Made by a program: the position numbers and the translations under genes | In this document: positions 1 to 64,000 of the stretch, piece after piece | Numbering within the stretch: the stretch's first letter is position 1 | Layout: every line of letters starts with the position of its first letter | The notes under the pieces: model-generated | The model's input: only the letters and a program-made list of their open reading frames with translations | What the model was told of the DNA's origin: nothing | The model's database searches: none | NCBI GenBank assembly: GCA_016649895.1 | Contig: JAENWR010000001.1 | Span: 1 to 64,000, forward strand | Direction: 5' to 3' | Source: Acidimicrobiia bacterium | Lineage (GTDB): Bacteria; Actinomycetota; Acidimicrobiia; Acidimicrobiales; SKKL01 | Length of the DNA stretch: 64,000 nt

Positions 1-54
1 CCCCAGCCCACGCCGGTGCCCCAGCCCACGCCGCCGCCCCAGCCCACGCCGCCG
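1..54 (+). repeat. In-frame 18-bp tandem repeats encoding PQPTPP
   Basis: Three consecutive 18-base units (1-18, 19-36, 37-54), each starting CCCCAGCCCACGCCG and differing only in the last codon (GTG, CCG, CCG). They encode a Pro-rich linker and probably continue left of the window. Such coding repeats can change copy number by slippage. Confidence 0.85.
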
Positions 55-1215
55 CCCCGGCCGGTTCCCGACCCCGTCGACGTCATCGGCCACATCGAGG
101 AGTCGCCCGGTCCGGTGACGACGATCGACACGCCGGTGCTCGGAGCCGAGGCGGTCACCTCGTTCATCGAGTCGTTGGCGAAGCTTCTGCGGTCATCTCC
201 GCTCGACGCGATCCCCCGATCGGTCCAACGGCCGCCGCTCGACCTGGCTGCCATCGGTCGCCAGGTCGTCGCGTCGACCCACCCACGGCGCATGGCGCTC
301 GATCGTGCCCAGTCGCGCATCCGCGTGGATGACGGCCCGCTCATCGACATCCCCACCGGCCCGGTCACGGTGGTTCGACGCGAGCCGATGGCCCCGATCA
401 TGGTCGGGCCCGTGCTCGAGCGCCCGCTGTACGAGGACCTGGCGCAGTTCGACGCCGATCGGTTCCTGCCGGGCGCGGGCCAGATCCCCGACGACGTCGT
501 CACGGTCCTCGAGACGAACCCCCGCTTCGTCGAGGCGTTCCTGGTCGGCGCCAACCACGAGATGAACCGCGAGCTGCTCTGGCGTCGATACCCCACCGAT
601 CGTCGTGGCACGCCTCTGCGCACGTTCTGGGACCACATCGACGGGGGCCCTGACGTAGGGCCGATCCACGGCTGGTCGGGCGCGAGCGGTCTCGGCCGGC
701 ACAGCGCCGGTGAGGCCGACGGCTCGATCGCCCTGCTGATCAGGGGTCAGCTCGTGCGCCGGTACCCCCACATCGTGGTCTACGCAGCGCCCGCCACCGC
801 CGGCCGACGCATCGACCCGACCGCCGCTCCGGTGATGCCGGTCTTCGCTGGTGTGCTCGAGCCCGACATCGTGTTCGTCGGGTTCCCCTTCGGTGCGAAC
901 GAGGCCGCTGACGGTGACGGCACGATGTTCATCATCCAGGAGCAACCCACCGAGCCTCGCTTCGGGCTCGACGTCGAGGGGGGTTCCCCCGCCAGCCCTC
1001 CAGGATCGTGGAGCGACCTCACCTGGGCGCACGTCGGCGTGGAGCCCGGGGGGCACCTCTCGATCGGTGCTCTCCCGGCCCAGCCCTCCCTCCCGCTCGC
1101 CAGCGACCGGCCGAACGTGAGGGCAACGTTCGGCCTCGACTCCGCCCACATGGCGGCCATCACGTTCCAACGACCGTTCCGCGTCGCGGTCCACAGCTCG
1201 GAGATCCTTCCCTAG
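1..1215 (+). CDS. Large uncharacterised protein, C-terminal part (cut by the window edge)
   Basis: Function unknown. The reading frame is already open at base 1 and no stop precedes the first in-window start (GTG at 16), so the true start probably lies to the left; 404 codons are visible. The visible N-terminus is a Pro-rich linker of PQPTPP repeats, followed by a globular part. About residues 175-206 from GTG 16 hold the block GANHEMNRELLWRRYPTD and then an RRGT...FWD segment. I recall similar blocks in uncharacterised multi-gene loci of other phyla but cannot verify it. No signal peptide, membrane helix or nucleotide-binding motif is visible. The next gene starts 2 nt after the stop, so the two are almost surely co-transcribed. 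Confidence 0.75.
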   Translation, partial: PQPTPVPQPTPPPQPTPPPRPVPDPVDVIGHIEESPGPVTTIDTPVLGAEAVTSFIESLAKLLRSSPLDAIPRSVQRPPLDLAAIGRQVVASTHPRRMALDRAQSRIRVDDGPLIDIPTGPVTVVRREPMAPIMVGPVLERPLYEDLAQFDADRFLPGAGQIPDDVVTVLETNPRFVEAFLVGANHEMNRELLWRRYPTDRRGTPLRTFWDHIDGGPDVGPIHGWSGASGLGRHSAGEADGSIALLIRGQLVRRYPHIVVYAAPATAGRRIDPTAAPVMPVFAGVLEPDIVFVGFPFGANEAADGDGTMFIIQEQPTEPRFGLDVEGGSPASPPGSWSDLTWAHVGVEPGGHLSIGALPAQPSLPLASDRPNVRATFGLDSAHMAAITFQRPFRVAVHSSEILP

Positions 1216-1217
1216 CC

Positions 1218-4200
1218 ATGCCCGACCCGAGGGGGCTCACCCCGACCCAGCGCCGGTCCGTCAGTGTGGCCGCCACCGATCTCGAGACGGCCCGCGTGGA
1301 GCGTGCTGTCGTGGAGGAGCAGCAGCAAGCGGCGCGCGCCGACGTGGCGCGGCACGAGCGGGAGCTCACCGAGCTCGTCGCCCGCCGGGCGACGGCCCGC
1401 CAGGTCGACGCGGCGAGGTCTCGGCTGACCACCGCCGCGACCGCCCAGCAGAGGGTCACCGCGACGGCGGCACGGATCGACCTCGAGATCGACGACATCC
1501 GTGACGTGCTCGACACCATCGTCGACCGCCTCGACGACCCCTTCGCCGCCCTCGACGGCCGACTTCCCGTCGCGCTCCTCCCGATCCGCATCGAGACTCG
1601 CTACGTCGGCACCCAGCTGCACGTGAGGATCTACCCCGACGTCCTCCACATCGATCAGCTCGAGCGCCTCCTCACCGCCGACGAGGAGGCCTGGGGCCAC
1701 AGCTACTGGCGGGAGCGGCGTCACCTCACGACGGCCGACGACCTCGCGGCGCTCTGGGATCGGCTCGTTGCCGGTCGACCCGCCCACCGCGCCGCCTGGA
1801 TCGCCGAGCAGACCACCCCGGTGAACGTCAGTCAGATCGCCCGGCAGGAGCCGCAGTTCCCGACGCTGGCGTTGCGCCCGGACGGACCGTCGCGCGCTCC
1901 GGTGGCTCAGCTGCTGCCCGGTCGTTGGCTGATCCTCGGCTATCGAGGCGGTACGGAGGTCCTGCGCAAGTGGAGCGGTTTCGTCGCCGACCCGCTTCCG
2001 GTCGGCATCGACCCGGGCGGGGCCGTGCCATCGACCCCTACGGGGCCACGACCCGATGTCCAAGACGCCCTCGCCATCGACGCCGCCGCTACATGGATCA
2101 CCGACTTCGAGGCTGCGGTCGCCGCCGGGATGGGGGTGAAGATCGGTGCCTCCGACGTGAAGGGCGGACTCGGGCCGCGGATCGACGAGCTCGTCGTGCT
2201 CGGCGTCGACCACCGGCGTCCACCCGCTGAGGCGGCCGCGCGGTTCGAGGAGGCCCTCCAGGCACATCGGTTCACCTCGGGGCTGGGCTTCGTCGGCGCG
2301 GGCACCGCCACGAACGCTGGCGACGGCGACGATGTCGCTGCCCGCCCCGCGGCGGCGACGCCCGGCTCATCGCCGACCGCCGCCACGCCCACGTCGGCCG
2401 GTGCACTCGCGACCAGGGCCTTCGGCCTGCCCGCCGATGGTGCCCTGGCCAGGGTCCACGCGGCGGCGGACGAGGTGAACCCGCTCACGGCCGACCTGCA
2501 CACGGCTGTGTGGGAACCGACGCTCGGCTACTTCCTCCGCCAGATCATGGACCCGATCGCCACCGATGCCCAGATCGACCAGGTGCGCGACCACTTCCGC
2601 CGCTTCGTCCGCCCCGGCGGGCCCCTCCCGCTGCTGCGGGTTGGCCGGCAGCCCTACGGGGTGCTACCCGTCGTGGCGCCCCAACGGTTCGCGGGCACCC
2701 CCACCGAGATGATGCTCGCCCGCGCCATGCGAGCACTGCGGCCGGTGTGGGCCCACGCCGCCCGCAGCGCCCGCCAACTCGGTGACAGCGGTGATCCGGC
2801 AGCCGATCTCGTGGTGCTCCTCGAGCGCACGAACCGCTCGGGGGCGTTCCGCATCCGCGAGGCGACCGGCCCTGGGGTGAAGGCGAACACGACCGGACTC
2901 GGACATCTCCACCTGTTCCAGCAGCTGGTGTCCCAGGTGATCCTGGCTGCGCTCGGAGTGAGAGGTCGGCCGGCCATCGTCGACATCACCTTGAGCGATG
3001 AGGAGGCCGTGCTGCCGGTGCCGCTCGTCACCGGCGGCTCGCTCAGCGACACCGAAGGCCTCGCTTCGGACTTCGTGCGGCGCATCGGCGGGCGGCTGTC
3101 GAGCGTGGGTGCCGTGGCGAACCTGGCGAAGGACGCCAGCGGAGCGTCGAGCTTGCTCGAGGCGCTCCTGGTGCACGCCGCCACCCTCGAACTGGTCAGG
3201 GGCACGACCGGGGTCGTCATCCGTCACCGCGCCATCGACATGCCGATCGGTCGGGCGATCCGCGACCGCGAGATCATCCTGGTCGAGGAGCCGTGGGTCG
3301 GCCCGACGGTCCATCGGGCCGCGGCCCGGCCGATGGTTCCCCGCGAACCCGACATCGACCTCGAGGTGGAGATCGACGGTGAGGGCACGGCCGGGGCCAT
3401 GCTGTCGCTCTCGCCACTCCAGATGGCCGCCGCACCGTTGGCCGGTGTCAGCGGACGGCTCAGCCTGGCCGATCACCTCACAGCACAGACGGTCGCGGAG
3501 CTGGGGCGCACGCAGGAGTCTCGGCAGCTCGGCGAGTTCCGCTCCAGCCTCCAGCGCCTCATCGGAGCTCCCACCGCCGAGTTGCACCGCACCACCGCCG
3601 ATGCGCTCGATGCGCTGAGCCATCGGTTCGATTCCTGGGCCACGTCGCTCGCGACCCGCCGTCTCGACACCCTCCGCCGCACCGCGCCAACCGGCGTGCA
3701 CATCGGTGCATTCGGCTGGGTGGAAGGCCTCGGCAAGCGGGCGAGCCCGGCGAGCCAGGGCTACGTCCACGGACCCTCCATCGCCCATGCCACCACAGCC
3801 GCCATCCTCCGCAGCGGCCACCTCGCCCGCAGCGAGGGGGCGGGCGATGCGCTCGCGATCGACCTCAGCTCGCGACGCACGCGCGATGCGTTGAAGCTGC
3901 TCGACGGCCTGAGGGCGGGCCAATCCCTCGGTGCTCTGCTCGGCTACCGCTTCGAGCGTCGATTGCGCGACCGCGGCGCGGAGTACGCCCGCTACATCCT
4001 GCCGACCCGACAACGGCACCCGCTGGCCGAGGGATCAAATGGCCGGGCGGGCACCGAGCCCGTCGAGGCGATCGCCGCCAGCAACGTCGTCGACGGGCTC
4101 CGCTTGGCCGAGCTCGATGCGGCGGCGCGCGCGGCCCTGCTCGACCAGGTGGGCGCCGCGCCGGGTCACCGCGCCGGCATCACCGCCGAGCTCGACGCGC

Positions 4201-5903
4201 TGGCCGACGCCGTCGATGCCATCGGCGACCTGATGGTCTCCGAGAGCGTGTTCCAGGCAGTGGTGGGCAACACCGATCGTGCGGCGGCCGCACTCGACGC
4301 CCTCGACCGCCAGACGGCGATCCCCGATGTCTCCGTGGCCCGCACCCCTCGCACCGGCACGGGCCTCAGCCATCGCTTGCTCGTCTCGCTCGACCGCGAC
4401 CGACCGCCCACCACGTGGAACGGACTTGTCGACCATCGCAGTCGGGCCGAGCCGCGGGTGAGCGCGTGGGTGGCCCGGCTCCTGGGCGACCCCGCTGCCT
4501 TCCGCCTGGCGGCCGACGTGGTCGATGCCGAGGGCGGCGTGCTGGAGACCGTCACCGTCACCCTCCGCGACCTGCGGATGTCGGCCCTGTCGGTCGTCCT
4601 CTCGGCTGCCCACGGCTCACAAGAGGTGAGCCAGCTCGAGGAGCGGTTGGCCCGCGTGCTGGCCGCAGCGGCGACCAACCCTGCCGCGGCCGGCCTCCGG
4701 GCCCACGAGGGCACCCCGATCGGCGCGCCGCCCGGGAGCGTCGGGCTCGCCGAGCTGATGGTGGCCTGCCGACGGATCGCCGACCTCCTGTCGAGCGCAC
4801 GGCCGGCCATCGGTCGCGACCTGGTGCCCGGCACCGACCCGGTCGTCGCCCCCGTCGACGCGGTGGAGCTGGGGCGTCGAGCCGACGCGTTGCGCGACGT
4901 CCTTGCGGCGGTGGCCGCCACCGATCCCGACAGCCCGGCGCTGACCGTCGCGGCCATCGACAAGGTGCTCCGGTCGGCCGCCGACCTGGGCATGCGCGGC
5001 GCACACCCGCAGTCGGCCGACCGCGACATCCTGCGGGTGCAGCTCGCCGAGGTCGTCGAGCAGGCGGCTGCCCACCTCGCGCAGCTCGACGCCATCGCGA
5101 CGCGTGCGGCTACAGCCCACGGTCCCACGCCGTCCGCCGAGGCGCAGGCAGCGTTGCACACCGAGCGGATCCAGCACGTGCTCGGACCGGACTTCCCGGT
5201 CGTGCCCCGCATGGTCATGCCGCCGGCCCTCGCCTCGATGCTCACGGCATCGGCCACCGATCCCGCGCTGCTGTCGGGTGAGCCATTGGCGCCCACCGAG
5301 TGGCTGATGCGCCACAGCATGGTCCGGCCATCGGTCGAGCGCCTGTGGGCGGTGCTCACCGACGCCGAACGCCGTGGCGCCGAGGTCGACGCCACCCAAC
5401 TGGCGGTGGCCCAGGTGCCGCACCGACCGGGGGAGCGTTGGATCGGACTCCCGGCCTCGTCACCTGCCACCCAGCCCATGGCGACCACATCGCTCCTCTT
5501 CCACCGCGCAGGCGACTCCGGCGACCCCACCACCACCATCGCCAACCCCATGGCGGCACTGCTGGTCGACCAGTGGCACGAGCGTGTACCGAACCCGGTC
5601 GAGACGACGGGGCTCGCGTTCAACTTCGACCGGCCCGGTGCCCGACGGCCCCAGTCGATCGTGCTGGCGGTGCCGCCCGAGGCGGATGCGGCGCACTGGA
5701 CGGTCGACGCCCTCGTCGACACCGTCCGTGAAGCGATCGACCTGACACGGATTCGCACCGTCGACCTCGACGACCTCCCCGGGATCGGTCGCATCCTTCC
5801 GGCGCTCTACTTCGCGTTCAACGTCGAGAACGAGGTGCCGTCGGTCAACGTGCGCCGGCTGGTCGAGACTTCGCTCGCCACCTGGATGAAGGAGATGCGG
5901 TAG
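1218..5903 (+). CDS. Giant uncharacterised protein (1561 aa), second gene of a three-gene module
   Basis: Function unknown. ATG 1218 is chosen because it lies 2 nt after the previous stop and begins MPDPRG; the in-frame sequence upstream only overlaps the first gene in another frame. Residues about 15-105 are Ala/Glu/Arg-rich and look like a long coiled coil. They lead into LLPIRIETR (about 120-128) and VRIYPDVLHID (about 136-146), which read as the opening of a conserved domain. A low-complexity Ala/Gly/Pro stretch lies near residues 365-395, and the rest is helical, Ala/Leu/Arg/Asp-rich sequence. No signal peptide, membrane helix, Walker motif or catalytic signature stands out. The next gene follows after 3 nt. 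A large structural or scaffold protein is possible, but that is inference from size and coiled coil only. Confidence 0.8.
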   Translation: MPDPRGLTPTQRRSVSVAATDLETARVERAVVEEQQQAARADVARHERELTELVARRATARQVDAARSRLTTAATAQQRVTATAARIDLEIDDIRDVLDTIVDRLDDPFAALDGRLPVALLPIRIETRYVGTQLHVRIYPDVLHIDQLERLLTADEEAWGHSYWRERRHLTTADDLAALWDRLVAGRPAHRAAWIAEQTTPVNVSQIARQEPQFPTLALRPDGPSRAPVAQLLPGRWLILGYRGGTEVLRKWSGFVADPLPVGIDPGGAVPSTPTGPRPDVQDALAIDAAATWITDFEAAVAAGMGVKIGASDVKGGLGPRIDELVVLGVDHRRPPAEAAARFEEALQAHRFTSGLGFVGAGTATNAGDGDDVAARPAAATPGSSPTAATPTSAGALATRAFGLPADGALARVHAAADEVNPLTADLHTAVWEPTLGYFLRQIMDPIATDAQIDQVRDHFRRFVRPGGPLPLLRVGRQPYGVLPVVAPQRFAGTPTEMMLARAMRALRPVWAHAARSARQLGDSGDPAADLVVLLERTNRSGAFRIREATGPGVKANTTGLGHLHLFQQLVSQVILAALGVRGRPAIVDITLSDEEAVLPVPLVTGGSLSDTEGLASDFVRRIGGRLSSVGAVANLAKDASGASSLLEALLVHAATLELVRGTTGVVIRHRAIDMPIGRAIRDREIILVEEPWVGPTVHRAAARPMVPREPDIDLEVEIDGEGTAGAMLSLSPLQMAAAPLAGVSGRLSLADHLTAQTVAELGRTQESRQLGEFRSSLQRLIGAPTAELHRTTADALDALSHRFDSWATSLATRRLDTLRRTAPTGVHIGAFGWVEGLGKRASPASQGYVHGPSIAHATTAAILRSGHLARSEGAGDALAIDLSSRRTRDALKLLDGLRAGQSLGALLGYRFERRLRDRGAEYARYILPTRQRHPLAEGSNGRAGTEPVEAIAASNVVDGLRLAELDAAARAALLDQVGAAPGHRAGITAELDALADAVDAIGDLMVSESVFQAVVGNTDRAAAALDALDRQTAIPDVSVARTPRTGTGLSHRLLVSLDRDRPPTTWNGLVDHRSRAEPRVSAWVARLLGDPAAFRLAADVVDAEGGVLETVTVTLRDLRMSALSVVLSAAHGSQEVSQLEERLARVLAAAATNPAAAGLRAHEGTPIGAPPGSVGLAELMVACRRIADLLSSARPAIGRDLVPGTDPVVAPVDAVELGRRADALRDVLAAVAATDPDSPALTVAAIDKVLRSAADLGMRGAHPQSADRDILRVQLAEVVEQAAAHLAQLDAIATRAATAHGPTPSAEAQAALHTERIQHVLGPDFPVVPRMVMPPALASMLTASATDPALLSGEPLAPTEWLMRHSMVRPSVERLWAVLTDAERRGAEVDATQLAVAQVPHRPGERWIGLPASSPATQPMATTSLLFHRAGDSGDPTTTIANPMAALLVDQWHERVPNPVETTGLAFNFDRPGARRPQSIVLAVPPEADAAHWTVDALVDTVREAIDLTRIRTVDLDDLPGIGRILPALYFAFNVENEVPSVNVRRLVETSLATWMKEMR

Positions 5904-5906
5904 CCC

Positions 5907-7649
5907 ATGGCCTCCATCACCAGCTGGACCCGGTTCGAGCCGGTCCCCCGATCGACCGACATGACGGGTGGACTCCGCGCCGAACTGGCCGACCCCCTGT
6001 GGCTCCTCGGTCGGCAGTGGCAGTTCGGCGAGCTCGCCGCAGAGGACGCAGGTTCACCGGTCGAGTCGATGCTCACCGTCGAGGTCGCGCCGCTGACCCG
6101 CCTGCACCCCGGACAGGTCGCCGGTGCCGCCGCGGCGCGGAGTGTCGACCTGGTTGACCCCACCGCGCCGCTCGAGTCGATGGTCGAGCGCCGGCCGGTG
6201 CAGGGAACGGTGCTCGATGCGCGCCTCGCGGTCGAGGCCGGGCAGCACTTCATGCGCCTGCTGGGGACGCACAGCGCACCGGCACAGCGGGCCCGCTACC
6301 TCGACGAGTACGCGCTCGTCGACCGGGGCGACCCCGACGAGCACGACCTGGTCACCCGCCGGTGGTGGTCGAGCGTGGCCGGCCGCGTGCCCGACGGCCG
6401 CCGGCTCCTCGACGACCTGGTGCGCCATCGGGGTGCAGCGCCGGCGCTGACGTCGCTGCCACCCGTTCCCGCGGTACCCGCCAACCAGCGGGCGCGGGTG
6501 CTGAAGGCCGCCAACGACCTCCTCCGGTGGTGGGAGTCGTTCGTCGATGAGCCGACCGCGGCCGCCGACAGCTGGGATCCTCGTCGGCTCGAGTACAGCT
6601 TCGCCACGCAGGCCACGCTCTCCGACGGCCACGTCGTGCTGCGGGCCGATGACTACGAGGGCGGCCGCCTCGACTGGTTCGAGTTCGAGGCCGACACCCG
6701 CATCGACCTCGGTCCGCCGAACGCCGACCCGTCGACGACGGCGCGGACCCTGGTGCGACGCACCATGCCGTCACCCGCGTTCTACGCCGGGATGCCCGCC
6801 GACCGCTTCTGGGAGTTCGAGGACATCAGCGTCCGCTTCGGGTCGTCGTCGGTGGGTCGCACCGATCTCGCTCACATGCTCCTCAACGAGTTCGCACTCG
6901 CCTACGGCAACGACTGGTTCGTGGTGCCGCTCACCCTCCCGACCGGGTCGGTGTGCGCCGTCCGGGACCTGCGAGTGATCGACAGCTTCGGGGTGTCCAC
7001 CACCGTCCGCCGGTCGGTCGGTGGAGGTTGGTCGATGTTCGACCTGTCGCTCCGAGCGGGTGCGGCGGGGCGGGCCGCTGGGCTCTTCTTCCTTCCGTCG
7101 ACCGTCGAGGTCGCCCAGGAGGGTGATCCGATCGAGGAGGTGGCCTGGTTCCGCGACGAGATGGCCAACGTCGTCTGGGCGGTGGAACGGTCGACCGAGT
7201 CGCCCGCTGGCGGGTCGGTCGATCGCTACGAGCATGCCCAGCAGCGGGCGGCGAGCGCCGCCTCCCAGGAGGTGGTGGGCGACGTGGGCGACGCCAGCCT
7301 GGCCTACCGGCTCAACTCGACCGTGCCCGAGAACTGGTTCCCGCTGGTGCCGGTGCGACCGCCGGGAGCGCCGGCGGGGGTGGTGCACCTCGAGTTGCGG
7401 CCGATTCGGCGGGTGGCTGCCGACGGCACCAGCGACGTGGCGTTGCCCCGCAGCCGGGTGCTGACCGCCACCGATCCCCTCGTCATCGAAGAGGAGGAGA
7501 TCGGGCGCGACGGCGTGAACGCCCAGTTGCGGTGGGAGCTCACCCGCGACCACGACGGGCGCTACCACCTGTGGCTCGCCCATCGCGTCACCACCGGTCG
7601 GGGCGAGGGATCGAGCGGGCTCGGGTTCGACCTCGCCCGCCCGGTCTGA
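5907..7649 (+). CDS. Uncharacterised protein (580 aa), third gene of the module
   Basis: Function unknown. ATG 5907 directly follows the preceding stop. The N-terminus carries the strongest signature of the locus, DPLWLLGRQWQFGE (about 29-42) followed by AEDAGSPV (about 45-52). I recall this W-rich block from uncharacterised proteins that sit beside equally large unknown proteins, but could not check it. A second conserved-looking patch, YRLNSTVPENWFPLVPV, lies near residue 465, and DRFWEFEDISVRFG near 300. No export signal or membrane segment is seen. The gene ends 8 nt from the convergent amidase gene, closing the operon. Confidence 0.8.
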   Translation: MASITSWTRFEPVPRSTDMTGGLRAELADPLWLLGRQWQFGELAAEDAGSPVESMLTVEVAPLTRLHPGQVAGAAAARSVDLVDPTAPLESMVERRPVQGTVLDARLAVEAGQHFMRLLGTHSAPAQRARYLDEYALVDRGDPDEHDLVTRRWWSSVAGRVPDGRRLLDDLVRHRGAAPALTSLPPVPAVPANQRARVLKAANDLLRWWESFVDEPTAAADSWDPRRLEYSFATQATLSDGHVVLRADDYEGGRLDWFEFEADTRIDLGPPNADPSTTARTLVRRTMPSPAFYAGMPADRFWEFEDISVRFGSSSVGRTDLAHMLLNEFALAYGNDWFVVPLTLPTGSVCAVRDLRVIDSFGVSTTVRRSVGGGWSMFDLSLRAGAAGRAAGLFFLPSTVEVAQEGDPIEEVAWFRDEMANVVWAVERSTESPAGGSVDRYEHAQQRAASAASQEVVGDVGDASLAYRLNSTVPENWFPLVPVRPPGAPAGVVHLELRPIRRVAADGTSDVALPRSRVLTATDPLVIEEEEIGRDGVNAQLRWELTRDHDGRYHLWLAHRVTTGRGEGSSGLGFDLARPV

Positions 7650-7657
7650 CGCCAGGT

Positions 7658-8506
7658 TCAGCTGGGTGGTGGCACCGTGGGCACAGAGGCGAGCTGGGTG
7701 CTCGTCCAGTTGAAGGGCAGCCAGTCGCCGTCCTTCAAACCCAGCTCACGGCCCTGGGGCGAATCCGCCGTGATGTAGGCGGCGGTGCCGTGGAAGCGCA
7801 TGATGTCGGCCTGGCCCGGCAACAGCTCCTGCTTGGTGAGGGTGTCGGTGACGTAGGTGGTGATGTCGCCGTCGTCGCCGGCGCTCCACACGATCCATCG
7901 GGGCATCTCGTCGTCGTCCTTGCTGCTGTCGGTCGGATGGGTGAGGTGGGCGCTGGGCGCCACCGGTGCACGCAGCCTCTCGGCCACGGAGGAGCGGAAC
8001 GGCTCGGGATCGACCGACACGAGGTCGATCTTGCGGCCCGGCGCCCACTCGAAGTGCTGGCACACCATCGAGTGGTCGAATCCGCTGCAACGGGCGAACG
8101 CCGCGTGGATGCGGTGGACGATCTCGAGCTTCTCGGCCGACGGGGGCGGCTCGGTGTCGAGGACGCCGGTGTGCTCGATCTCGAGGCCCCACACCGACGA
8201 GTTGCCCTTGAGGTTCCGCCAGCTGCCCTTGCCTGCGTGGTTCGCCCGGCCGGCGGCGATCAGGTAGACGCCACCATCGCGGGCGAGCGACACGTTGCAG
8301 AGCGGGCCAGCGAGGGGGTTCTTGCCGGCGCGGCCATTGATGAGGACCTTGAGCGACGGATGGTTGCCCGACGCCGGGCCAGCCGTGTGGTGGTTGACGC
8401 TGCCCCTGGGGTTGAAGGCAGTCGAGCCGCGTTCGCGCCAGCCGTTCACCTCGATGATGGACAGGCCCTGTTCCCGCAGGAAGTCGATGATCTCAGGGTG
8501 CCGCAC
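7658..8506 (-). CDS. N-acetylmuramoyl-L-alanine amidase (Amidase_2 fold)
   Basis: Predicted zinc amidase that cuts the muramic acid-L-Ala bond of peptidoglycan. GTG 8506 is chosen because GGAGGGAG lies just upstream and the protein then begins directly with the domain (VRHPEIIDFL); the frame further upstream is out-of-frame overlap with the next gene. Seen: VNHHTAGP (first zinc His), GLEIEHTG (middle acidic motif) and QHFEWAPGRKIDL (second His and Lys/Asp end motif), a typical Amidase_2/phage-endolysin set. About 90 C-terminal residues after an Asp/Ser-rich linker form a second, unrecognised domain beginning MPRWIVWSAGDDGD. No signal peptide is seen, so release would need lysis or another route. 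It overlaps the upstream 63-aa gene by 14 nt and converges on the large-protein module. Confidence 0.85.
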   Translation of the reverse strand: MRHPEIIDFLREQGLSIIEVNGWRERGSTAFNPRGSVNHHTAGPASGNHPSLKVLINGRAGKNPLAGPLCNVSLARDGGVYLIAAGRANHAGKGSWRNLKGNSSVWGLEIEHTGVLDTEPPPSAEKLEIVHRIHAAFARCSGFDHSMVCQHFEWAPGRKIDLVSVDPEPFRSSVAERLRAPVAPSAHLTHPTDSSKDDDEMPRWIVWSAGDDGDITTYVTDTLTKQELLPGQADIMRFHGTAAYITADSPQGRELGLKDGDWLPFNWTSTQLASVPTVPPPS

Positions 8507-8684
8507 CGAACAGCTCCCTCCACTGGTGGGCGGTGGACGGGTCCTGGTCGGGGAACAGCGGCAACAAGCTGACCACCTCGTCGTCGACGGGGTCGTCGCA
8601 CATGTCACAGTCGCAGCCATCGATGAGGTCGTCGTCGTCGACATCCATGCCGTCGAACGTGCCGGTCTGGTCGTGGTCGCTCAT
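8493..8684 (-). CDS. Small Asp/Cys-rich protein (63 aa)
   Basis: Unknown function. ATG 8684 has a good AAGGAGG Shine-Dalgarno, and the frame ends inside the amidase start region, a translational-coupling arrangement. Of 63 residues 17 are Asp, with runs DVDDDD and DGCDCDMCDDPVDDE. The three cysteines form C24-x-C26-x2-C29. The C-terminus SLLPLFPDQDPSTAHQW is more ordinary. A metal-binding or modified-peptide role is conceivable, but no precursor family is recognised. It is the promoter-proximal gene of the two-gene unit with the amidase. Confidence 0.7.
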   Translation of the reverse strand: MSDHDQTGTFDGMDVDDDDLIDGCDCDMCDDPVDDEVVSLLPLFPDQDPSTAHQWRELFGAAP

Positions 8685-8786
8685 GGTCCTCCTTCGGCTC
8701 GGGGGCAGCCACCCACATCGGGGCTCGGTACCGGTCCGTCTACCATCGCAGATCCGCGTGGGGGGCGCCGAGCATGCCGCCACCCG

Positions 8787-9803
8787 CTACCAGGCGGGAC
8801 GGGCCACGGGAACCGCACGACCCGCGGCGGCCGACTCGTAGGCCGCGGCGATGGCGGCCACGGCGGCCCGGCCGTCGGCGGCGTTCACTGTGGGCATCTC
8901 GTCGCGTGCGACGGCGGCCACGAACACCGCCTCGATGTTCGACTCAGCTCCACCGGTGGGGACCCGCTCCTGGCTGCCGTCCGGGCGGGTGAGGGTGAGG
9001 GGCGTCGATGCGTCGAGGTGGAGCGTTCCGTCGGTGCCTCGGATGACCACGTGGTTCTCGGGCCGGGCCCAGCTCGAGCGGAGGACCCCCGAGGCGCCGT
9101 TGGCGAACGTCAGTCGCACCTCGGCCTCCTCCTCGACCTCGCCGCGCTGGCCCCTGACGATGGCGCTCACGTCGGTGACCTCGCTGCCGAGCGCGCTCCG
9201 CAGCAGATCGATCTGGGCCACGCCGAGATCCATGAGCGGGCCGCCGCCGGAGCGGTGCTTCTCGAAGTACCAGGTGGCCGCAGGGTTGCGATGGTCGGGC
9301 CCGTCATGGCCGAACGCGATCTCTGCCGCGGTGAGGGTGCCGATGCGGCCGTCCCTCGCCGCGGCGGCCATGGCGGCGTACGGTCCGATGAACCGAACGC
9401 TGTGGGCCGGGATCACCATGACCCCCTTGCGGGCCGCGGCCTTCAACATGGCGTCGGCCTCGGCGACGGTGATCGCCATGGGGCTCTCGACGAGCACGTG
9501 CTTGCCGTGCTCCAGCGCGGCGAGCGCCATCTCGGCGTGCAGGTGGTTGGGCGCGCAGATGTCGACGGCATCGATGTGGGGCGATGCGACGACCTGGCGC
9601 CAGTCGTCGGTGGCCATCGCCTCGGCGTCGCCCGACGCGCTGGCGGCCGCCTCGGCGTCGGCCAGATGCAGGCTGGCGAAGCGGATCACCCGGGCTCCCG
9701 CTGCCGTGAGACCGGGCAGGTGGACCCGGCGTGCGATGTCGCCGCACCCGATCAGTCCGACGCGCACAGGCGACTCGCCGGCACCAGTTCCTTGGAACGC
9801 CAT
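8787..9803 (-). CDS. Gfo/Idh/MocA-family protein with altered catalytic residues
   Basis: Rossmann-fold protein of the NAD(P)-dependent sugar/inositol dehydrogenase family, 338 aa. ATG 9803 has GGAGGAG upstream. The nucleotide-binding motif GLIGCGDIARRVH is near the N-terminus. The usual EKP motif reads ESP (VESPMA), so the catalytic Lys is Ser. The usual DxGVH motif reads DLGVAQID, so the Asp is kept and the His is Ala. Both deviations are visible in the codons (AGC and GCC). Cofactor binding may persist while hydride-transfer chemistry is doubtful; it could act on a different substrate or as a non-catalytic protein. Divergent from the 2-hydroxyacid dehydrogenase gene. Confidence 0.85.
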   Translation of the reverse strand: MAFQGTGAGESPVRVGLIGCGDIARRVHLPGLTAAGARVIRFASLHLADAEAAASASGDAEAMATDDWRQVVASPHIDAVDICAPNHLHAEMALAALEHGKHVLVESPMAITVAEADAMLKAAARKGVMVIPAHSVRFIGPYAAMAAAARDGRIGTLTAAEIAFGHDGPDHRNPAATWYFEKHRSGGGPLMDLGVAQIDLLRSALGSEVTDVSAIVRGQRGEVEEEAEVRLTFANGASGVLRSSWARPENHVVIRGTDGTLHLDASTPLTLTRPDGSQERVPTGGAESNIEAVFVAAVARDEMPTVNAADGRAAVAAIAAAYESAAAGRAVPVARPAW

Positions 9804-9870
9804 GGGTACTCCTCCGATTCCAGGTCCGCCTCGTCGTAGCGTGGCACACGATGAGCGCGAAGCTGGCGTC

Positions 9871-10803
9871 ATGACGACGACACCGCCTCCTTCGCCGAAG
9901 ATCGCCGTGGAACCCAGGTCGGGACGCCACGAGTCGCTCATCGCCGCGGTGACCGCTGCCGGGGGAGTGGTGAGCCCGGTGGAGGAGGCCGATGCGCTGG
10001 TGTGGGCCGACGCGGCGCGCGCCGACCTGCTGCGCGGCGTGCTCGCTGCGGGACCCCAGGTGCGGTGGGTGCAGCTGCCCTTCGCGGGGATCGAGTCGTA
10101 CGTCCACCTGCTCGACGACGAGCACGAGTGGACGTGCGGCAAGGGCGTCTACGCACCGCCGGTGGCCGAGCACGCCCTGGCCATGACCCTGGCCGGCTTG
10201 AGGCACCTCGTGGGATACGGGCGGGTGCAGGCGTGGACCGCTCCCGTCGGTCGCAACCTCATCGGAGCCCAGGTCACGATCCTCGGCGGCGGCGAGATCA
10301 CGCGCGAGCTGATCTCGCTGCTGGCGCCGTTCGGCGCCCACGTCACCGTCGTCCGTCGACAGACCGGCCCGGTGGACGGTGCCGACGTCACCCTGACCAC
10401 CGACCGCCTCCACCAGGCACTACCGGGTGCCGACGTCGTGGTGCTCGCCCTCGCCCTCACCCCCGAGACCGTGGGCATCATCGGGAGCGCCGAGTTGGCC
10501 CTGATGGAGCCCCACGCCTGGCTGGTGAACGTGGCGCGCGGCCGACACGTCGACACCCACGCCCTCGTCGACGTACTGCGGGCCCACGAGATCGGCGGGG
10601 CCGCCCTCGACGTGACCGACCCCGAGCCGCTGCCGCCCGAACACCCGCTGTGGAGGCTGCCGAACTGCCTCATCACGCCGCACACCGCCAACACGCCGGA
10701 GATGGGGATCCCACTGCTCGCTGAGCGGGTGCGCGACAACGTGCGCCGCTTCGCGCTGGGCGAGACCCTGCTGGGTCGGGTCGATGTGGTCGGCGGCTAC
10801 TGA
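9871..10803 (+). CDS. D-isomer-specific 2-hydroxyacid dehydrogenase
   Basis: Predicted cytosolic NAD(P)H-dependent reductase of 2-oxoacids, 310 aa. The start could be ATG 9871 (chosen) or the in-frame GTG 9841. The NAD-binding loop is VTILGGGEI, with the last Gly of the classical GxGxxG replaced. The three active-site positions of the family are present: Arg in VNVARGRHVD, Glu in DVTDPEPLP and His in ITPHTANTP. The N-terminal substrate domain is short, as in the glyoxylate/hydroxypyruvate reductase branch. Divergent from the Gfo/Idh/MocA gene, sharing a 67-bp promoter gap. Confidence 0.88.
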   Translation: MTTTPPPSPKIAVEPRSGRHESLIAAVTAAGGVVSPVEEADALVWADAARADLLRGVLAAGPQVRWVQLPFAGIESYVHLLDDEHEWTCGKGVYAPPVAEHALAMTLAGLRHLVGYGRVQAWTAPVGRNLIGAQVTILGGGEITRELISLLAPFGAHVTVVRRQTGPVDGADVTLTTDRLHQALPGADVVVLALALTPETVGIIGSAELALMEPHAWLVNVARGRHVDTHALVDVLRAHEIGGAALDVTDPEPLPPEHPLWRLPNCLITPHTANTPEMGIPLLAERVRDNVRRFALGETLLGRVDVVGGY

Positions 10804-10908
10804 AGTGGGGGCACCGCCCGACTCGCCTCCACCAGCGCTGCCCGACCGGCCGGACCTCGTGGTTCCCGAGGCCGGCCGGGTCGGAGCGCTCCCCCCGGAT
10901 CTCTGCAA

Positions 10909-10928
10909 TGTAAACGCACGTGTCTACA
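10909..10928. promoter_or_regulatory. Candidate TetR-type operator
   Basis: Imperfect 20-bp dyad with arms TGTAaAC and GTcTACA around a GCACGT centre, 63 bp upstream of the TetR-family start at 10992. The position and AT-rich outer arms in very GC-rich DNA suggest autoregulation. No binding data. Confidence 0.45.
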
Positions 10929-10991
10929 CTTGGCAAGGAAAGATTTGGCAGACTGCGGCTCACACATCCGTGACCGGGGGAACAGCGGAGT

Positions 10992-11648
10992 ATGGGCGTC
11001 ACTGAGAGCACAACCGGCCGAACCGCTGTGACCAGCGGAAACGGCGCTACACGGCGCCTGCTGCCGCGCGATGAGCGCCGTGAGCAGATCCAGCGCGCCG
11101 CGGCATCGGCGTTCGCCCGAGAGGGCTTCGTCTCGACGTCGATCGACGTTGTCGCCGCCGAGGCGGGCATCACGCGCGCCATCGTCTACCGCCACTTCGA
11201 CTCCAAGGAGTCGCTGTACCGGGCCGTGCTCGAGGGCGTCAGCGCCCGACTGGGGGAGGAGTTCCAGCTGCGGCTGGCGTCGCGTCAGAGCGGCCTCACC
11301 ATCGCGACCCACCTCACCGTGGCGCGCGAGGACCCCGACGGCTACCGGTTGCTCTGGGAGCACGCCACCCGGGAGCCCCGGTTCGCCGACTACGCCGAAG
11401 ACTTCCGCGAGCGTTCGGTGCGCAGCACCGAACGGCTCTTCGAGGGGCGCATCGACGACCCAGCGAAGCAGCGGTGGGCGGCACGCCAGACTCTGTCGCA
11501 GCTCGTTTCGTCGGTGCTGCTGTGGCTCGACCACGGCAGCCCCGATGCCGACGAGGTGTTCCTCCAGTTCGCGAGCGCCGGGCTGTGGGCGAGCGTGGGG
11601 GCGTGGCGCGAGCACGAGCCCGAGGCGATCGCCTCCACCGATCGTTGA
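10992..11648 (+). CDS. TetR-family transcriptional regulator
   Basis: 218-aa regulator. A helix-turn-helix domain occupies about residues 30-80: RREQIQRAAASAFAREG, then AEAGITRAIVYRHFDSK, the typical TetR recognition-helix region. The C-terminal ligand domain is divergent and the ligand cannot be read. It sits downstream of a dyad at 10909-10928 and ends next to the convergent LLM-oxidoreductase gene. The target may be itself and/or neighbours. Confidence 0.88.
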   Translation: MGVTESTTGRTAVTSGNGATRRLLPRDERREQIQRAAASAFAREGFVSTSIDVVAAEAGITRAIVYRHFDSKESLYRAVLEGVSARLGEEFQLRLASRQSGLTIATHLTVAREDPDGYRLLWEHATREPRFADYAEDFRERSVRSTERLFEGRIDDPAKQRWAARQTLSQLVSSVLLWLDHGSPDADEVFLQFASAGLWASVGAWREHEPEAIASTDR

Positions 11649-11649
11649 T

Positions 11650-12546
11650 TCAGGTCTGCAGTGGCAGGACCCGCTCGGCGATGACGTCGAGCTCGGGGAT
11701 CCAGTCGGTCGGCTCGACCAGGGGCAGGAGCACGAACTTCGAGGCACCGATGTCGACGAACTGGCGGATGCGCTCGATGACTCCGTCGATGCCGACGGGC
11801 ACGACGTCGGTGGGATCGAGCTCGGGTCGTCGTCGCTGCACGAAGCGTGCGATGGCGTCGGGGACCTCGCCGTGGGCATACGCGATGAGCGCCCCGAAGT
11901 GCTCGGGATCGATGTGGCGGTCGTGGTGCTGGGCCACGTCGTTGATGGTGGCGATGCCGGCCTCCACCTCGGCGGGGGTGCAGAACGAGGGGAGCCAGCC
12001 GTCGCCCATGCGCCCCACCCTGCGCAGCTCTGAGGGTGCCACGCCGCCGAGCCAGACCTCGATCGGGTCCTGCGCCGGGCGGGGCAGCACCTGCACGCCG
12101 TGCATCTGGAACCGATCGCCATCGTGGTCGACGACCTCGCCGGTCCAGAGCCGGCGGATGAGGGCGAGCGACTCGCCGAACAGCGCTGCCCGCTCCTCGC
12201 GGCGCACCCCGAACGCCTGGTGCTCGACCGCATCGCGCGCTCCGAGGCCGAATGCCGGCAGCAGCCGTCCCCCGGAGAGCCGGTCGAGGCTCGCCAGCTG
12301 CTTCGCCACCACCGCAGGGTTGCGCCCCGGCAGCACCATCACGCTCATCCCCAGCTTCATGCGGCTGGTGCGAGCGGCGGCCATCGCCATCGCAACGACC
12401 GGGTCGGGCGCATCGCCGCTGATGCGGTCGGAGAACCACAACGAGTCGAAGCGACGCTGCTCGAGGGCATCGACCAGTGCGAAGAAGCGGTCGTGGTCGT
12501 GGGTGGGACTGCGGGTGCCGAGGCCATATCCGATGCGAACCTTCAT
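11650..12546 (-). CDS. LLM-class, probably F420-dependent oxidoreductase
   Basis: 298-aa TIM-barrel flavin/F420 oxidoreductase of the luciferase-like monooxygenase superfamily. ATG 12546 gives the usual beginning MKVRIGYGLG; an in-frame ATG at 12561 would add five residues. Family features are FDSLWFSDRI near the N-terminus, the substrate/cofactor loop GMSVMVLPGRNP, LSGGRLLPAFGLG, and the C-terminal IGASKFVLLPL. Short actinobacterial proteins with this layout usually use F420 rather than FMN; that is inference. The substrate is unknown. The gene converges on the TetR gene with one base between stops. Confidence 0.82.
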   Translation of the reverse strand: MKVRIGYGLGTRSPTHDHDRFFALVDALEQRRFDSLWFSDRISGDAPDPVVAMAMAAARTSRMKLGMSVMVLPGRNPAVVAKQLASLDRLSGGRLLPAFGLGARDAVEHQAFGVRREERAALFGESLALIRRLWTGEVVDHDGDRFQMHGVQVLPRPAQDPIEVWLGGVAPSELRRVGRMGDGWLPSFCTPAEVEAGIATINDVAQHHDRHIDPEHFGALIAYAHGEVPDAIARFVQRRRPELDPTDVVPVGIDGVIERIRQFVDIGASKFVLLPLVEPTDWIPELDVIAERVLPLQT

Positions 12547-12662
12547 GTCCCACTCTGACATGCCGACGGGACCCTTCGGGCCCGTCGGCAGCAGCCACGC
12601 CACCGAGTCCGTTCGCAGTTGGAGGTGAAGGTCGGCCCGAGTCGCGCCGATGACACTCGGAG

Positions 12663-15044
12663 ATGTCGACGAACCACATGATCGAGCACCGACGTTCGTT
12701 GGCCTGCAAGGCGGCTGTGGGTCTCATCGCGCTCGCCGTCGCTCATCTCGTGGTGGTGGTCGTGGCGGTCGCTCTCGTCGCTGCTCCGGTCATCGCGATG
12801 GTCGTCCTCGACCGCTTCGTCACCCCATCCCTGCTCGCCACCGTTGCCGGTCTCGTCCTCCTGTGGGCACTGGTGCCGCGACGCGAGCCGACCACGGCCC
12901 CGGGCATCCCCGTCGACCGCACCGAGCAGCCCGAGCTGTGGGACGTGGTCGAGACCATCGCGTCGGCGGCACAGCAGCGTCATCCGGCCGAGCTGCACCT
13001 GACCGACGATGTCAACGCCTACGTCGCCGACATCGGGGGGTTCTGGGGGTTCGGCGGTCGGCGGGTGATGGCTCTCGGCTTGCCGCTCATGCGAATGCTC
13101 GACGCCGAGGAGCTCGGCGCGGTGATCGCCCACGAGCTCGGGCACTGGCGCCGTGGCCCGGTGCGCTTCGGGCCCACCGCCCACCGCGTGCGGTCTGCTG
13201 CGGTTCGTGCGCTCGACACCCCCGATGGCTCCCGCCGATTCATCTCCGCCTGGTTGGCGGAGCGGTTCGTGCGCTTCACCGCCCCGGTCGCGCAGGCCCA
13301 GGAGTCGGCCGCCGATTCCGTGGCGGCATCGGCCACCAGCCCCCGTGCCCTGGCCGGGGCGATCTCGCGGCTCCCGTTCGGGACCGTGGCGTACGACGTG
13401 TACCTCCACACCGAGTACATCCCCATCGCCAAGTCCGGGATGGCGCCGCCGTTCCTCGACGGCTTCGCCGCCTTCCTCTCGAGCCGCATCGCGCGCGAGC
13501 ACCTCGCCGAGGCCGACGATGCGTCGTTCGGGGCCACCGCCCGCTCGACCCTCGACGCCCACGGCTCGGTGCCCGAGCGCGTCAACGCGGTGGGCATCCC
13601 CTACATGGGGTTGTCCGAGCGACCACCGCCCCAGGTCTCCGCGGCCGAGATGATCCGCGACCTCCCTGTCGTCGAGATGGCACTGGTGGCACGCCACCTG
13701 CCCGGGGTCGACGAACTGCAGCCGCTCGACTGGGCCGAGGTCGCGACGCTGGTGCTGATCCCCGGCTGGACCGCGGATCGCGAGCGTCTCGTCGGCGACC
13801 TGCCACCCGGCTTCCACCTCGGAGCGCTGCCGTGCGACCGCGACGGCCTGGCCGAGTTGGGCGAGGATGTCGGTGCTGCGCTGGGCAAGGACCTCGACCG
13901 CGGCGAGCGCGAGACCTATGGCCACCATGCGGCGCGGGCCATCATCGGTGAGATCGCGGTGGAGCGAGGCCTCGAGGTGCGGATGGTGCCGGGTGAGCCG
14001 GTGTGGTTCTGCCGGTCTCCCTATGAGTTCGGGCTCTTCTCCGCCTTCGACGACGTCGTCGCCGGCCGCAAGCAGTCGCGGATGTGGTTCGCCCTGCTGG
14101 AGGAGGCGGGTCTCACGGGTGCCGTCGGGCGCACCGCTGTCGCACCGCACGGCACCACCGTCGCTCCGCCCACGTCGCCGGTTCCGCCGGCAGGGCCCGC
14201 GCCCGATGGCCCGGCGCGTCCGACGCCCGCTCCGGTGTCGTCGCGTCCGCCCGGTTCGGAGTGGATGGCGCCGACGCCTGCCGACAGACCTGCGGCTGAC
14301 CCGGTGCCGGTGCCGGTGCCCGCCGCCCCCGCGCCGCTGCCCCGGCGGCTGTCCCCGGAACCGGCTCCGGCGCTGGTGGCCGCCACGTCGCGCGCCGCCG
14401 CTGCCCGGCAGCCCGTACCCGGTCGGTCCGAACCAGGTTTCGGCGACGCGCTCTTCGGCGTGTCCGATCACACGCGCCAGGTCTTCCAGGTGCCGATCGG
14501 CATGGGACGCCATCAGGAGCTGGTCCTCCACGCCGACTCGGTCACGTTCCGAGGGGTCAGCGTCTCGGCCGACGACATCGACCACGTGGCGTACTTCGCC
14601 ACCGAGGTCTTCGGCGTGAGCTTGTGGGCTGGCCCGGTCGAGCTCCAAGCGAAGATGATGGGCAACGGTCGCAACCGCGAGCAGTCCGAGCCGGCGTGGA
14701 CTGCGCTCGTCGAGTGGGTGACGGCCCGGGTCGAGCAGCGCCTCGTCGAGCGCCACCTCGCCACCCTCGTCGAGAAGGGGCGGGTCACCGTCGCCGAGGA
14801 GGTCCTCACCACCAACGGCATCGTCGTACTCGGTCGGGTGGTCCCGTGGGAGGTCCTCGCCGACCTCGATGTGACCGGCGACGAGGTCGTCATCCGCCAG
14901 CGGATCCACGGCGCCGACGGATCGACCCCACTCGAGTCGCTGCCCGCCCGTCGACCCGACGCGGTGCTGCTCCCCGCGCTCTGTCGGGCCGCGGCTGGCG
15001 CTGCCCGCACCCGCACCCACACCCACACCGACCTCCCGGGTTAG
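12663..15044 (+). CDS. Membrane-anchored M48-family zinc peptidase with extra C-terminal domain
   Basis: 793 aa. Two hydrophobic helices (about residues 16-48 and 56-72) anchor the N-terminus. The zinc-peptidase motif is HELGH at 157-161, with the third ligand in ESAAD (E214...D218), as in M48/HtpX-like enzymes. After the catalytic part comes a long Pro/Ala-rich linker (about 490-590). A C-terminal region with FQVPIGMGRHQELVL and VTFRGVSVSADDIDHV resembles a PH-like beta domain, ending in a short RTRTHTHT tail. HtpX relatives are about 300 aa, so more than half of this protein is additional. Likely role: membrane-protein quality control or processing (inference). The ATG at 12678 is a possible alternative start. 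Confidence 0.82.
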   Translation: MSTNHMIEHRRSLACKAAVGLIALAVAHLVVVVVAVALVAAPVIAMVVLDRFVTPSLLATVAGLVLLWALVPRREPTTAPGIPVDRTEQPELWDVVETIASAAQQRHPAELHLTDDVNAYVADIGGFWGFGGRRVMALGLPLMRMLDAEELGAVIAHELGHWRRGPVRFGPTAHRVRSAAVRALDTPDGSRRFISAWLAERFVRFTAPVAQAQESAADSVAASATSPRALAGAISRLPFGTVAYDVYLHTEYIPIAKSGMAPPFLDGFAAFLSSRIAREHLAEADDASFGATARSTLDAHGSVPERVNAVGIPYMGLSERPPPQVSAAEMIRDLPVVEMALVARHLPGVDELQPLDWAEVATLVLIPGWTADRERLVGDLPPGFHLGALPCDRDGLAELGEDVGAALGKDLDRGERETYGHHAARAIIGEIAVERGLEVRMVPGEPVWFCRSPYEFGLFSAFDDVVAGRKQSRMWFALLEEAGLTGAVGRTAVAPHGTTVAPPTSPVPPAGPAPDGPARPTPAPVSSRPPGSEWMAPTPADRPAADPVPVPVPAAPAPLPRRLSPEPAPALVAATSRAAAARQPVPGRSEPGFGDALFGVSDHTRQVFQVPIGMGRHQELVLHADSVTFRGVSVSADDIDHVAYFATEVFGVSLWAGPVELQAKMMGNGRNREQSEPAWTALVEWVTARVEQRLVERHLATLVEKGRVTVAEEVLTTNGIVVLGRVVPWEVLADLDVTGDEVVIRQRIHGADGSTPLESLPARRPDAVLLPALCRAAAGAARTRTHTHTDLPG

Positions 15045-15092
15045 CGTGGCGCCGGCGCCGAGGGGGCGTCGGAACCACACAGGGGGACAGAG

Positions 15093-16628
15093 GTGAAGGT
15101 CGCACTCAGCGTCAGGGGCTTCCTCGACCGGGCCGAGCAGGTGTACGGCGATCGGGTGGCGGTGGTCGACGAGCCAGCGCAGCCCGCGGCGTCGCTCGGG
15201 TCGCTCACCTTCACCCAGATGGCCGAGCGTGCTCGGGCCCTGGCTGCGGGTCTCGACGAGCTCGGCGTGGGCGTCGGCGAGCGGGTGGCGGTCCTCTCGC
15301 AGAACTCGGCACGGCTGCTCAACGGCTTCTTCGGTGTGGCCGGATACGGCCGCGTGCTCGTGCCCGTCAACTTCCGCTTGAGCCCACACGAGGTCTCCTA
15401 CATCGTCGAGCACTCCGGCGCGTCGGTGCTGCTGGTCGATCCCGAGCTCGACGAGGCGATGGCCGCCGTCGATGCGCCTCACCGCTTGGTCATCGGCACC
15501 GACTCCGACGAGTTGCTCCACCGCTTCGACGTGGCGCCACGGCCGTGGGAGGCCGACGAGGACGCCACCGCGTTCATCAACTACACGAGCGGCACCACGG
15601 CCCGCCCCAAGGGCGTGCAGCTCACGCACCGCAACGTGTGGCTCAACTCGTCGACGTTCGGTTGGCAGCTGGGCGTCGCCGACCGCGACGTCTACCTGCA
15701 CACGCTCCCGATGTTCCACGTCAACGGGTGGGGGATGCCCTTCGCCACCACCGGTGTTGGGGCCACCCAGGTGGTGCTGCGCAAGGTCGACGGCGCCGAG
15801 ATCCTGCGCCGCATCGACCAACACGGGGTCACCGTGCTGTGTGGTGCCCCCGCGGTGGTGAACGCGGTGCTCGACGCCGCCGCCGAGTGGGATGGCCCCA
15901 TCCCCGGCCGCGGCAGCGTGCGCATCGTGGTGGCCGGTGCGCCGCCGCCCACCCGCACCATCGAGCGGGTCCTGTCGGAGCTGGGTTGGGAGTTCATCCA
16001 GATCTACGGCCTCACCGAGACCTCGCCGCTCCTCACCATGAACCGCATGCGGTCCGAGTGGGACGACCTCGACGATGCCGGTCGAGCCGCCAAGCTCGTC
16101 CGGGCCGGAGCCCCCGCCATCGGGGTGCAGCTCGACATCGCCCCCGACGGCGAGGTGCTCGCCCGCTCCAACAACTGCCTCGAGGGCTACTGGGAGCAGC
16201 CGGAGGCGACGGCGGCGGCGATCGTCGACGGCTGGTTCCGCACCGGCGACGGTGGCTACCTCGACGACGACGGCTACCTCACGATCGCCGACCGCAAGAA
16301 GGATGTCATCGTCTCGGGCGGCGAGAACGTGTCGTCGGTCGAGGTCGAAGATGCCCTCTTCTCGCACCCTGCGGTGGCCGAGGCCGCCGCCATCGGCGTC
16401 CCCGACGAGAAGTGGGGCGAGACGGTGAAGGCCCTCGTGGTGCTCGCCACCGGCCAGCAGGTCACCGAGAGCGATCTCATCGACCACTGCCGCGAGCGGC
16501 TCGCCCACTTCAAGTGCCCCACCAGCGTCGAGTTCCGCGACTCGCTGGCCCGCACCGCCACCGGGAAGTTGCAGAAGTTCAAGCTCCGCGAGCCGTATTG
16601 GCAGGGACGCGAGCGTCAGGTGAACTGA
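15093..16628 (+). CDS. Acyl-CoA synthetase / AMP-dependent ligase
   Basis: 511-aa ANL-superfamily adenylating enzyme joining a carboxylic acid to CoA through an acyl-AMP intermediate. GTG 15093 follows an AGGGGG-containing leader. Diagnostic motifs are NYTSGTTARPKGVQLTHRN (P-loop-like A3), FIQIYGLTETSP (A5), GWFRTGDGGYLDDDGY (A7), DRKKDVIVSGGENVSS (A8) and the catalytic Lys of A10 in RTATGKLQKFKLRE. Length and motif spacing are complete. The medium/long fatty or aromatic substrate cannot be assigned. The ABC-F gene follows in the same direction. Confidence 0.92.
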   Translation: MKVALSVRGFLDRAEQVYGDRVAVVDEPAQPAASLGSLTFTQMAERARALAAGLDELGVGVGERVAVLSQNSARLLNGFFGVAGYGRVLVPVNFRLSPHEVSYIVEHSGASVLLVDPELDEAMAAVDAPHRLVIGTDSDELLHRFDVAPRPWEADEDATAFINYTSGTTARPKGVQLTHRNVWLNSSTFGWQLGVADRDVYLHTLPMFHVNGWGMPFATTGVGATQVVLRKVDGAEILRRIDQHGVTVLCGAPAVVNAVLDAAAEWDGPIPGRGSVRIVVAGAPPPTRTIERVLSELGWEFIQIYGLTETSPLLTMNRMRSEWDDLDDAGRAAKLVRAGAPAIGVQLDIAPDGEVLARSNNCLEGYWEQPEATAAAIVDGWFRTGDGGYLDDDGYLTIADRKKDVIVSGGENVSSVEVEDALFSHPAVAEAAAIGVPDEKWGETVKALVVLATGQQVTESDLIDHCRERLAHFKCPTSVEFRDSLARTATGKLQKFKLREPYWQGRERQVN

Positions 16629-16671
16629 TAGACGATTCGGGAGTTGGCCCGATCGCTGCGACACTGGAGCG

Positions 16672-18279
<1,608 letters not shown>

Positions 18280-18286
18280 CCGCTGG

Positions 18287-19219
18287 CTAGGCCCTCCGGC
18301 GCCACCACTCGACGGTGGTGGCGAGGGCCTCGTCGAGAGGCGTCGGCGTGAGTCCGAACGTCGCGGTGGCGAGCGTCGAGTCGAGCACGAACGGCTCGCT
18401 GAACTGGTAGCGGACCTCGGCGAGCTCGCGGATGTCGGCCATGGCCACGCCGAGGATCGACATGAGCGGGCGGGGCAGGGTCGAGATCTTCGGCGCCGGC
18501 GCGCCGGCGATGGCCGCGGCCTGCTCAGCCATCTGGCGGTAGGTGCGGGGCGGGTTGGTGGGCACGTGCCACGCCCGTCCCCATGCCCGCTCGTCGGTGG
18601 CGGCCGTGACCAGAGCGGCGGCGACGTCGGGCAGGTAGGTCCAGGAGTGGGGGACGTCGGGGTCGGCGATGTGGGTGAGCCGCTTGCCGGCGAGGACCTT
18701 GGGAATGAACCGCTCGCCGAGGTGGGCGTTCCCGCCGTGGGGCCCGAAGAAGTCCGATGCCCGTACCTCGGTGACCCGAGCGCGACCCGTCTCGTGGGCG
18801 CCGAGGGCGTCGGCCCACATGCGGTTGCGGATGCGCCCCTTCTTCGTGGGCGTGTCGAGGGGCGTCGTCTCGGTCATGACCCCGGTACCCGGGGCGTAAC
18901 CGTGGAGGTTGCCGGTGGTGACGAGGACGGCGCCACTGCGCTCGGCGGCGCCGAGGATCGACGCGGCGAGCGGGGGCCAGACCTCGGCCCAGCTGGCGTA
19001 GCTCGGGGGGTTGGCGCAGTTGTAGATGGCAGTGGCGTCCTCGGCGAGACGGGCCAGGGCGTCGACGTCGGTGGCGTCGGCCGCCACCCGCTCGATGCCG
19101 GGAGCGTCGGGACCGCTGCCCGACCGGGTGATGATGCGGACCTCGTGACCGTGTTCGGCCGGGCGCTGGGCGGTGAGGGTGCCGACGGCCCCGGCTCCGA
19201 TGATGACGTGACGATCCAT
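18287..19219 (-). CDS. NAD-dependent epimerase/dehydratase-family protein
   Basis: 310-aa extended-SDR-like protein. ATG 19219 has GAGGAG upstream. The N-terminal motif IIGAGAVGTLTA is the NAD(P)-binding loop; a YxxxK motif is not seen at its usual place, where the sequence reads LGAHETG. The mid-region VRASDFFGPHGG and the C-terminal segment SWTYLPDVAAALV resemble the nucleoside-sugar epimerase group. Substrate unknown. Expression is probably controlled by the divergent TetR protein through two palindromes in the shared 119-bp gap. Confidence 0.85.
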   Translation of the reverse strand: MDRHVIIGAGAVGTLTAQRPAEHGHEVRIITRSGSGPDAPGIERVAADATDVDALARLAEDATAIYNCANPPSYASWAEVWPPLAASILGAAERSGAVLVTTGNLHGYAPGTGVMTETTPLDTPTKKGRIRNRMWADALGAHETGRARVTEVRASDFFGPHGGNAHLGERFIPKVLAGKRLTHIADPDVPHSWTYLPDVAAALVTAATDERAWGRAWHVPTNPPRTYRQMAEQAAAIAGAPAPKISTLPRPLMSILGVAMADIRELAEVRYQFSEPFVLDSTLATATFGLTPTPLDEALATTVEWWRRRA

Positions 19220-19238
19220 GGTGTGCTCCTCAAGTCGG

Positions 19239-19253
19239 GAGAGCAGTGCTCTC
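19239..19253. promoter_or_regulatory. TetR operator copy 1 (perfect dyad)
   Basis: GAGAGCAGTGCTCTC, a perfect inverted repeat around one central base, 19 bp upstream of the epimerase ATG. It shares the core AGAGCAGTGCTCT with copy 2. Confidence 0.75.
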
Positions 19254-19290
19254 GAACATGAGCACTGTGCGCCATCCATCCCCACCATGT

Positions 19291-19307
19291 CAAGAGCAGT
19301 GCTCTTG
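19291..19307. promoter_or_regulatory. TetR operator copy 2 (perfect dyad)
   Basis: CAAGAGCAGTGCTCTTG, a perfect 17-bp inverted repeat around one central base, 31 bp upstream of the TetR ATG. Centres of the two copies are 53 bp apart, about five helical turns, so both lie on the same face of the DNA. A half site TGCTCT follows at 19319-19324. Confidence 0.78.
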
Positions 19308-19338
19308 TTTGTAACTGCTGCTCTGGTAAGGTCTGGAT

Positions 19339-20034
19339 ATGAGCGCACCACGAACCGCACGAGAACGGGCACGCGCGGAACTGACCCGCGAGATCCTCGA
19401 CGCCGCCCGCGAGCACCTGGCGGCATCGGGCGCGAGCCAGCTCTCGCTGCGGGCCATCGCACGTGACCTCGGCATGGCCTCATCGGCGATCTATCGCTAC
19501 TTCCCCAGCCGTGACGCGTTGCTCACCGCGCTCATCGTCGAGGCCTACGACTCCCTTGGCGCGGCCGTCGAGCAAGCCGAGGCTTCGGCCGCACGCGACG
19601 ACGTGGCCGGCCGCTGGCGCGCCGGCACGCGGGCGGCCCGTGCGTGGGCCCTCGATCACCCCCACGAGTACTCGCTGATCTACGGGTCACCTGTGCCGGG
19701 CTACGTCGCACCGTCGGACACGATCGACCCGGCCGGTCGCGTGGGCCTCGCCCTGGCCGGCATCCTCCGCGACGCCCATGCCGCAGGTCGCCTCCGTCCG
19801 ATGCCCCTCGCCGACGTGCAGCAGGCCCGCCCCATGCTCGAAGGACTCCTGGCCTTGGTGTTCGTCGACATCGACGAACCGCGGGTGGTGGGGGCGATCA
19901 GCGCGTGGACGACGCTGTTCGGCACGATCAGCTTCGAGCTGTTCGGCCACTACGAGAACATCGTCGTCGACCGCGCCGCCTACTTCGACGAGACGATGCG
20001 GCGGGCCGGCATCCTCGCTGGGCTCGATCTGTAG
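19339..20034 (+). CDS. TetR-family transcriptional regulator, divergent from the epimerase gene
   Basis: 231 aa. The N-terminal DNA-binding domain includes REILDAAREHLAASG and RDLGMASSAIYRYFPSRD (about residues 17-60), followed by a ligand domain of the TetR_C type found in many actinobacterial regulators. The shared upstream region carries two near-identical palindromes, so it most likely represses itself and the epimerase gene and is released by an unknown small molecule. ATG 19339 is the only start that retains the whole HTH. Confidence 0.9.
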   Translation: MSAPRTARERARAELTREILDAAREHLAASGASQLSLRAIARDLGMASSAIYRYFPSRDALLTALIVEAYDSLGAAVEQAEASAARDDVAGRWRAGTRAARAWALDHPHEYSLIYGSPVPGYVAPSDTIDPAGRVGLALAGILRDAHAAGRLRPMPLADVQQARPMLEGLLALVFVDIDEPRVVGAISAWTTLFGTISFELFGHYENIVVDRAAYFDETMRRAGILAGLDL

Positions 20035-20195
20035 GACCCATCCGCTCAGTCCTCAGGGGCTGATTAGGGCCATCGGTCCCAAATCGAGAGGGTCGAACAT
20101 CCCGAGGCGCCGGGTCTAAATGCCCTGTCGTGGGCCCCGCCTGTGGCTCCACATTGGCGTGGGGACGATCGGCAGGCGAGCTTGAGAGGACCCAC

Positions 20196-20864
20196 GTGGA
20201 ACATCCGAGGATGACGCGGCGAGCATTCCTTCACCTGACGGGCTTGGCGGCGGGGACCACGGTCGGTCACCTCTACCTCGGGTCGGACTTCCTCAGCGCT
20301 CAGGAGGGAGTCGACAACCCGCTGATCGTGTACCCCGACCGCGGGTGGGAGCGCGTGTACCGAGACCAGTACGCCTACGACGACAGCTTCACGTTCGTCT
20401 GCGCACCGAACGACACCCACATGTGCCGTCTCCGAGCCTTCGTTCGCAACGGCATCGTCACGCGCATCGAGCAGAACTACGACGGCGACCGCTACGGCGA
20501 CCCGCAGGGCAACCGATCGACGGTGGCGTGGAACCCCCGCGGATGCGCCAAGGGCCTCACCTTGCACCGACGGGTGTACGGGCCCTATCGGGCGAGGTAC
20601 CCGATGGTCCGGGCGGGTTGGAAGGAGTGGGCCGACGACGGCTTCCCCTCGCTGTCCGACGACCCATCTCTGCGGTCCCGCTATCGGTTCGACGCGCGGG
20701 GCGACGACACCTTCCTGCGCCTCAGCTGGGACGACGTCGACGACTACGTGGCGCGGGGGCTGCAGGCGATCGCCGCCACCTACAGCGGTGACGAGGGCCG
20801 CCGACGCCTGGTGGTCGAGGACGGCTACGAGCCCGAGATGCTCGAGCACTGGGAGCCGGGTGGA
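20196..20864 (+). pseudogene. N-terminal fragment of a Nar/Nxr-like molybdopterin oxidoreductase alpha subunit
   Basis: About 220 residues of what should be a protein of roughly 1000 or more. GTG 20196 is preferred over ATG 20211 because GAGAGGA lies 6 bases upstream. A Tat signal, TRRAFLHLTGLAAG, is present. The region FVCAPNDTHMCRLRAFVRNG and NPRGCAKGLTLHRRVYGP matches the FS0 iron-sulfur/bis-MGD entrance of the type II DMSO-reductase family (periplasmic nitrate reductases, nitrite oxidoreductase). The frame loses homology after YEPEMLEHWE, about 20855-20865, where the next subunit begins in another frame. The Mo and quinone-side regions and the whole beta subunit are absent. Confidence 0.8.
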
Positions 20865-21157
20865 GCGTCGTGTTCGCTCGGCCGTTCACGTCGAGCGATC
20901 CCGAGCGTCCGTCCTTCTCGATCGGGACGACGACCGATGCCGCCGTCGCCGCCTGGGACGGCGCGGCCGACGACCGCAACGGGCAGAAGTCGATCTCGTC
21001 CTTCGTCCGGCTGGAGCTGTCGGGAGCGTCGCTGCCCGCCCTCCCGACCAGCGGCGGGGCGATCGTCCTCATCGCCGCGGGGACGGCCGCGGTGTGGGTC
21101 AGCGCCATCGTCGGCATCTCCTTGTTGATGGGGCCGGCCCGGCGGCGGGACCGATGA
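20858..21157 (+). pseudogene. C-terminal fragment of the heme-binding gamma subunit (type II DMSO-reductase family)
   Basis: About 95 residues with no start of its own. The frame reads GWSVVFARPF, then FSIGTTTDAAVAAWDGA and DRNGQKSISSFVRLEL, a pattern I associate with the ethylbenzene-dehydrogenase/SerC/DdhC-type gamma subunit. A C-terminal hydrophobic helix, IVLIAAGTAAVWVSAIVGIS, would anchor it outside the membrane. It adjoins the alpha fragment without a gap and its stop overlaps the ATG of the membrane-protein gene (ATGA), so downstream genes remain in operon position. Confidence 0.7.
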
Positions 21158-22104
21158 GCGTCCTGCTGTTCGCCGTGGCGGACCGGCCGGCACCGGTGAT
21201 CGGCGCGTCCCTCGTCTCCTCGGTGGCAGCCACCACCCTCCTGGTCGCCACGGTCGAGGTGGTGTTGCTGAGGCTCGTGAGCCGGACCGCGATCCACATC
21301 CCCGGTGCGTCGCGGGTCGAGGGACCGATGGCGGTCGTCGATGCGGTCGGGCGCTACTCGGTCGTCGCCGCCGGGGTGCTCGTCGCGGTGACGGCGGTGC
21401 TCGTGGCCGTCCGCCTCGTCGGGGCCGGGAGCGTCGGTGGGGCCGCTGCGATCGCGACGACGCTCCTTGCCTCGTCGGCGGCGCGGCTGGGATGGATCGG
21501 TGACAGCTCGTTGGCGGTCGCTGCTGTCGTGTCGGTGGTCGTGTTGACCGTCGGGATCATCGGCGGCCGTGGACGCGTCGGGGTGCCGGTCGCGTCCTTC
21601 TCGGTGGCCTTCGTGGCCGCCGCGATCCATGCCACCTCCCAAGGGCTCGCCGGGGTCGGCGATCTGCGGCCGACGACGACCGTCGGGCTCCTGCTCGCCG
21701 CGGAGCTGATCGTGGTCGTCGCCGCCGTCACGCTGCCCCTCGCCGTCGGCCACCTGCGGCCCAGGGACCTCGTCGGTGGGATCGCGGCGGGCCTCGTGGC
21801 CTGGGGGGCGTTGGCGGCGTCGAGTGCCACCACCAAGGTCCTCGTCCTGTGGAGCATGGGCGTGCCGGGGTACTTCCCCGCCGCGGTCTACGCGGTGGCG
21901 GTCGGAGCGGCGGCGACGGCTCTGCTGGCCGCCGCCCGCACCGATCGCGACCTGGCGGTGAGCCTTGGACTCCTGGTGGTCGGCGGCATCGGCCTCCACA
22001 ACAGCTACCAGACACTGCTGGTCGTCAGCGGACTGGCCCTGCTGGCCGTCCGGGCGATCCCGTCGCCGTCGACCAGCGCCGAGTTCGGGGAGCTCATCTC
22101 GTGA
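21154..22104 (+). CDS. Polytopic membrane protein of the broken Mo-enzyme operon
   Basis: 316 aa, almost entirely hydrophobic with roughly nine predicted helices, e.g. GLLLAAELIVVVAAVTLPLA. The ATG overlaps the gamma-fragment stop and its own stop overlaps the mobB GTG. No heme or quinone motif can be named with confidence. Its place between gamma and mobB suggests a membrane partner or assembly/transport protein for the lost enzyme (inference). The reading frame is intact. Confidence 0.72.
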   Translation: MSVLLFAVADRPAPVIGASLVSSVAATTLLVATVEVVLLRLVSRTAIHIPGASRVEGPMAVVDAVGRYSVVAAGVLVAVTAVLVAVRLVGAGSVGGAAAIATTLLASSAARLGWIGDSSLAVAAVVSVVVLTVGIIGGRGRVGVPVASFSVAFVAAAIHATSQGLAGVGDLRPTTTVGLLLAAELIVVVAAVTLPLAVGHLRPRDLVGGIAAGLVAWGALAASSATTKVLVLWSMGVPGYFPAAVYAVAVGAAATALLAAARTDRDLAVSLGLLVVGGIGLHNSYQTLLVVSGLALLAVRAIPSPSTSAEFGELIS

Positions 22105-22739
22105 CCACCGTGGTGTCGATCGTCGGGGCGAGCGGGTCGGGCAAGACGCATCTCGTCGAGCGACTGGTCCCAGTGCTACGGGAAAGGGGACTCGACGTGG
22201 CGACCGTGAAGCACGCCTCCCACGGGTTCGACCTCGACACCGACGGGACCGACTCGGATCGCCACCGGCGCGCGGGAGCGTCGAGCGTCATGCTCGTCGG
22301 GCCGGAGCGGATAGCGGTGGACACCCCGGCGGGGCCGTCGCTCGGCGTGCTCGTCTCCCGCCTGCTGCCGGCGGTCGACGTCGTCCTCGCCGAGGGGTTC
22401 GGAACGGAGCCGGGACCGAAGCTCCTGGTGCACCGGCGGGGCATCGATCGCAAGCCCCAACTCGACTCGGTCGACGTCCTCGCCGCGGTCACCGACGAGC
22501 CGTTGGGCTTCCCGAGGGAGATCCATCCCGACGACGTCGGCGCCGTGGCCAGTCTCGTCGCCGAGCGAGCGCTACCGCAGCTCGGACCGCGGCTGACGAT
22601 CGTCGTCGACGACGTGGTGATCCCCATCGACGGGTTCGCTGAGGAGGTCGTCGCTCGCGGGCTGTTGGGGATGGTCACCACCCTGAAGGGGGTCGCGGCG
22701 GCCCCGGCACGGGTCGAGATCTCGTTGACGTGCCGTTAG
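22101..22739 (+). CDS. mobB: Molybdopterin-guanine dinucleotide biosynthesis protein B (MobB)
   Basis: 212-aa GTP-binding accessory protein of bis-MGD cofactor formation. P-loop GASGSGKTHLV (about residues 8-18), then ATVKHASHGFDLDTDGTDS, a MobB hallmark, and LAEGFGTEPGPKLLVHR. GTG 22101 overlaps the preceding stop. The C-terminus has about 50 extra residues after the usual end. Its presence fits the adjacent bis-MGD enzyme remains: it would supply cofactor to the alpha subunit. Confidence 0.9.
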   Translation: MTTVVSIVGASGSGKTHLVERLVPVLRERGLDVATVKHASHGFDLDTDGTDSDRHRRAGASSVMLVGPERIAVDTPAGPSLGVLVSRLLPAVDVVLAEGFGTEPGPKLLVHRRGIDRKPQLDSVDVLAAVTDEPLGFPREIHPDDVGAVASLVAERALPQLGPRLTIVVDDVVIPIDGFAEEVVARGLLGMVTTLKGVAAAPARVEISLTCR

Positions 22740-23771
22740 CCCCCGATTCGCCCTCACGTCTCGCCCGCTCGAGCGCGTGGCTCCTCGGCGTGGCGGCGCT
22801 CGTCGTCGTGATGATCGTGGTGGGCGGTCTGACACGACTCACCCAGTCGGGGCTGTCGATGGTGCGGTGGGAGCCGGTCAGCGGTGTCCTGCCGCCCCTC
22901 TCCGAGGACTCCTGGCAGGCCGAGTTCGACGCCTACAAGGCGCATCCGGAGTACCGACTCGTCAACCGGGACATGGACCTCTCGGAGTTCAAGGCGATCT
23001 TCCTCTGGGAGTACGTCCACCGCCTGCTCGGACGGATCATCGGCCTGGCCCTCGTCGTTCCCTTCGTGTGGCTCCTGTGGCGTCGGGCGGTTCCGCCGGG
23101 GTGTGCAGGCCGCCTCGCGGGGCTCGTGCTCCTCGTCGGCGTGCAGGGCCTGATCGGCTGGTGGATGGTCACGAGCGGGCTCGTCGACCGACCGGACGTC
23201 GCCCACGAACGGCTTGCGATCCACCTGCTCGCCGCGATGCTCCTGCTCGTGGGACTGCTGTGGACAGCGCTGGACCTACGAGCGGATGCCGCCGGGCGGT
23301 GGGCCGTCGAGGACCGACCGACGCGGTGGATCGGGCCTTTCTGGACGCTCCTCGTCGTCCAGCTCATCATGGGTGCGTTCGTCGCCGGGTTGGATGCGGG
23401 TGCCCTGTTCACCACGTGGCCGAGGATGGCGGGTCGATGGCGGCCTCCCGGACTCACCGCGCTCCACCCGTGGTGGTCGAACCTGGTCGACAACCCGGTC
23501 ACCGTGCAGTTCGTCCACCGCTGGCTGGCCGTCGCGGTCGCGGCGGTTGCGGTCGGAGCGGCGGTCGTGCTCCACCGGGCGGGCGCCCGGGTGGTGGCGT
23601 GGGCGCTCGGTGCATCGGTGCTGCTCCAGTTCGGGCTCGGGCTGATCACCCTCCTGAACGCAGCTCCCGTGCCGCTCGCGGCACTGCACCAGGCCGGCGC
23701 GGTACTGCTCGTCGTCGTCGGGGTCTTCGCCAGCCACTGGGCACGGGGCGGTGCCCCGCCTGACCCGGGGG

Positions 23772-25430
<1,659 letters not shown>

Positions 25431-25479
25431 GGCTCCGACCGTACCGATCACCCTTTCGACGGCGCCATACGATGTGGCG

Positions 25480-26187
25480 ATGGTGGCGCCGACTGTGGTC
25501 CTGTTCGACTTCTTCGGCACGCTCGTCACCTACGAGGCCGACCGCACGGCGCTGCGGTACACCAGCACGCATGCGCTCCTCAGCGGGTGGGGATCCGACC
25601 TCGACCACGACGCCTTCGTCGTGGAGCGGGACGCGGCGTCGATCGCGCTCGAGGAGAGCTCGTCCGACAGCCACGTCGAGCACTCGATGGTCGACGCGGC
25701 GATGGCGTTCGGCGAACGGGTCGGCCTCAGCCTCGACGACGTGCGCTGTGCCGAGCTCATCGAGGTGTTCCTCGACGAGTGGGCGGCGCCGGTGCGCATC
25801 GTCCCGGGCACGCCGCAGATGCTGCGCCGACTGGCCGATCGCTACCGACTTGGCCTCGTCTCGAACACCAACGACGCGGCGATGGTGCCGGCGCTGCTCG
25901 CAACGCACGACATCGGCGACGTGTTCGAGACCGTCCTGCTCTCGGTCGACCACGGCCACCGCAAGCCGCACCCGTCGATCTACCAGGCCGCTCTCGATCA
26001 CTTCGGCTGCGCTGCCAGCGACGTCGTCTTCGTGGGCGACTCCTACGAGGCCGACTACCTCGGTCCGACGACCGCGGGGATGACCGCCTACCTCATCGAC
26101 CCCGCCGGCGCGCGGTCCGTCCCGCCGGGGCGCCGGCTGTCGTCGGTGCTCGACCTGGACTCGGCGCTGGACGCCATCGCCGGCTGA
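25480..26187 (+). CDS. HAD-superfamily hydrolase
   Basis: 235 aa. ATG 25480 is chosen; an in-frame GTG lies at 25474. Motif I is [10 protein letters not shown] (the nucleophile Asp is present, the second Asp is Phe, as in haloacid-dehalogenase-like members). Motif II is LVSNTND, motif III Lys lies in HRKPHPSIY, and motif IV is [14 protein letters not shown] helical cap occupies residues 20-90. The phosphatase or dehalogenase substrate cannot be assigned. Divergent from the class I fumarase. Confidence 0.88.
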
Positions 26188-26206
26188 CCCTTCCGGGCTG
26201 CGACCG

Positions 26207-26253
26207 GTCTCGGGAAGATCGCGCACCGTGCTGGTGCAGGATCCTCCCGAGAC
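26207..26253. terminator. Hairpin between convergent genes, possible bidirectional terminator
   Basis: Perfect 9-bp arms GTCTCGGGA and TCCCGAGAC (26207-26215, 26245-26253) flank a 29-nt loop. It lies 20 bp after the HAD stop and before the MOSC stop on the other strand. No U-run, so factor-independent termination is uncertain. Just beyond, at about 26279-26305, a 10-bp unit GGGCAGCGGC is repeated. Confidence 0.5.
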
Positions 26254-26350
26254 TGGCCGGGCGCAGAGCGAGACGAGCGGGCAGCGGCGGGCAGCGGCGG
26301 GCAGCTGAGAGCGGGCGACCCGGCGCACCGGGCCGGACGGCGCCCTCGGG

Positions 26351-27079
26351 TCAGCCGCTCGGGGCCAACTGGTCGCCGATGGCGAGGGGGCCGGGGGAGC
26401 GGACCAGGGCGCCGATGCCGAGGAGCGAAGCCCGTTCGGCGTTGATGCGCTTCAGCACCGTGAGATCGCGCCGAATGCCGTCGGGTTGCGGGCGGGTCAC
26501 CATCACACAGCGGTCGATCTGCTTGGTGACGTCGAGGGTGAGCCCGCCGAGCGTGATCGTCTGGCCGAGGAGGTCGTCCTCGCCGGCACCGTCGAGGACG
26601 ACGTTGAACCGGAAGCGTCGCACCTCGTCGAGCGGTGCGAACTGGGCGATGGTGGTGGCCGAGCAGAGCGAGACCTGCGTTCGGCTCGAGTCGTGGAACG
26701 TCCCCATCGGGCCCCGCCACACCGCCCATGGGGCCGACTCGTCGCCCGCGTCGGTGGGGCTCTCGTAGACGGGCGGTCGCTCCATGTCGGCGGCGTCGCG
26801 CAGCGCCACGTCGCGGCCGAGCCACCCCGACAGGGCGGCATCGTCCGCGGTCTCGTGGCCGTCGGGCAGTCGGATGCTGACCGAACCGTCGTCGTGCCAG
26901 CACCCGGTGGCGAGCAGGAGGTGCGGCTCTCGTCGGGCGGTGAGACCGTTGCCAGTGGCGAGGTCGAGGATCGCCCAGCGACGGTCGCCCACAAGGCCGC
27001 GCTCGTCGACCTCGGCCGACGGGAGCGACTCGCCCTGCATCGACTTCACCGGGTACCGCCACAGCTGAGCAACGCGCAT
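26351..27079 (-). CDS. MOSC-domain protein (mARC-like)
   Basis: 242 aa. The N-terminal MOSC_N beta-barrel motif [14 protein letters not shown] is at residues 6-19, followed by the MOSC domain with [18 protein letters not shown], whose Cys is the likely Mo ligand in this family. It probably binds sulfurated molybdenum cofactor and reduces N-hydroxylated compounds or moves sulfur; the substrate is unknown. Divergent from fumC with 54 bp between the starts. Confidence 0.9.
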
Positions 27080-27133
27080 GCGGCCCACCGTAGGGTGTGC
27101 TCGCAGGCGAGAGCCGACCACAGGGAGCGCACC

Positions 27134-28534
27134 ATGACCGAGCAGTGGCGCATCGAACACGACTCCATGGGCGAGGTGAGGGTGCCTGCCGATGCCAAGT
27201 GGGGGGCGCAGACCCAGCGGGCGGTGCAGAACTTCCCGATCTCGGGAATCCCCATCGACCAACGCCTCGTGCGGGCATTGGCCCTCATCAAGGGAGAGGC
27301 CGCCCGGTTCAACACCCGCTCGAAGGACGTGCCTGCTGTCGACTCCCGAATCGGAGGCGCCATCACCGCTGCCGCCGACGAGGTGATGGCGGGGGAGTGG
27401 GACGACCAGTTCCCGGTCGACGTGTTCCAGACCGGCTCTGGCACGTCGTCGAACATGAACGTGAACGAGGTGCTCGCTCACCTGGCCTCCGACGCGCTCG
27501 GCGAGGACGGGGCGGTGCACCCCAACGACCACGTGAACGCGTCGCAGTCGTCGAACGACGTGTTCCCGTCGGCCATCCACATCGCGGTCACCGAGGCCAT
27601 CCTCGTCGAGGTGATCCCAGCGTTCGAGGACCTCGCGGCCAGCCTCCGGCGCAAGCAGCGCAAGTTCAAGACGGTCGTGAAGTCGGGTCGTACCCACCTG
27701 ATGGACGCCACACCGGTCACGCTCGGCCAGGAGTTCGGCGGCTACGCCGCCCAGATCGAGGAGGCCATCGAGCGCCTGCGCGACACCGCGCCTCGTGCCG
27801 GACGCTTGCCGCTCGGCGGCACCGCAGTCGGCACCGGCATCAACGCTCCGAAGTCGTTCGGCCGGTCGGTCATCAAGCGCATCGCCGAGCGCACTGCGCT
27901 GCCGCTCACGCCCGCTCCCGACGCCTTCGCCGCCCAAAGCGCCCGCGACGCGCTCGTCGAGGTGTCGGGCCAGTACCGCGCCGCTGCGGTGGCCCTCGTG
28001 AAGATCGCCAACGACCTGCGCTGGATGGGGTCGGGCCCGCGCACGGGTCTGGGCGAGATCCGCATCCCCGACCTGCAACCCGGCTCGTCGATCATGCCCG
28101 GCAAGGTGAACCCGGTGATCGCCGAGGCCGTCACCCAGGTGTGCGCCCAGGTCATCGGCAACGACGCGGCCGTTGCCTTCGGCGGGTCGCAGGGCAACTT
28201 CGAGCTCAACGTCTACATGCCGATGATGGCCCGCAACCTGCTCGAGTCGGGCAGCCTGCTCGCCAACGTGTCGGCGGTGTTCGCGTCGCGGATGATCGAC
28301 GGCATCGAAGCCAACGTCGAGGTGTGCCGCGAGTACGCCGAGTCGTCGCCGTCGATCGGCACGTCACTCAATCCCTTCATCGGCTACGAGGCGGCGGCGG
28401 CGATCATCAAGGAGTCGACGCGCACCGGCGCCAGCATCCGCTCGATCGTCATCGAGCAGGGCCTGATGACCGACGACGAGCTCGACCGTGCCCTCGACAC
28501 GTTGGCGATGACCAAGGGTGGCATCATTCGCTGA
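27134..28534 (+). CDS. fumC: Class II fumarate hydratase
   Basis: 466-aa TCA-cycle enzyme. The lyase signature [11 protein letters not shown] is at about residues 317-327. [14 protein letters not shown] and [14 protein letters not shown] form the active site, and [17 protein letters not shown] holds the catalytic His region. Length is normal. The stop overlaps the ATG of the following membrane-protein remnant (TGATG). Confidence 0.96.
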
Positions 28535-29361
28535 TGCCGCAGCGGGCCACCAGCGCAGCGTGGCTGGCGCTGGCGCTCGTCGCCGCGGTCGTCCTCGCCT
28601 CCACCCTCACCTACGACCTCCGCGACGAATGGCTGGCCGGCGACCAGGCGTCGTTCGTCCTCCAGACGATGAGCCTGGCCGAGGAGGGCAACGTCTCCTA
28701 CGGTGAGTCCGACATCGCGCGGTGGCGGTCGCTCGAGTGGCCCGGCGGTGACCGCCGCCATCCTCTCGCTGCGCTTCCGCGGGCCGGTCGTGCCGCTGGT
28801 GGCCGGGGTGTATGCGTTCGGGTCGCACACCCTCTTCTGGGCCTATCCGGTGTCGACCGAGCTGTTCCTGGTGGTGACGATGGGATTGGCGGTGCTCGGC
28901 CTGTTGTGGGGGCTCGAGCGACAGCACCTTCTGGCCACGATCGGTGGGGCGGCGGTGGCCGGGTTCCTCGTCACCGAGAAGGCGACTCTGTTGGTGGCGA
29001 TCGGTCCGCTGCTCCTGTTGGTCCTGCTGCGGCTCCCCGGGGCCCGGCAGCGTGCCCCGGTCATCGGCGCGGCCGTGGCGGTGTTCGCCATCGGCAGCAT
29101 GCCGTACCTCTACTACTCAGACGGCACGAGCTACAACGCCTACGCGGGCTGTACCTGGTGGTGTTCACCGACAACTACTTCGGGGGTGCGCAGTCGATCG
29201 GCGCAGCAGCAGCGCTGGTGGTGTCGCTCGCCATCCTCCCGCACCACTACCGCCGGCCGAGCGACGCGTTCTGGCGGCTCACCGACACGAGCGCAGTCCA
29301 GCGGCTCCTGCCGTTCGAGACCACGCAGAAGGCTGCCGACTTCCTACGCGGCGACGAGTGA
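28534..29361 (+). pseudogene. Multiply deleted membrane protein, glycosyltransferase-like
   Basis: Three coding segments in alternating frames. Segment A (28534 to about 28746) begins [20 protein letters not shown] and ends near SLEWPG. Segment B (about 28747-29150, the next frame) is hydrophobic: FGSHTLFWAYPVSTELFLVV and LVTEKATLLVAIGPLLLLVL, ending SYNAYAG. Segment C (about 29152-29361, the first frame again) reads YLVVFTDNYFGGAQSIG and ends ETTQKAADFLRGDE. The whole resembles a polytopic membrane protein of the lipid-linked glycosyltransferase kind that has lost internal blocks at about 28747 and 29151, and perhaps at 29200. No single frame can make the protein. Confidence 0.7.
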
Positions 29362-29380
29362 CGAGTGACGCCGGCGCGGG

Positions 29381-29875
29381 TCAGGCTGCGCCGGAGGCAG
29401 GGCTTCCTGGGTAGGCCACGGGGTCGCCGGCGGCGGGGATGATCGGGTAGGTCCAGCTCATGTGAAGGGCAAGGCCGATGGCGACCTCGCGCCACGCCTG
29501 GGGAGCCCAGCCCTCGGCCCGACCGACGACCGTGCCGTCCTGGGCGATGTGCAGGAACGCGGGAAGCTGCTCGACCCCGGCACCGGTGATGAGTCCTCGC
29601 GTCTCATCGCTGAGCGTGAGGATCTCGTCGGAGATGGGCCCGAGGAACTGCTGGGCCTCGGACTCGGTACCCGCCACGATGAACGCGACGCGGCAATCAG
29701 CACCCCCGAAGTGGGTGAGGATGCGGCGGGCGGCATCGAGGACCCACGCGCTCTCGTGCGTGTAGGGGTCGAGGACGACCGCCGCCATCTGGAAGGTGGT
29801 GAGCCAGTCGCCCAACGTCCGAGCGTCGTGGTCGAGTGGCTTCAGTTCGAGATCGAGGGGGACCTGGGTGCTCAC
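29381..29875 (-). CDS. Thioredoxin-fold-like protein without CxxC
   Basis: 164 aa, function unknown. The segment GVEQLPAFLHIAQDGTVVGR with a Pro before the strand resembles the cis-Pro region of thioredoxin folds, and AEGWAPQAWREVA follows. There is no CxxC motif; the only Cys is in GGADCRVAFIVAG. A non-redox thioredoxin-like scaffold is the most I can say. ATG 29875 begins MSTQVPLDLELKP. Divergent from the first CitE-like gene. Confidence 0.65.
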   Translation of the reverse strand: MSTQVPLDLELKPLDHDARTLGDWLTTFQMAAVVLDPYTHESAWVLDAARRILTHFGGADCRVAFIVAGTESEAQQFLGPISDEILTLSDETRGLITGAGVEQLPAFLHIAQDGTVVGRAEGWAPQAWREVAIGLALHMSWTYPIIPAAGDPVAYPGSPASGAA

Positions 29876-29971
29876 GGGCGGCCAACATAGTCCGCGACCC
29901 CCGCTCGGCTCGACCTGGCGCCCGGCGGACTCCTATCGTCAGCCCGACCGCCCCTCGACGATGGAGACCCC

Positions 29972-31033
29972 ATGCACAGCGCGAAGGACTTCTTCCGACC
30001 CCTTGCTGTCGGTGCCCCGGCCCCGGTTCGTGAGATCCCGTTCCGGCCGTCCCGCATGATCCACTTCTTCCCGGCGGCCAACGAGAAGATGGTGTCGAAG
30101 GTCCCGCAGATGGCCGACCAGGTCGACATCCTGCTCGCCAACCTCGAGGACGGGGTGCCGGCCACCGACAAGGAAGCCGCCCGCGCCGGGCTGGTCAAGG
30201 TGGGCAAAGCGTGGGATCGCACCGACACCCAGCTGTGGACCCGGGTCAACTCGCTCGACTCGCCGTGGGTGCTCGACGACCTGACCGACGCGGTGCTCGA
30301 GATCGGCGACAAGCTCGACGTCATCATGATCCCGAAGGTCGAGGGGCCCGAGGACATCCACTACGTCGACCGCCTGCTCGCCCAGCTCGAGGCCAAGGCC
30401 GGGCTCGACCGCCCGATCCTGGTGCACGCGCTCCTCGAGACCGCCCGTGGCGTCAACAACGTCGAAGAGATCTGCGGCGCGTCGCCCCGGATGCAGGGCC
30501 TGTCGCTCGGCCCGGCCGACCTGGCCGCCAACCGCCGCATGAAGACCACCCGCGTCGGCGGCGGCCACCCGGGATACCTCGTGCGCGAGGACCCCCACGG
30601 CGACGACCACGAGGGCACGCGAGCCACCTTCCAGCAGGACCTGTGGCACTACACGATCTCGCGCATGGTCGACGCCTGCGCCGCCCACGGGATCCTCCCG
30701 TTCTACGGGCCGTTCGGCGACATCGCCGACACCGTCGCCTGTGAGGACCAGTTCCGCAACGCCTACCTGCTCGGCTGCGTCGGCGGCTGGAGCCTGCACC
30801 CAGCTCAGATCGCCATCGCCAAGAAGGTGTTCAGCCCCGATCCCGCCGACGTGGCCCACGCTCTGCGCGTCATCGAGGCGATGGGCGACGGCACCGGCGC
30901 GGTGATGCTCGACGGCAAGATGGAGGATGACGCCTCGGTGAAGCAGTGCCGGGTCATCGTCGAGCTCGCCAAGGACCTGTCGGCCCGCGACCCCGAGCTC
31001 GCCGAGCTGTACAGCTTCGAGGCCGCGTCGTGA
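29972..31033 (+). CDS. HpcH/HpaI aldolase-citrate lyase family protein, L-malyl-CoA lyase-like
   Basis: 353-aa Mg2+-dependent TIM-barrel C-C lyase. ATG 29972 has GGAG 5 bases upstream. [18 protein letters not shown] carries the acidic metal ligand, [13 protein letters not shown] follows, [17 protein letters not shown] holds the second Glu, and [13 protein letters not shown] lies near the C-terminus. The longer length and [18 protein letters not shown] start resemble beta-methylmalyl/malyl-CoA lyases rather than short CitE. The next paralog overlaps by 4 nt (GTGA), indicating coupled translation. Confidence 0.87.
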
Positions 31034-31902
31034 GCGTCGACGCCCTTCGGCCCCGCCGGTCGGTCCTCTACATGCCGGCCGCCAACGTCCGGGCCCTTGA
31101 GAAGGCCAAGGCCATCGATGCCGACGCCATCATCTTCGACCTCGAGGACGCCGTCGCTCCCGACGCCAAGGACACCGCCCGCGAGCAGGCGACCGCGGCC
31201 GTGGCGTCGGGCGATTACGGCCAGCGCGAGCTCACCATCCGTTGCAACGGACTCGACACCCCGTGGGGCGCCGCCGACATCGAGGTCGCGGCGAAGGCCG
31301 GCCCATCGGCGATCGTCATCCCCAAGGTGTCGGGCGCCGCTGCCCTCGGCGAGGTGGCCGACCGGCTCGAGGCCGCCGGGGCTCCTGACCACACCACCAT
31401 CTGGGCCATGGTCGAGACGCCGCAGGCCATCTTCGCGGCACGCGACATCGCCGGGTTCGAGCGGGTCAGCGTGCTCGTCATGGGCACCAACGACCTGGCC
31501 AAGGAGCTGCGGGCCGAGCTGGTGCCCGGCCGGGCGCCGCTCTACCCGCACCTTGCCACCGCGCTCCTCGCCGCTCGCGAGGCGGGCAAGGTGATCCTCG
31601 ACGGCGTCTACAACGACGTGCGCGACCCCGAGGGCTTCGCGGTCGAAGCCCGCCAGGGGTTCGAGATGGGATTCGACGGCAAGACCCTCGTCCACCCCGA
31701 CCAGGTCGGCCCCACCAACGACATCTGGGCGCCGAGCGACGAGCAGGTCGAGCACGCCCGCCGGGTCATCGAGGCCTTCGAGACCGCCGAATCCGAGGGT
31801 CGTGGAGTCGTCACCGTCGACGGGCGCATGATCGAGAACCTGCACGTCGACAACGCCCGCCGTACCCTCGCCGTGGCCGACGCCATCGCGGCGCTGGGCT
31901 GA
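31030..31902 (+). CDS. CitE-like citrate lyase beta/malyl-CoA lyase-family protein
   Basis: 290-aa paralog of the preceding gene, in the short CitE form. [36 protein letters not shown] (metal-binding acids), [21 protein letters not shown] and [15 protein letters not shown] are the family landmarks. With no CitD or CitF nearby it probably acts on a CoA thioester such as malyl-, citramalyl- or methylmalyl-CoA. GTG 31030 overlaps the upstream stop. Confidence 0.88.
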
Positions 31903-31917
31903 ACAGGAGACACCCTC

Positions 31918-32379
31918 ATGGTCCTCGCAGTCCTCAAGGGCGACGATGTCGCCTACCAGTTGGTCTACCTGTTGCACATCGCCACGTTCGTGGTCGCCTT
32001 CGCCGGCGCGATCACCAACCCACGCCTCGGCGGGCTCGCGGCAGCCAGCGACGACGCCACCCGGGGGCGCATCGGCCAGCTCGTCGCCGATGGCACGGCG
32101 AAGGTGCACTTCCCTGCGCTGGCCCTCACCGGCCTGTTCGGCATCGCGCTCATCGTCATGTCCGACGACATCTACCAGATGAGCCAGACCTGGATCTCGA
32201 TCGCCTTCGCCCTGTGGCTCGCCATGCTCGCCGTCATCTGGTTCGCCCTCCTGCCGGCGCAGCGCCGCACGGCGAGCGGCGACATCGATGCGAAGAAGAA
32301 GGTGGGGATGTTCACCGGCATCATCCACCTGCTCTTCGTGCTGATGCTGGTCGACATGGTGTTCAAGCCCGGCCTCTGA
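31918..32379 (+). CDS. Small four-helix membrane protein
   Basis: 153 aa, function unknown. Four hydrophobic helices: YQLVYLLHIATFVVAFAGAI, ALALTGLFGIALIVM, ISIAFALWLAMLAVIWFALL and GIIHLLFVLMLVDMVF. The His in LLHIATF and the first-helix style resemble DUF2269-type proteins, not verified. AGGAG precedes the ATG, and it follows the citE-like pair by 15 nt, likely the same transcript. Confidence 0.7.
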   Translation: MVLAVLKGDDVAYQLVYLLHIATFVVAFAGAITNPRLGGLAAASDDATRGRIGQLVADGTAKVHFPALALTGLFGIALIVMSDDIYQMSQTWISIAFALWLAMLAVIWFALLPAQRRTASGDIDAKKKVGMFTGIIHLLFVLMLVDMVFKPGL

Positions 32380-32425
32380 CCCGACGCCGCAGCCACCCGG
32401 CCGGGCGCCGGTAGCCTCACACCCG

Positions 32426-33220
32426 ATGCACCCGATCGAGCGCCTCCGGTACGTCGCCCGAGCGTCGGGCGTGGGCCACGACATGCTGGTTCGAGAGACC
32501 GCGTCGGCGCTGGCGTCGTTCGTGGGCGACCCGTCGGGCATGGTCACCGCCTGCCGGCGCGTCGTCGCCCGTCAGCCCACGTCCGGCCCCATCTGGTGGC
32601 TCGCGGCCCGGGTGCTCACCGCGCCCGATCCCATGGCCGAGGCCTGGGCGGCGGTGCAGGAGCTCGAGGCCGACCCCACGGCGCGCGAGCTGGTCCACTC
32701 GATCGACGCCGACCTCACCGTCACGGTTCTCGGCTGGCCCGATCTCGTCGGCGAGGCGCTGGTGCGCCGGGGCGACCTCGAGGCGCTGGTCGTCGACGTC
32801 CACGGAGAGGGTTCAGGGCTGGTGCGGCGGCTGACGCTGGCCGACAGCGACGCGGTCGACGTGCCGGCGGTCGGGCTCGGTGCGGCCGTGGCCGAGAGCC
32901 AACTTGTCCTGCTCGAAGCCGCGGCCATCGGGCCCGAGGCGTTCCTGGCCGTCGCCGGCTCGCGAGCCGCGGCGGCCACGGCGCGCCATGCCGGGGTACC
33001 GGTGTGGTTGGTCGGAGGGGCGGGTCGGCTGCTCCCTCGCCGCATGTGGGACGGCCTGGTCGCACGGGTCGACCTCGACGATCCGTGGGACGCCGACGAC
33101 GAGATCGTCCCGCTCGACCTGGTCGACGCCATCGTGGGTCCCATCGGCCCCGAGCCGGTGGCCGAGGCGTTGCGCCGCACCGACTGCCCCGTGGCTCCGG
33201 AGCTGTTCAAGGAGCTCTAA
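32426..33220 (+). CDS. eIF-2B-like / NagB-RpiA superfamily protein
   Basis: 264 aa. The C-terminal two-thirds follows the layout of translation-initiation-factor 2B-related proteins: LVVDVHGEGSGLVRRL, VLLEAAAIGPEAFLAVAGS, ARHAGVPVWLVGGAGRLLP and EIVPLDLVDAIVGPIGPEP. No canonical methylthioribose-phosphate isomerase site is recognised, so the role is unknown. A start other than ATG 32426 is unlikely because the N-terminal helix is continuous. Confidence 0.72.
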   Translation: MHPIERLRYVARASGVGHDMLVRETASALASFVGDPSGMVTACRRVVARQPTSGPIWWLAARVLTAPDPMAEAWAAVQELEADPTARELVHSIDADLTVTVLGWPDLVGEALVRRGDLEALVVDVHGEGSGLVRRLTLADSDAVDVPAVGLGAAVAESQLVLLEAAAIGPEAFLAVAGSRAAAATARHAGVPVWLVGGAGRLLPRRMWDGLVARVDLDDPWDADDEIVPLDLVDAIVGPIGPEPVAEALRRTDCPVAPELFKEL

Positions 33221-33231
33221 CGCTTGCCGCC

Positions 33232-33939
33232 TCAGCCGGCGAGGTGAGCGCCGATGGCCGTGCCGCACTCGCCGCACGCCACGATGAGCACCGTGCGGAC
33301 GGCATCGGTGGGATCGTGGGGCGAGGCGACGACCGAGCGCCAGGTGAGGTGGTCGTCGATGGCCGACCGGCACGACGGGCAGCGCATCGGTGGGAGCGCG
33401 GGTGCGGGGGTGGCGGTCGGGTCGGCGGCATTGAGCGTCGCTGGATCGTCCACCTCGCCGTCCGGCGGTCCCGGCCGCTCGGCGTCGATGGCGAGGCGGA
33501 GGGCATCGAGGTCGAGCCCGAGCTTGCGCAGCACCTGGCCGGCGGTGCCCTCCACGTCGAGCACTCCGAGGAGGAGGTGTTCGGTACCGACGTCGGGGGC
33601 ATGCCGATGGTGCGAGAACCGAACGGCCCGGCCAATGGCGCGCGAGGCCCGCGCCGTGCGGGGCAACGCTCGCCCTTGCGGTGGAAGGTGCTCCACCGGG
33701 CCCACCGCCTCGATGACCTGGTGGCGGGCGGCGGCCAGCGTGGCGCCGGCATCGGCCAGGAGCGACGCGGCGTCGCACGGCTCCACCGCCAGCAGTCCCA
33801 GCAGCAGGTGCTCGGTGCCAACCCGGTCGTGGCCGATCTCGCGAGCGAGCGCGTCGGCGGCGGCCACCGCGAGACGGGCGTCGGCGCCGAAAGCATCGAG
33901 ATCGCCGAGATCGAGCGCATCGTCGTTCACGTCGACCAT
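33232..33939 (-). CDS. Double Clp-N-domain protein with C-terminal zinc ribbon
   Basis: 235 aa. Two Clp amino-terminal repeats: GHDRVGTEHLLLGLLAVE (about residues 37-54) and HAPDVGTEHLLLGVLDVEGT (about 113-132), the helix signature of ClpC/ClpA N-domains. A Pro/Ala-rich linker leads to a zinc-ribbon-like tail with CPSC and CGEC. No AAA+ ATPase module follows. It may be an adaptor or decoy for a Clp machine (inference). Convergent with the eIF-2B-like gene. Confidence 0.83.
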   Translation of the reverse strand: MVDVNDDALDLGDLDAFGADARLAVAAADALAREIGHDRVGTEHLLLGLLAVEPCDAASLLADAGATLAAARHQVIEAVGPVEHLPPQGRALPRTARASRAIGRAVRFSHHRHAPDVGTEHLLLGVLDVEGTAGQVLRKLGLDLDALRLAIDAERPGPPDGEVDDPATLNAADPTATPAPALPPMRCPSCRSAIDDHLTWRSVVASPHDPTDAVRTVLIVACGECGTAIGAHLAG

Positions 33940-34004
33940 GGTCGCAGCCGCACGGTTCGCGGCGTGGGACGGTGGGTTCGATCGCAGCTCACTAGAGTTC
34001 GGGC

Positions 34005-34691
34005 ATGGGTGACATGGTCGAGTTTCCGAGCAACGGTTCCACCGGGCAGGGCTACCTGGCAGTCCCCGAGTCGGGGGCCGGCCCCGGGGTCGTGGTGATC
34101 CAGGAGTGGTGGGGTCTGGTCCCCCACATCCAGGAGGTGTGCGACCGCTACGCCGCCGAGGGCTTCGTGGCGCTCGCGCCCGACCTCTACCGGGGCGAGT
34201 CCACCATCGAGCCCGACGAGGCCGGCAAGCTCATGATGGCGCTCAACCTGCAGCGGGCCGCCACCGACATGTCGGGCGCGGTCACCTACCTCCTCGACCA
34301 CGATGCGGTCACCTCGGCCACCGTGGGTGTCACCGGCTTCTGCATGGGCGGCGGCCTCGCTCTTGTGCTGGCCTGCAACGAGGGCGAGCGCATCGGGGCG
34401 TGCGTCCCGTTCTACGGCGTCATTCCGTGGCCCGATGCCCAGCCCGATTGGTCGCAGCTCGAGGCGCCGGTCCAGGGGCACTTCGCCGAGAACGACGGCA
34501 CGTTCGGCCCCGACGCCGTCGCCGAGCTCGAGACGCGGCTGAACGACCTCGGCAAGCAGGCCGAGCTCATCGTCTACCCCGCGGTCGACCACGCCTTCTT
34601 CAACGACACCCGCCCCGAGGTGTACGACGCCGAGGCGGCGCAGCTCGCCTGGAGCCGCACGCTCGGCTTCTTCCGGGCGCACCTGCACTGA
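34005..34691 (+). CDS. Dienelactone hydrolase-family protein
   Basis: 228-aa alpha/beta hydrolase. The Cys nucleophile sits in TGFCMGGGLAL (about residue 112), Asp in HFAENDGTFGPDAV and His in YPAVDHAFFNDTRPEVY, the standard DLH triad. VVVIQEWWGLVPHI near residue 30 is also diagnostic. Soluble. Substrate could be a dienelactone or another ester; no catechol-pathway genes are nearby. Confidence 0.92.
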   Translation: MGDMVEFPSNGSTGQGYLAVPESGAGPGVVVIQEWWGLVPHIQEVCDRYAAEGFVALAPDLYRGESTIEPDEAGKLMMALNLQRAATDMSGAVTYLLDHDAVTSATVGVTGFCMGGGLALVLACNEGERIGACVPFYGVIPWPDAQPDWSQLEAPVQGHFAENDGTFGPDAVAELETRLNDLGKQAELIVYPAVDHAFFNDTRPEVYDAEAAQLAWSRTLGFFRAHLH

Positions 34692-34736
34692 GCCCGAGAT
34701 GCGCGAGCAGCCAACCCGACTGGGCGTGAGTCGCCG

Positions 34737-36344
34737 CTACTTCGACATGTTGGCGACGAGGTTGCGGGCGATCACCTTGAGGCACAGGGTCTCGTCGGCA
34801 CCTTCGAAGATGGACAGCACACGGGCGTCGACGAAGTAGCGGCTCACCGGGTACTCCTCGGCGTAACCGAACCCTCCGTGGATCTGCATGGCTTCACGGG
34901 TGACCCACTCGGCGGCGCGGCACACGTAGGCCTTCACCATCGACGCTTCGAGCGTGCCCTCGCCCTTGGCCATGAGCTTGGCGACGACGTAGGCGAACTG
35001 GCGGGCGGCCTGGATCGTGGCGGCCATGCGGGCGAGCTTCACCTTGGTGAGCTGGTACTCGGCGATGGGCTGGCCGAACACCTTGCGATCCTCGGCGTAC
35101 TGCACCGCCTCCTCGTAGGCGGCCTGCATGACCCCGACGGCACGGGCGGCGGTCTGGAGTCGTCCGTTCTCGAAGCCCGACATCTGGTAGTAGAAGCCGC
35201 GGCCGAGCCCTTCGGTTCCGCCCACCTGGTTGTCGTCGGCGACGAACCAGTTGTCGAACGCGATCTCATAGGAGTGCATGCCCCGGTAGCCGATGGTGTC
35301 GATCGGCCGGCCTTCCATCTTCGCCCCGCCCGGCGCGGCGCCCTCGGCGCCCGCTTCCTGCACGAACTCGAAGCCGTGGGCGTCGCCGCGCGGCTTGGGT
35401 ACGCAGAAGAGGGTGAGGCCGCGGTGGGTCTTCGAGCGGTCGGGGTCGGTGCGGGCGAGCAGCATCAGCACGTCGGCCCGGGCGCCGAACGTGCACCAGG
35501 TCTTCACGCCGTTGATGAGCCACCCACCGTCGGCCTTGGTGGCGGTGACCTTGATGTTGGCCACGTCGGATCCGTAGTCGGGTTCGGTGACGGCCACCGC
35601 AGCCATCGCCTCGGCCGACGCGAGCTTGGGCAGCCAGTGCTGCTTCTGGGCCTCGGTGCCGCCGGCCTCGAGGGCGCGGGTGAGGATCTCGGGCCGGGTG
35701 ATGAGCGAGCCCCCGGCGCCGAGGGAGCCCCGCGACAGCTCCTCGGTGGCGACGACCATGCCCATGTAGTCGGACTCGCTGCCGGTTGCGAAGCCCCCGT
35801 ACTCCTCGGGCACCGACATGGCGAAGCCGCCCATCTCGGCCAAGCCGGAGATGATCGACTCGGGGATGTCGTCGTTGTGGCGGTGGATGTGCTCGGCGAC
35901 CGGCTTGATCTCGTTGTCGGCGAAGCGGCGGAAGGTGTCCTGCACCATCTCGAAGTCGCTGTCGAGGTGGCGGGGTCCGGCCTGGCCGGCGAGGGCCGCC
36001 AGGAACTCGGGGTCGCGGTGGGCGGCGAGGAACTCGCGGGTTCCGTCGAGCGCCCCGAGATCGGCGCCCCACGTGGCTTCGCGCCCGAAGAGCTTGGCGG
36101 CAAGGTCGGCCACCGCATCGGCGATGAAGGCGCAGGTGAGCCGGGCTTCGATGTCGCCCTTGGCGCCGTAGTCGAGCATCGCTCTGCCGGTCTCGACCGC
36201 CGATGCGGCATGGGCGAGGTCGTAGGCGAGCACCTGGTCGTCGTCGACCGAACCCGTTGCGGCCAGGTGGGCGATGGCCGTCTGGACGATGCCGTGGGCA
36301 GCGTCGATGGCGGATGCGGCAGCGTCGAGATCAGGCACGGTCAT
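34737..36344 (-). CDS. Acyl-CoA dehydrogenase-family protein
   Basis: 535-aa FAD flavoenzyme of beta-oxidation type. ATG 36344 begins MTVPDLDAAASAID; it adds about 150 residues before the canonical domain, typical of the larger actinobacterial subgroup. AVAVTEPDYGSDVANIKV and INGVKTWCTFGARADVLML are the FAD-binding strands, and QIHGGFGYAEEYPVSRYFVD and SIFEGADETLCLKVI form the C-terminal active site. Acyl chain specificity unknown. Convergent with the dienelactone hydrolase gene. Confidence 0.93.
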   Translation of the reverse strand: MTVPDLDAAASAIDAAHGIVQTAIAHLAATGSVDDDQVLAYDLAHAASAVETGRAMLDYGAKGDIEARLTCAFIADAVADLAAKLFGREATWGADLGALDGTREFLAAHRDPEFLAALAGQAGPRHLDSDFEMVQDTFRRFADNEIKPVAEHIHRHNDDIPESIISGLAEMGGFAMSVPEEYGGFATGSESDYMGMVVATEELSRGSLGAGGSLITRPEILTRALEAGGTEAQKQHWLPKLASAEAMAAVAVTEPDYGSDVANIKVTATKADGGWLINGVKTWCTFGARADVLMLLARTDPDRSKTHRGLTLFCVPKPRGDAHGFEFVQEAGAEGAAPGGAKMEGRPIDTIGYRGMHSYEIAFDNWFVADDNQVGGTEGLGRGFYYQMSGFENGRLQTAARAVGVMQAAYEEAVQYAEDRKVFGQPIAEYQLTKVKLARMAATIQAARQFAYVVAKLMAKGEGTLEASMVKAYVCRAAEWVTREAMQIHGGFGYAEEYPVSRYFVDARVLSIFEGADETLCLKVIARNLVANMSK

Positions 36345-36408
36345 GGGGGGAGAGAGTACCGACGGCGCCCCACCCAGCTCACATCGACCGGTCATGGTGT
36401 CGCAGCTC

Positions 36409-39063
36409 TCACCAGTCCTCGAGGCCCGCCAACGGCAGCGCGAAGCGGCGGAACCAGTCGGTCTTCAACACCTCGGCCAGGTCCTCGGCCGGGAGGGGCT
36501 GGCTGAGGAGGAAGCCCTGCGCTCGGTCGCAACCCATCTCGACGAGGCGCAGCAGGGTGTCGGTGTCCTCGACGCCCTCGGCGACGACGGCGAGACCCAG
36601 GTTGTGCCCGAGGTCGATCACCGAACGGACGATCGTGTCGTCGCCGCCGGGCAAGGACATCGCCGCGACGAAGCTCTGGTCGATCTTGATCTCGTCGATG
36701 GGAAGGTCGCGCAGGTAGGCGAGCGACGAGTAGCCGGTGCCGAAGTCGTCGATGCTGAGCGAGATGCCGAAGCTCTTCAGCCGGCGGAGCACACCGAGGG
36801 CGAGGAGCGGATCGTCCATCAGCAGGCTCTCGGTGATCTCGAGGGTGAGCCGCTCGCCGGGGAAGTGTTCCTCCTCGAGGAGCCCGACGATCCAGTCGAC
36901 GAGGTCGGGCTCGTAGAGGTTGCGAACGCTGACGTTCACTGCCACGTGCAGGAACTCGCCGTCGACGGTCAGCTGCTTCACCTGGCGGATGCTCTGGCGC
37001 AGCACCCAACGGGTGAGGGGCTGGATGACCCCCGACATCTCGGCCAGCTCCATGAAATCGGCCGGCGGCATGAGGCCGTGGACGGGGTGCTTCCATCGCA
37101 GCAGCGCCTCGGTGCGCAGCACCTTGCCGGTGGAGAGCTCGATGGTCGGCTGGTGGTGCAGCACGAGCTGGTTGGCGGTGATGGCTTGGCGCAGCTCGCC
37201 GAGCAGGGTGAGCCGGCGGATGCTCGACCGGTCGTCCTCGGGTGCGTAGACGACATGGCCGCCGCCGGTTCGCTTCGCCACGTACATGGCCACGTCGGCC
37301 CGTCGGGCCAGACCGTCGGCATCGTCGGCGTGCTCGGGGTAGAAGGCGAGGCCGATGCTCGCCGAGACCTGGATGCTGACGCCGTCGATGTCGACGGGCT
37401 TCTCGACGAGCCGGGCGAGCTTCTCGGCCACGGCGGTGGCCCCGGAGCGGGTGGCGTCGGTGGTGAGCAGGATGGCGAACTCGTCGCCGCCGAGCCGGGC
37501 GATCGTGTCGGCCTCACGGAGGGAGTCGCGCAGCCGCTGGGCGATCTCGGACAGGAGCGCGTCGCCGCTGTGGTGCCCGAGGGTGTCGTTGACCTCCTTG
37601 AAGTGGTTGAGGTCCATGATCATGATCGCCATCGGTTCGCCGTTGCGCTGGGCGCGGCTGAGGCCCTTGCGAAGCCGGTCGTTCAGCAGCACCCGGTTGG
37701 GGAGCCCGGTGAGGGCGTCGTGCAGCGCCTGGTGGCGCAGGCGCGCCTGCACCCGTGCCCGGTCGGTCACGTCGTGCAGGGCCATCGCCACCGACCGGTC
37801 GGGCAGCGGGAAGGTGTGCACGGCGAAGACGGGCGAGTCGGGGTCGTCGGTGAGGGGCATCTCGCTGTCGAAGCCGACCCCCACCTCGACCGTCTCGGAC
37901 AGGCGCGACGGGATCGGTCCGTCGCGCAAGATGGGGAACACGTCGGTGAGCCGCTGGCCGAGGTGTTGGCTCGCATCACGGCCGAGGATGCGCTCCGCCG
38001 CGGGGTTGACGGCGAGGAGCGTCAGCGAGCGCGGGTCGCCCGCCTGGCCGACCCGCACCACGATGAGCGCGGTGTGGATGTGCTCGACGATGTCGCGGTG
38101 GTGCGAGAGGTCCTGTTCCACCTGGCGCTGCCCGGTCACGTCGATGACGAGTCCGCGCACGACCACGGCTCGACCGGTTGCGTCGCGCTCGCAGCGGTGC
38201 GAGTCGTGCACGCGCACCACCCGGCCGTCGGCGGCGAGCATCCGATACTCGAGCTCGTCGCCGTCGCGCTCGCCGCTCATCGTCTGGCGGAGGTGGTCGA
38301 CCACCCGGTGGTGGTCGTCGGGGTGGATGTGGGCGAGCCACCCCTCGGGGCTGGCCAGCTTCTCGTATGGCACGCCGAGGATCTGCTGGTAGCGGCCGGC
38401 CACGGTGAGGGTGGCCGGGGGATTGGTGGTCATCGTCCAGACGATCCCGTCGATGCCCATGAGGAGGTGCTCGTGGTTCTCACGCAGCTCGCGCTGGCCA
38501 TCGGCGAGGTTGCCCAGGACGCTCGCGATGAGCGTGCTGACGATGACGTAGATCGCCAGCACGTACGACGCTCCCTCGCCGCCGGCCAGGCCGGCGAAGA
38601 ACAGGACGAGCCCCGACGCGAACACGGTGCGCACCGCCGCCGCCCGGCCGGCGGCGGCGGCCACCATTGCGACGTCGGTGACGAGGATGAGGACGACGCC
38701 AGGCAGTGCGAACGGCTCGACCAGCACGACGCCGGTCCCGACGACGATGTCCCAATCGACCATGCGGTTCGGGAGCGATGCCCATCGATGGCGGTAGAGG
38801 TCGACCAGGATCGTGACGGGCATGCAACCGAGGAGCAGGGCCCCGGCCAGCCACGCGTGGTTGTCGAGGTTGTCGGGTGAGAAGAAGGCGAGGAGGGCCA
38901 GCAGCGGCAGCCCGATGTACCGCGACCAGAACACCAGCCGCCAGGGATCGCGCACGCCGGCCCGGGCGACGGGGTCGGTGACGACCGCTGCGTGTCCGGC
39001 ATCGACCGAGCGCGCCGAACCAGCAGATCCCGACACGTCGTTCTGATGTGGGGGAGGGGTCAT
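36409..39063 (-). CDS. Membrane PAS-PAS-GGDEF-EAL cyclic-di-GMP protein
   Basis: 884 aa. About five to six N-terminal membrane helices (residues 40-180), then PAS domains near 200-310 and 330-440. The diguanylate cyclase domain has RLGGDEFAILL (GGDEF about 524-528) preceded by READ, an RxxD product-inhibition site at the right spacing. The EAL domain has TEALLRWKHP (about 650), SIDDFGTGYSSLAYL (about 768), KIDQSF and VAEGVED, so phosphodiesterase residues look intact. It could both make and break c-di-GMP depending on the PAS signal. Divergent from mutY. Confidence 0.93.
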   Translation of the reverse strand: MTPPPHQNDVSGSAGSARSVDAGHAAVVTDPVARAGVRDPWRLVFWSRYIGLPLLALLAFFSPDNLDNHAWLAGALLLGCMPVTILVDLYRHRWASLPNRMVDWDIVVGTGVVLVEPFALPGVVLILVTDVAMVAAAAGRAAAVRTVFASGLVLFFAGLAGGEGASYVLAIYVIVSTLIASVLGNLADGQRELRENHEHLLMGIDGIVWTMTTNPPATLTVAGRYQQILGVPYEKLASPEGWLAHIHPDDHHRVVDHLRQTMSGERDGDELEYRMLAADGRVVRVHDSHRCERDATGRAVVVRGLVIDVTGQRQVEQDLSHHRDIVEHIHTALIVVRVGQAGDPRSLTLLAVNPAAERILGRDASQHLGQRLTDVFPILRDGPIPSRLSETVEVGVGFDSEMPLTDDPDSPVFAVHTFPLPDRSVAMALHDVTDRARVQARLRHQALHDALTGLPNRVLLNDRLRKGLSRAQRNGEPMAIMIMDLNHFKEVNDTLGHHSGDALLSEIAQRLRDSLREADTIARLGGDEFAILLTTDATRSGATAVAEKLARLVEKPVDIDGVSIQVSASIGLAFYPEHADDADGLARRADVAMYVAKRTGGGHVVYAPEDDRSSIRRLTLLGELRQAITANQLVLHHQPTIELSTGKVLRTEALLRWKHPVHGLMPPADFMELAEMSGVIQPLTRWVLRQSIRQVKQLTVDGEFLHVAVNVSVRNLYEPDLVDWIVGLLEEEHFPGERLTLEITESLLMDDPLLALGVLRRLKSFGISLSIDDFGTGYSSLAYLRDLPIDEIKIDQSFVAAMSLPGGDDTIVRSVIDLGHNLGLAVVAEGVEDTDTLLRLVEMGCDRAQGFLLSQPLPAEDLAEVLKTDWFRRFALPLAGLEDW

Positions 39064-39140
39064 CGCTCACGCCGAGGTCGATTGTGTGGAGACCCATCGG
39101 CCGACGGCGCCCCTTCTGTGAGGCGTCTACCCTTCCGCTG

Positions 39141-39992
39141 GTGTCCGCCGATGTCCTGGAGTGGGGGCGCCGCAACCTCCGGCCGCTGCCCTGGCGTGCG
39201 GTCCGCGACCCGTGGGCCATCCTCGTCTCGGAGGTGATGGCCCAGCAGACCGGGGTCGATCGGGTGGTGCCGAAGTGGCACGAGCTGCTCGACAGGTGGC
39301 CGGATGCCGCTGCGCTGGCCGGGGCCGATCTGGGCGACATCCTCGCCGTGTGGACGGGTCTCGGCTACCCGCGCCGAGCGCGCGACCTGCAGGCGACGGC
39401 CCGGCAGGTGGTGGAGCGCCACGGGGGCGTCGTCCCCGACGTGCTGTCGGATCTCCTCGCGCTCTCGGGTGTCGGGCCCTACACCGCTCGGGCCGTGCTC
39501 GCCTTCGCCTTCGAGCAGCCGGTCGGCGTGGTCGACACCAACGTGGCGCGGGTGCTCGCCCGGAGCCAGGGCCGGCGTCTGGCCAGTCGCGAGGCGCAGG
39601 CGACAGCTGACGCCCTCGTCCCGGCCGGCGACGGGTGGCTCTGGAACCAGACGCTCATGGAGGTTGGTGCCGTCTTCTGCCGGCCGACGCCACGGTGCGA
39701 CGGCTGCCCGGTTCGTGGCCGGTGCAGGTGGGCCGACGACGGCTGGCCCGAGCCCGATCCGGCGCCGGGCTCCGCAGGCGTGAGCCGTCGTCAAGCGCGC
39801 TTCGCGGGCTCCGACCGTGAGGCGAGGGGCCGTCTCATGCGGGCGCTGCTGGCGGCACCGCAGTCGCGCCGCGACGCCCTGGCGGCCACGGGGGTGGTGG
39901 GCGACGAGGAGCGAGCCGGTCGCATCGTCGATGGCCTGATCGCCGACCGGTTGGTCCTCGCCGACTCCGATGGCGCGGTGCGCCTGCCCTGA
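39141..39992 (+). CDS. mutY: A/G-specific adenine glycosylase
   Basis: 283-aa DNA-repair enzyme removing A opposite 8-oxo-G. GTG 39141 gives VSADVLEWGRRNLRPLPWR. Catalytic Glu in VSEVMAQQTGVDRV, helix-hairpin-helix LSGVGPYTARAV and catalytic Asp in VVDTNVARVLAR are all present. The iron-sulfur loop reads C-x5-C-x2-C-x5-C (FCRPTPRCDGCPVRGRC), one residue shorter in the first gap than the usual C-x6-C-x2-C-x5-C. The C-terminal NUDIX-like recognition domain is missing or very reduced. Confidence 0.9.
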   Translation: MSADVLEWGRRNLRPLPWRAVRDPWAILVSEVMAQQTGVDRVVPKWHELLDRWPDAAALAGADLGDILAVWTGLGYPRRARDLQATARQVVERHGGVVPDVLSDLLALSGVGPYTARAVLAFAFEQPVGVVDTNVARVLARSQGRRLASREAQATADALVPAGDGWLWNQTLMEVGAVFCRPTPRCDGCPVRGRCRWADDGWPEPDPAPGSAGVSRRQARFAGSDREARGRLMRALLAAPQSRRDALAATGVVGDEERAGRIVDGLIADRLVLADSDGAVRLP

Positions 39993-40061
39993 CCGTGCAT
40001 GTGGGTAGCGTTCGACCCATCCGATCGACCCGCCTGCTCCGAACACCTCACGTGATGCACG

Positions 40062-40637
40062 ATGGCTGACGATCTCCGCAGCGCAGGCGACGCCCAGCTG
40101 GTGCTCGCCGTGGCGCGCTACCGCGAGGACGCTCTGGCCGAGCTCTACCGTCGCCACGGCGGGGCCGTCCACGCGCTCGCCCGTCGTGTCCTCGTCGATG
40201 ACGCGCTGGCCGAGGAGGTGCTCCAGGAGGTCTTCGTGCGGCTCTGGCGCCAGCCCGACCGGTTCGACCCCGACAGGGGCACGCTCCGCTCCTTCCTGCT
40301 GGCGATGGCCCACGGCCGCGCTGTCGACATCGTCCGCTCCGAGTCGTCGCGGCGCCAGCGCGAGGAGCGCGACGCCCGCCGCACGGCCGAGGCCGGCTAC
40401 GACCTCGAGCGCGAGGTGTGGGACCTCCACCTCTCCGAGCAGGTCGCCGGTGCGCTGCGAACGTTGCGCGACGACGAGCGGCGGCCCATCGAGATGGCCT
40501 ACTTCGGGGGATACTCCTACCGAGAGGTCGCCGAGTCGCTCGGCGAAGCGGAGGGCACGGTGAAGAGTCGCATCCGAACAGGCTTGCAGCGGCTGCGAAG
40601 CTCGTTGGGCGACGTCGGCATCGGGGCCGAGTCGTGA
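40062..40637 (+). CDS. ECF-type RNA polymerase sigma factor
   Basis: 191 aa. Region 2: DALAELYRRHGGAVHALARR and VLQEVFVRLWRQPDRFDP (core and -10 recognition). Region 4: IEMAYFGGYSYREVAESLGE then GTVKSRIRTGLQRLR, the -35 helix-turn-helix. The layout and the RskA-like partner place it with SigK/ECF19-type factors (inference). The anti-sigma gene starts in the 4-nt overlap GTGA. Confidence 0.93.
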   Translation: MADDLRSAGDAQLVLAVARYREDALAELYRRHGGAVHALARRVLVDDALAEEVLQEVFVRLWRQPDRFDPDRGTLRSFLLAMAHGRAVDIVRSESSRRQREERDARRTAEAGYDLEREVWDLHLSEQVAGALRTLRDDERRPIEMAYFGGYSYREVAESLGEAEGTVKSRIRTGLQRLRSSLGDVGIGAES

Positions 40638-41404
40638 CGCTCTCCCACGACGAGGTGGCGGAGCTGCTCGGCGCCTACGCGCTCGATGCGATCGACCCCG
40701 ACGAGCGCGAGGCGGTCGACGAGCACCTGGTCGAGTGCCCCCGCTGCCGCGCCGAGCTGCGCGATCACCTGGCGGTGGCCGGCGTCCTCGGCGACGAAGG
40801 GGCCGCGGCCCCGGCCGGTGTGTGGGACCGCATCGCCGCCGACATCCACAACGGTGACTCGGCCACATCGGTGTTGCCGCCGTTCGATCTCGATGCGATC
40901 CGGATGGGGCGCTTCGAGACGCCCGAACCTGGCGCGCCTGCTCGCGGCCGACACGTGCGGCTCCTCGCGGCTGCCGCAGCGGTCGTCGTCGTGGCCGCCA
41001 TCGGCGGCTTGGGAGCGATCATCGCTGCGCAGCAGTCGAGGCTCGACGAGATGGCCGACGACATGGACGAGCGCGACATGCTGGCCGACCCCGGCAGCGC
41101 CGTCGTGCAGCTGACCGATGCCGACGGGGTGGCCTACGCCGCGGTGGTGATGGGCGACGACGGCCGGGCGGCTCTCGTCAGCACCGCACTCGCCGCGCTG
41201 CCCGATGACCGCACCTACCAGCTGTGGGCCGTCGGTGCGGATGGCCCGGTGTCGCTCGGGATGCTCGGCGCGTCGCCCACCGTGGTGCCGTTCCGGCTCG
41301 CCGGTGAGATGCCGATGACGCTGGCCATCACCGAGGAGCCTGCCGCCGGCTCGGTCGCTCCTACCACCGACCCCATGGTGACCGCCGAGCTCACCTCGCT
41401 CTAG
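40634..41404 (+). CDS. Membrane anti-sigma factor (RskA-type, zinc-binding)
   Basis: 256 aa. The N-terminal zinc anti-sigma motif is H-x3-C-x2-C in EHLVECPRCRAEL (about residues 35-47). One membrane helix, LLAAAAAVVVVAAIGGLGAI, is near residues 112-131, and the extracellular RskA domain has TYQLWAVGADGPVSLGMLG and TLAITEEPAAGS. It would hold the ECF factor at the membrane until regulated proteolysis. Its stop codon TAG is split across the boundary of the inserted TnpB element; before insertion it would have ended in TGA at the same codon. Confidence 0.93.
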   Translation: MTLSHDEVAELLGAYALDAIDPDEREAVDEHLVECPRCRAELRDHLAVAGVLGDEGAAAPAGVWDRIAADIHNGDSATSVLPPFDLDAIRMGRFETPEPGAPARGRHVRLLAAAAAVVVVAAIGGLGAIIAAQQSRLDEMADDMDERDMLADPGSAVVQLTDADGVAYAAVVMGDDGRAALVSTALAALPDDRTYQLWAVGADGPVSLGMLGASPTVVPFRLAGEMPMTLAITEEPAAGSVAPTTDPMVTAELTSL

Positions 41405-42945
41405 GTTCGGCAAAGAGGTGTGATTCGGGGTGCCCGAATCGGTTGCCTAGATGTCGAACTGGACGCCGTTGCCAACGTCCCGTCCAAATCTTGTGCCCCG
41501 CCAGCAGTTGCTGGCAGGGCTGTTTGGTTCCGGCCTCTGGCGACTGCTGCCATCCCAGCGTGAGCTGGGCTGGTCTTGTGCGGTCTCGGCTCGGCGTTTT
41601 GGGTCTCCGGTCGTAGCCCGGCGACAGGTTGCTCTTGTTGCTCGAGGAGCCGTTGGGCTTCTCGAGCGATGTTGCGTGCCGCGTTCACGTCCCGATCAAG
41701 GACGAGAGCGCAGTGGGGGTCGTCGCAGATGAAGGTGCGGTCGCCGAGGGCAAGCTTGGCTTTCGCGAGCCCACAGTCAGAACACGTCTTCGACGACGGG
41801 AAGAAGCGGCCGACCACGACGAGTGCGGAGTCGTGGTCGGTGGTCTTGTAGGTGAGCTGGCGGCGCAGCTCGCCGAGTGACGCATCAGCGAGAGCGCGGC
41901 CGAGCCGACGCTTTCGGTGACCCATCCCGGCCAGGTTCAGATCCTCGATAGCCACCACATCGAACCCGCCGGCGAGCGCGTTGCTCATGTGGTGGAGGTG
42001 CAGGGCCCGGGTCTTGGTGATCCTGCCGTGCAGCCGTGCACGGCGGTCGAGGAGCTTGCGCCGGTTGCGCGAACCCTTCTCGCAGCGGGCGACCGCCCGG
42101 TCGAGCTTGCGGAGCCGTCGCAACTGTCCAGCCAACACCTTCGGGTTGATCACATGGCCAGTCGTGTCGGTCAGCCCGGCCACAGGCCGCGAGAGAGTGG
42201 CCAGGTGCTTCACGCCGCCGTCGACGCCGACCGTCCCGCCGTGGCGCTTGCGGGGCTTCGGTACCGGGCGTGCGTCGAGCTGATACCGCACGAGCAGGCT
42301 CGCCTGCCACCGACCGCCGCGGCGGGCGACCGTGACCTTCTGGATCGAGGCTCGGCCCTGCTCAACAAGGCGGTACAGCCGGCGGGTCGACGAACTCGTG
42401 TGCAACCAGGCGAGCTCGCGGCGGCGACGCTTCACCGCGAGCTCCGGCGTCGATTGCGGCAGCATCAACCGGATCGCGTGACGGTTGTGGTGCAGCCACG
42501 ACAGCTGGTGGTTGATCTCCACGAACGACACCGACGGCACCGCCTGGCCACGCTTCTTGAACCGAGGGAACCCGACACGGCGCCCCTTGCGCTCCCCCGA
42601 ACGGGACTTTGACCAGTTGTCGAGCGCCTGCGCGGCGTCGACGATGCCTGACCGGAAGGCATGCATCGACACTTCCCGCCACCACGGCGCCACCTCGTCC
42701 TTCGCCTGGTTCCAGAGGGTGCCGAGACGGGTCGCCGACCATGGCACTGCCGGCGTGAGCTCATCCTCGGGTACGCCGCTTTCACGCTCGACGCGGCGCA
42801 CATCCAGGTTGTCTTGCACGGTGGCGAGCACCCAGTTGTACGCGAACCGTCGCGCGCCGCAGTACGAGCCCAGCAGCCGTTCCTCGGACGGGGACATGTC
42901 AAGCGGGAACACCACCGCTCGCGTCACGAACCCGTCCCCCGTCAT
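41401..42945 (-). CDS. tnpB: TnpB RNA-guided nuclease-type protein (IS200/IS605 OrfB family)
   Basis: 514 aa. The N-terminal region has GSYCGARRFAYNWVLATV and VGFPRFKKRG, standard TnpB landmarks. RuvC acids are present: Asp in TVGVDGGVKHLA (D242), Glu in VVAIEDLNLAGM (E334) and Asp in LVLDRDVNAARNI (about 417-419). The zinc finger is CSDCG with CDDPHC, a C-x4-C second pair instead of the usual C-x2-C. About 90 residues after the RuvC end are low-complexity and may be non-conserved read-through over the element's right end. All catalytic residues are intact, so activity is possible. The stop codon is completed by the target duplication. Confidence 0.9.
   Translation of the reverse strand: MTGDGFVTRAVVFPLDMSPSEERLLGSYCGARRFAYNWVLATVQDNLDVRRVERESGVPEDELTPAVPWSATRLGTLWNQAKDEVAPWWREVSMHAFRSGIVDAAQALDNWSKSRSGERKGRRVGFPRFKKRGQAVPSVSFVEINHQLSWLHHNRHAIRLMLPQSTPELAVKRRRRELAWLHTSSSTRRLYRLVEQGRASIQKVTVARRGGRWQASLLVRYQLDARPVPKPRKRHGGTVGVDGGVKHLATLSRPVAGLTDTTGHVINPKVLAGQLRRLRKLDRAVARCEKGSRNRRKLLDRRARLHGRITKTRALHLHHMSNALAGGFDVVAIEDLNLAGMGHRKRRLGRALADASLGELRRQLTYKTTDHDSALVVVGRFFPSSKTCSDCGLAKAKLALGDRTFICDDPHCALVLDRDVNAARNIAREAQRLLEQQEQPVAGLRPETQNAEPRPHKTSPAHAGMAAVARGRNQTALPATAGGAQDLDGTLATASSSTSRQPIRAPRITPLCRT
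41403..41434 (+). repeat. Terminal inverted repeat next to tnpB 3' end
   Basis: Starts AGGTTCGGCAAAG and continues to CGGGGTGCC. Inside it, 41423-41439 form a perfect stem ATTCGGG/CCCGAAT with a 3-nt GTG loop, a possible right-end hairpin. Pairs with 42991-43020. Confidence 0.75.
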
Positions 42946-42990
42946 AGCTCTGATTGTGCGCGAGGAGTGTGACAGTGCCACTCGCTCAGG

Positions 42991-43020
42991 CACCCCGATC
43001 ACACCCATTTGCCGAACTGG
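42991..43020 (-). repeat. Terminal inverted repeat upstream of tnpB
   Basis: Reverse complement begins CCAGTTCGGCAAATGGG and continues to CGGGGTGCC. The same inner hairpin is present in weaker form (TCGGG/CCTGA around GTG, one G-T pair). Followed at 43021 by the second copy of CCTCGCTCT. Confidence 0.75.
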
Positions 43021-43021
43021 C

Positions 43022-43036
43022 CTCGCTCTGAGCGAG
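43022..43036. terminator. Palindrome used as insertion site, former end of the anti-sigma operon
   Basis: CTCGCTC-T-GAGCGAG, perfect arms around one base; as RNA a 5-bp stem with a 5-nt loop. The anti-sigma stop TGA would lie in it before the insertion. The element duplicated its left half (CCTCGCTCT), leaving the right half only on this side. A short terminator or regulatory hairpin is possible. Confidence 0.4.
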
Positions 43037-43122
43037 AGTCGAGTCCGGCGCAAGCTGTAGCGTCCAAGACGCATGCGGCTGAGACGGTTCTTGGCTGTGG
43101 TCCAGACGTAGATTGCAACGCG

Positions 43123-43218
43123 TTGAACGATCAGTTGGGTGATGCGATCGAGCGCGGCGACGAGGCTGCCGAGCTGCAGCTCGTCGCCGAAGGCGAGTCG
43201 CACGGCTGCCTCGACTAG
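43123..43218 (+). other. Possible remnant small ORF beside the TnpB element
   Basis: From TTG 43123 the frame reads 31 residues (LNDQLGDAIERGDEAAELQL... to GCLD) with GC-rich third positions, unlike the DNA just before it. Its TAG overlaps the stop of the convergent gene in the shared CTAG. It may be the tail of a small conserved protein or a fragment. The rest of 43030-43122 shows nothing recognisable. Confidence 0.3.
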
Positions 43219-44225
43219 GACGGCGTGGCGTGGGGATCGAACGCGGTCGGAGCGGTGTGCAGGTGGCGGACGACGCGGGCGATCACATCGGACGGCTCGA
43301 GCGACGAGCTCGCGCCGGCAGTCGGCGCCAGCTCCGGTGTGAGGACGGTGGCGCTATCGCTCGTCCAGGTCACGTCGTCGGCTGCGGTGAGCTCTTCGGC
43401 CAAGGCCGACAGGTCGACGCGCGGGCGGATCGCCCGGCTGCGGTACTCCACCCACGACTCGTAGCGGTAGGTGAACCGATACGACCCGTTGGCCACGAGG
43501 AGCAGCGCCCCGCGCTCGGTGCGGTTGTGGATGGCCATGGGATGGATGGCGGAGTAGCGCTCTCCGGCGAATCGATGGCCCCACCACGACGAGGGCGACG
43601 GAACCGTGACGACAGCCAGGTCGACATCGGGGCGCTCATCGATGCCGACGGCGCCACCGTCGATCGCCGCTTCACTCGCGGTGAGCGCGGCGTCCTCTTC
43701 GGCCCAGACGTGGCGGTACTGCTCGACGCGGTCCACCAGGTCGGGCAGCCGAGGGAGGACCTCCTCGTAGAGGTGTCGGGTGCGCTCGCCGTAGCCCGTC
43801 GGGAGCGTGCCCAGCGGTGACCGGTCGGGGTCGGTGAACGCTGATACGACCATCGAGGCTCGGGCCGAGTCACGGAACCGGTATGTCCCGAAGTCGCCTG
43901 CGGCAGCGAGATCCTCGAGCTGAGGCCGACGGGCCATCGCATCGGCGGGGGAGAGGAGGGCATAGATGCCGACGAGGCCGTCCTGGTCGAAGTGGTTGGT
44001 GGACACCGCTGTGGCGGCGCCGTGCATGGAGGTGTGGTGGTCGAGGTACCGGAACGCCATCTGCGCCGACAGATCGGCCTGGATGTCGGCAGCGACGGGG
44101 GGCGAACCCGGCCAGTGCGACAGGGTCAGGGTCGTGTTGGTCGTGGGGGTGGCGTCGACGACGATATTCGGCTCGTCGGCCACCTCGTCGAACGGGCAGA
44201 AGCGGAGACCGGCCGTGATAGGCAT
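43215..44225 (-). CDS. Conserved hypothetical protein (336 aa), perhaps DUF6687-like
   Basis: Function unknown. MPITAGLRFCPFDEVADEPN starts the protein, and the central segment AQMAFRYLDHHTSMHGAATA and DGLVGIYALLSPADAM look conserved. A C-terminal stretch, ANGSYRFTYRYESWVEYRSR, follows NRTERGALLLV. No membrane segment, signal peptide or cofactor motif is visible. The DUF name is from memory and uncertain. A palindrome 14 bp upstream of the ATG may control it. Confidence 0.72.
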   Translation of the reverse strand: MPITAGLRFCPFDEVADEPNIVVDATPTTNTTLTLSHWPGSPPVAADIQADLSAQMAFRYLDHHTSMHGAATAVSTNHFDQDGLVGIYALLSPADAMARRPQLEDLAAAGDFGTYRFRDSARASMVVSAFTDPDRSPLGTLPTGYGERTRHLYEEVLPRLPDLVDRVEQYRHVWAEEDAALTASEAAIDGGAVGIDERPDVDLAVVTVPSPSSWWGHRFAGERYSAIHPMAIHNRTERGALLLVANGSYRFTYRYESWVEYRSRAIRPRVDLSALAEELTAADDVTWTSDSATVLTPELAPTAGASSSLEPSDVIARVVRHLHTAPTAFDPHATPS

Positions 44226-44239
44226 GCGGCGGAGGGTAC

Positions 44240-44261
44240 GACCTCGACCCGACTCGAGGTC
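44240..44261. promoter_or_regulatory. Perfect 8-bp-arm palindrome in a divergent promoter
   Basis: GACCTCGA, six bases, TCGAGGTC. It lies 14 bp upstream of the conserved hypothetical gene start and 71 bp upstream of the DinB start, so either gene could be controlled. It could be an operator or an RNA hairpin in the leader of the left gene. Confidence 0.45.
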
Positions 44262-44332
44262 AAGGGCTTCTCAGGGGTCACCCCGACGGCCGGCCCGGCG
44301 CCGACGACACGACCCGTGGCATCGTGGCGTCC

Positions 44333-44923
44333 ATGGACCTCGACGTGGTGAAGGCGCACCTCCACCAGAAGCTGCGGGCCGCCCGCGAGGCACTGGTGTG
44401 GAAGCTCGACGGGGTGTCGGAGTACGACATCCGGCGGCCCATGACCGCCACGGGCACCAACCTGCTCGGCGTGGTCAAGCACAACGCGATCTCGGACTCG
44501 CGGTACTTCGGCGAGGTCTTCGACCGGCCGTTCCCCGAACCTCTGCCGCGGTGGGACGATCCGGGTGCCGACCTCGTCGACCACTGGGCGACCGAGCACG
44601 AGACCCGGGAGCAGATCGTCGACCTCTACCGGCGTGTGTGGGCACACGCGGATGCGACCATCGAAGCGCTCGACCTCGACGATCGTGGCTACGTGCTGTG
44701 GTGGCAGGAGGAGGTCCCGCTGCTCAACGTCATGGCGGCGCGGCTCGTCGACTCCGTGCGCCATGCGGGGCATGCCGACATCTTGCGCGAGTGGATCGAC
44801 GGTGCCGTGGGTGTCGACGCCGACGGACTGCCTCTGCACGGGCGCGACAGCAGCTACTGGGAGGCCCGGCGTGCGCGCATCGACGACGCTGCCCGCGCAG
44901 CGGATCCACAGCGAGCGGGATGA
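44333..44923 (+). CDS. DinB-family protein
   Basis: 196 aa. ATG 44333 gives MDLDVVKAHLHQKL; a GTG at 44324 would add three residues. The four-helix-bundle DinB/DUF664 pattern is seen in ALVWKLDGVSEYDIRRPM, LGVVKHNAISDSRYFGEVF and RLVDSVRHAGHADILREWID; the conserved His residues of the metal site are at KHNA, RHAGH. These proteins are often mycothiol- or bacillithiol-dependent transferases, here unproven. Confidence 0.85.
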   Translation: MDLDVVKAHLHQKLRAAREALVWKLDGVSEYDIRRPMTATGTNLLGVVKHNAISDSRYFGEVFDRPFPEPLPRWDDPGADLVDHWATEHETREQIVDLYRRVWAHADATIEALDLDDRGYVLWWQEEVPLLNVMAARLVDSVRHAGHADILREWIDGAVGVDADGLPLHGRDSSYWEARRARIDDAARAADPQRAG

Positions 44924-44947
44924 GCCGGCCCGCGGCCCCGCGTGCTG

Positions 44948-45420
44948 CTACCTGCGGCACGCGGCTCGGGTCGCGGCTGCGGCGGCGCTGATGTACTCGG
45001 GGTCGGGCTGGTTCGCCCACCCGTCGCTGCTGCTCGGCTGGTGGCCGCTCTCGAGCGACCGACGCCAGTCGAAGCACGCCAGGTACAGCGGTCGCACGTG
45101 CATCACCCCTTCGAGCCGGTCGAGCTCCTCGTCGGTGAGCTCGACGTGTCGGCGGTACGCGCTCACGGCCGCGTCGATCCACTCGGCGTTGAGCCACGTT
45201 CCCCACATGAGGTATGCAAGGTCGGCGAGGCGTGGCCCGCGCCCTGCGGCCCTCCACTGGATCGCCACCGGGCCGTCGTGGCCCACGATCACGTGATCGG
45301 GGGCGGCGAGGAGGTTGCCGTGGACCAACGCCTCGGGCAGGCCCTCGCCGGCGTCGGCCGTGCGGACCTGCTCGCGAAGCTGACGCGCTTCAGCGGCTTC
45401 ATGTGGGGACGGACAAACCG
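44948..45420 (-). pseudogene. C-terminal fragment of an aminoglycoside phosphotransferase-like kinase
   Basis: The frame from about 45420 down reads HEAAEARQLREQV, then LVHGNLLAAPDHVIVGHDG and GRGPRLADLAYLMWGTW. This matches the second half of APH/choline-kinase proteins, but the catalytic HGD is HGN and the DxD-type metal Asp reads QWR. The N-terminal lobe (about 150 residues) is missing; upstream lies the end of the beta-lactamase-like gene, and the only NTG start (TTG 45328) falls inside the domain. Likely truncated and inactive. Confidence 0.6.
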
Positions 45421-46424
45421 TGCGAGTCGGTCCAGGCAGGCTGCGAATGGTCGAGGTGGCGAGCGAGGCCAGAGTTCGCGAGCAACCGCAGTCGCCGGTT
45501 GAAGTCCTGAGGTCCGAGGTGGTCGTCGTTCGTCACCGCGATGAAGGCGCAGTCGTGCGACGGGAAGCGGACGAAGGAGACGAGATAGCCGGCGAATGCT
45601 CCGCCGTGGCTCTCGATGCGCAGTCCGTGGTGCGGGCGGATGGAGATGCCCCAGGCGTCGTGTGCGACGGTGCCGTCGGGAAGCGTCGGGCGCTCGCCGA
45701 GCACGAGCTCACCGAGCGGGGTGCTCGGGAGCCAGCTGTTCCAGGCGACGAGGTCCGACAGCGTGGTGACCAGCCCGCCGTCGCCGACGCTGGTGAAGCG
45801 GATGTCGACCCGTCGGCCGTCGCTCCACCCCGGAGTGGCCGTCGGGTGGTCGACATCGAGGAAGTCGGATGCGTGCATGCCCGCCGGGTCGAGGAGCGTC
45901 TGCCGAGCGAGCTCGCCAAAGGATTGGCTGGCGACCGTCCGAGCGGCCTCGGCGAGCAACACGTAGCCGTAGTTGCTGTATCGATGCTGCGTTCCGGGCG
46001 CTGCATCGAGGCGGACGTCGTCGAGCGCTCTGATGCGATCGCTGTTCGACATTGGATGATCGGCTGCGAAGCCCGTTGCTACGTCGAGGCGGTTCGAGTC
46101 AGGAAGGCCGCTCGTGTGCGACACGAGGTGGTCGATCGTGATGCCGGCCATGCTCGACGGAAGCGCAGGCACCAGCTGGCGGATCATCGTGTCGAGCGAG
46201 AGCCGCCCGGTGAGGATCAGTTCCGCGATGCAGGCACCGGTGAACTGCTTGGCGACGGACGCGGCGTAGACCACGGTGTCGGCCGTGAACGCCCCGCCGC
46301 CGGGTCCGACCGTTCCCCACTGCCGGGATGCGACGACCTCACCGTGGACGACGACGGCGACTGCGGTTCCACCAGCGGAAGGGCGACGGTCGTCAAACGC
46401 CGACCAGTCGAGTCGTCCCAGCAC
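45399..46424 (-). CDS. Beta-lactamase-family serine hydrolase
   Basis: 341 aa. Active-site motifs are SVAKQFTG (SxxK) near residue 60, YSNYGYVLLAE (YxN) near 155 and the third-box ESHGGAFAGY near 280, the pattern of class C/penicillin-binding-protein-like esterases. GTG 46424 is an approximate start; no good Shine-Dalgarno is seen. No signal peptide, so cytosolic esterase or peptidase activity is more likely than antibiotic resistance. The C-terminus overlaps the start of the phosphotransferase fragment. Confidence 0.83.
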   Translation of the reverse strand: MLGRLDWSAFDDRRPSAGGTAVAVVVHGEVVASRQWGTVGPGGGAFTADTVVYAASVAKQFTGACIAELILTGRLSLDTMIRQLVPALPSSMAGITIDHLVSHTSGLPDSNRLDVATGFAADHPMSNSDRIRALDDVRLDAAPGTQHRYSNYGYVLLAEAARTVASQSFGELARQTLLDPAGMHASDFLDVDHPTATPGWSDGRRVDIRFTSVGDGGLVTTLSDLVAWNSWLPSTPLGELVLGERPTLPDGTVAHDAWGISIRPHHGLRIESHGGAFAGYLVSFVRFPSHDCAFIAVTNDDHLGPQDFNRRLRLLANSGLARHLDHSQPAWTDSHGLSVPT

Positions 46425-46528
46425 GCCACAAGGGTAGGTCGACGGCTCCACGTCCGTTCGGTACCAGAGCGCGCGGATCGTCCCCGACCGGGCTCGGGCC
46501 GGTGGGCAGGGTGGGGCCGGTCCGGTCG

Positions 46529-47404
46529 TCAGTCCTCGGCGAGGAAGTCGAGGATGAGGGCGTTGACCACGTCGGGCTGCTCGAGCTGGAGGAAGTGGCC
46601 CGCCCCGTCGACCACGACCATGCGCGACGCCTCGTCGGTGAGCTCGGCGCTCACGCCGGTGACCACGTCGATGCCGACGCAGCCGTCGTCGATGCCGTGC
46701 AAGTAGAGGAGCGGCTGGGCCGGGATCTTCCCGGTGGCGGACTGGGCGTCGGCGAGCGCGGGGTCGCGCGGGCCGTCGCCGAGGGTGGCGCGGTAGTAGC
46801 CGAGCGCCGCCGACAGGTTGGCCGGGTCGCGCAGCGATTCCTTGACCCGGGTCAGCGCGTCGCCGGCATCGAAGCCCGGAGACCAGTCGCTCCAGAGCCG
46901 GTCGATGAACGCCATGTCGTCCGTGGGCACGATGGTATCGGCCAGCGCGTGCTGGAAGAAGAACATGTACCAGGAGCGCTGTAGCTGGTCGTAGGACGTG
47001 AAGGCCTGGGCGAGGGCTCCGCCCGGCGGCACCGCCGCGCCGACGACGCGACGCCATCGCTCGGGTTCCAGGTTGGCGGCCCCGTAGGCCGCAGGTGCGC
47101 CCCAGTCGTGGCCGATGATGACCGCGTCGGGTCCGCCACCGAGCGCCTCGTGGAGGCGGCACGCGTCGTGGGCGAGCGCGCCGGTCTGGAAGAACCCGTC
47201 GGCGGGCACCTCGGTGGGGGCGTACCCACGCATGAACGGCGCCACCGCCCGGTATCCCGCATCGGCCAGCTCGGGCAGCAGGTGCTGCCACCCCCAGGCT
47301 GAGTCGGGGAAGCCGTGCAGGCACAGGGCGAGCGGCCCGTCGCCTGCCTCGAGGTAGCCAAACCGGAGGGAGCCAGCCGTCACGTCGCCTTGATGAAGGG
47401 TCAT
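46529..47404 (-). CDS. Alpha/beta hydrolase, epoxide-hydrolase-like
   Basis: 291 aa. ATG 47404 begins MTLHQGDVTAGSLRFGYLE. HGFPDSAWGWQHLLPELA carries the oxyanion HG-P motif. The nucleophile elbow GHDWGAPAAYG has Asp instead of Ser, typical of epoxide hydrolases and haloalkane dehalogenases. The C-terminal His is in VVDGAGHFLQLEQPDVV. A cap domain with YDQLQRSWYMFFFQHALAD is present. Divergent from the metallo-hydrolase gene. Confidence 0.88.
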   Translation of the reverse strand: MTLHQGDVTAGSLRFGYLEAGDGPLALCLHGFPDSAWGWQHLLPELADAGYRAVAPFMRGYAPTEVPADGFFQTGALAHDACRLHEALGGGPDAVIIGHDWGAPAAYGAANLEPERWRRVVGAAVPPGGALAQAFTSYDQLQRSWYMFFFQHALADTIVPTDDMAFIDRLWSDWSPGFDAGDALTRVKESLRDPANLSAALGYYRATLGDGPRDPALADAQSATGKIPAQPLLYLHGIDDGCVGIDVVTGVSAELTDEASRMVVVDGAGHFLQLEQPDVVNALILDFLAED

Positions 47405-47521
47405 GTCGGCCGAATCTAGGGGAGGAGTGCGTCGTTGGCCTGCTGAGACTTGGGTCACATGGCTTGCAGTCCGACCCGAGGGGTCCGTTACTGTCCCCAG
47501 CTTGGAAGGGGGAGGCTTGTG

Positions 47522-48355
47522 GTGAACGTGTCGTTCTTCGGCGTGCGCGGCTCGACGCCGTGTCCCGGTCCAGCCAACGCGCGCTACGGCGGCAACACCG
47601 CGTGTGTGGTCGTCGAACGGCCAGGTGCCGATCCACTTGTCCTCGATCTCGGCACGGGGCTCCGCTCGTTCGGCGAGACGCTTCCCCACGACGGCTCGTT
47701 CCGCGGCAGCGCCTTCGTCACCCACCTCCACTGGGACCACGTGCAAGGTCTGCCGTTCTTCGTCCCGATCCTCCGCGCCGGCGCGTGCATCGACATCTAC
47801 GGTCCCCAGCCCGAGGACGGGCGCTCGCTGGCCGATGCCTTCGCCGGGTTCATGCGGCCGCCGTACTTCCCGGTCACCGTCGAGCAGCTTCCTGGACAGA
47901 TCACGTTCCACGAGCTCGACGACGCCACGGTGCAGGTCGGCGACGCCCGAGTGACGGCGCGGTCGGTTCCGCACGTGGGCCACACCAACGGCTACCGGCT
48001 CGAGTGCGACGATCTCGCCATCGCCTACGTCAGCGATCACCAGCAGCCATGCGATGGCTCGATGCGCGTGGTCGACTCGGTGCTCGAGCTGTGCGACGGT
48101 GTCGACCTCCTCATCCACGACGCCCAGTACACCGTCGACGAGTTCACGAAGAAGTGCGACTGGGGGCACTGCACCGTCGAATACGCGGTGAACGTCGCCC
48201 GCACCGCCGGGGCGGGTCGGCTCGTTCTCTTCCACCACGACCCGGCCCACGACGACGAATGGCTCGACTGCATCCTGGTGGCGGCCGAACGCCTGGCTGG
48301 CCCCGACCTCGAGGTCGTCTCGGCGTACGAAGGGCTGACGATCTCCCTCGGCTGA
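47522..48355 (+). CDS. Metallo-beta-lactamase-fold hydrolase
   Basis: 277 aa. GTG 47522 is 6 nt from GGGAGG, a better spacing than GTG 47519. VRGSTPCPGPANARYGGNT begins the domain. The metal site is FVTHLHWDHVQGLPFF (HxHxDH with Trp inserted, about residue 65), with further His in SVPHVGHTNGYR and the Asp in IAYVSDHQQP. VLFHHDPAHDDE lies near the C-terminus. This type is often a phosphodiesterase or cyclic-nucleotide/RNA-related hydrolase; the substrate is unknown. Confidence 0.88.
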   Translation: MNVSFFGVRGSTPCPGPANARYGGNTACVVVERPGADPLVLDLGTGLRSFGETLPHDGSFRGSAFVTHLHWDHVQGLPFFVPILRAGACIDIYGPQPEDGRSLADAFAGFMRPPYFPVTVEQLPGQITFHELDDATVQVGDARVTARSVPHVGHTNGYRLECDDLAIAYVSDHQQPCDGSMRVVDSVLELCDGVDLLIHDAQYTVDEFTKKCDWGHCTVEYAVNVARTAGAGRLVLFHHDPAHDDEWLDCILVAAERLAGPDLEVVSAYEGLTISLG

Positions 48356-48376
48356 TCGGCGCATCTAGGGTCGGTC

Positions 48377-48400
48377 TCGACATCTCGACATCTCGACATC
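48377..48400. repeat. Three tandem copies of TCGACATC
   Basis: Exact 8-bp direct repeats in the 74-bp gap between the metallo-hydrolase stop and the molybdoenzyme start. Could be a protein-binding array or simple slippage product. Confidence 0.6.
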
Positions 48401-48429
48401 CGATCGGGGCCCCGCTCCGAACAGCACGT

Positions 48430-49998
48430 GTGGAGACTGAGACGAACCTAGGCCGGACACCCCGTAGCGCAGCTGCGCTGAGTGGGCTCATCGCAGCGGT
48501 GGGCGCGCTGGCCGTTGGCGAGCTGGTCGCCGGCCTGTCGACGCACCTCGTGTCGCCGGTGGTGTCGGTGGGCAACGAGTTCATCGACCGCGTCCCGCGC
48601 CCCGTGAAGGACTGGGCCATTGCGTGGTTCGGAACCAACGACAAGGTCGTGCTGGTCGGCGGCATCGTGGTGACCGCCCTGCTCTTCGGCTGCGCACTCG
48701 GCGTGGCCGCCCGCAGCCGCACCTGGCTGGGGATCGCCGGCCTCGGGGTCTTCGCCCTCGTCGGCGCCGCTGCGGCGTACCAGGAGGTCGATGCCGCCTG
48801 GTTCGCGGGGTTGCCCAGCCTCGCGGCGTGGGCCGGTGGAGCTGCCGTGCTGCTGTGGCTGCTCGCCCGAGCGCACCTGGACGTGCCGGCACAGCACGAG
48901 GACCTCGCCCCTGCCCGAGCTCCCTCCGCCACCTCCCGCCGGACCTTCGTGCTCGGCAGCATCGGTGCCCTGAGCGCCGCGGCCGTCATCGGATCCACCG
49001 GTCGATGGCTGCAAGGCCGTTACAGCGCCGCCGCCTCGCGCCTGGCGGTGATGCTTCCTGCCGCGTCCCGTCCGAAGCTGCCTGTCGTCGACGGCGTCGA
49101 CCTCGAGGTTCCGGGCCTGTCCTCGTGGTACACGCCAAACACCGACTTCTACCGGATCGACACGGCTCTGCTGGTGCCCCAGGTGCAGGCCGAGGACTGG
49201 AGCCTCCGCATCCACGGAATGGTCGATCGGGAGCTCGAGCTCAGCTTCGACGAGCTGGTCAGCCGTGAGCTCTTCGAGGAGGACATCACCCTTCTCTGCG
49301 TGTCGAACGAGGTGGGTGGTTCGCTGGTCGGCAACGCCCGGTGGCTCGGGGTCCGACTCGACGAACTTCTCGCCGAGGCGGGCATCCAGCCGGACGCCGA
49401 CCAGATCGTCGGGCGGTCCTCGGACGGCTTCACCACCGGCTTCCCCGTGTCGACCCTCGACGACGGGCGCGCCGCCATGGTCGCGGTGGCCATGAACGGC
49501 GAGCCGCTGCCGCTGCGCCACGGCTTCCCCGCTCGCCTCGTGGTCCCCGGCCTCTACGGCTACCTGTCGGCCACGAAGTGGCTCACCGAGATCGAGCTGA
49601 CCCGGTTCGACCAGTTCGACCAGTACTGGGTGCAGCGGGGGTGGTCGGCGGAGGGGCCCATCAAGGTGATGTCGCGCATCGACACACCGAAGGGGCTGGC
49701 ACGGATCGCCGCCGGGACCGTCACCGTCGCCGGAGTGGCGTGGGCGCAGAACGTGGGGATCGGACGCGTCGAGGTGCGCATCGACGAGGGCGAGTGGATC
49801 GAGGCGACCCTGGCCGCCGAGGAGAACACCATGACCTGGCGCCAGTGGCGCCACGAATGGGATGCCACACCGGGGCGCCACCTCATCACGGTGCGGGCCA
49901 CCGGCCACGCCGGCCTCACCCAGACCGAGGACCGTGCCCTGCCGTTCCCGGATGGTGCGACTGGCTGGCACGAGATCGTGGTGAACGTCGAGGGCTGA
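48430..49998 (+). CDS. Membrane-anchored sulfite-oxidase-type molybdopterin protein
   Basis: 522 aa. GTG 48430 starts a protein with about four N-terminal membrane helices (residues 15-155), an SRRTFVLGSIGALSAA segment (a Tat-like twin Arg in the middle), then the oxidoreductase domain. The single Mo-ligand Cys is in ITLLCVSNEVGGSLVGNA. VPGLYGYLSATKWLTEIEL and a C-terminal Ig-like dimer domain (VAWAQNVGIGRVEVRIDEGEW) follow, as in SorA/sulfite oxidases. The membrane part is an N-terminal addition; electrons may go to the quinone pool (inference). Confidence 0.87.
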   Translation: METETNLGRTPRSAAALSGLIAAVGALAVGELVAGLSTHLVSPVVSVGNEFIDRVPRPVKDWAIAWFGTNDKVVLVGGIVVTALLFGCALGVAARSRTWLGIAGLGVFALVGAAAAYQEVDAAWFAGLPSLAAWAGGAAVLLWLLARAHLDVPAQHEDLAPARAPSATSRRTFVLGSIGALSAAAVIGSTGRWLQGRYSAAASRLAVMLPAASRPKLPVVDGVDLEVPGLSSWYTPNTDFYRIDTALLVPQVQAEDWSLRIHGMVDRELELSFDELVSRELFEEDITLLCVSNEVGGSLVGNARWLGVRLDELLAEAGIQPDADQIVGRSSDGFTTGFPVSTLDDGRAAMVAVAMNGEPLPLRHGFPARLVVPGLYGYLSATKWLTEIELTRFDQFDQYWVQRGWSAEGPIKVMSRIDTPKGLARIAAGTVTVAGVAWAQNVGIGRVEVRIDEGEWIEATLAAEENTMTWRQWRHEWDATPGRHLITVRATGHAGLTQTEDRALPFPDGATGWHEIVVNVEG

Positions 49999-50073
49999 TC
50001 TGCGACATCGGTCATCCACACGGGCGGGTGGCTCCGAACACTCTCGACAGCCCCCCCGAAAGGACCCCCCACC

Positions 50074-50784
50074 GTGTCACTCCGACGCCGCACCGCCCTC
50101 CTCGCCCCGCTCCTCTCCCTCGGCCTCATCGCCGCCGCCTGCGGAGGCGACGACGAGACCGCCACTGGCGATGATCCCGTCACCACCGAGACCATGTCCG
50201 ACGACTCGATGGCCGACGACTCGATGGCCGACGACGAGATGTCCGACGACTCGATGGCCGACGACTCGATGGCCGACGACTCGATGGCCGACGACGAGAT
50301 GTCCGATGCGGGTGCGACCTTCGGCGACGCGTGTGCTGCCGTGCCCGCCGATGGCGAGGGCAGCCTCGAGGGCATGGCCGACGATCCGGTCGCCACCGCC
50401 GCCTCGAACAACCCCGTACTCTCCACGCTCGTCACCGCCGTCGGCGCCGCCGACCTGGTCGACACCCTCAACACCGGCGGCCCCTGGACCGTGTTCGCCC
50501 CGTCGAACGACGCCTTCGCCGCCATCCCCGAGGCTGACATGAACGCCGTCATGGCCGACACCGAGATGCTCAGCTCGATCCTCACCTACCACGTGATCGA
50601 GGGGCGCCTCGCTCCTGAGGACCTCGCCGGCACCCACACCACGGTGAACGGCGCCGAGGTCGAGGTGTCCGGCAGCGACGAGAGCTTCACGGTCAACGAC
50701 GCCAACGTCATCTGCGGCAACGTGCAGACGGCCAACGCCACCGTCTACATCATCGACGCCGTGCTGATGCCGTCGGCCAACTGA
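50074..50784 (+). CDS. Fasciclin-domain lipoprotein with DDSM repeats
   Basis: 236 aa. GTG 50074, with AAAGGA upstream. Lipobox LLSLGLIAAACGGDD (Cys about 23) makes it a membrane-attached lipoprotein. Residues 41-75 are seven 5-residue units (MADDS, MADDE, MSDDS). The fasciclin (FAS1) domain follows: PVLSTLVTAVGAADLVDTL, WTVFAPSNDAFAAIP, LTYHVIEGRL and a C-terminal TVYIIDAVLMPS. Cell-surface adhesion is the family role. An acidic Met/Asp linker could also bind metals. Confidence 0.9.
   Translation: MSLRRRTALLAPLLSLGLIAAACGGDDETATGDDPVTTETMSDDSMADDSMADDEMSDDSMADDSMADDSMADDEMSDAGATFGDACAAVPADGEGSLEGMADDPVATAASNNPVLSTLVTAVGAADLVDTLNTGGPWTVFAPSNDAFAAIPEADMNAVMADTEMLSSILTYHVIEGRLAPEDLAGTHTTVNGAEVEVSGSDESFTVNDANVICGNVQTANATVYIIDAVLMPSAN
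50194..50298 (+). repeat. Seven 15-bp tandem repeats in the fasciclin lipoprotein
   Basis: ATGGCCGACGACTCG-type units encoding (M)(A/S)DD(S/E). The order is SDDS, ADDS, ADDE, SDDS, ADDS, ADDS, ADDE, so a 3-unit block has been duplicated with one extra unit. Likely length-variable between strains. Confidence 0.88.
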
Positions 50785-50818
50785 TCTCCGGCCACCCCGC
50801 GGCACTCCCCGCCGCACC

Positions 50819-50860
50819 GGACCCCGCCCCCCGCCGATGTTCGGCGACGGGGCGGGGTCC
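50819..50860. terminator. Strong hairpin terminator after the fasciclin gene
   Basis: Perfect 12-bp stem GGACCCCGCCCC with GGGGCGGGGTCC, and an inner GCCGA/TCGGC stem in the loop. No U-run follows (GTTCGCG), but stem stability is very high. It lies 35 bp after the stop and 35 bp before the flavin-reductase start. Confidence 0.7.
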
Positions 50861-50894
50861 GTTCGCGTCGCGGCTGGTCGGTAGCCTCGCCCGG

Positions 50895-51401
50895 GTGAGC
50901 CCCTACGAACCGATCAACCCGCTCGACTTCCGCAACGTCATGAGCCACTTCCCCACGGGGGTCACTGTCGTCACCGGAGCCCCGGAGGGCCGGCCGGCCG
51001 GGATGACCATCGGGTCGTTCTTCTCGGTCTCGCTCGATCCGCCGCTCGTCGGGCTGTGCGCCGGCAAGGGTTCCACCTCCTGGCCGCTCATCGAACCGGC
51101 CGGGTGCTTCACGGTGAACTTCCTCGGCGCCGACCAGGCGAACCTCAGCGACCACTTCGCCAGCTCGGCCGCCGACAAGTTCGACGGAATCGGATATCGA
51201 GCCGGCATCACGGGCTCGCCCATCCTCGACGGCGCCGTGGCCCACATCGACTGCGAGACCGACCGCATCGTCGACGCCGGCGATCACCACATCGTCATCG
51301 GCCGGGTGGTCGAGCTCGGCGTCGACCGTGACGACGGTGCCGACGGCGAGCCGCTGCTCTTCTTCCGACGCACCTACGGCACGTTCGCGGCGAGGAGCTG
51401 A
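50895..51401 (+). CDS. Flavin reductase-like (FMN-binding) protein
   Basis: 168-aa split-barrel flavoprotein. FRNVMSHFPTGVTVVTG at the N-terminus and PAGMTIGSFFSVSLDPPLV are family hallmarks of NAD(P)H:flavin reductases that supply reduced flavin to monooxygenases. GTG 50895. No partner oxygenase is adjacent. The carbonic-anhydrase gene follows after one base, so they are likely co-transcribed. Confidence 0.88.
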   Translation: MSPYEPINPLDFRNVMSHFPTGVTVVTGAPEGRPAGMTIGSFFSVSLDPPLVGLCAGKGSTSWPLIEPAGCFTVNFLGADQANLSDHFASSAADKFDGIGYRAGITGSPILDGAVAHIDCETDRIVDAGDHHIVIGRVVELGVDRDDGADGEPLLFFRRTYGTFAARS

Positions 51402-51402
51402 G

Positions 51403-51921
51403 GTGCCCGTCTACGCGCTCGGCGATCAGGTCCCGCGCATCGATCCCACCGCCTACGTCCACCCCGACTGCGTCATCATGGGCGATGTCACCATCGGGGC
51501 CGAGGCATCGATCTGGCCGGGTGCCGTGCTGCGAGGCGACGACGGGGGCATCGTCGTCGGTGCCCGCACCTCGATCCAGGACGGCTCGGTCATCCACACC
51601 ACGGCGCAGTTCCCCACCAAGGTTGGCTCCGACTGCGTCATCGGCCACATCGTGCACCTCGAGGGCTGCACGATCCACGACGGGGCGCTCGTCGGCTCGG
51701 GCTCGGTGGTCCTCCACGGCGCCCAGGTGCACACCGGAGCGCTGGTGGGCGCCAACGCCGTGGTGCCCAACGGCATGGAGGTGCCGTCCGGGGCCATGGC
51801 CCTCGGCATCCCTGCCAAGATCAAGCCCAACTCGGTCAACCCGCTGCAGATCAGCATGGGGGTCGAGTTCTACGTGGCCAGGGGGAAGCGCTACGCAGCC
51901 GAGCTGCGTCGCATCGACTAG
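51403..51921 (+). CDS. Gamma-carbonic-anhydrase-like hexapeptide protein
   Basis: 172-aa left-handed beta-helix protein. Hexapeptide repeats run from PTAYVHPDCVIMGDVTIGAE to PNGMEVPSGAMALGIPAKI. The zinc His positions lie in GSVIHTTAQ and in VIGHIVHLEGC, as in gamma-CA/YrdA/CaiE. The C-terminus carries one amphipathic helix. Whether it hydrates CO2 is unproven. GTG 51403 directly follows the flavin-reductase stop. Confidence 0.9.
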   Translation: MPVYALGDQVPRIDPTAYVHPDCVIMGDVTIGAEASIWPGAVLRGDDGGIVVGARTSIQDGSVIHTTAQFPTKVGSDCVIGHIVHLEGCTIHDGALVGSGSVVLHGAQVHTGALVGANAVVPNGMEVPSGAMALGIPAKIKPNSVNPLQISMGVEFYVARGKRYAAELRRID

Positions 51922-51949
51922 GAGCATGCGCGGAAAAGATCGCATGCTC
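51922..51949. terminator. Hairpin after the carbonic-anhydrase gene
   Basis: Perfect 9-bp stem GAGCATGCG/CGCATGCTC with a 10-nt loop starts right after the stop codon. A second short hairpin, GCCGCC-TTC-GGCGGC (51968-51982), lies before the convergent AlkB stop. Likely bidirectional termination region. Confidence 0.65.
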
Positions 51950-52003
51950 TCTGTTCCACCCGCTCTTGCCGCCTTCGGCGGCGGGCCGCTCGGGCCGCCG
52001 CTC

Positions 52004-52687
52004 TCAGCGGCTGTACAGGCGTGGGGCGCCGTAGGAGGCGCCGACCACCGGGCGGCCACGACGCGACGTCCACCGCCACTGCACCGAGATGCGTCCGCCC
52101 GTCGCGCGGTCGGGACGGGGCACGCCGTGCTCCCAGCCAGCCTGGCACGCGCCGCCCATGACGATGAGGTCGCCCTCGCCGGGGGCCACGTCGTGGACGG
52201 CGCCCTTGTACTCGGCCTCGTGGTCGTAGCGGTTGCCGCGGGGTCGCAGGTGGAACGGCCGCCGAGCCCCCAGCACGAGCAGGGCGATGATGGTCTCGTC
52301 GAGCCAGCGCATGTCGCGGTCGCGGTGCAGTGCCATCATGTCGCGCTCGTTGCGGTAGTAGGCGAGGCCGTAGCCGCCGAACTGCACGTGGTAGTGGTGC
52401 TGGAGCAGGCGTTGGGTCTCGGTGACTGCGGGATGCGGGGCCGGGGTGCCCCGTCCGTAGCTGGCGGCGAGCCGGGGCTCGTCGACCCAGCGCTCGTAGC
52501 GGAAGACCCGTCCCTGCTGCCACGGAGCGTTGCCCTCGACCGCGTCGTACACGCCGGTGGTGTCGTGACCGATCGAGTCGAGGAAGCCTCTGGCGACGTC
52601 GACCCACGACCGGTCATCGAGCTGCAGCCGCTCGAACGAGATGGTGGAGGAGTCGATCGACACGTGCGCGACGGTAGCGCCGCGCAT
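52004..52687 (-). CDS. AlkB-family 2-oxoglutarate/Fe(II) dioxygenase
   Basis: 227 aa. The double-stranded beta-helix has LAYYRNERDMMALHRDRDM (HxD iron ligands in HRD), LIVMGGACQAGWEHGVPR (distal His) and RISVQWRW (Arg for 2-oxoglutarate), with HLRPRG between. Nearest known role is oxidative demethylation of nucleic acid bases. It begins 4 nt after the amn stop on the same strand, forming a two-gene operon. Confidence 0.88.
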   Translation of the reverse strand: MRGATVAHVSIDSSTISFERLQLDDRSWVDVARGFLDSIGHDTTGVYDAVEGNAPWQQGRVFRYERWVDEPRLAASYGRGTPAPHPAVTETQRLLQHHYHVQFGGYGLAYYRNERDMMALHRDRDMRWLDETIIALLVLGARRPFHLRPRGNRYDHEAEYKGAVHDVAPGEGDLIVMGGACQAGWEHGVPRPDRATGGRISVQWRWTSRRGRPVVGASYGAPRLYSR

Positions 52688-52691
52688 GCGA

Positions 52692-53873
52692 TCAGTCGAC
52701 GTCGGACGGGGCTCCGAACAGGGGCTCGTCAGTGGAGCGGAGGTCGGCGTTGGGGATGCCGTCGGGGTGCACCTGCCGGACGCCCTCGATGCAGTCGAGT
52801 GCGATGTCGAGGTGCTGGCGACGGCTCGAGTCGTAGAAGTCGCGGGCGGCTTCCGACAGTTTGGGTGAGCCGTGCAGCGGCTTGTCGGAGACGCACAGGA
52901 GCGTGGCGTTGGGGATCCGGTAGCGGAAGCCGTTGGTCGCGATGGTGGCCGACTCCATGTCGACGGCCACGCTGCGCGACAGCTGCATGGCCTCGAGCGC
53001 GAGCCGCTGGTTGAGCTCCCAGTTGCGGTTGTCGGTGGTGTAGACGGTGCCCATCCGGAACGACGTGGTGCGCCGCTCGAGAGCGGCGAGGAGGAGGGCG
53101 TTGAGGCGCGGGTTGGGGATGACCGGCACGCTCGTGGGCAGTACCGCGTCGAGGATGTTGTCGGCCCGCATGTAGCCGGTGGCGAGCACGAAGTCGCCGA
53201 TGGCCTGGTGGTTGCGGAGCCCGCCGCAGTGGCCGATCATCAACATGGCATCGGGGCGCAGTACGGCGACGTGGTCGGTGATGGTCTTGGCGTTGGCGGG
53301 ACCCACCCCGATGTTCACGATCGACACCCCGCTGCCGTCGGGCTGGCGATGGTGCCAGGCCGGCATCTGGACACCGGGCCGCGAGGGGCCGACTGCGTCG
53401 GGGAAGTGCTCCTGGAACACCTCGACGTGCATCGCGTAGTTGGTGAAGACGATGTAGCGCTGGAACATGTCGGCGGGGGTGCCGGTGTAGTGACCGAGAC
53501 GGTCGAGCGAGAGGGACATGCGCTCGGGCCCGAACAGGAAGAGCTTCTTGGCCCGCAGGTCCCACTCGCTCTCGTCGAGGGCGGCGAACAGCTGCGGGTC
53601 GTCGAGGGCGAGCGCTGGCCGCGAAGGTCGCACCGCGACGGTGGCGCCCCGCTGCAGGAGGGCACCGATCTCGCGTTCGAGGTAGCGGCGGATGGCGGCG
53701 GGCCGTGCGAACTCGCCGGTGATGCGCGGGTTGTGCATCGACCACGGCCGGATGACCTCGATGGAGGGGTACCAGCCGTCGGCGTCGATCGCTTCGAGCG
53801 CGTCGCACAGGGCGGTGACAGCGGCATCGGTGCCGTCGAGGTCGAGGTCGGCGCCGTCGATCACGTGCTCCAC
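52692..53873 (-). CDS. amn: AMP nucleosidase
   Basis: 393-aa enzyme that splits AMP into adenine and ribose 5-phosphate. GTG 53873 with GAGG 8 nt upstream is chosen over the in-frame start at 54023. VNIGVGPANAKTITDHVAVL and SVAVDMESATIATNGFRYR (phosphorylase-fold active site), followed by LLCVSDKPLHGSPKL, are diagnostic. Shorter than the E. coli enzyme but with both domains. Operon with alkB-like gene; divergent from the ABC exporter pair. Confidence 0.92.
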   Translation of the reverse strand: MEHVIDGADLDLDGTDAAVTALCDALEAIDADGWYPSIEVIRPWSMHNPRITGEFARPAAIRRYLEREIGALLQRGATVAVRPSRPALALDDPQLFAALDESEWDLRAKKLFLFGPERMSLSLDRLGHYTGTPADMFQRYIVFTNYAMHVEVFQEHFPDAVGPSRPGVQMPAWHHRQPDGSGVSIVNIGVGPANAKTITDHVAVLRPDAMLMIGHCGGLRNHQAIGDFVLATGYMRADNILDAVLPTSVPVIPNPRLNALLLAALERRTTSFRMGTVYTTDNRNWELNQRLALEAMQLSRSVAVDMESATIATNGFRYRIPNATLLCVSDKPLHGSPKLSEAARDFYDSSRRQHLDIALDCIEGVRQVHPDGIPNADLRSTDEPLFGAPSDVD

Positions 53874-53928
53874 CCGATGATCCTCGCGCGTTCTCAGGTG
53901 TGCGGCAGGGGCGACTCCGGCCGTGGCA

Positions 53929-53946
53929 CTTCGATCGCGCTCGAAG
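53929..53946. promoter_or_regulatory. Palindrome between amn and the ABC exporter genes
   Basis: CTTCGA, six bases (TCGCGC), TCGAAG. It lies in the 242-bp divergent region. No other clear signal is seen there. Confidence 0.35.
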
Positions 53947-54115
53947 CGCGTGCCGCCTCCGTGAGATCTCTGCCGAAACCGGGTTGGGGGCGGCCACCCG
54001 AGATCGTTAGGCTCTGGAAGCATTCGTTCGACTGGCGGACGAGGCCGGCGGACCGACTCAGGGGGATCCGACCATCTCAGGCACTACCGAAGAGGCACGA
54101 CATCCCGGCTGGGGG

Positions 54116-55861
54116 TTGCTGCGCGAGAGGGTCTCCGAGCAGCGCAAGGGCATCGCGGTCGGGGTCCTCGTCGGTCTGATGTGGACCGCCGGCAAGGTCA
54201 CGGTGCCGTGGGTGGTCAAGCAGGGCATCGACAACGGCATCGAGGTCGACCCGCCCGACCTCGGCTCGATCCGCCTCTGGGGTCTCATGATCCTGGCGGC
54301 GGGCACCGTCTCGGCCGGGTTCGCCGGCGCTCGGCGCTACATGGCGTTCCGCGAGGCTCGCTTCGCCGAAGCCACCCTCCGCGACCAGATCTTCGCCCAG
54401 ATCCAACGCCTGCACTTCGCCTACCACGACCACACCCAGGCCGGTCAGCTCATGAGCCGTGGCGCCACCGACCTCCAGCAGGTGCAGGCGTTCGTGGTGA
54501 TGATCCCGATGACGATCAGCAACGCCATGACCGTCATCGCCGTGACGGTGCTGCTCGTCCTCCTCGACCCGATCCTCACGCTCTTCGCGCTCGGCGCCCT
54601 GCCGCTCGTCAACATCATGGGCAAGCGCTTCTCCACCCGCCTGTTCCCGTCGGTGATGGGCATCCAGGAGGAGTCGGCCCAGCTCGCTGCCGTGGTCGAC
54701 GAGACCGTGTCGGGCATCCGCGTCGTGAAGGGGTTCGGAGCCGAGGACGCGCAGGCCGCGCGGCTGAAGACCGAGGCCGACGATGTGTTCGGCATGGCGA
54801 TGGATGCATCGCGCACCCGCGCCACGTACCTGCCGGCCATCGAGCTCATCCCCAACATCGGGCTCATCGCGGTCCTGGCCTATGGCGGCCACCAGATCCT
54901 CAGCGGTGAGCTCACCCTCGGAACGCTCGTCTCGTTCAACCTCTACGTGGTGCTGCTCATCCAGCCGCTCCGCATGCTGGGCATGATCATCGCCCAGGCC
55001 CAGCGAGCTGCGGCCGCCGCCGACCGGGTGGCCGAGGTGTTGTCGACCGCACCGCGCATCGCCGATCCGGCGCACCCCACGCCGCTGCCGTCGAAGGGCC
55101 CCGGGCTCGGGCACGTCACGTTCGAGGGGGTCCACTTCTCCTACAGCGACGGCACCAAGGTGCTCGACGGGCTCGACCTCGACATCAGCGCCGGTGAGTC
55201 GATCACACTCGTCGGCGCGACCGGCTCGGGGAAGAGCACCGTCGCCCGCCTGATCCCCCGGTTCTACGACGTGCGGCAGGGACGCGTCCTGCTCGACGGT
55301 GTCGATGTCCGGCAGGCGCCGCTCACCGAGCTGCGACGCTCGGTCGGCATCGTCTTCGAGGAGACGTTCCTCTTCTCCGACACCATCGGCGCCAACATCG
55401 CGTTCGCCGATCCCGATGCCCCCCGAGAACAGATCGAGAGGGCAGCGCGTCTCTCGGGCGCCCACGACTTCATCGTCGACCTACCCGACGGCTACGCCAC
55501 CGAGATCGGCGAGCGAGGCTTCTCGCTCTCGGGCGGGCAACGCCAGCGCATCGCCATCGCCCGTGCCATCCTCGCCGACCCACGGGTGCTCATCCTCGAC
55601 GACGCCACCTCGTCGGTCGACCCGACCAAGGAGCACGAGATCCGCGACGCGCTGGGCGAGGTGATGGAGGGTCGCACCACCATCGTCATCGCCCACCGCC
55701 CGGCCACCATCGCCCTGGCCGACCGCGTGGTCCTGCTCGACCGCGGTCGCATCGCCGCCGAGGGCACCCACGACGAGCTGCTGGCCACCAACGCCGCCTA
55801 CCGGCAGGTGCTCGCGGCCATCGACCGAGCCGGCGAGCTGCCCGAGGAGGTTCGGCTGTGA
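54116..55861 (+). CDS. ABC exporter half-transporter, degenerate-site subunit
   Basis: 581 aa, six membrane helices followed by an ATPase domain. Walker A GATGSGKST (about 366-374), signature LSGGQRQRIAIARA and Walker B VLILDDATSSVD, where the catalytic Glu is Asp; the Q-loop position reads VFEETFLF with Glu for Gln. Such deviations mark the degenerate ATP site of heterodimeric exporters (TM287/288, TmrAB). TTG 54116 is the only NTG-type start; the frame stays open up to a TAG at 54008-54010, so the start is uncertain. The partner follows in a 4-nt overlap. Confidence 0.9.
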   Translation: MLRERVSEQRKGIAVGVLVGLMWTAGKVTVPWVVKQGIDNGIEVDPPDLGSIRLWGLMILAAGTVSAGFAGARRYMAFREARFAEATLRDQIFAQIQRLHFAYHDHTQAGQLMSRGATDLQQVQAFVVMIPMTISNAMTVIAVTVLLVLLDPILTLFALGALPLVNIMGKRFSTRLFPSVMGIQEESAQLAAVVDETVSGIRVVKGFGAEDAQAARLKTEADDVFGMAMDASRTRATYLPAIELIPNIGLIAVLAYGGHQILSGELTLGTLVSFNLYVVLLIQPLRMLGMIIAQAQRAAAAADRVAEVLSTAPRIADPAHPTPLPSKGPGLGHVTFEGVHFSYSDGTKVLDGLDLDISAGESITLVGATGSGKSTVARLIPRFYDVRQGRVLLDGVDVRQAPLTELRRSVGIVFEETFLFSDTIGANIAFADPDAPREQIERAARLSGAHDFIVDLPDGYATEIGERGFSLSGGQRQRIAIARAILADPRVLILDDATSSVDPTKEHEIRDALGEVMEGRTTIVIAHRPATIALADRVVLLDRGRIAAEGTHDELLATNAAYRQVLAAIDRAGELPEEVRL

Positions 55862-57690
55862 GGGGCGTTCCATCAGGCGTCGACGAAGAGGACAGGCTCG
55901 ACGCCGAACAGGCCAAGCACGTCATTCGCAGGGCGGCGCAGATGATGCAGCCGTACCGCTCGAAGGTGCGTCTGGCCGTCGGGTTCATCGCCCTCTACAC
56001 CGCCAGCATCCTCGCCGGGCCGTACCTGGTGAAGTGGGCCATCGACAAGTCGCTCAAGCCGGGGTACGACGCGCTCCAGCGCGGCGATGGCCTCCCCGAC
56101 GACGTCTTCCGGGTCCTCAACACGACCATCGGCCTCTACGTGGTCGTCGCCATCGTGGCCTACTTCGCCCAGCGCATGGCGATCATGACCCTCGCCCGGG
56201 TCGGCGAGAACTTCCTGCGCGACCTGCGAACTCGGGTGTTCGCCCACCTGCAGCGGCTGTCGATGCCCTTCTACGACCGCGAGAAGGCCGGCGTGATCAT
56301 CTCGCGGATGACCTCCGACATCGACACCATGCAGGAGCTGGTGCAGCAGGGACTGATGAACTTCGTGTCGGCCGCCCTGCTGCTGGTCTTCGCGCTGGGC
56401 ATGCTCACGTTGGTCTCGTGGCAGCTCATGTTGGTCTGCGCCCTCATCGTCCCGGTCGTGGTCGTCGCCAGCATCAAGTTCCAACGCGACTCGAACCGGG
56501 CCTACCTCACGGTGCGCGACCGCATCGGCAACACGCTCTCGGGGCTGCAGGAGGGCATCGCCGGGGTGCGCGTCATCCAGGCCTACGGCCGCCAGGAGAT
56601 CCAGACCGGCCGCTTCGCCACGGGCAACCGCGAGCTCTACGAGGCCCACATGGACTCGGTGAGGGTGCAGTCCTGGTACGTGCCGATCATCGAGTTCGCC
56701 GGACACTTCACCACCGCTGCCGCCATCGGTGTGGGTGGCTACATGGTCACCGAGGACATCGTGACGACGGGGACGGTGGCCTTCTTCGTCCTCACGCTCT
56801 CCAACCTGTTCGAGCCGATCCAGCAGCTCAGCCAGCTCTTCAACCAACTCCAGTCGGCGGGCGCCGCGCTGCAGAAGATCTTCGTCCTGCTCGACACCGA
56901 CGTCGACGTGTCCGAACGACCGGGCGCGGTCGACCTCCCCCCGACCGGCGACATCGAGGTGCGCGACGTCGTCTTCCGCTACAGCTCGGGCGGCGACACC
57001 GTGCTCGCCGGCGTGAACCTCACCATCGCCGAGGGCGAACGCCTCGCTCTCGTCGGCCCCACCGGTGCCGGCAAGTCGACGCTGGCCAAGCTCATCGCCC
57101 GCATGTACGACCCGGTCGAGGGCACGGTCAGCCTCGGGGGCGTCAACCTGCGCGACGCTACCCTCCGGTCACTGCGGCAGCGGGTGGTGGTCGTGCCCCA
57201 GGAGGGCTTCCTCTTCCACGGCACCATCCGAGACAACATCCGCCTGGTCCGGCCCGAGGCGTCGCCAGCCGACGTGAACGCCGCGCTCGACGCCCTCGGT
57301 CTGCGCGAGCGCTTCGAGGAGCTCGAGGACGGGCTCGAGACCGAGGTGAACGAGCGGGGCTCGCGCCTGTCGGCGGGGGAGAAGCAGCTCGTCTCGCTTG
57401 CCCGTGCCGCGCTGGTCGACCCTGCGGTGCTCGTCCTCGACGAAGCCACATCGAGCCTCGACCCGGGTACCGAGCAGCTCATCGAGAGCGCGCTCGAGGT
57501 GCTCATGGATGGCCGCACCGTCATCGTCATCGCCCACCGGCTGTCCACCTCGGAGCGCGCCGACCGTGTTGGCGTCGTCACCGAAGGCACCCTGCGCGAG
57601 CTCGGCACCCACGACGATCTGGTCGCCGCCGGTGGGCACTACGCCGCTCTCTACGCCACCTGGACGGGCGGCCTCACGAGCGCGAGCTGA
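55858..57690 (+). CDS. ABC exporter half-transporter, catalytic-site subunit
   Basis: 610 aa, six membrane helices plus ATPase domain. Walker A GPTGAGKST (about 399-407), Q-loop VVVPQEGFLFHG and Walker B VLVLDEATSSLD are canonical. The signature is LSAGEKQLVSLARA, a weakened C-loop. Paired with the previous subunit, the intact LSGGQ and this Walker B would make one working ATP site and one degenerate one. Substrate unknown (lipid, drug or peptide). GTG 55858 overlaps the upstream stop. Confidence 0.92.
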   Translation: MRGVPSGVDEEDRLDAEQAKHVIRRAAQMMQPYRSKVRLAVGFIALYTASILAGPYLVKWAIDKSLKPGYDALQRGDGLPDDVFRVLNTTIGLYVVVAIVAYFAQRMAIMTLARVGENFLRDLRTRVFAHLQRLSMPFYDREKAGVIISRMTSDIDTMQELVQQGLMNFVSAALLLVFALGMLTLVSWQLMLVCALIVPVVVVASIKFQRDSNRAYLTVRDRIGNTLSGLQEGIAGVRVIQAYGRQEIQTGRFATGNRELYEAHMDSVRVQSWYVPIIEFAGHFTTAAAIGVGGYMVTEDIVTTGTVAFFVLTLSNLFEPIQQLSQLFNQLQSAGAALQKIFVLLDTDVDVSERPGAVDLPPTGDIEVRDVVFRYSSGGDTVLAGVNLTIAEGERLALVGPTGAGKSTLAKLIARMYDPVEGTVSLGGVNLRDATLRSLRQRVVVVPQEGFLFHGTIRDNIRLVRPEASPADVNAALDALGLRERFEELEDGLETEVNERGSRLSAGEKQLVSLARAALVDPAVLVLDEATSSLDPGTEQLIESALEVLMDGRTVIVIAHRLSTSERADRVGVVTEGTLRELGTHDDLVAAGGHYAALYATWTGGLTSAS

Positions 57691-57693
57691 GGT

Positions 57694-58926
57694 TCAATCG
57701 CCCCGTCGCTTGGCCGCGTACATCGCCGCGTCGGCCTCGTGGAGGAGGTCGGCCGTGGTCGACCCGGCGGCAGGACCGAGCGCCGTCCCCACGCTCGTGC
57801 CGATGCGGTGGGAGTGCCCGTCGAACTCGATGGGCGTCTGGCTGACCACGGCACGAGCGCGGCGGGCGACGGTGTCGAGCACGGCCGGGTCGGTGATGCC
57901 AGGGCAGAGGATGACGAACTCGTCGCCGCCGAAGCGGCTCACGATGTCGTCAGCTCGGATCGCGGTGGACAGGCGGGCGGCGACCTCGATGAGCACCGCG
58001 TCGCCGGTGCGGTGTCCGTAGGTGTCGTTCACGGCCTTGAACCCGTCGAGGTCGGCGAAGATCACGCCGATGTCGCGGCGGCCGGGGCGTTCCGACCACA
58101 GCTGGTGGAGTGCCGATTCGAGCGAGCTGCGGTTGGGGAGCTGGGTGAGCGGGTCGACCGCCGCGGCCTCGGCGAGCTGGACCGCGCGAGCGTGGAGGTC
58201 GGTGACGTCCTCCATGGTGCCGATGTGTTCCAGGACGCTGCCGCGCGCGTCGCGGACGGGGGAGGTGCGGGTGATGATCCACCGCGCGCTGCCATCGCGG
58301 CAGAGGAAGCGATGTTCGGACTCGAACGTAGTGTCGGCGATGATGGCGTCGAGCGCGCGCTGGTAGGCGTCCTCGCGGTCGTCGGGGTGGATCACGTCGA
58401 AGGCCGACATGCCGAGCATCCCCTCGAGCGTGTAGCCGCTCATCTCCAGGAGTCGTTCGTTGGCCCAGGTGATGGCGCCGGTGGGGTCGGTGCGGAAGGT
58501 CGCTATCGGCAGCGCCGAGGTGAGTGTGCGGAAGCGTTCCTCGCTGCGGCCGACCTCCTCGAGGGCGGTGACCAACTCGGTCACGTCGTTGACCACACCG
58601 ACGAACCGGACGACGTCGTCGGGATCGTCGTGGATCGCCGAGAGCGAGAGGTCGAGGTGGCGGAGCCCGTCGGCGCTACGCAGGCGCATCCGCACCTCCT
58701 CGCCCGGGGTCGACTGGCGCATCTGCCGCGCGAGGACGCCGCGGTCGTCCTCGTGGGCCAGCTCGATGACCTGGCGGAGCGGGAGCGGCCACAGGCCGGT
58801 GTAGCCGAACAGCGCCCGCCATCGGGCGTTGGCGTAGACGACGTTGCCCGATGCGTCGGACCAGGCCAGTCCGACAGGGGCCCCGTGCACGAGCGCTCGA
58901 CGGGCATCGGGGGCGGGTGTGGTCAC
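57694..58926 (-). CDS. PAS-PAS-GGDEF diguanylate cyclase (copy 2)
   Basis: 410 aa, soluble. PAS 1 about 10-115 ([20 protein letters not shown]), PAS 2 with PAC about 130-250 ([20 protein letters not shown]), GGDEF 330-410 with [11 protein letters not shown] at about 333 and an upstream RADD product-inhibition site. The start GTG 58926 overlaps the stop of the upstream paralog, so both are translated from one mRNA. Signal bound by the PAS domains unknown. Confidence 0.92.
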
Positions 58927-60215
58927 GTCGACGGGTTCGATCGCTTGGCGAGGTACATCGCCTCGTCGGCGCGGTGGAGGAGATCGGCGGGGTCGCTCCC
59001 CGGCCCGGGGCCGAGGGCCGTGCCGACGCTGGCGGTGATGAGGTGCTCGCGGCCGTCGTGGGAGATGGGGCTCCCAGCAACGGCGTGGCTGGCGCGGCGG
59101 GCCACGGTGTCGAGGACGTCGGTCTCGGCGATGCCGGGGCAGAGGATGACGAACTCGTCGCCGCCGAAGCGGCTGACGGTGTCGTCGGCGCGGATCGCCA
59201 ACGAGAGGCGGCGGCCAACCTCGATGAGCACGGCGTCGCCGGCCCGGTGGCCGTGGATGTCGTTGACCGCCTTGAACCCGTTGAGGTCGACGAAGATGAT
59301 GCCGACGTCGGATCGTCTCGGCTGTGCGGTCCAGTAGCGATCGAGCAGCGTCTCGAGGCTGGTGCGGTTGGGCAGGCCGGTGAGTGGATCGTGGGCGGCG
59401 GCGTGGGCAAGGAACTCCGAGCGTGCCCGCATCGCACTCACGTCCTCGATGTTCCCGAGGTGCTCGACCACCTGGCCGTCGTCGCCCTTCAGGGCGGTGG
59501 AGCGAGCCACGACCCAGCGGATGCTGCCATCGCGGCAGACAAGCCGGTGCTCGGACTCGAAGGGCACGTCGGCGATCACCGTGTCGATGGCGCGCAGGAC
59601 AGCGTCCTCGCGCTCGTCGGGGTGGATGAGATCGAACGCCGACATCGTGCGGAGCTCGTCGAGCCCGAAGCCGGTGAGCTCCTCGAGCCACGAGTTCGCC
59701 CAGGTGATCTGGCCATCAGGATCGGTGCGGTAGATGGCCACCGGCAGCGACGACGTGACCGTGCGAAACCGCTCCTCGCTGCGACGAACCGCCGACAGGG
59801 CGGTGGTGAGCTCGCTGATGTCGTTCAGGATGCTGACGAAGCGGATCGTGGTGTGGGCCGAGTCGGGAACCCGGCGGACCGAGAGCGAGAACTCGGGCAC
59901 CCCGTCGTCACGGCCGCTTCGGCGCACGCTCAGCTTCGACTCGACCCCGTCGCGGGCATTGGTGAACGCGTCGAAGAGCTGTTCATGGCTCGACGGGTCG
60001 ATGAGGTCGATGATCACCTGAAGGGGCACGGGGAAGGGTGTTTCGCACCCGGTGAGCTCGCGCCAGCGGTTGTTGGCGTACAGCACGTTCCCGGCCTCGT
60101 CGGAGAACGACAACCCCACCGGGGCGAGGTCGATGAGCCCGCGCATGACCGAGGCGTCCTCGAGCCCGCCGCCGGCGTGATCGCCGCCATCGCCCCCGTC
60201 CTGGTCCGATCGCAT
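58923..60215 (-). CDS. PAS-PAS-GGDEF diguanylate cyclase (copy 1)
   Basis: 430 aa paralog of the following gene. ATG 60215 has AGGAGG upstream. PAS 1 ([20 protein letters not shown]), PAS 2 ([20 protein letters not shown]) and GGDEF with [11 protein letters not shown] at about 351 and RADD I-site upstream. The two copies share most of PAS 2 and GGDEF but differ in PAS 1, suggesting duplication with sensor divergence. Divergent from the SUF operon. Confidence 0.93.
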
Positions 60216-60239
60216 GCTGGTGCTCCTCCTCTTATCCTC

Positions 60240-60263
60240 GATCGGCTGTCAACACCGCCGATC
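60240..60263. promoter_or_regulatory. Inverted repeat upstream of the tandem GGDEF genes
   Basis: GATCGGC, ten bases, GCCGATC, perfect 7-bp arms, 24 bp upstream of the cyclase ATG. Possible operator or leader hairpin. Confidence 0.4.
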
Positions 60264-60340
60264 CAGGCTTTGGGCTCGAAGATTTGCGAGCGTCCCGCCG
60301 CCCGCCCGCCCGCCACGGTGGAGCCCGGGACCGTATTTGT

Positions 60341-60374
60341 TACTATCCACGTAGGAGTAATTGCACTCCTGTAC
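60341..60374 (+). promoter_or_regulatory. SUF promoter with overlapping palindrome
   Basis: A good -10-like TACTAT (60341-60346) is followed by AGGAGT-AATTGC-ACTCCT (60353-60370), perfect 6-bp arms, with outer GTA/TAC bases. No clear -35 is seen. The palindrome covers the expected transcription start, a position for a repressor sensing iron-sulfur state. The regulator gene is not in the window. Confidence 0.55.
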
Positions 60375-60395
60375 GCCGACCACCGGAGCATCGCG

Positions 60396-61799
60396 ATGGC
60401 AGCCACCGATCTCGGACTCGACCTCGGTCGTTACAAGCTGGGATGGAGCGACGTCGAGGACTACGTCTTCAAGCCCAAGCGCGGCCTCACCGAGGACATC
60501 ATCCGCGAGATGTCGTGGATGAAGGGCGAACCCGACTGGATGCGCGACTACCGCCTCAAGTCCTACGCCCACTTCTTGAAGCGCCCGATGCCCAACTGGG
60601 GCGGCGACATGTCCGAGATCTACTTCGACGACATCTTCTACTACATCAAGCCCACCGACCATCAGGTCGACGTGTGGGACGAACTGCCCGACTCGGTGAA
60701 GCAGACCTACGAGAAGCTGGGCATCCCGGAGGCCGAGCGCAAGTACCTCGCCGGCGTCACCGCGCAATATGAGTCAGAGGTCGTCTACCACAAGAACCGT
60801 GAAGACCTCGAGGCCCAGGGCGTCCTCTTCACCGACATGGACACGGCGCTGCGCGAGCACCCCGAGCTGGTCCGCGCCTACTTCGGCACCATCATCCCGA
60901 AGAACGACAACAAGTTCGCCGCCCTCAACTCGGCGGTGTGGTCCGGTGGCTCGTTCATCTACGTGCCACCCGGCGTCGAGGTCGAGATGCCGCTGCAGGC
61001 CTACTTCCGCATCAACGCCGAGAACATGGGCCAGTTCGAACGCACCCTCATCATCGCCGACGAGGGCTCCAAGGTGCACTACATCGAAGGCTGCTCGGCC
61101 CCCACCTACACCACCGACTCGCTGCACTCCGCGGTGGTCGAGATCGTGGTGAAGCCATCGGCCCGCGTCACCTACACCACCATCCAGAACTGGTCGAACA
61201 ACGTCTTCAACCTGGTCACCAAGCGGGCCCGGGTCGAGGCCGAGGGCCACATGGAGTGGATCGACGGCAACATCGGCAGCCGCCTCACCATGAAGTACCC
61301 GGCCGTCTACATGGTGGGGCCGAAGGCGTCGGGCGAGGTCCTCTCGGTGGCCTACGCCGGTGCCGGCCAGCACCAGGACGCCGGGGCCAAGATGGTGCAC
61401 GCCGCCCCGGAGACCACCTCGAAGATCGTGTCGAAGTCGATCTCGAAGGACGGCGGTCGCACCAGCTACCGCGGTCTGGTCCGGGTCGAAGACGACGCCA
61501 AGGGCTCCAAGAGCTACGTGCAGTGCGACGCCCTCATCCTCGACGAGGACTCCATCTCCGACACCTACCCCTACATGGAGGTGGGTTCGAAGGATGCTGT
61601 CATCGGTCACGAGGCCACCGTGTCGAAGGTGGCCGACGAGCAGCTCTTCTACCTGAAGAGCCGCGGCCTCTCCGAGGAGCAGGCCATGGGCATGATCGTC
61701 AACGGCTTCATCGAGCCGGTCACCCGCACCCTGCCCATGGAGTATGCGGTCGAGTGGAGCCGCCTGATCGAGCTGCAGATGGAGGGCTCGGTCGGCTGA
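60396..61799 (+). CDS. sufB: SUF system FeS assembly scaffold SufB
   Basis: 467 aa. ATG 60396, CGGAG 8 nt upstream. Core features: [56 protein letters not shown] (the conserved Cys) and [16 protein letters not shown]. The C-terminal end [20 protein letters not shown] is standard. SufB, with SufC and SufD, builds [4Fe-4S] clusters on the scaffold. First gene of the operon. Confidence 0.96.
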
Positions 61800-61833
61800 G
61801 CGCCGTCCGCGCCCACCCGATCGGGGTTCGCCA

Positions 61834-62190
61834 ATGCCCATGCGCCAGGACTGCAAGTACTTCGAGTCGCGCACGTACCCCACCGGTGACACCGTCCGGA
61901 AGTGCGACCTGGGTCTTGCCCCCGAAGCGCCGTGGCGCTGCCCCGTAGGGTGTCCGAAGTTCGCTCCGCGGCTCGCCGACGTCGCATGGCAGCACGGCAC
62001 CCTGGTGACGCCGCCGACACCATTGGATCCCAGCGGCCTCGGCGACGACGACTCCATCGCCCCCCTGCTCAAGGAGGCATCCGACATCGTCAACGCCGTC
62101 GGGCCGCAGACGTTGGCCGAGCTCGAGGCCGAGCGCACCCGATCCGAGCCGTTCTGGAAGCGCCTCTTCCGCCGGCCCCGCAACAGCTAG
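61834..62190 (+). CDS. Four-cysteine protein inside the SUF operon
   Basis: 118 aa, function unknown. Cysteines C7, C24, C36 and C40 lie in DCKYFESRTY, VRKCDLGLAP and RCPVGCPKF, a spacing C-x16-C-x11-C-x3-C that could hold zinc or an iron-sulfur cluster. The C-terminal half is ordinary and ends in a basic KRLFRRPRN tail. ATG 61834; ATG 61840 is an alternative. It is located between sufB and sufD with gaps of 34 and 31 nt, so a role in cluster assembly is likely but unproven. I recall similar small proteins in related actinobacterial genomes. Confidence 0.75.
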   Translation: MPMRQDCKYFESRTYPTGDTVRKCDLGLAPEAPWRCPVGCPKFAPRLADVAWQHGTLVTPPTPLDPSGLGDDDSIAPLLKEASDIVNAVGPQTLAELEAERTRSEPFWKRLFRRPRNS

Positions 62191-62221
62191 TCGCTCGCAC
62201 CTCTCCAGCCCCTCACGGAGC

Positions 62222-63514
62222 GTGATCCCCCTGAGCACCATGAACCCTGACCGCGCCGCAGCCCTCGGCGGCCCCGACTGGCTCCAGCAGCGTCGCGTCG
62301 CCGCGGCCGAGCGTGCCGCCGCCAGCTCGCTGCCGAGCACCGACGAGGAGGTGTGGCGCTACAGCCGCATCGCCGACCTCGACCTCAGTCGCTTCAGCTT
62401 CGGTGCCATCGACGCCGCGGCTGGCGTTCCTGAAGGGCTGCAGGCGCTGCTCGACGCCGTGCCCGACCGCGCCGGTCTGGTGGTGGTCCGCGACGGCCGC
62501 ATCGTGCACTCCGAGCTCGAACCCAGGTGGGCCGCCAAGGGTGTCGTCCTCGGCGACCTCTCGGCGGCCGAAGGTGCCGAGGGCATCCTCGGATCGGTGG
62601 CGGGCGAGGCCACCGACCTGTTCGGCCAGCTCAACGATGCCTTCAGCGCCGACCCGGTGCTCGTGCGCGTGCCCCCAGGCGTCACGGTCGAAGGCCCCAT
62701 GGTGGTCGCCCACTGGACCGAGACCCCGAGCATCGCCGTTCTGCCCCGCTTGGTGGTGCAGGCCGGTGCCGACGCCGAGGTGCGGGTGCTCGACATCCAG
62801 GCATCGCCCGACGGTGTCGAGGTGCTCGTGGTGCCGTTCGTCGAGCTCGACGCCGGTTCGGCCGCCCGGCTCCACTACTGCAACCTGCAGGTCCTCGGCG
62901 ATCGCACCTGGCAGATCGCCAGCCAATCGTCCACGGTCGCGGCGCAGGCCACGTTGCGCTCCTTCACCGGGGCGTTCGGCGGCGAGTACGCCCGGCTGCG
63001 AACCGACTGCCGCCTCGCCGGACAGGGCTCTACGGGCGACCTCTACGCCGCCTACTTCGGCACCGGCGACCAGACGCTCGATTTCCGTACCTTCCAGGAC
63101 CACGCGGCGGCCGACACCACCAGCACGTTGCTGTTCAAGGGCGCGGTCGACGATCGCTCGCGGTCGGTCTACACCGGGCTCATCCAGGTGCGGCCCAACG
63201 CGCGGGGGACCAACGCCTTCCAGACCAACCGCAACGTGAAGCTGTCACCCGACGCATGGGCCGAGTCGGTGCCGAACCTGCAGATCGAGAACAACGACGT
63301 GCACTGCAGCCACGCGTCCACCGTCGGCCCCATCGATGAGGATCAGCGGTTCTACCTCGAGAGCCGTGGCGTCCCGCCCGAGGTGGCCGAGCGGCTCATC
63401 GTCAGCGGCTTCTTCGACGACGTGCTCGCCGGCGTGTCGGTGCCGTTCGCCGAGTCCATCATGCGTGACCTCCTCGACGTGGCCCTCGGCCGTGCGCCGC
63501 AGGTGGCCGGGTGA
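62222..63514 (+). CDS. sufD: SUF system FeS assembly protein SufD
   Basis: 430 aa. The start is GTG 62222 or ATG 62240; the spacing of upstream GGAG to either is poor. Landmarks are EEVWRYSRIADLDL near the N-terminus, VRVPPGVTVEGPMVVAHW, GAVDDRSRSVYTGLIQV, NRNVKLSPDAWAESVPNL and VHCSHASTVGPIDEDQRFYL, the latter with the conserved Cys-His region. Partner of SufB. Its stop overlaps the GTG of the ferredoxin gene. Confidence 0.94.
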   Translation: MIPLSTMNPDRAAALGGPDWLQQRRVAAAERAAASSLPSTDEEVWRYSRIADLDLSRFSFGAIDAAAGVPEGLQALLDAVPDRAGLVVVRDGRIVHSELEPRWAAKGVVLGDLSAAEGAEGILGSVAGEATDLFGQLNDAFSADPVLVRVPPGVTVEGPMVVAHWTETPSIAVLPRLVVQAGADAEVRVLDIQASPDGVEVLVVPFVELDAGSAARLHYCNLQVLGDRTWQIASQSSTVAAQATLRSFTGAFGGEYARLRTDCRLAGQGSTGDLYAAYFGTGDQTLDFRTFQDHAAADTTSTLLFKGAVDDRSRSVYTGLIQVRPNARGTNAFQTNRNVKLSPDAWAESVPNLQIENNDVHCSHASTVGPIDEDQRFYLESRGVPPEVAERLIVSGFFDDVLAGVSVPFAESIMRDLLDVALGRAPQVAG

Positions 63515-63828
63515 CCGCCCAACGGGTCGGCGCCCTGTCCGACATCGAGCCCGGCACGGCACGTCGAGTCGAGGTCGAGGGCGCGCCGGCCATCGCCCTG
63601 GTGCGGCTCGACGACGACGTCTACGCCATCGGCGACCGGTGCACCCACCAAGACGTCTCCCTCTCCGAGGGCGAGATCGATCCCGACGACCGCACCCTCG
63701 AGTGCTGGAAGCACGGCAGCACCTTCTCGCTCGTCACCGGTGAGCCCACCGCCCTTCCCGCTACCAAGCCGACACCCGTCTACGAGGTGTCCATCGTGGA
63801 CGGCGACATCTACGTGGAGGTCCCATGA
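63511..63828 (+). CDS. Rieske-type ferredoxin of the SUF operon
   Basis: 105-aa soluble protein. The Rieske [2Fe-2S] ligands are C44-x-H46 ([12 protein letters not shown]) and C65-x2-H68 ([10 protein letters not shown]). NirD-like small Rieske proteins occur in SUF operons, perhaps donating electrons or acting as a target. GTG 63511 overlaps the sufD stop, and its TGA overlaps the sufC ATG. Confidence 0.93.
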
Positions 63829-64000
63829 ACACCTTGCCTCTGAACACCGCGCCCGCCAGCGAGCTGCGCATCGAGGGCCTGCGGGCATCGGTCGCCGGCA
63901 ACGTCATCCTCAACGGCATCGACCTCGTCGTCCGCAGCGGCGAGGTCCACGCGGTGATGGGCCCGAACGGTTCGGGCAAGTCGACGCTCTCCCACGTGAT
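63825..64000 (+). CDS. sufC: SufC ATPase, N-terminal part (cut by the window edge)
   Basis: 58 codons are visible. ATG 63825 overlaps the previous stop (ATGA). [20 protein letters not shown] then [16 protein letters not shown], the Walker A of SufC, a soluble ABC ATPase that drives SufBCD. The remainder lies beyond the right edge. Confidence 0.95.

What the first reader, a model, noticed from the sequence alone, without database searches (positions are those of the whole stretch)
1..7649. Three-gene module of giant proteins with no assignable function
Three tightly packed genes (gaps of 2 and 3 nt) encode one cut protein and proteins of 1561 and 580 aa. They hold distinctive W/R-rich blocks (NHEMNRELLWRRYPTD, LLPIRIETR, DPLWLLGRQWQFGE) but no enzyme motif. 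Gene size, a coiled coil and conserved-looking blocks suggest a structural complex, perhaps a secreted or particle-like assembly. The nearby amidase and acidic peptide may belong to it.
Basis: partly seen in the sequence, partly recalled or inferred. Interest (0 to 1): 0.68.

Follow-up and report, generated by a model that had tools for sequence, protein, structure and literature searches.

The report
Mobile giant-protein cassette with swappable hydrolase
The three odd giant genes are the last part of a five-gene cassette, cut in two by a contig end, that travels as one unit between distant bacteria and salt-loving archaea, often led by an interchangeable lipid-, protein- or sugar-cutting enzyme; what it does is unknown, and four of its five proteins belong to no family of known function.

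Summary
In detail: three co-directional genes, gaps of 2 and 3 nt, the first cut by the contig start. The module is larger than the window shows. Another contig of the same genome (C122) ends in the same gene: a 19-nt sequence occurs only at the end of C122 and the start of this contig, and the reading frame continues across it. The full cassette is g1 (PhoD-like metallophosphodiesterase), g2 (DUF6603), g3, g4, g5. Relatives of g5 occur in many bacterial phyla and Halobacteria. g4 lies upstream in 75/75 loci and g3 in 60/60; DUF6603 precedes them where checked. Closest relatives mostly agree for g3, g4 and g5, even across phyla, so the cassette moves as a unit. g3-g5 have no significant Pfam, NCBIfam or PDB relative. 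g5 folds confidently (pTM 0.80) without a PDB match; its most conserved stretch is disordered alone, suggesting a partner interface. g2 is predicted as a long amphipathic beta-sheet. The leading gene is swapped: PhoD, phospholipase D, subtilase, M64-like or glycosidase-like. Best reading: a multi-subunit assembly, made without recognisable signal peptides, that carries hydrolases to membranes or envelopes. The nearby amidase is not part of it. Function is inferred, not shown.

The parts
1..1215 (+). g3, 3' part (404 codons). Its 5' part (707 codons) lies on contig C122:12578-14698 of the same genome. The contig break falls in a PQPTP-repeat linker.
   Evidence: C-terminal family alignment
1..19 (+). 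19-nt sequence shared only with the last 19 bases of contig C122; marks the assembly break inside g3
553..600 (+). Conserved g3 block NHEMNRELLWRRYPTD
1218..5903 (+). g4, 1561 aa, no known family
1245..1538 (+). Pro/Gly-free N-terminal stretch of g4 (residues 10-107), possible coiled coil
1575..1601 (+). Conserved g4 block LLPIRIETR
5907..7649 (+). g5, 580 aa, no known family; confident predicted fold without a PDB match
5991..6032 (+). DPLWLLGRQWQFGE, within the g5 stretch of residues 24-47, which is highly conserved yet predicted disordered in the monomer; candidate docking segment

Best explanation
A single heteromeric protein machine, encoded by a mobile cassette g1-g2-g3-g4-g5. Shown by sequence: one co-directional cassette with conserved order, inherited and transferred as a unit, often led by an interchangeable hydrolase gene whose end can overlap the start of g2 by 4 nt. 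Inferred: g3, g4 and g5 form a giant scaffold, in which the conserved but alone-disordered N-terminal stretch of g5 docks onto a partner. g2 (DUF6603), a long run of amphipathic antiparallel beta-strands, binds lipid or inserts in membrane as a belt, groove or barrel. The hydrolase (PhoD- or HKD-type phosphodiesterase in most identified cases, peptidase or glycosidase-like in others) is thereby held at a membrane or envelope surface and cuts it. The proteins lack recognisable signal peptides, so the assembly would leave the producer by lysis or a non-classical route and act on other cells or on environmental membranes. Some lineages add binding-type domains (lamin-tail, Kelch, FG-GAP, TIG, or a separate H-type-lectin fibre gene).
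For: Linkage: g4 upstream of g5 in 75/75 loci, g3 in 60/60, DUF6603 in 28/28 genomes tested. Joint transfer: mostly concordant nearest relatives of g3, g4, g5, including cross-phylum pairs. Swapped hydrolase: PhoD-like in 16 of 34 loci; phospholipase D, subtilase, M64-like or glycosidase-like proteins in others, several with 4-nt overlaps with g2. Own g1 keeps PhoD motifs GSC, GDQIYADD, DDHEVTDD, GDVHY. g2 strands alternate strongly in hydropathy (3.19 against 1.51 +/- 0.20 shuffled), with ApoB100 and large barrels as the top structural hits. g5 residues 24-47: conservation 0.78 against 0.47 elsewhere, pLDDT about 40. Low cysteine (0.19-0.38% against 1.2%). Binding-type accessory domains.
Against: No physical evidence of a complex, of lipid binding or of release. 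Amphipathic strands also occur in ordinary beta-sheet proteins, and the g2 structural matches have TM-scores of at most 0.20. About a third of the upstream loci have an unknown protein or nothing recognisable in the first position. No secretion machinery or signal peptide was found. No immunity-like partner gene is conserved.
Confidence: 0.4

Rival explanations
1. An intracellular lipid- or hydrophobe-storing particle (a prokaryotic lipoprotein analogue): DUF6603 wraps a lipid core, g3-g5 form a coat, and PhoD or phospholipase D remodels the lipids.
For: No signal peptides; DUF6603 amphipathic with ApoB100 as the top hit; the leading enzyme is often a phosphodiesterase, one branch of which is a phospholipase D.
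Against: Subtilase, M64-like and glycosidase-like leading genes do not fit lipid handling; FG-GAP, Kelch, lectin and TIG domains are unusual for a cytosolic coat.
Confidence: 0.2
2. A cell-surface or matrix adhesion complex (biofilm or attachment), with the enzyme serving nutrient release at the surface.
For: Accessory binding domains: lamin-tail, Kelch, FG-GAP, TIG, H-lectin fibre; low cysteine; environmental carriers.
Against: No signal peptide, anchor or sorting motif seen; most g5 proteins carry no added domain.
Confidence: 0.2
3. [quoted passage not shown]
For: The eCIS cap marker Pvc16_N is in 6/11 DUF6603-bearing Actinomycetota against 21/335 others (p = 4.6e-5) and in 16/28 cassette genomes from many phyla. 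The window's own genome has sheath and Pvc16_N genes on contig C167.
Against: A control family, gas vesicle GvpA, is also enriched with Pvc16_N (6/27 against 21/319, p = 0.012), and DUF6603 with GvpA (p = 0.007), so lifestyle or genome size explains part; DUF6603 and GvpA carriers differ only at p = 0.07. In the own genome the loci are on different contigs and the sheath region holds no cassette relatives. 12 of 28 cassette genomes lack the marker.
Confidence: 0.12

Closest known systems
DUF6603 (Pfam PF20248), g2
   Same: Own g2 matches over the whole family profile, E = 2e-117
   Different: The family has no known function; the link to g3-g5 and to a swapped hydrolase is not in any paper of the library searched by family name
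PhoD-family phosphodiesterases, g1 (Bacillus subtilis PhoD, Streptomyces chromofuscus phospholipase D; PMC4223295)
   Same: Weak Pfam match (E = 4e-5, 23.3 bits, below the 27-bit cut-off), an N-terminal DUF7800 match (also below cut-off), and active-site motifs including a Cys in GSC
   Different: 1153 aa, no export-signal-like start found, and coupled to DUF6603; PhoD enzymes are described as extra-cytoplasmic
Extracellular contractile injection systems (eCIS)
   Same: Environmental carriers, spread between bacteria and archaea, statistical co-occurrence
   Different: No sheath, tube, baseplate or cap gene among the cassette proteins; not phage-like by PHROGs
Lipid-binding beta proteins (ApoB100) and large outer-membrane barrels (SlpA, LptD, MtrB)
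   Same: Top structural hits of the g2 model; long amphipathic antiparallel strands in sequence order
   Different: TM-scores of at most 0.20 among the best hits, no sequence similarity by profile, and present in archaea and Gram-positive bacteria

Membership tests
DUF6603 (PF20248) | Match above the curated cut-off over the domain | tested here: met
   g2 on C122: 393.3 bits against a cut-off of 27, profile positions 6-501 of 502
PhoD family | Pfam PhoD score above the gathering cut-off | tested here: not met
   23.3 bits against 27; so g1 is called PhoD-like only
PhoD family | Metal-binding active-site motifs | tested here: met
   GSC 162, GDQIYADD 207, DDHEVTDD 395, GDVHY 865, read against the ligands described in PMC4223295; motif match by eye
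PhoD family | Ca2+/Fe3+-dependent phosphodiesterase activity | not testable with these tools
   Needs an enzyme assay
Extracellular contractile injection system | Sheath, tube, baseplate or cap genes in the locus | tested here: not met
   No such family among g1-g5; sheath and cap genes of this genome lie on other contigs
Gas vesicle | GvpA in the genome | tested here: not met
   No GvpA match in the own genome
Tc toxin complexes | Pfam-recognisable Tc subunit or Rhs domains | tested here: not met
   No such family in g1-g5; no Tc sequence was fetched
Known anti-phage defence systems | Match to a PADLOC model | tested here: not met
   No match for any of g1-g5
Prophage or tail module | Relatives in phages or PHROGs | tested here: not met
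   No PHROG match for 61 g5 relatives, none in IMG/VR; one unverified 'Bacteriophage sp.' scaffold matched
ApoB100-like or bridge-like lipid binding (works-like claim) | Binds or carries lipid | not testable with these tools
   Only strand amphipathicity and weak structural hits

The most novel reading that the evidence does not exclude
A previously undescribed class of macromolecular machine, not derived from phage, spread by horizontal transfer across bacteria and archaea, in which a fixed four-protein scaffold (amphipathic beta protein DUF6603 plus three new families, g5 with a new fold) carries interchangeable hydrolases to membranes or envelopes of other cells.
Probability: 0.35. Interest if true: 0.88.

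Novelty: categorically new. Interest (0 to 1): 0.66.

Why it matters
A cassette of about 17 kb in this genome, moved intact between phyla and present in both bacteria and haloarchaea, probably earns its cost, yet no family library searched names three of its four core proteins and the fourth is a DUF. Knowing the full gene set, the order and the swapped enzyme makes its function testable: the enzyme hints at which bond is cut and the scaffold gives handles for purification. If it carries hydrolases to other cells or membranes, it would be a new kind of protein assembly beside phage-derived injection systems.

Tried and rejected
Chance ORFs: rejected, invariant residues across phyla. Known enzyme or transporter for g3-g5: no significant hit in Pfam, NCBIfam, PHROGs, PADLOC or PDB profiles; the best g5 PDB hit, 3kdq (an uncharacterised protein), has E = 0.028 and was not pursued. 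Phage origin: IMG/VR scan empty; the one 'Bacteriophage sp.' hit (MT835531, unverified faecal scaffold) looks bacterial by eye. Amidase 7658-8644 as a member: no relative in the related loci. Conserved downstream gene: none found; the recurrent clusters looked like antisense artefacts of my longest-ORF gene caller. That caller also mislabelled some genes, so linkage was counted by six-frame profile search. eCIS link: enriched but partly confounded in the GvpA control. Caspase-type genes near two cassettes (L073 directly downstream, L116 two genes upstream of g2) were too few to build on. Viral fold search of g5: nothing. An attempt to count g5 C-terminal extensions by a motif failed.

Full report
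Observation. The three genes are as described. The window begins at base 1 of contig C34 of a 171-contig genome, which is why the first gene is cut.

The missing half. A search of the own genome for DUF6603 (PF20248), suggested by the neighbours in plasmid relatives, found one copy on contig C122, 14,699 bases long. C122 carries g1 (5662-9123), g2 (9120-12581) and the first 707 codons of g3 (12578-14698), in one direction, with short overlaps (starts chosen by eye). The last 19 bases of C122 equal the first 19 of C34; this 19-mer occurs nowhere else in the held assembly, and the reading frame continues within a PQPTP repeat. The join is strongly suggested, not proven by reads. The operon is thus g1-g2-g3-g4-g5, of which the window shows the end of g3 and all of g4 and g5.

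Relatives. A pattern scan of 84,980 species genomes returned 242 relatives of g5, a lower bound; the best 80 were kept. They include Acidobacteria, Verrucomicrobia, Nitrospira, Proteobacteria, Myxobacteria (Polyangium), Actinobacteria, Bacteroidota, Chloroflexi and Halobacteria, by record title. Plasmid relatives occur in Streptomyces, Gemmatirosa, Rhizobium, Paraburkholderia, Nocardia and haloarchaea. None was found in IMG/VR. Over the 80 loci, g4 lies upstream on the same strand in 75 of 75 with enough sequence, g3 in 60 of 60, and DUF6603 inside 41 of 57 flanks. Of the 16 others, five were checked by coordinates and have DUF6603 directly beyond the flank (L037, L041, L046, L074, L088); the other eleven were not individually checked. 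All 28 genomes tested have DUF6603 somewhere. In 346 genomes of the same phylum, DUF6603 (11) and g5 (9) share 7, hypergeometric p = 1e-10.

Unit of transfer. In 49 loci the nearest relative is mostly the same for g3, g4 and g5, including cross-phylum pairs: Polyangium and Arthrobacter (66-67% in all three), a Rhodobacteraceae bacterium and Microbacterium, a Rhizobium plasmid and an actinomycete. The window's own cassette is closest, in this set, to that of a gammaproteobacterium (38-44%). Distances of g4 and g5 correlate well (Spearman 0.84), g3 less so (0.43-0.44).

The leading gene. Upstream of g2 lies a PhoD-like gene in 16 of 34 loci. Others have HKD phospholipase D (L100 and L102 by Pfam; L125 by similarity), subtilase (L107), Rv2525c glycoside-hydrolase-like (L112), or M64-like proteins (L101, three related proteins in a row, two of them scanned). 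PhoD-like, subtilase and glycosidase-like genes in several loci overlap g2 by 4 nt, as expected of translational coupling, so these genes belong to the operon. Some loci have unknown proteins or nothing recognisable there. The own g1 keeps PhoD-like metal motifs but scores below the Pfam cut-off. The PhoD family includes a secreted phospholipase D (PMC4223295), so PhoD-type and HKD-type enzymes may share a reaction here; that is inference.

Protein features. AlphaFold of g5 with 61 sequences gave pLDDT 82 and pTM 0.80; no PDB or viral fold match passed E <= 0.001. Residues 24-47, with DPLWLLGRQWQFGE, are among the most conserved of the protein (0.78 against 0.47 for confident regions) but have pLDDT about 40: probably an interface ordered only with a partner, though lack of alignment depth cannot be excluded. 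The DUF6603 model (a Nitrospira relative, 946 aa fragment, pTM 0.56) is a row of long antiparallel strands with strong alternation of hydropathy; its best structural matches are ApoB100 and big outer-membrane barrels, at low TM. g3 C-part, g4 and g5 have no significant PDB relatives by profile. The core proteins are poor in cysteine, 0.19-0.38% against 1.2% for neighbouring mechanical ORFs, and show no signal-peptide-like starts (crude). Accessory domains are of types common outside cells: lamin-tail (Halobacteria), Kelch (Polyangium), FG-GAP (Streptomyces), TIG (a Solirubrobacterales bacterium), and an H-lectin fibre gene directly downstream in one Nitrospira.

Mechanism. The best-supported reading is a heteromeric assembly carrying an exchangeable hydrolase to membranes or envelopes. 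Shown: linkage, order, joint transfer, exchange of the leading hydrolase, and a conserved segment predicted disordered alone. Inferred: complex formation, lipid contact by g2, release from the cell, and target. Rivals are an intracellular lipid particle, a surface adhesion complex, and an eCIS partner. The eCIS cap marker is enriched in carriers (6/11 against 21/335, p = 4.6e-5; 16/28 in the wider set), but a gas-vesicle control also associates with it (6/27 against 21/319), so lifestyle or genome size accounts for part.

Novelty. No paper in the library names DUF6603 or PF20248, and no family library searched describes g3-g5. By the tests run here it belongs to no known system. Work in subscription journals or preprints could not be checked, so an earlier description under another name is possible.

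Noticed in passing
G000 contig C167:58692-64166 and C80:4441-4942: The same genome carries eCIS-like genes (two sheath matches and a Pvc16_N cap match) on C167, and a second Pvc16_N match split over two frames on C80.
   Followed up: partly
L102 (Candidatus Nitrospira defluvii): Two DUF6603 genes in tandem with an 857-aa gene between them, and in the same genome a 269-aa gene inserted between g3 and g4.
   Followed up: no
L073:1944-3752 and L116:6609-9860: Caspase-domain (Peptidase_C14) proteins beside two cassettes: directly downstream of g5 (gap 20 nt) in a betaproteobacterium, and with NB-ARC and TPR repeats two genes upstream of g2 in Rufibacter.
   Followed up: no
L050:11786-13018 and L053:11947-13281: Related genes directly downstream of g5 in two Nitrospira; one has an H-type lectin domain and resembles a phage tail fibre, a possible receptor-binding addition.
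   Followed up: partly
L012 (MT835531.1): An unverified 'Bacteriophage sp.' faecal scaffold carries g4 and g5 beside bacterial-looking genes; its viral label is doubtful.
   Followed up: partly
window 7658-8644, - strand: Amidase_2 (N-acetylmuramoyl-L-alanine amidase) converging on g5; no relative in the other cassette loci.
   Followed up: yes
L015:1607-3462, - strand: A nucleotidyltransferase-like gene and an HTH gene upstream of g1 look like an AbiEii-type pair (by eye); the Salinigranum plasmid has an annotated AbiEii/AbiEi pair near its cassette.
   Followed up: no
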